DNA of 7,302 nt from Comamonadaceae bacterium (GTDB taxonomy: Bacteria > Pseudomonadota > Gammaproteobacteria > Burkholderiales > Burkholderiaceae_C). The translations under genes were made by a program, and so were the position numbers. Shown in pieces: positions 1 to 7,302 of the stretch. The notes under the pieces were generated by a model. The model did not search any database. It was not told the DNA's origin and saw only the letters and a program-made list of their open reading frames with translations. How positions within the stretch are numbered: position 1 is the first letter of the stretch; each line of letters begins with the position of its first letter. The stretch spans positions 1-7,302 of the forward strand of contig CANIRI010000118.1 in the NCBI GenBank assembly GCA_947469815.1, given 5' to 3'.

Positions 1-103
1 ATTGGTTGAAAATGAGCCCCGCGCCAGCGTCTGCCAGACCATGCAGAGCTTTTTGGGCGACATCCGCCAGGCCTTGGACAGCAACGTCCCGTCACACCCT
101 TGA
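1..103 (+). CDS. trpA: Tryptophan synthase alpha subunit, C-terminal end (partial)
   Basis: An open frame enters from the left edge (first full codon at 2) and stops at TGA 101-103, giving about 33 residues. It contains [13 protein letters not shown] and then [10 protein letters not shown], which resembles the last helix of betaproteobacterial TrpA, where a short acidic stretch is followed by a 'FL..IR.ALD' ending. TrpA cleaves indole-3-glycerol phosphate to indole and glyceraldehyde-3-phosphate within the cytoplasmic alpha2-beta2 tryptophan synthase. Only the tail is visible, so no catalytic residue can be checked. The identification rests on this tail plus the accD gene 10 bases downstream, a pairing common in Burkholderiales (trpFBA-accD). 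The two genes are probably co-transcribed. Confidence 0.72.
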
Positions 104-107
104 GGAG
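102..107 (+). promoter_or_regulatory. Shine-Dalgarno of accD overlapping the trpA stop
   Basis: GAGGAG begins inside the TGA stop of trpA and lies 6 bases before ATG 114. This strong site fixes the accD start at 114 and rules out the longer in-frame reading from ATG 6, which would run through trpA. It suggests translational coupling: ribosomes finishing trpA sit on the accD site. Confidence 0.75.
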
Positions 108-113
108 CCCCGC

Positions 114-986
114 ATGAGCTGGATCGAAAAACTGCTACCCGCCAAAATCCAACCCAGCGACCCGACCGAGCGCCGCAGCGTGCCCGAGGGACTGTGGATC
201 AAGTGCCCCAGTTGCGAAACCGTTTTGTACAAAACCGATCTGGAGCAAAACCAGAACGTCTGCCCCACTTGCAGCCACCACCACCGCATCGGCGCGCGGG
301 CGCGGCTGAACGTCTTTTTGGACGGTGAAGGCCGTTATGAGATCGGTCAGGAAGTGCTGCCGGTTGATGCGCTGAAGTTCAAAGACAGCCGCAAATACAC
401 CGAACGCTTGAAAGAGGCGCTGGAGAACACCGGCGAGACCGACGCGCTGGTGGTCATGGGCGGCAGCGTGCAGGGCATCGCTTTGGTGGCGGCGTGCTTT
501 GAGTTTGAATTCATGGGCGGCAGCATGGGCTCGGTGGTAGGCGAGCGCTTTGTGCGCGGCGTGGAAACTGCGGTGGAGCAGAAAGTGCCCTTTCTGTGCT
601 TTACCGCCACGGGCGGCGCGCGCATGCAGGAGGGTCTGCTGTCGCTCATGCAAATGGCCAAAACCAATGCAGCCCTGACCCGCCTGGCCAAAAAGGGCTT
701 GCCTTTTATCAGCGTGCTGACCGACCCGACCATGGGCGGCGTATCAGCGGGCTTTGCTTTCCTGGGTGATGTGGTGATTGCCGAGCCCAAAGCGCTGATC
801 GGTTTTGCCGGACCCCGGGTGATCGAGTCCACCGTGCGGGTCACGCTGCCCGAAGGTTTTCAGCGCTCGGAATTCTTGCAATCCAAGGGCGCTGTCGACA
901 TGATTTGCGACCGGCGCGAGCTGCGCAAAACTGTGGCCGAATCACTGGCCATGTTGCAAAACCTGCCCGCAGACGCGGTCATCTAA
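114..986 (+). CDS. accD: Acetyl-CoA carboxylase carboxyltransferase subunit beta
   Basis: This 290-residue protein is the beta half of the carboxyltransferase, which moves the carboxyl group from carboxybiotin on BCCP to acetyl-CoA. That makes malonyl-CoA, the first committed step of fatty acid synthesis, in the cytoplasm in complex with AccA. The N-terminal four-cysteine zinc finger is visible as C31-P-S-C34 and C50-P-T-C53 (CX2C-X15-CX2C). It is followed by the crotonase-like carboxyltransferase fold with TGGARMQEG (G167-G168) and TMGGVSAGF (G208-G209), the glycine pairs typical of the active-site oxyanion pockets. Length is close to the usual 285-305. The start at 114 is supported by a strong Shine-Dalgarno and by MSWIEKLLP, the normal AccD beginning. 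It stops with TAA only 13 bases from the end of convergent yggT. The folC gene that often follows accD is absent here. Confidence 0.97.
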
Positions 987-999
987 AGCGGCGCGCAAA

Positions 1000-1566
1000 C
1001 TACACCCAGGCCAGTACCCAGGCCTGGATGCTGAGCATGACAAGGTTGGCGATTTGCAGCAACACCAACAAGACCAGCGGCGACAAATCGACCCCACCCA
1101 TCAGGGGGAGATGACGCCGGATCGGCGTTAGGGGGGGTGCGACCAGGCGGTCCAACAGGTCTGATGCGGGCGAATGCGCCTGGATCCACGACAACAGGGC
1201 ATAAATCACCACCAAGCCGGTAAGGCCAGATATCAGCAGGCGCAGAACACCAAAAAAAGCCATCACTGGCACCGACACGCCATCTCCCTGCGCACCCTGC
1301 AAAACCCACAACACGCCGAACTGCGCCAACTCCAGCAAAAAGGCAGCCAGCACGCTGGCGAGGTCGATTGCCGGGGTGCGCGGCAGCACACGGCGCAGGG
1401 GCAGCACGATCCAATCGCTGAGCGCAAAAATAAAAGGCCCCGCAGGGTTTCCCGCCCGCACCGACAGGGGTATGCGTTGGAACTGCATATAGGCGCGTAG
1501 CAAACACATGCCGGCCACCAGACCGACCGCAACATCGAGCAGCAAATAAACAATTTGGTAAATCAT
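1000..1566 (-). CDS. yggT: YggT family integral membrane protein
   Basis: The protein has 188 residues with the internal two-fold repeat of the YggT family. Each half has hydrophobic helices flanking a cytoplasm-type stretch with a P-rich/R-rich signature. The first half has helices at about 2-27 and 67-90 around [17 protein letters not shown] (55-71). The second has helices at about 100-128 and 160-185 around [14 protein letters not shown] (141-154) and GGVDLSPLV. That gives about four membrane segments. The biochemical role is not established; the family has been linked to osmotic shock tolerance and, through its plastid relatives, to membrane complex assembly. I chose ATG 1564-1566 ([11 protein letters not shown]) because family members begin this way and the length is typical. 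A TTG five codons upstream (1581) is the alternative. No clear Shine-Dalgarno precedes either. The start codon lies inside an inverted repeat (1564-1589). The gene is divergent from lysS and convergent with accD. Confidence 0.88.
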
Positions 1567-1589
1567 GTGGGTGGCTTGCAACCCACATG
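1564..1589. repeat. Perfect 9-bp inverted repeat over the yggT start
   Basis: CATGTGGGT (1564-1572) and ACCCACATG (1581-1589) are exact reverse complements separated by 8 bases. The left arm contains the yggT start codon on the minus strand. It could be an operator for a dimeric protein in the yggT/lysS divide. It could also form a hairpin in the yggT mRNA that hides the initiation codon. Function is inference; the symmetry is directly visible. Confidence 0.6.
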
Positions 1590-1611
1590 CAAAGGGCGGG
1601 TCTGCCGAAGA

Positions 1612-1639
1612 ATCATAGCGGCTCCATACCCGCTCTTAA
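1612..1639 (-). promoter_or_regulatory. Candidate sigma-70 promoter of yggT
   Basis: On the minus strand TATGAT (1617 to 1612; five of six to TATAAT) lies 16 bases downstream of TTAAGA (1639 to 1634; four of six to TTGACA). Initiation near 1605 would give a leader of about 39 bases that includes the 1564-1589 inverted repeat. The -35 match and the short spacer are weak, so this is only a candidate. Confidence 0.3.
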
Positions 1640-1642
1640 AAT
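1637..1642 (+). promoter_or_regulatory. Candidate -10 element of lysS
   Basis: TAAAAT fits a -10 hexamer in the otherwise GC-rich gap 1567-1700. It would start lysS transcription near 1649, about 50 bases before ATG 1701. No convincing -35 hexamer is found 16-18 bases upstream. It overlaps the candidate yggT -35 on the other strand. Confidence 0.25.
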
Positions 1643-1700
1643 GCCGTTTTGCCCAGCCCACGCTGGCGCTCCACATCCTATTCCCCTACCCTATCCTTCC

Positions 1701-3245
1701 ATGTCTGAACCCAGCACCCCAGCCGCCGCCCTTGATGAAAACCAGCTGATGCACGAGCGGCGCGAGAAGCTCAAAGCCATCCGTGCGCGCCAGGCGCTAG
1801 GCGATGGTGTGGCCTTTCCCAACGACTTCCAGCCCGACACCCAGGCGGCCGCCTTGTTTGATGCCTATGAAGCGAAAGATGCAGCCGAGTTGCTGACGCT
1901 GGGCGCGACCGTGAAAATCGCCGGGCGCATGATGCTCAAGCGTGTGATGGGCAAAGCCAGTTTTTGCACGCTGCAGGACGCTTCATTCGGACCCAGTGGC
2001 GGGCGTATTCAGGTGTACGTCAAAGGCGAGGAAGTCGGCGAGGCGCTCTACGAAGATTTCAAGCACTGGGACCTGGGCGACATCGTGGCCGCGCAAGGTC
2101 GGGTTTTCAAAACCAAAACCGGCGAGCTCTCTATCCACGCCACCATCGTGCGCCTGCTGACCAAGAGCCTGCGGCCTATGCCCGACAAGTTCCACGGCGT
2201 GCACGACCAGGAAGTCAAATACCGCCAACGCTACATCGACCTGATGACCGACGAGAGCGCCCGCCGCCGCTTTGTGGCCCGCAGCAAAGCAGTCAGCGCC
2301 CTGCGCAACTTCATGGTCGCGCACGATTTTCTAGAAGTGGAAACGCCCATGCTGCACCCGATTCCGGGTGGTGCCAATGCGCGGCCCTTCACCACACACC
2401 ACAACGCGCTGGACCAGCAGATGTTTTTGCGCATTGCGCCTGAGCTGTATTTGAAGCGCCTGATCGTGGGCGGTTTCGAGCGCGTGTTCGAAATCAACCG
2501 CAACTTCCGCAACGAAGGCATTTCGGTACGGCATAACCCCGAATTCACCATGATGGAGTTCTACGCCGCCTATTGGAATTACCGCGACCTGATGACCTTT
2601 ACCGAAAACCTGGTGCGCGACGCAGCGCTGCAAGCAACCGGCAGCCTGCAGCTGACGTACGGTGGTCAGGCCGTTGACCTGGAAAAGCCTTTTGAGCGCC
2701 TGACGATCATCGAGGCGATTGAGAAATACACCGAAGCAGGCGACAACGTGGGCAACGCCGACTGGCTGCGGCTGGAGCTGCGCAAGCTGGGGCTCACCGA
2801 CGGTAAAAACCATCTCTCCAAGCGCACGCTGGCGGGCCTGCAGGTTTTGTACTTTGAAGAAACCGTGGAGTCCAAGCTCTGGCAACCGACTTTTATTTGC
2901 GAGCACCCGGTCGAAATTTCACCACTGGCGCGCGCCAGCGACAGCCATCCCGATGTGACCGAGCGTTTTGAGCTCTACATCACCGGGCGCGAATTCGGCA
3001 ACGGATTCAGCGAGCTCAATGACGCCGAAGACCAGGCCGCCCGCTTCCACGCCCAGGTGGCGGCCAAGGACGGCGGCGATGTGGAAGCCATGTTTTACGA
3101 CCACGACTTTGTGCGCGCTTTGGAATACGGCATGCCGCCGACCGGCGGTTGCGGCATCGGCATTGACCGCCTCATGATGCTGCTCACCGACAGCCCCAGC
3201 ATTCGCGATGTGATTCTCTTCCCAGCCCTGCGTCGGGAAAACTGA
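1701..3245 (+). CDS. lysS: Lysyl-tRNA synthetase, class II
   Basis: This 514-residue cytoplasmic enzyme charges tRNA-Lys with lysine using ATP. The N-terminal part (about 60-175) is the OB-fold anticodon-binding domain, seen as [18 protein letters not shown] and the following strands. The catalytic class II core shows motif 1 (FLEVETPML from residue 210), motif 2 (F269-R270-N271-E272-G273, then [15 protein letters not shown]) and motif 3 (GGCGIGIDR ending at R490). The tail [11 protein letters not shown] is standard for LysRS. Length is normal for the family (about 500-515). I chose ATG 1701 because [16 protein letters not shown] followed by ERREKL matches the usual betaproteobacterial start. 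In-frame ATGs at 1587 and 1641 would add proline-rich, non-conserved residues. No Shine-Dalgarno precedes ATG 1701; the upstream stretch is pyrimidine-rich instead. It ends 23 bases from convergent manD. Confidence 0.96.
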
Positions 3246-3255
3246 ACGGGTCAGT

Positions 3256-3268
3256 CCCCGCTACGGGG
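3256..3268. terminator. Short hairpin between convergent lysS and manD
   Basis: CCCCG-CTA-CGGGG forms a five-pair GC stem in the 23-base gap between the lysS TGA and the manD TAG. No T-run follows on either strand, so it is not a classical intrinsic terminator. It may act as a weak bidirectional end or as 3'-end protection for both messages. Confidence 0.3.
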
Positions 3269-4480
3269 CTACCAGCTCCACAGGGTGCCGTCGTGCTGCA
3301 AGCGGTTGACGGGCAAGTAGGCGCGCTGGTAAGGGTACTTGGCAGCCAGTTCTTCATCAATGGTCACGCCGTGTCCGGGCACTTCGCCGGGATGCATAAA
3401 GCCGCCCTCGAAGGTGTAAGCGTGGGGAAACACGGCGTCGGTCTCCTCGGTGTGGCGCATGTACTCCTGGATGCCGAAGTTCGGAACCCACAAATCAAAG
3501 TGCAGCGCAGCGCCCATGCACACGGGCGACAAGTCGGTTGCGCCGTGGCAGCCGGTGCGCACCTGGTACATCGCCGCGAAATCCGCAATCCGCCGTAAAT
3601 GGGTGATGCCCCCGGCATGGACGACGGTGGCGCGGATGTAGTCGATCAGCTGGTTTTGGATCAGGTCTTTGCAATCCCATAGCGTGTTGAACACCTCGCC
3701 CACCGCCAGCGGCGTGGTGGTGTGCTGGCGGATCAAGCGGAATGACTCCTGGTTTTCTGCGGGTGTGGCGTCTTCCAGCCAGAACAGGCGGTGGGGCTCC
3801 AGGTCTTTGCCCAGGCGCGCGGCCTCGATGGGCGTGAGTCGGTGGTGCACATCGTGCAGCAGGTGCAGCTCCGGGCCGGCGGCGGCGCGGGCTTTCTCAA
3901 ACAGCTCGGGCGTATGGCGCAGGTATTTTTCGGTGGACCAATCGTGTTCGCTGGGCAGGTCCGCATCCGCTGGCTCGTAAAACATGGCGCCACGGCCCAC
4001 GCCGTAGACCTTGTCCAAGCCCGGCACACCGCTTTGCGCGCGCACCGCCAGGTAGCCCATGGCCTGGTAGCGCAGCACTTCGTCCACCGTGTGCGCAATG
4101 TCCCGCCCGTTCGCATGGCCGTAGACCATGACCCCCGTTCGGCTCTTGCCGCCGAGCAACTGGTACAGCGGCATACCGGCCGCCTTCGCCTTGATGTCCC
4201 ATAGGGCGGTGTCCACCGCCGCGATTGCACTCATGGTGACCGGCCCGCGCCGCCAATAGGCGCCCTTGTAGAGGTACTGCCAGATGTCTTCGATTTGCCC
4301 GGCATCCCGGCCGATCAGACAGGGGATCAGGTGGTCATTGAGGTAGCTGACCACCGCCAGCTCGCGCCCGTTCAAGGTGGCGTCCCCAATGCCGCTCAGA
4401 CCCGCATCGGTTTCGATTTTCAGGGTCACGAAGTTGCGTCCGGGACAGCACACAATAACCTTGGCAGCTGTGATTTTCAT
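3269..4480 (-). CDS. manD: D-mannonate dehydratase (enolase superfamily, ManD type)
   Basis: The 403-residue cytoplasmic enzyme is predicted to dehydrate D-mannonate to 2-keto-3-deoxy-D-gluconate (EC 4.2.1.8) using Mg2+, as in hexuronate breakdown. An N-terminal capping domain (about 1-110) precedes the (beta/alpha)8 barrel. Residues recalled for characterised ManD all occur at matching numbers: the R147/Y159 base pair, metal ligands D210, E236 and E262, plus H212, H312 and E339. A314 sits where, from memory, efficient ManD enzymes carry Ala and weak or gluconate-active relatives carry Pro. Length equals the family norm (402-404). Start ATG 4478-4480 gives the conserved [10 protein letters not shown] and has a GAAAGG Shine-Dalgarno; a longer reading from 4615 has no family support. 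No uxuB, kdgK, kdgA, transporter or regulator gene is next to it. Older annotations of this family may read RspA or mandelate racemase-like. Confidence 0.93.
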
Positions 4481-4485
4481 GGTGG

Positions 4486-4491
4486 CCTTTC
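4486..4491 (-). promoter_or_regulatory. Shine-Dalgarno of manD
   Basis: GAAAGG on the minus strand lies 5 bases before ATG 4480. It decides the start in favour of [10 protein letters not shown] rather than the 45-residue longer open frame. Confidence 0.6.
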
Positions 4492-4535
4492 GCTCTGAAT
4501 TCAATGTACCCGATTCGGCCCACCGGTTTGCGGCT

Positions 4536-4554
4536 ATGCACTGATACGGTGCAT
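4536..4554. promoter_or_regulatory. NtrC-like operator/enhancer dyad
   Basis: ATGCAC (4536-4541) and GTGCAT (4549-4554) are perfect inverted arms with a 7-base spacer. The core TGCAC-N7-GTGCA matches the enterobacterial NtrC consensus as I know it (TGCAC-YNNNNNR-GTGCA), including T at the first and G at the last spacer position. It lies 6 bases before the sigma-54 element at 4561 and is centred near -42 from the predicted start. The same dyad lies 56 bases from the manD start on the other strand, so an effect on manD is also possible. Assignment to NtrC is inferred from the motif plus the adjacent sigma-54 element. Confidence 0.62.
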
Positions 4555-4560
4555 TTTGAC

Positions 4561-4576
4561 TGGCCCGCATATTGCA
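4561..4576 (+). promoter_or_regulatory. Sigma-54 (RpoN) -24/-12 promoter
   Basis: TGGCCCG-CATA-TTGCA matches the RpoN consensus TGGCACG-N4-TTGCW with one mismatch. The invariant GG (4562-4563) and GC (4574-4575) have exactly 10 bases between them. Transcription would start near 4587, giving a leader of about 43 bases to the GTG at 4630. It points toward the ATP-grasp operon. Its neighbour is an NtrC-like dyad, as expected for a promoter that needs an enhancer-binding protein. Confidence 0.72.
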
Positions 4577-4590
4577 GAACAGCCGGATAA

Positions 4591-4607
4591 CCAGCCGCCC
4601 CGGCTGG
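4591..4607 (+). promoter_or_regulatory. 5'-leader GC hairpin of the ATP-grasp operon
   Basis: CCAGCCG and CGGCTGG pair perfectly around a CCC loop, a seven-pair GC-rich stem. It would sit about 5 bases from the predicted 5' end of the sigma-54 transcript and end 22 bases before the GTG start. No T-run follows, so it is probably not a terminator. A role in mRNA stability or translation control is inference. Confidence 0.5.
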
Positions 4608-4629
4608 CGCAACACGGGTCAACACCATC

Positions 4630-6051
4630 GTGACGGTTGGAATCTTCAACGAAATGGTCTCTGCAGGCGGCGAGCCCCGTCCGCATTACGCGGCGCTCGA
4701 CGAATGGCTCAAGAGCATCAGCAGCGAGACGGTGAAGGCCAAACGCAACGAGGCCGACCTGATTTTTCGGCGCACCGGCATCACCTTTTCTTTGGGCGGC
4801 GAGGACGGCGGCACCGAGCGGCTGATTCCCTCGGACTTGGTGCCCCGCATCATCGACAGTGCGGAATGGGCTTTTCTGGAACGCGGCCTGGTGCAGCGCG
4901 TCAAAGCCATCAACATGTTTTTGCACGATGTGTACCACGGCCAACACATTTTGAAGTCCGGCCTGGTGCCAGCCGACCAGGTCCTTGCCAACGCCCAGCT
5001 CATGCCCTTGATGATGGGTCTGGATCTGCCGCACCAAACCTATGCGCACATCACCGGCGTGGACATCATCCGCCACGCCGACGGTGACTTTTATGTGCTG
5101 GAAGACAACCTGCGCGTACCGTCCGGTGTGTCGTACATGCTGAGCAACCGCCATTTGATGATGCGGCTCTTCCCCGACCTGTTCTACCGCTACGCAGTGC
5201 GACCGGTGGAGCATTACCCCGCCCTGCTGCTGCAAACCCTGCGCAGCGCCACCCTGGTCGAGCAGCCCACCATCGTGCTGCTGACGCCCGGGCGCTTCAA
5301 CAGCGCCTATTTCGAGCACGCATTTTTGGCCAAACAAATGGGTATTGAGTTGGTGGAGGGCTCGGATTTGTTTGTGCGCGGCGACCTGGTCTATATGCAG
5401 ACCACCGAAGGTCCGCAGCGCGTAGACGTGATCTACCGCCGTATCGACGACGCCTACATGGACCCCCTTGCATTTGCCCCGGACTCCATGATCGGCGTGC
5501 CCGGACTGGCGGCGGTCTACCGCATGGGCAATGTGGTGATTGCCAACGCGCTGGGCACCGGCGTGGCCGACGACAAATCGATTTACCCCTACGTCCCCGA
5601 AATGGTGCAGTTTTACCTGGGCGAGGAGCCGCTGCTCAAAAACGTGCAGACCTGGCAATGCCGCAAACCGGCCGAACTCAGCTACGTGCTGGCGAATCTG
5701 GGAGAACTGGTGGTCAAGGAGGTTCATGGCGCGGGCGGCTACGGCATGCTGGTGGGCCCGGCGTCCACCAAGGCCGAAATTGCCGATTTCGCCGAGCGCG
5801 TGCGGGCGCGGCCCGATAACTACATCGCCCAACCCACGCTCAGCCTCTCGGCCTGCCCGACCTTTGTCGAGCAAGGCCTGGCTCCGCGCCACATCGACCT
5901 GAGGCCCTTTGTGCTATCGGGCAAAACGACCACCATCGTTCCGGGCGGCTTGACACGGGTGGCGCTGCGCGAAGGTTCGCTGGTGGTGAACTCCTCACAA
6001 GGCGGAGGCACCAAAGACACCTGGGTGCTCGAAGCGCCAGAGGCCGCCTGA
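4630..6051 (+). CDS. Circularly permuted type 2 ATP-grasp protein
   Basis: This 473-residue soluble protein belongs to the DUF404/DUF407-type circularly permuted ATP-grasp family. Such enzymes are predicted to activate a carboxylate with ATP and join it to an amine; the real substrate is unknown. The metal-binding motif E158-D159-N160-L161-R-V-P-S-G comes before the ATP-binding lysine and glycine-rich loop (K363-E-V-H-G-A-G-G-Y-G372). That is the reverse of the normal ATP-grasp order and the mark of the permutation. Also conserved are HIDLRPFVL (D423, R425) and NSSQGGGTKDTWVLE (N454-K462). Start is GTG 4630: an in-frame TAA at 4588 leaves no better codon, and the conserved FNEM/RPHY region follows at once. 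There is no strong Shine-Dalgarno. The leader carries sigma-54 and NtrC-like sites. Its TGA shares a base with the next ATG (TGATG), so the genes are translationally coupled. Confidence 0.93.
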   Translation: MTVGIFNEMVSAGGEPRPHYAALDEWLKSISSETVKAKRNEADLIFRRTGITFSLGGEDGGTERLIPSDLVPRIIDSAEWAFLERGLVQRVKAINMFLHDVYHGQHILKSGLVPADQVLANAQLMPLMMGLDLPHQTYAHITGVDIIRHADGDFYVLEDNLRVPSGVSYMLSNRHLMMRLFPDLFYRYAVRPVEHYPALLLQTLRSATLVEQPTIVLLTPGRFNSAYFEHAFLAKQMGIELVEGSDLFVRGDLVYMQTTEGPQRVDVIYRRIDDAYMDPLAFAPDSMIGVPGLAAVYRMGNVVIANALGTGVADDKSIYPYVPEMVQFYLGEEPLLKNVQTWQCRKPAELSYVLANLGELVVKEVHGAGGYGMLVGPASTKAEIADFAERVRARPDNYIAQPTLSLSACPTFVEQGLAPRHIDLRPFVLSGKTTTIVPGGLTRVALREGSLVVNSSQGGGTKDTWVLEAPEAA

Positions 6052-7001
6052 TGCTGTCGCGCGTTGCCGCCCAGCTGTATTGGATGTCGCGCTACCTGGA
6101 GCGCGCCGAAAACATGGCCCGTATCTTGGATGTGGGCCAGTCGCTGGCCTTGCTGTCCTCGCAAAACGGCCCGCGCGAGGCAGCGGAAGCTGCGCTGGAG
6201 CCGCTGGTAATCACCGACACAGTGGCAGCCTTTCAAGCTACCGGCCGGGCCACCCGCGCCGACCAGGTAGCGCAGTTTTTGGCCTGGGACGAGAGCCACC
6301 CCTCCTCCATCGTCAACTGCATCAAGACCAGCCGGGAAAACGCCCGCGCGGTGCGCGGCGCCATGACTGCCGAGATGTGGGAATGCATCAACGACACCTG
6401 GATGGGCCTGATGCAGCGGCAAAACGCCTCACGCAGCCGCAAACCAGCCGCAGACACGGCATTTTTTGAATGGGTCAAAGAGCGCTCGCACCTGTTTCGC
6501 GGTGTCACCTTTGCCACCATCCAGCGCGACCAGCCCTACCACTTCATCCGTCTGGGCACGCACATTGAGCGCGCCGACAACACGGCGCGCATCCTGTCGG
6601 TCAAAACCCGGGTGCAACGCGAAGGTGGCACCGATCTGGTGGACGACTACTACCGCTTGGGCGCAGTGCTGCGTTCGGTGAGCGCGCTGGAGGCCTACCG
6701 CGACACCTACCGCGACGCGATCAACCCGGACCGGGTCGCCGAGCTGCTGATCTTCAACCCGGGGTTCCCGCGCTCGCTCTTGTTTTGCACCGATATCTCA
6801 CGCCAGATCCTGGACCGCTTGCCGCAGCAGTCAGGGCGCATGGCGCGCCGCCATGCGGCAGAGTTGCTGGCCAAACTGCAGTTCGGCAACCTGGAAGAGG
6901 TCTACGCCAGCGGCTTAGAGACCTACCTGGAAACGTTTGTGAAAGACACCATCGCCCTGGCCGATGCGGTGCACACCGACTACCTGGAAAACCTGGCATG
7001 A
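6051..7001 (+). CDS. Alpha-E domain protein (DUF403)
   Basis: The 316-residue, mostly helical protein matches the alpha-E family that almost always accompanies the circularly permuted ATP-grasp protein. Its activity is unknown; it has been proposed to be a partner or catalytic component in peptide/amide bond formation. No signal peptide or membrane segment is seen. MLSRVAAQLYWMSRYLERAENMAR is the classic family start. The signature LERAENMARIL (16-26) returns as IERADNTARIL (172-182), showing an internal duplication with conserved E, R, A, N, A and R. Other family blocks are FLAWDESHPSSI, ENARAVRGAMTAEMWECIND and FNPGFPRSLLF. Length is normal (about 310-320). The start overlaps the upstream stop by one base and its own TGA overlaps the next ATG by four bases (ATGA), indicating a coupled operon. 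Confidence 0.92.
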   Translation: MLSRVAAQLYWMSRYLERAENMARILDVGQSLALLSSQNGPREAAEAALEPLVITDTVAAFQATGRATRADQVAQFLAWDESHPSSIVNCIKTSRENARAVRGAMTAEMWECINDTWMGLMQRQNASRSRKPAADTAFFEWVKERSHLFRGVTFATIQRDQPYHFIRLGTHIERADNTARILSVKTRVQREGGTDLVDDYYRLGAVLRSVSALEAYRDTYRDAINPDRVAELLIFNPGFPRSLLFCTDISRQILDRLPQQSGRMARRHAAELLAKLQFGNLEEVYASGLETYLETFVKDTIALADAVHTDYLENLA

Positions 7002-7302
7002 GCATCCGGGTCCGCCACGAAACCAGCTACCACTACGAGCAGCCGGTGCGCCGCAGCGTGCAAACCCTGCGCATCAGCCCGCCGAACAACGCCCGCCAAA
7101 CGGTCCTCCACTGGAAGCTGGATCTACCGGCCCCGGCGCGTGCGTGGGCCGATGGCTTTGGCAACTTGTGCCACACGCTGGTGCTGGACCAGCCACACGA
7201 CAGCATCCTGATTTGCGCACAAGGCGTGGTCGATGTACGCGACGGAGACATCGGCGAAGCCGCCGGACCGATGCCGCTGGAGGTTTTTCTACGCCCCACC
7301 GC
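6998..7302 (+). CDS. Transglutaminase-like protein, N-terminal part (partial)
   Basis: An open frame begins at ATG 6998 inside the alpha-E stop (ATGA) and runs off the right edge, about 101 residues. It starts MSIRVRHETSYHYEQPVRRS, followed by QTLRISPP, a VLHWKLDLPAPA strand and WADGFGNLCHTLVLDQPH. This is the N-terminal beta-rich domain (Bact_transglu_N) of transglutaminase/protease-like proteins. The Cys-His-Asp catalytic domain lies outside the window and cannot be checked. Bacterial members more often act as peptide or isopeptide hydrolases than as cross-linkers. In this gene set it is thought to undo or trim the product of the ATP-grasp partner. The overlap with alpha-E indicates translation from the same message. 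Confidence 0.88.
   Translation, partial: MSIRVRHETSYHYEQPVRRSVQTLRISPPNNARQTVLHWKLDLPAPARAWADGFGNLCHTLVLDQPHDSILICAQGVVDVRDGDIGEAAGPMPLEVFLRPT

Follow-up and report, generated by a model that had tools for sequence, protein, structure and literature searches.

The Anbu operons of Pseudomonas putida (PP_2688-PP_2685) and Yersinia bercovieri comprise genes for an ATP-grasp protein, an Alpha-E protein, a transglutaminase-like protein and Anbu, and the first three of these genes are present in the operon described here, the set being complete in its nearest relative. The P. putida operon is reported to respond to nitrogen (PMC8050072, PMC7801951, PMC5666114). PP_2685 and PP_2688 changed by +4.4 and +4.0 log2, respectively, on nitrate versus ammonium, and their promoters are regarded as nitrogen-sensor candidates (PMC8050072). 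Under nitrogen limitation, PP_2686-2688 were induced 11- to 15-fold in the wild type, and loss of rpoN left an induction of 14- to 20-fold; PP_2685 (Anbu) changed only 1.1-fold in the wild type (PMC7801951). The induction of PP_2686-2688 in the rpoN mutant speaks against strict sigma54 dependence in P. putida, although urtABCD, which are named as NtrB/NtrC targets in the same table, behaved like PP_2686-2688. The cluster I35_5080-5083 of B. cenocepacia H111 likewise carries DUF404/DUF407 (ATP-grasp), DUF403 (Alpha-E) and transglutaminase-domain genes, is expressed at 6- to 9-fold lower levels in an ntrC mutant and belongs to the common sigma54 and NtrC targets; it differs in encoding a large second transglutaminase-domain protein, and Anbu goes unnamed in the available portion of that report (PMC5491218). 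With respect to RpoN dependence, the reports on relatives conflict (PMC5491218 in favor, PMC7801951 against). The preliminary description of the present locus had referred to reports linking related clusters to nitrogen limitation, and such reports do exist (PMC5491218, PMC8050072, PMC7801951).

A link between Anbu-operon proteins and nitrogen is repeated in PMC5666114, yet constitutive, moderate amounts of these proteins are also described there. A sigma54-regulon survey covering alpha-, beta-, and gammaproteobacteria includes the proteasome-type protease COG3484 among its predicted targets in these three classes (PMC12316311), and in marine metagenomes an association with domains of urea metabolism is described for DUF403, DUF404, DUF407 and the N-domain of transglutaminase (PMC3597751). 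The operon gene names find no mention in the available main text of PMC4617892 (Mycobacterium smegmatis) or PMC8443478 (P. stutzeri), and the corresponding text of PMC10274813, on Caulobacter NtrC, names the transglutaminase homologue hvyA and not the Anbu operon. At the biochemical level, release of phosphate from ATP is reported for the Y. bercovieri ATP-grasp protein, and the same source describes the Anbu proteins tested as being without peptidase activity (PMC6376114).

Gene content of the operon

The window, i.e., the whole stretch of DNA that was analyzed, is a contig of 7,302 bases (C118) from a genome bin of 2.31 Mb, which is distributed over 317 contigs and is 75% complete. Its features are listed in Table 1. 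The divergent gap between the ATG of manD (4480, minus strand) and the GTG of the ATP-grasp gene (4630) is 149 bases long (4481-4629). The ATP-grasp protein is predicted to be of the amidoligase type, based on its family, and its stop codon is overlapped by one base by the start of the Alpha-E gene, whose own stop is overlapped by the start of the transglutaminase-like gene.

Table 1. Features of the operon and its leader in the window
Feature	Position	Strand	Details
manD, D-mannonate dehydratase-like	3269..4480	-	NF043051, 746.5 bits (cut-off 550); divergent, bounds the leader, outside the operon
NtrC-consensus dyad, TGCACTGATACGGTGCA	4537..4553	+	exact to TGCACY-N5-RGTGCA; centre -42
sigma54 -24/-12 element TGGCCCG-N4-TTGCA, TGGCCCGCATATTGCA	4561..4576	+	11/12 to the sigma54 consensus used
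Predicted transcription start	4587	+	12 bases past the -12 C (C4575); from geometry
5'-UTR inverted repeat CCAGCC-GCCCC-GGCTGG, predicted hairpin	4591..4607	+	fold
Circularly permuted ATP-grasp protein	4630..6051	+	473 aa, GTG start; PF14403, E 1.3e-163; PF04174, E 6e-150
Alpha-E protein	6051..7001	+	316 aa; PF04168, E 2.7e-90
Transglutaminase-like protein, N-terminal part	6998..7302	+	PF08379, E 4.5e-22; gene cut by the contig end

The order of genes that is typical of Anbu operons was followed in the window through ATP-grasp, Alpha-E and transglutaminase up to the contig end and was found complete in the nearest relative, locus L011, which shares 99% identity with the window in the ATP-grasp protein. 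In L011, the transglutaminase gene (PF08379, PF01841) is succeeded by one whose product, 243 residues long and containing a Proteasome domain (PF00227), is read, on account of its place and family, as the putative proteasome-like subunit Anbu; the window operon is, therefore, identified with the known Anbu operon, of which the preliminary description had missed Anbu as a part. Another contig of the same bin (C279; L164, positions 1 to 2600) encodes an Anbu protein 97% identical to that of L011, located behind a second transglutaminase copy. Because the start of this copy matches the window end closely and not identically, C279 is considered either a strain variant, indicative of a strain mixture, or a mis-binned piece, and it is thus by extrapolation that the window's own operon is said to end, probably, in Anbu.

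Across the best 80 of 594 ATP-grasp stretches, Alpha-E was detected by tblastn alongside the ATP-grasp gene in all 80, transglutaminase in 71 and Anbu in 56, the last figure including 54 of the 74 loci with at least 3.9 kb of downstream sequence. Where all three were present, the order Alpha-E, transglutaminase, Anbu was maintained on the operon strand in 52 of 53 of these best loci. The encoded enzymes would act through amide-bond chemistry, either making or modifying peptides or proteins, and would perhaps recycle them; the preliminary description had suggested that the product may be tied to nitrogen storage, peptide turnover or protein modification. As a separate observation, many genomes among the matches listed for the genus pair an ATP-grasp protein of 64 to 67% identity with a second one of approximately 31 to 37% identity, whose frame mostly spans 700 to 1000 codons, a combination that is read as a second operon type; all 14 distinct leaders examined of the first gene of this type reached 10/12 or more for the sigma54 box.

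The sigma54 element and the NtrC-type dyad

The element TGGCCCGCATATTGCA, which the preliminary description had assigned to sigma54 on the basis of its GG-N10-GC spacing, is exact in this respect and constitutes the sole match without mismatch to TGGCNCG-N4-TTGC in the window, where matches with two mismatches are not enriched (9 found versus 19.2 expected). Its GG and GC are placed at the exact -24/-12 spacing, and both stay invariant when the six closest leaders are aligned. Across the 2.31-Mb bin, in which an rpoN gene is present, exact TGGCNCG-N4-TTGCW occurs 12 times (7 forward, 5 reverse), the control yielding 0 and 1. In sigma54 promoters, +1 lies 12 bases after the -12 C; with C4575 as -12, the predicted start coincides with that proposed in the preliminary description.

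The dyad TGCACTGATACGGTGCA, located just upstream of the sigma54 element, is the perfect dyad that had been claimed and conforms exactly to TGCACY-N5-RGTGCA, which we take to be the NtrC consensus. Within the window alone, finding a dyad that deviates at no more than one position carries no significance, since 88 of 200 shuffles have one. In the bin, by comparison, only three exact dyads were found (reversed-pattern control, 0), with 21 dyads of at most one mismatch versus 2 for the reversed control. The three exact dyads precede glnK-amtB (L001), glnA (L003) and the window operon; glnK was identified by a P-II match (PF00543), AmtB by eye and glnA by PF00120. Downstream of the dyad and in gene direction, sigma54 boxes of 11/12 and 9/12 accompany the glnK-amtB and glnA sites, respectively. 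That both elements would rarely coincide by chance in such a gap, as had been argued, is borne out by rough arithmetic from bin-wide counts, according to which a dyad and a correctly directed sigma54 box are expected approximately 1e-7 times in one given 149-base gap.

The seven genomes of the closest clade together contain 19 exact dyads (reversed control, 0), of which 3 precede this operon, 6 glnK, 4 glnA and 1 an ABC-permease-like gene, the remaining 5 lying inside open frames. These five represent one conserved place, at position 1501 of the respective loci, within a frame of approximately 490 codons in L190-L193 and within shorter frames in L181, and no sigma54 box of 9/12 was found within 300 bases of them, save one of 9/12 in L191; as NtrC targets they were set aside as chance occurrences. 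Elsewhere (L010, positions 1501 to 1583; G000:C116), an NtrC dyad with one mismatch is followed by a 12/12 sigma54 box, their starts being 67 bases apart, and the gene behind them, whose product by eye resembles a nitrate-transporter binding protein, is a possible further candidate NtrC target.

In place of NtrC control of the operon, the dyad could in principle serve the divergent manD gene, or a regulator other than NtrC, whether a sigma54 activator or not. The NtrC model exceeded its curated cut-off in nine of the ten clade genomes that were searched and stayed below it in the 75%-complete bin of the window, whose glnA contig ends inside glnA. In that bin, four proteins matched the sigma54-activator domain, two of them strongly and two weakly, and the NtrC cut-off was exceeded by none; this domain model also finds matches in all 14 control genomes, and for the two strong proteins no named model among those shown was matched over its cut-off. 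Furthermore, 56 bases separate the manD start from the dyad. Against this explanation stand the occurrence of the same exact dyad before glnA and glnK, its retention in four leaders in which lysS takes the place of manD, and an offset between the dyad and the operon's sigma54 box that is identical in six leaders. It is regarded as highly improbable.

The six closest leaders

The leaders most similar to that of the window (L011, L106, L109, L110 and L111) were aligned with it. In the dyad, 7 of 10 half-site columns were invariant and 0 of 7 core columns, and the stretch separating it from the sigma54 box had 1 of 7. Within the box, invariance extended to 8 of 12 columns of the -24/-12 bases and 3 of 4 of the N4 spacer. 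The upstream part had 0 invariant columns of 47, and the 5' UTR had 23 of 43. Retention of the half-sites while the 7-base core varies is as would be expected of a site bound by a dimer. In each of the six leaders, a dyad of at least 10/12 was located at the identical offset to the sigma54 box.

In L011, L106, L109 and L110, it is lysS, and not manD, that is found directly in front of the operon, as established at the locus itself for L011 and by likeness to the lysS end of the window for the other three, and both elements are kept. Since the elements persist with either lysS or manD in front, they are considered to belong to the operon and not to manD. In the window, a manD-like gene separates lysS from the operon; the same holds, judging by sequence likeness, for L111, and in L011 the gene is absent from this position. 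Arrival or loss of manD has altered the leader in its upstream portion.

The predicted 5' UTR contains an inverted repeat, and a 49-nt stretch containing this repeat is predicted to fold at -17.3 kcal/mol with a z-score of -1.95 (L011, -2.27). A similar inverted repeat, with changed bases, was apparent in the other aligned leaders.

Conservation across orthologous leaders

Leaders were collected from the best 80 of 594 stretches, 27 of 30 genus-search loci, 29 further new loci and the window, amounting to 137, from which 10 identical ones were subtracted to give 127 differing leaders. The loci were the best scoring of each search and had been picked by protein likeness, not by promoter; left out were L105, which is identical with the window, L108, whose leader comprises 72 bases, and L117, a partial match. 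In 103 of the 127 leaders, a GG-N10-GC box scoring 10/12 or better was located no farther than 250 bases from the start, compared to a mean of 2.8 and a maximum of 7 in 100 Markov runs and to 1 on the reverse strand; at 9/12, the count rose to 122, as opposed to 13.5 in Markov shuffles and 10 on the reverse strand. Lacking a 9/12 box in this range were L015 and L016 (8/12 each), L030 and L034, in which a 10/12 box is found at -306, beyond the 250-nt limit, and L071 (none). Boxes of at least 10/12 were distributed over the window clade (5 of 6), the genus of 81 to 83% identity (6 of 9), that of 67% identity (14 of 14), the family set (25 of 26) and others (53 of 72).

Dyads of at least 11/12 were encountered in 31 of the 127 leaders (Markov, 0.63; three control patterns, 0, 0 and 0) and those of at least 10/12 in 77 (Markov mean, 9.0; maximum, 14; controls, 4, 9 and 7). 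At 9/12 or better, 110 leaders qualified, yet the Markov expectation of 55 and control counts of 29, 47 and 50 imply that dyads of 9/12 say little. Within 250 nt upstream of the box, 90 dyads of at least 10/12 were counted in 122 leaders versus 6.5 in shuffles of the 127, although such shuffle controls overstate independence, because the leaders are related by descent. Recurrence of the sigma54 box in leaders of Comamonadaceae, Pseudomonas, enterobacteria, Marinobacter and Alcanivorax argues against inherited neutral sequence. The preliminary description had named as fatal to its reading that neither element be conserved in orthologous leaders; both were found far above their controls, and they are distinct in the six-leader alignment.

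An ordinary sigma70 promoter would drive the operon if the resemblance to sigma54 and NtrC sites were due to chance. The induction of PP_2686-2688 that survives in the P. putida rpoN mutant (PMC7801951) is consistent with such a promoter, but the leader conservation of both elements speaks against it, and a simple consensus scan of positions 4400 to 4700 revealed no sigma70-like site; we consider this explanation scarcely credible.

Based on the leader sequences and on reports concerning relatives, it is instead proposed, with a probability of roughly 0.86, that the leader at 4481-4629 is a nitrogen-starvation promoter at which phosphorylated NtrC and sigma54 control the ATP-grasp/Alpha-E/transglutaminase operon. 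Phosphorylated NtrC would bind the dyad and would drive sigma54-RNA polymerase into the operon from approximately position 4587. Induction by nitrogen limitation, as predicted in the preliminary description, is supported by leader conservation, by the dyad shared with glnA and glnK and by the reports on related operons. Given the conserved elements and the reports in relatives, nitrogen control is well supported, yet already known. Conservation of the promoter elements in leaders of beta- and gammaproteobacteria indicates that a widespread operon, usually including a proteasome-like particle, is tied to nitrogen limitation, and such wiring tells experimenters under which condition the substrate of the operon should be sought.

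Position of the dyad and its possible role

The dyad is centered at -42 in all six of the closest leaders (with C4575 as -12 in the window), whereas the exact dyads of the clade are centered at -126 or -127 before glnK (six genomes) and at -114 to -143 before glnA (four genomes). NtrC enhancers are usually positioned 100 to 150 bases upstream of the start (PMC5491218), a position that is usual and not defining and that the window dyad does not share. In the group of 67% identity, a dyad is located 26 bases before the box (centre -44) in 8 of 14 leaders, although these eight sites are nearly identical and thus represent few independent events. The best dyad lies 86 bases before the box in five of nine leaders of the 81 to 83% group and 68 bases before it (centre -86) in many of the Pseudomonas leaders examined, with 9 to 11 of 12 positions matched, in contrast to the exact dyad of the window at -42. 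From these group-wise offsets, it is apparent that the sigma54 box is constant while the NtrC site wanders, the window clade having it closest. In the literature searched, whose coverage of subscription journals is thin and which is, therefore, weak evidence on this point, no account of an NtrC site at -42 of an Anbu operon was encountered, nor one of the dyad geometry, -42 as opposed to -114 to -143 at glnA and glnK of the clade.

Because the dyad is unusually near the promoter, both an activating and a limiting role can be envisaged; NtrC at -42 may make contact with no need for a long loop, or it may act as a limiter. Taken by itself, activation from -42 appears reasonably probable. The limiting role would retain NtrC/sigma54 control and alter only that of the dyad, in that NtrC would cap sigma54 transcription at high levels of NtrC-phosphate, activation proceeding from another site or from solution. 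Escherichia coli glnAp2 has strong distal enhancers, and its "governor" consists of promoter-proximal NtrC sites; the window dyad covers -50 to -34, beside the expected footprint of sigma54 polymerase, which adjoins this interval. The promoter glnAp2 is likewise a sigma54 promoter under NtrC, and PMC4740811, in which a reference entitled "Governor of the glnAp2 promoter" is cited, refers to repression from sites between enhancer and promoter for both E. coli glnAp2 and Klebsiella nac. In four of the six closest leaders, a second, weaker dyad (9 or 10/12) at -81 or -83 could be the enhancer, or it could help activation; where present, however, it scores below the proximal dyad. Unlike glnAp2, the window has one recognizable dyad only, that at -42, no second dyad of at least 9/12 being detected within 260 nt in either the window or L011, so that the proximal dyad is the only recognizable enhancer there. 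A limiting function is considered rather unlikely.

Returning to NtrC/sigma54 control as such, we tentatively suggest, at somewhat less than even odds, that NtrC of this clade commands the Anbu operon from a fixed position at -42, as opposed to -114 to -143 at glnA and glnK, and that the operon would thus represent a proximal target class, either loop-free or self-limiting, with a nitrogen dose response distinct from that of ammonium assimilation. This geometry offers a clear test case for NtrC acting from beside a sigma54 promoter.

The proximal dyad-box arrangement was also searched for in 399 genomes of the family, 144 of which matched. Most of the matches listed correspond to one conserved stretch, by eye a coding sequence, and were discarded. 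Eleven other places were picked by eye, the majority of which were unconvincing as proximal promoters; the four that resemble a possible one (L226-L229) belong to a single genus. In these, at approximately position 1000, a dyad directly precedes a sigma54-like box ahead of a gene for a protein of approximately 660 residues, and open frames also cross the site; it is possibly another promoter-proximal NtrC target.
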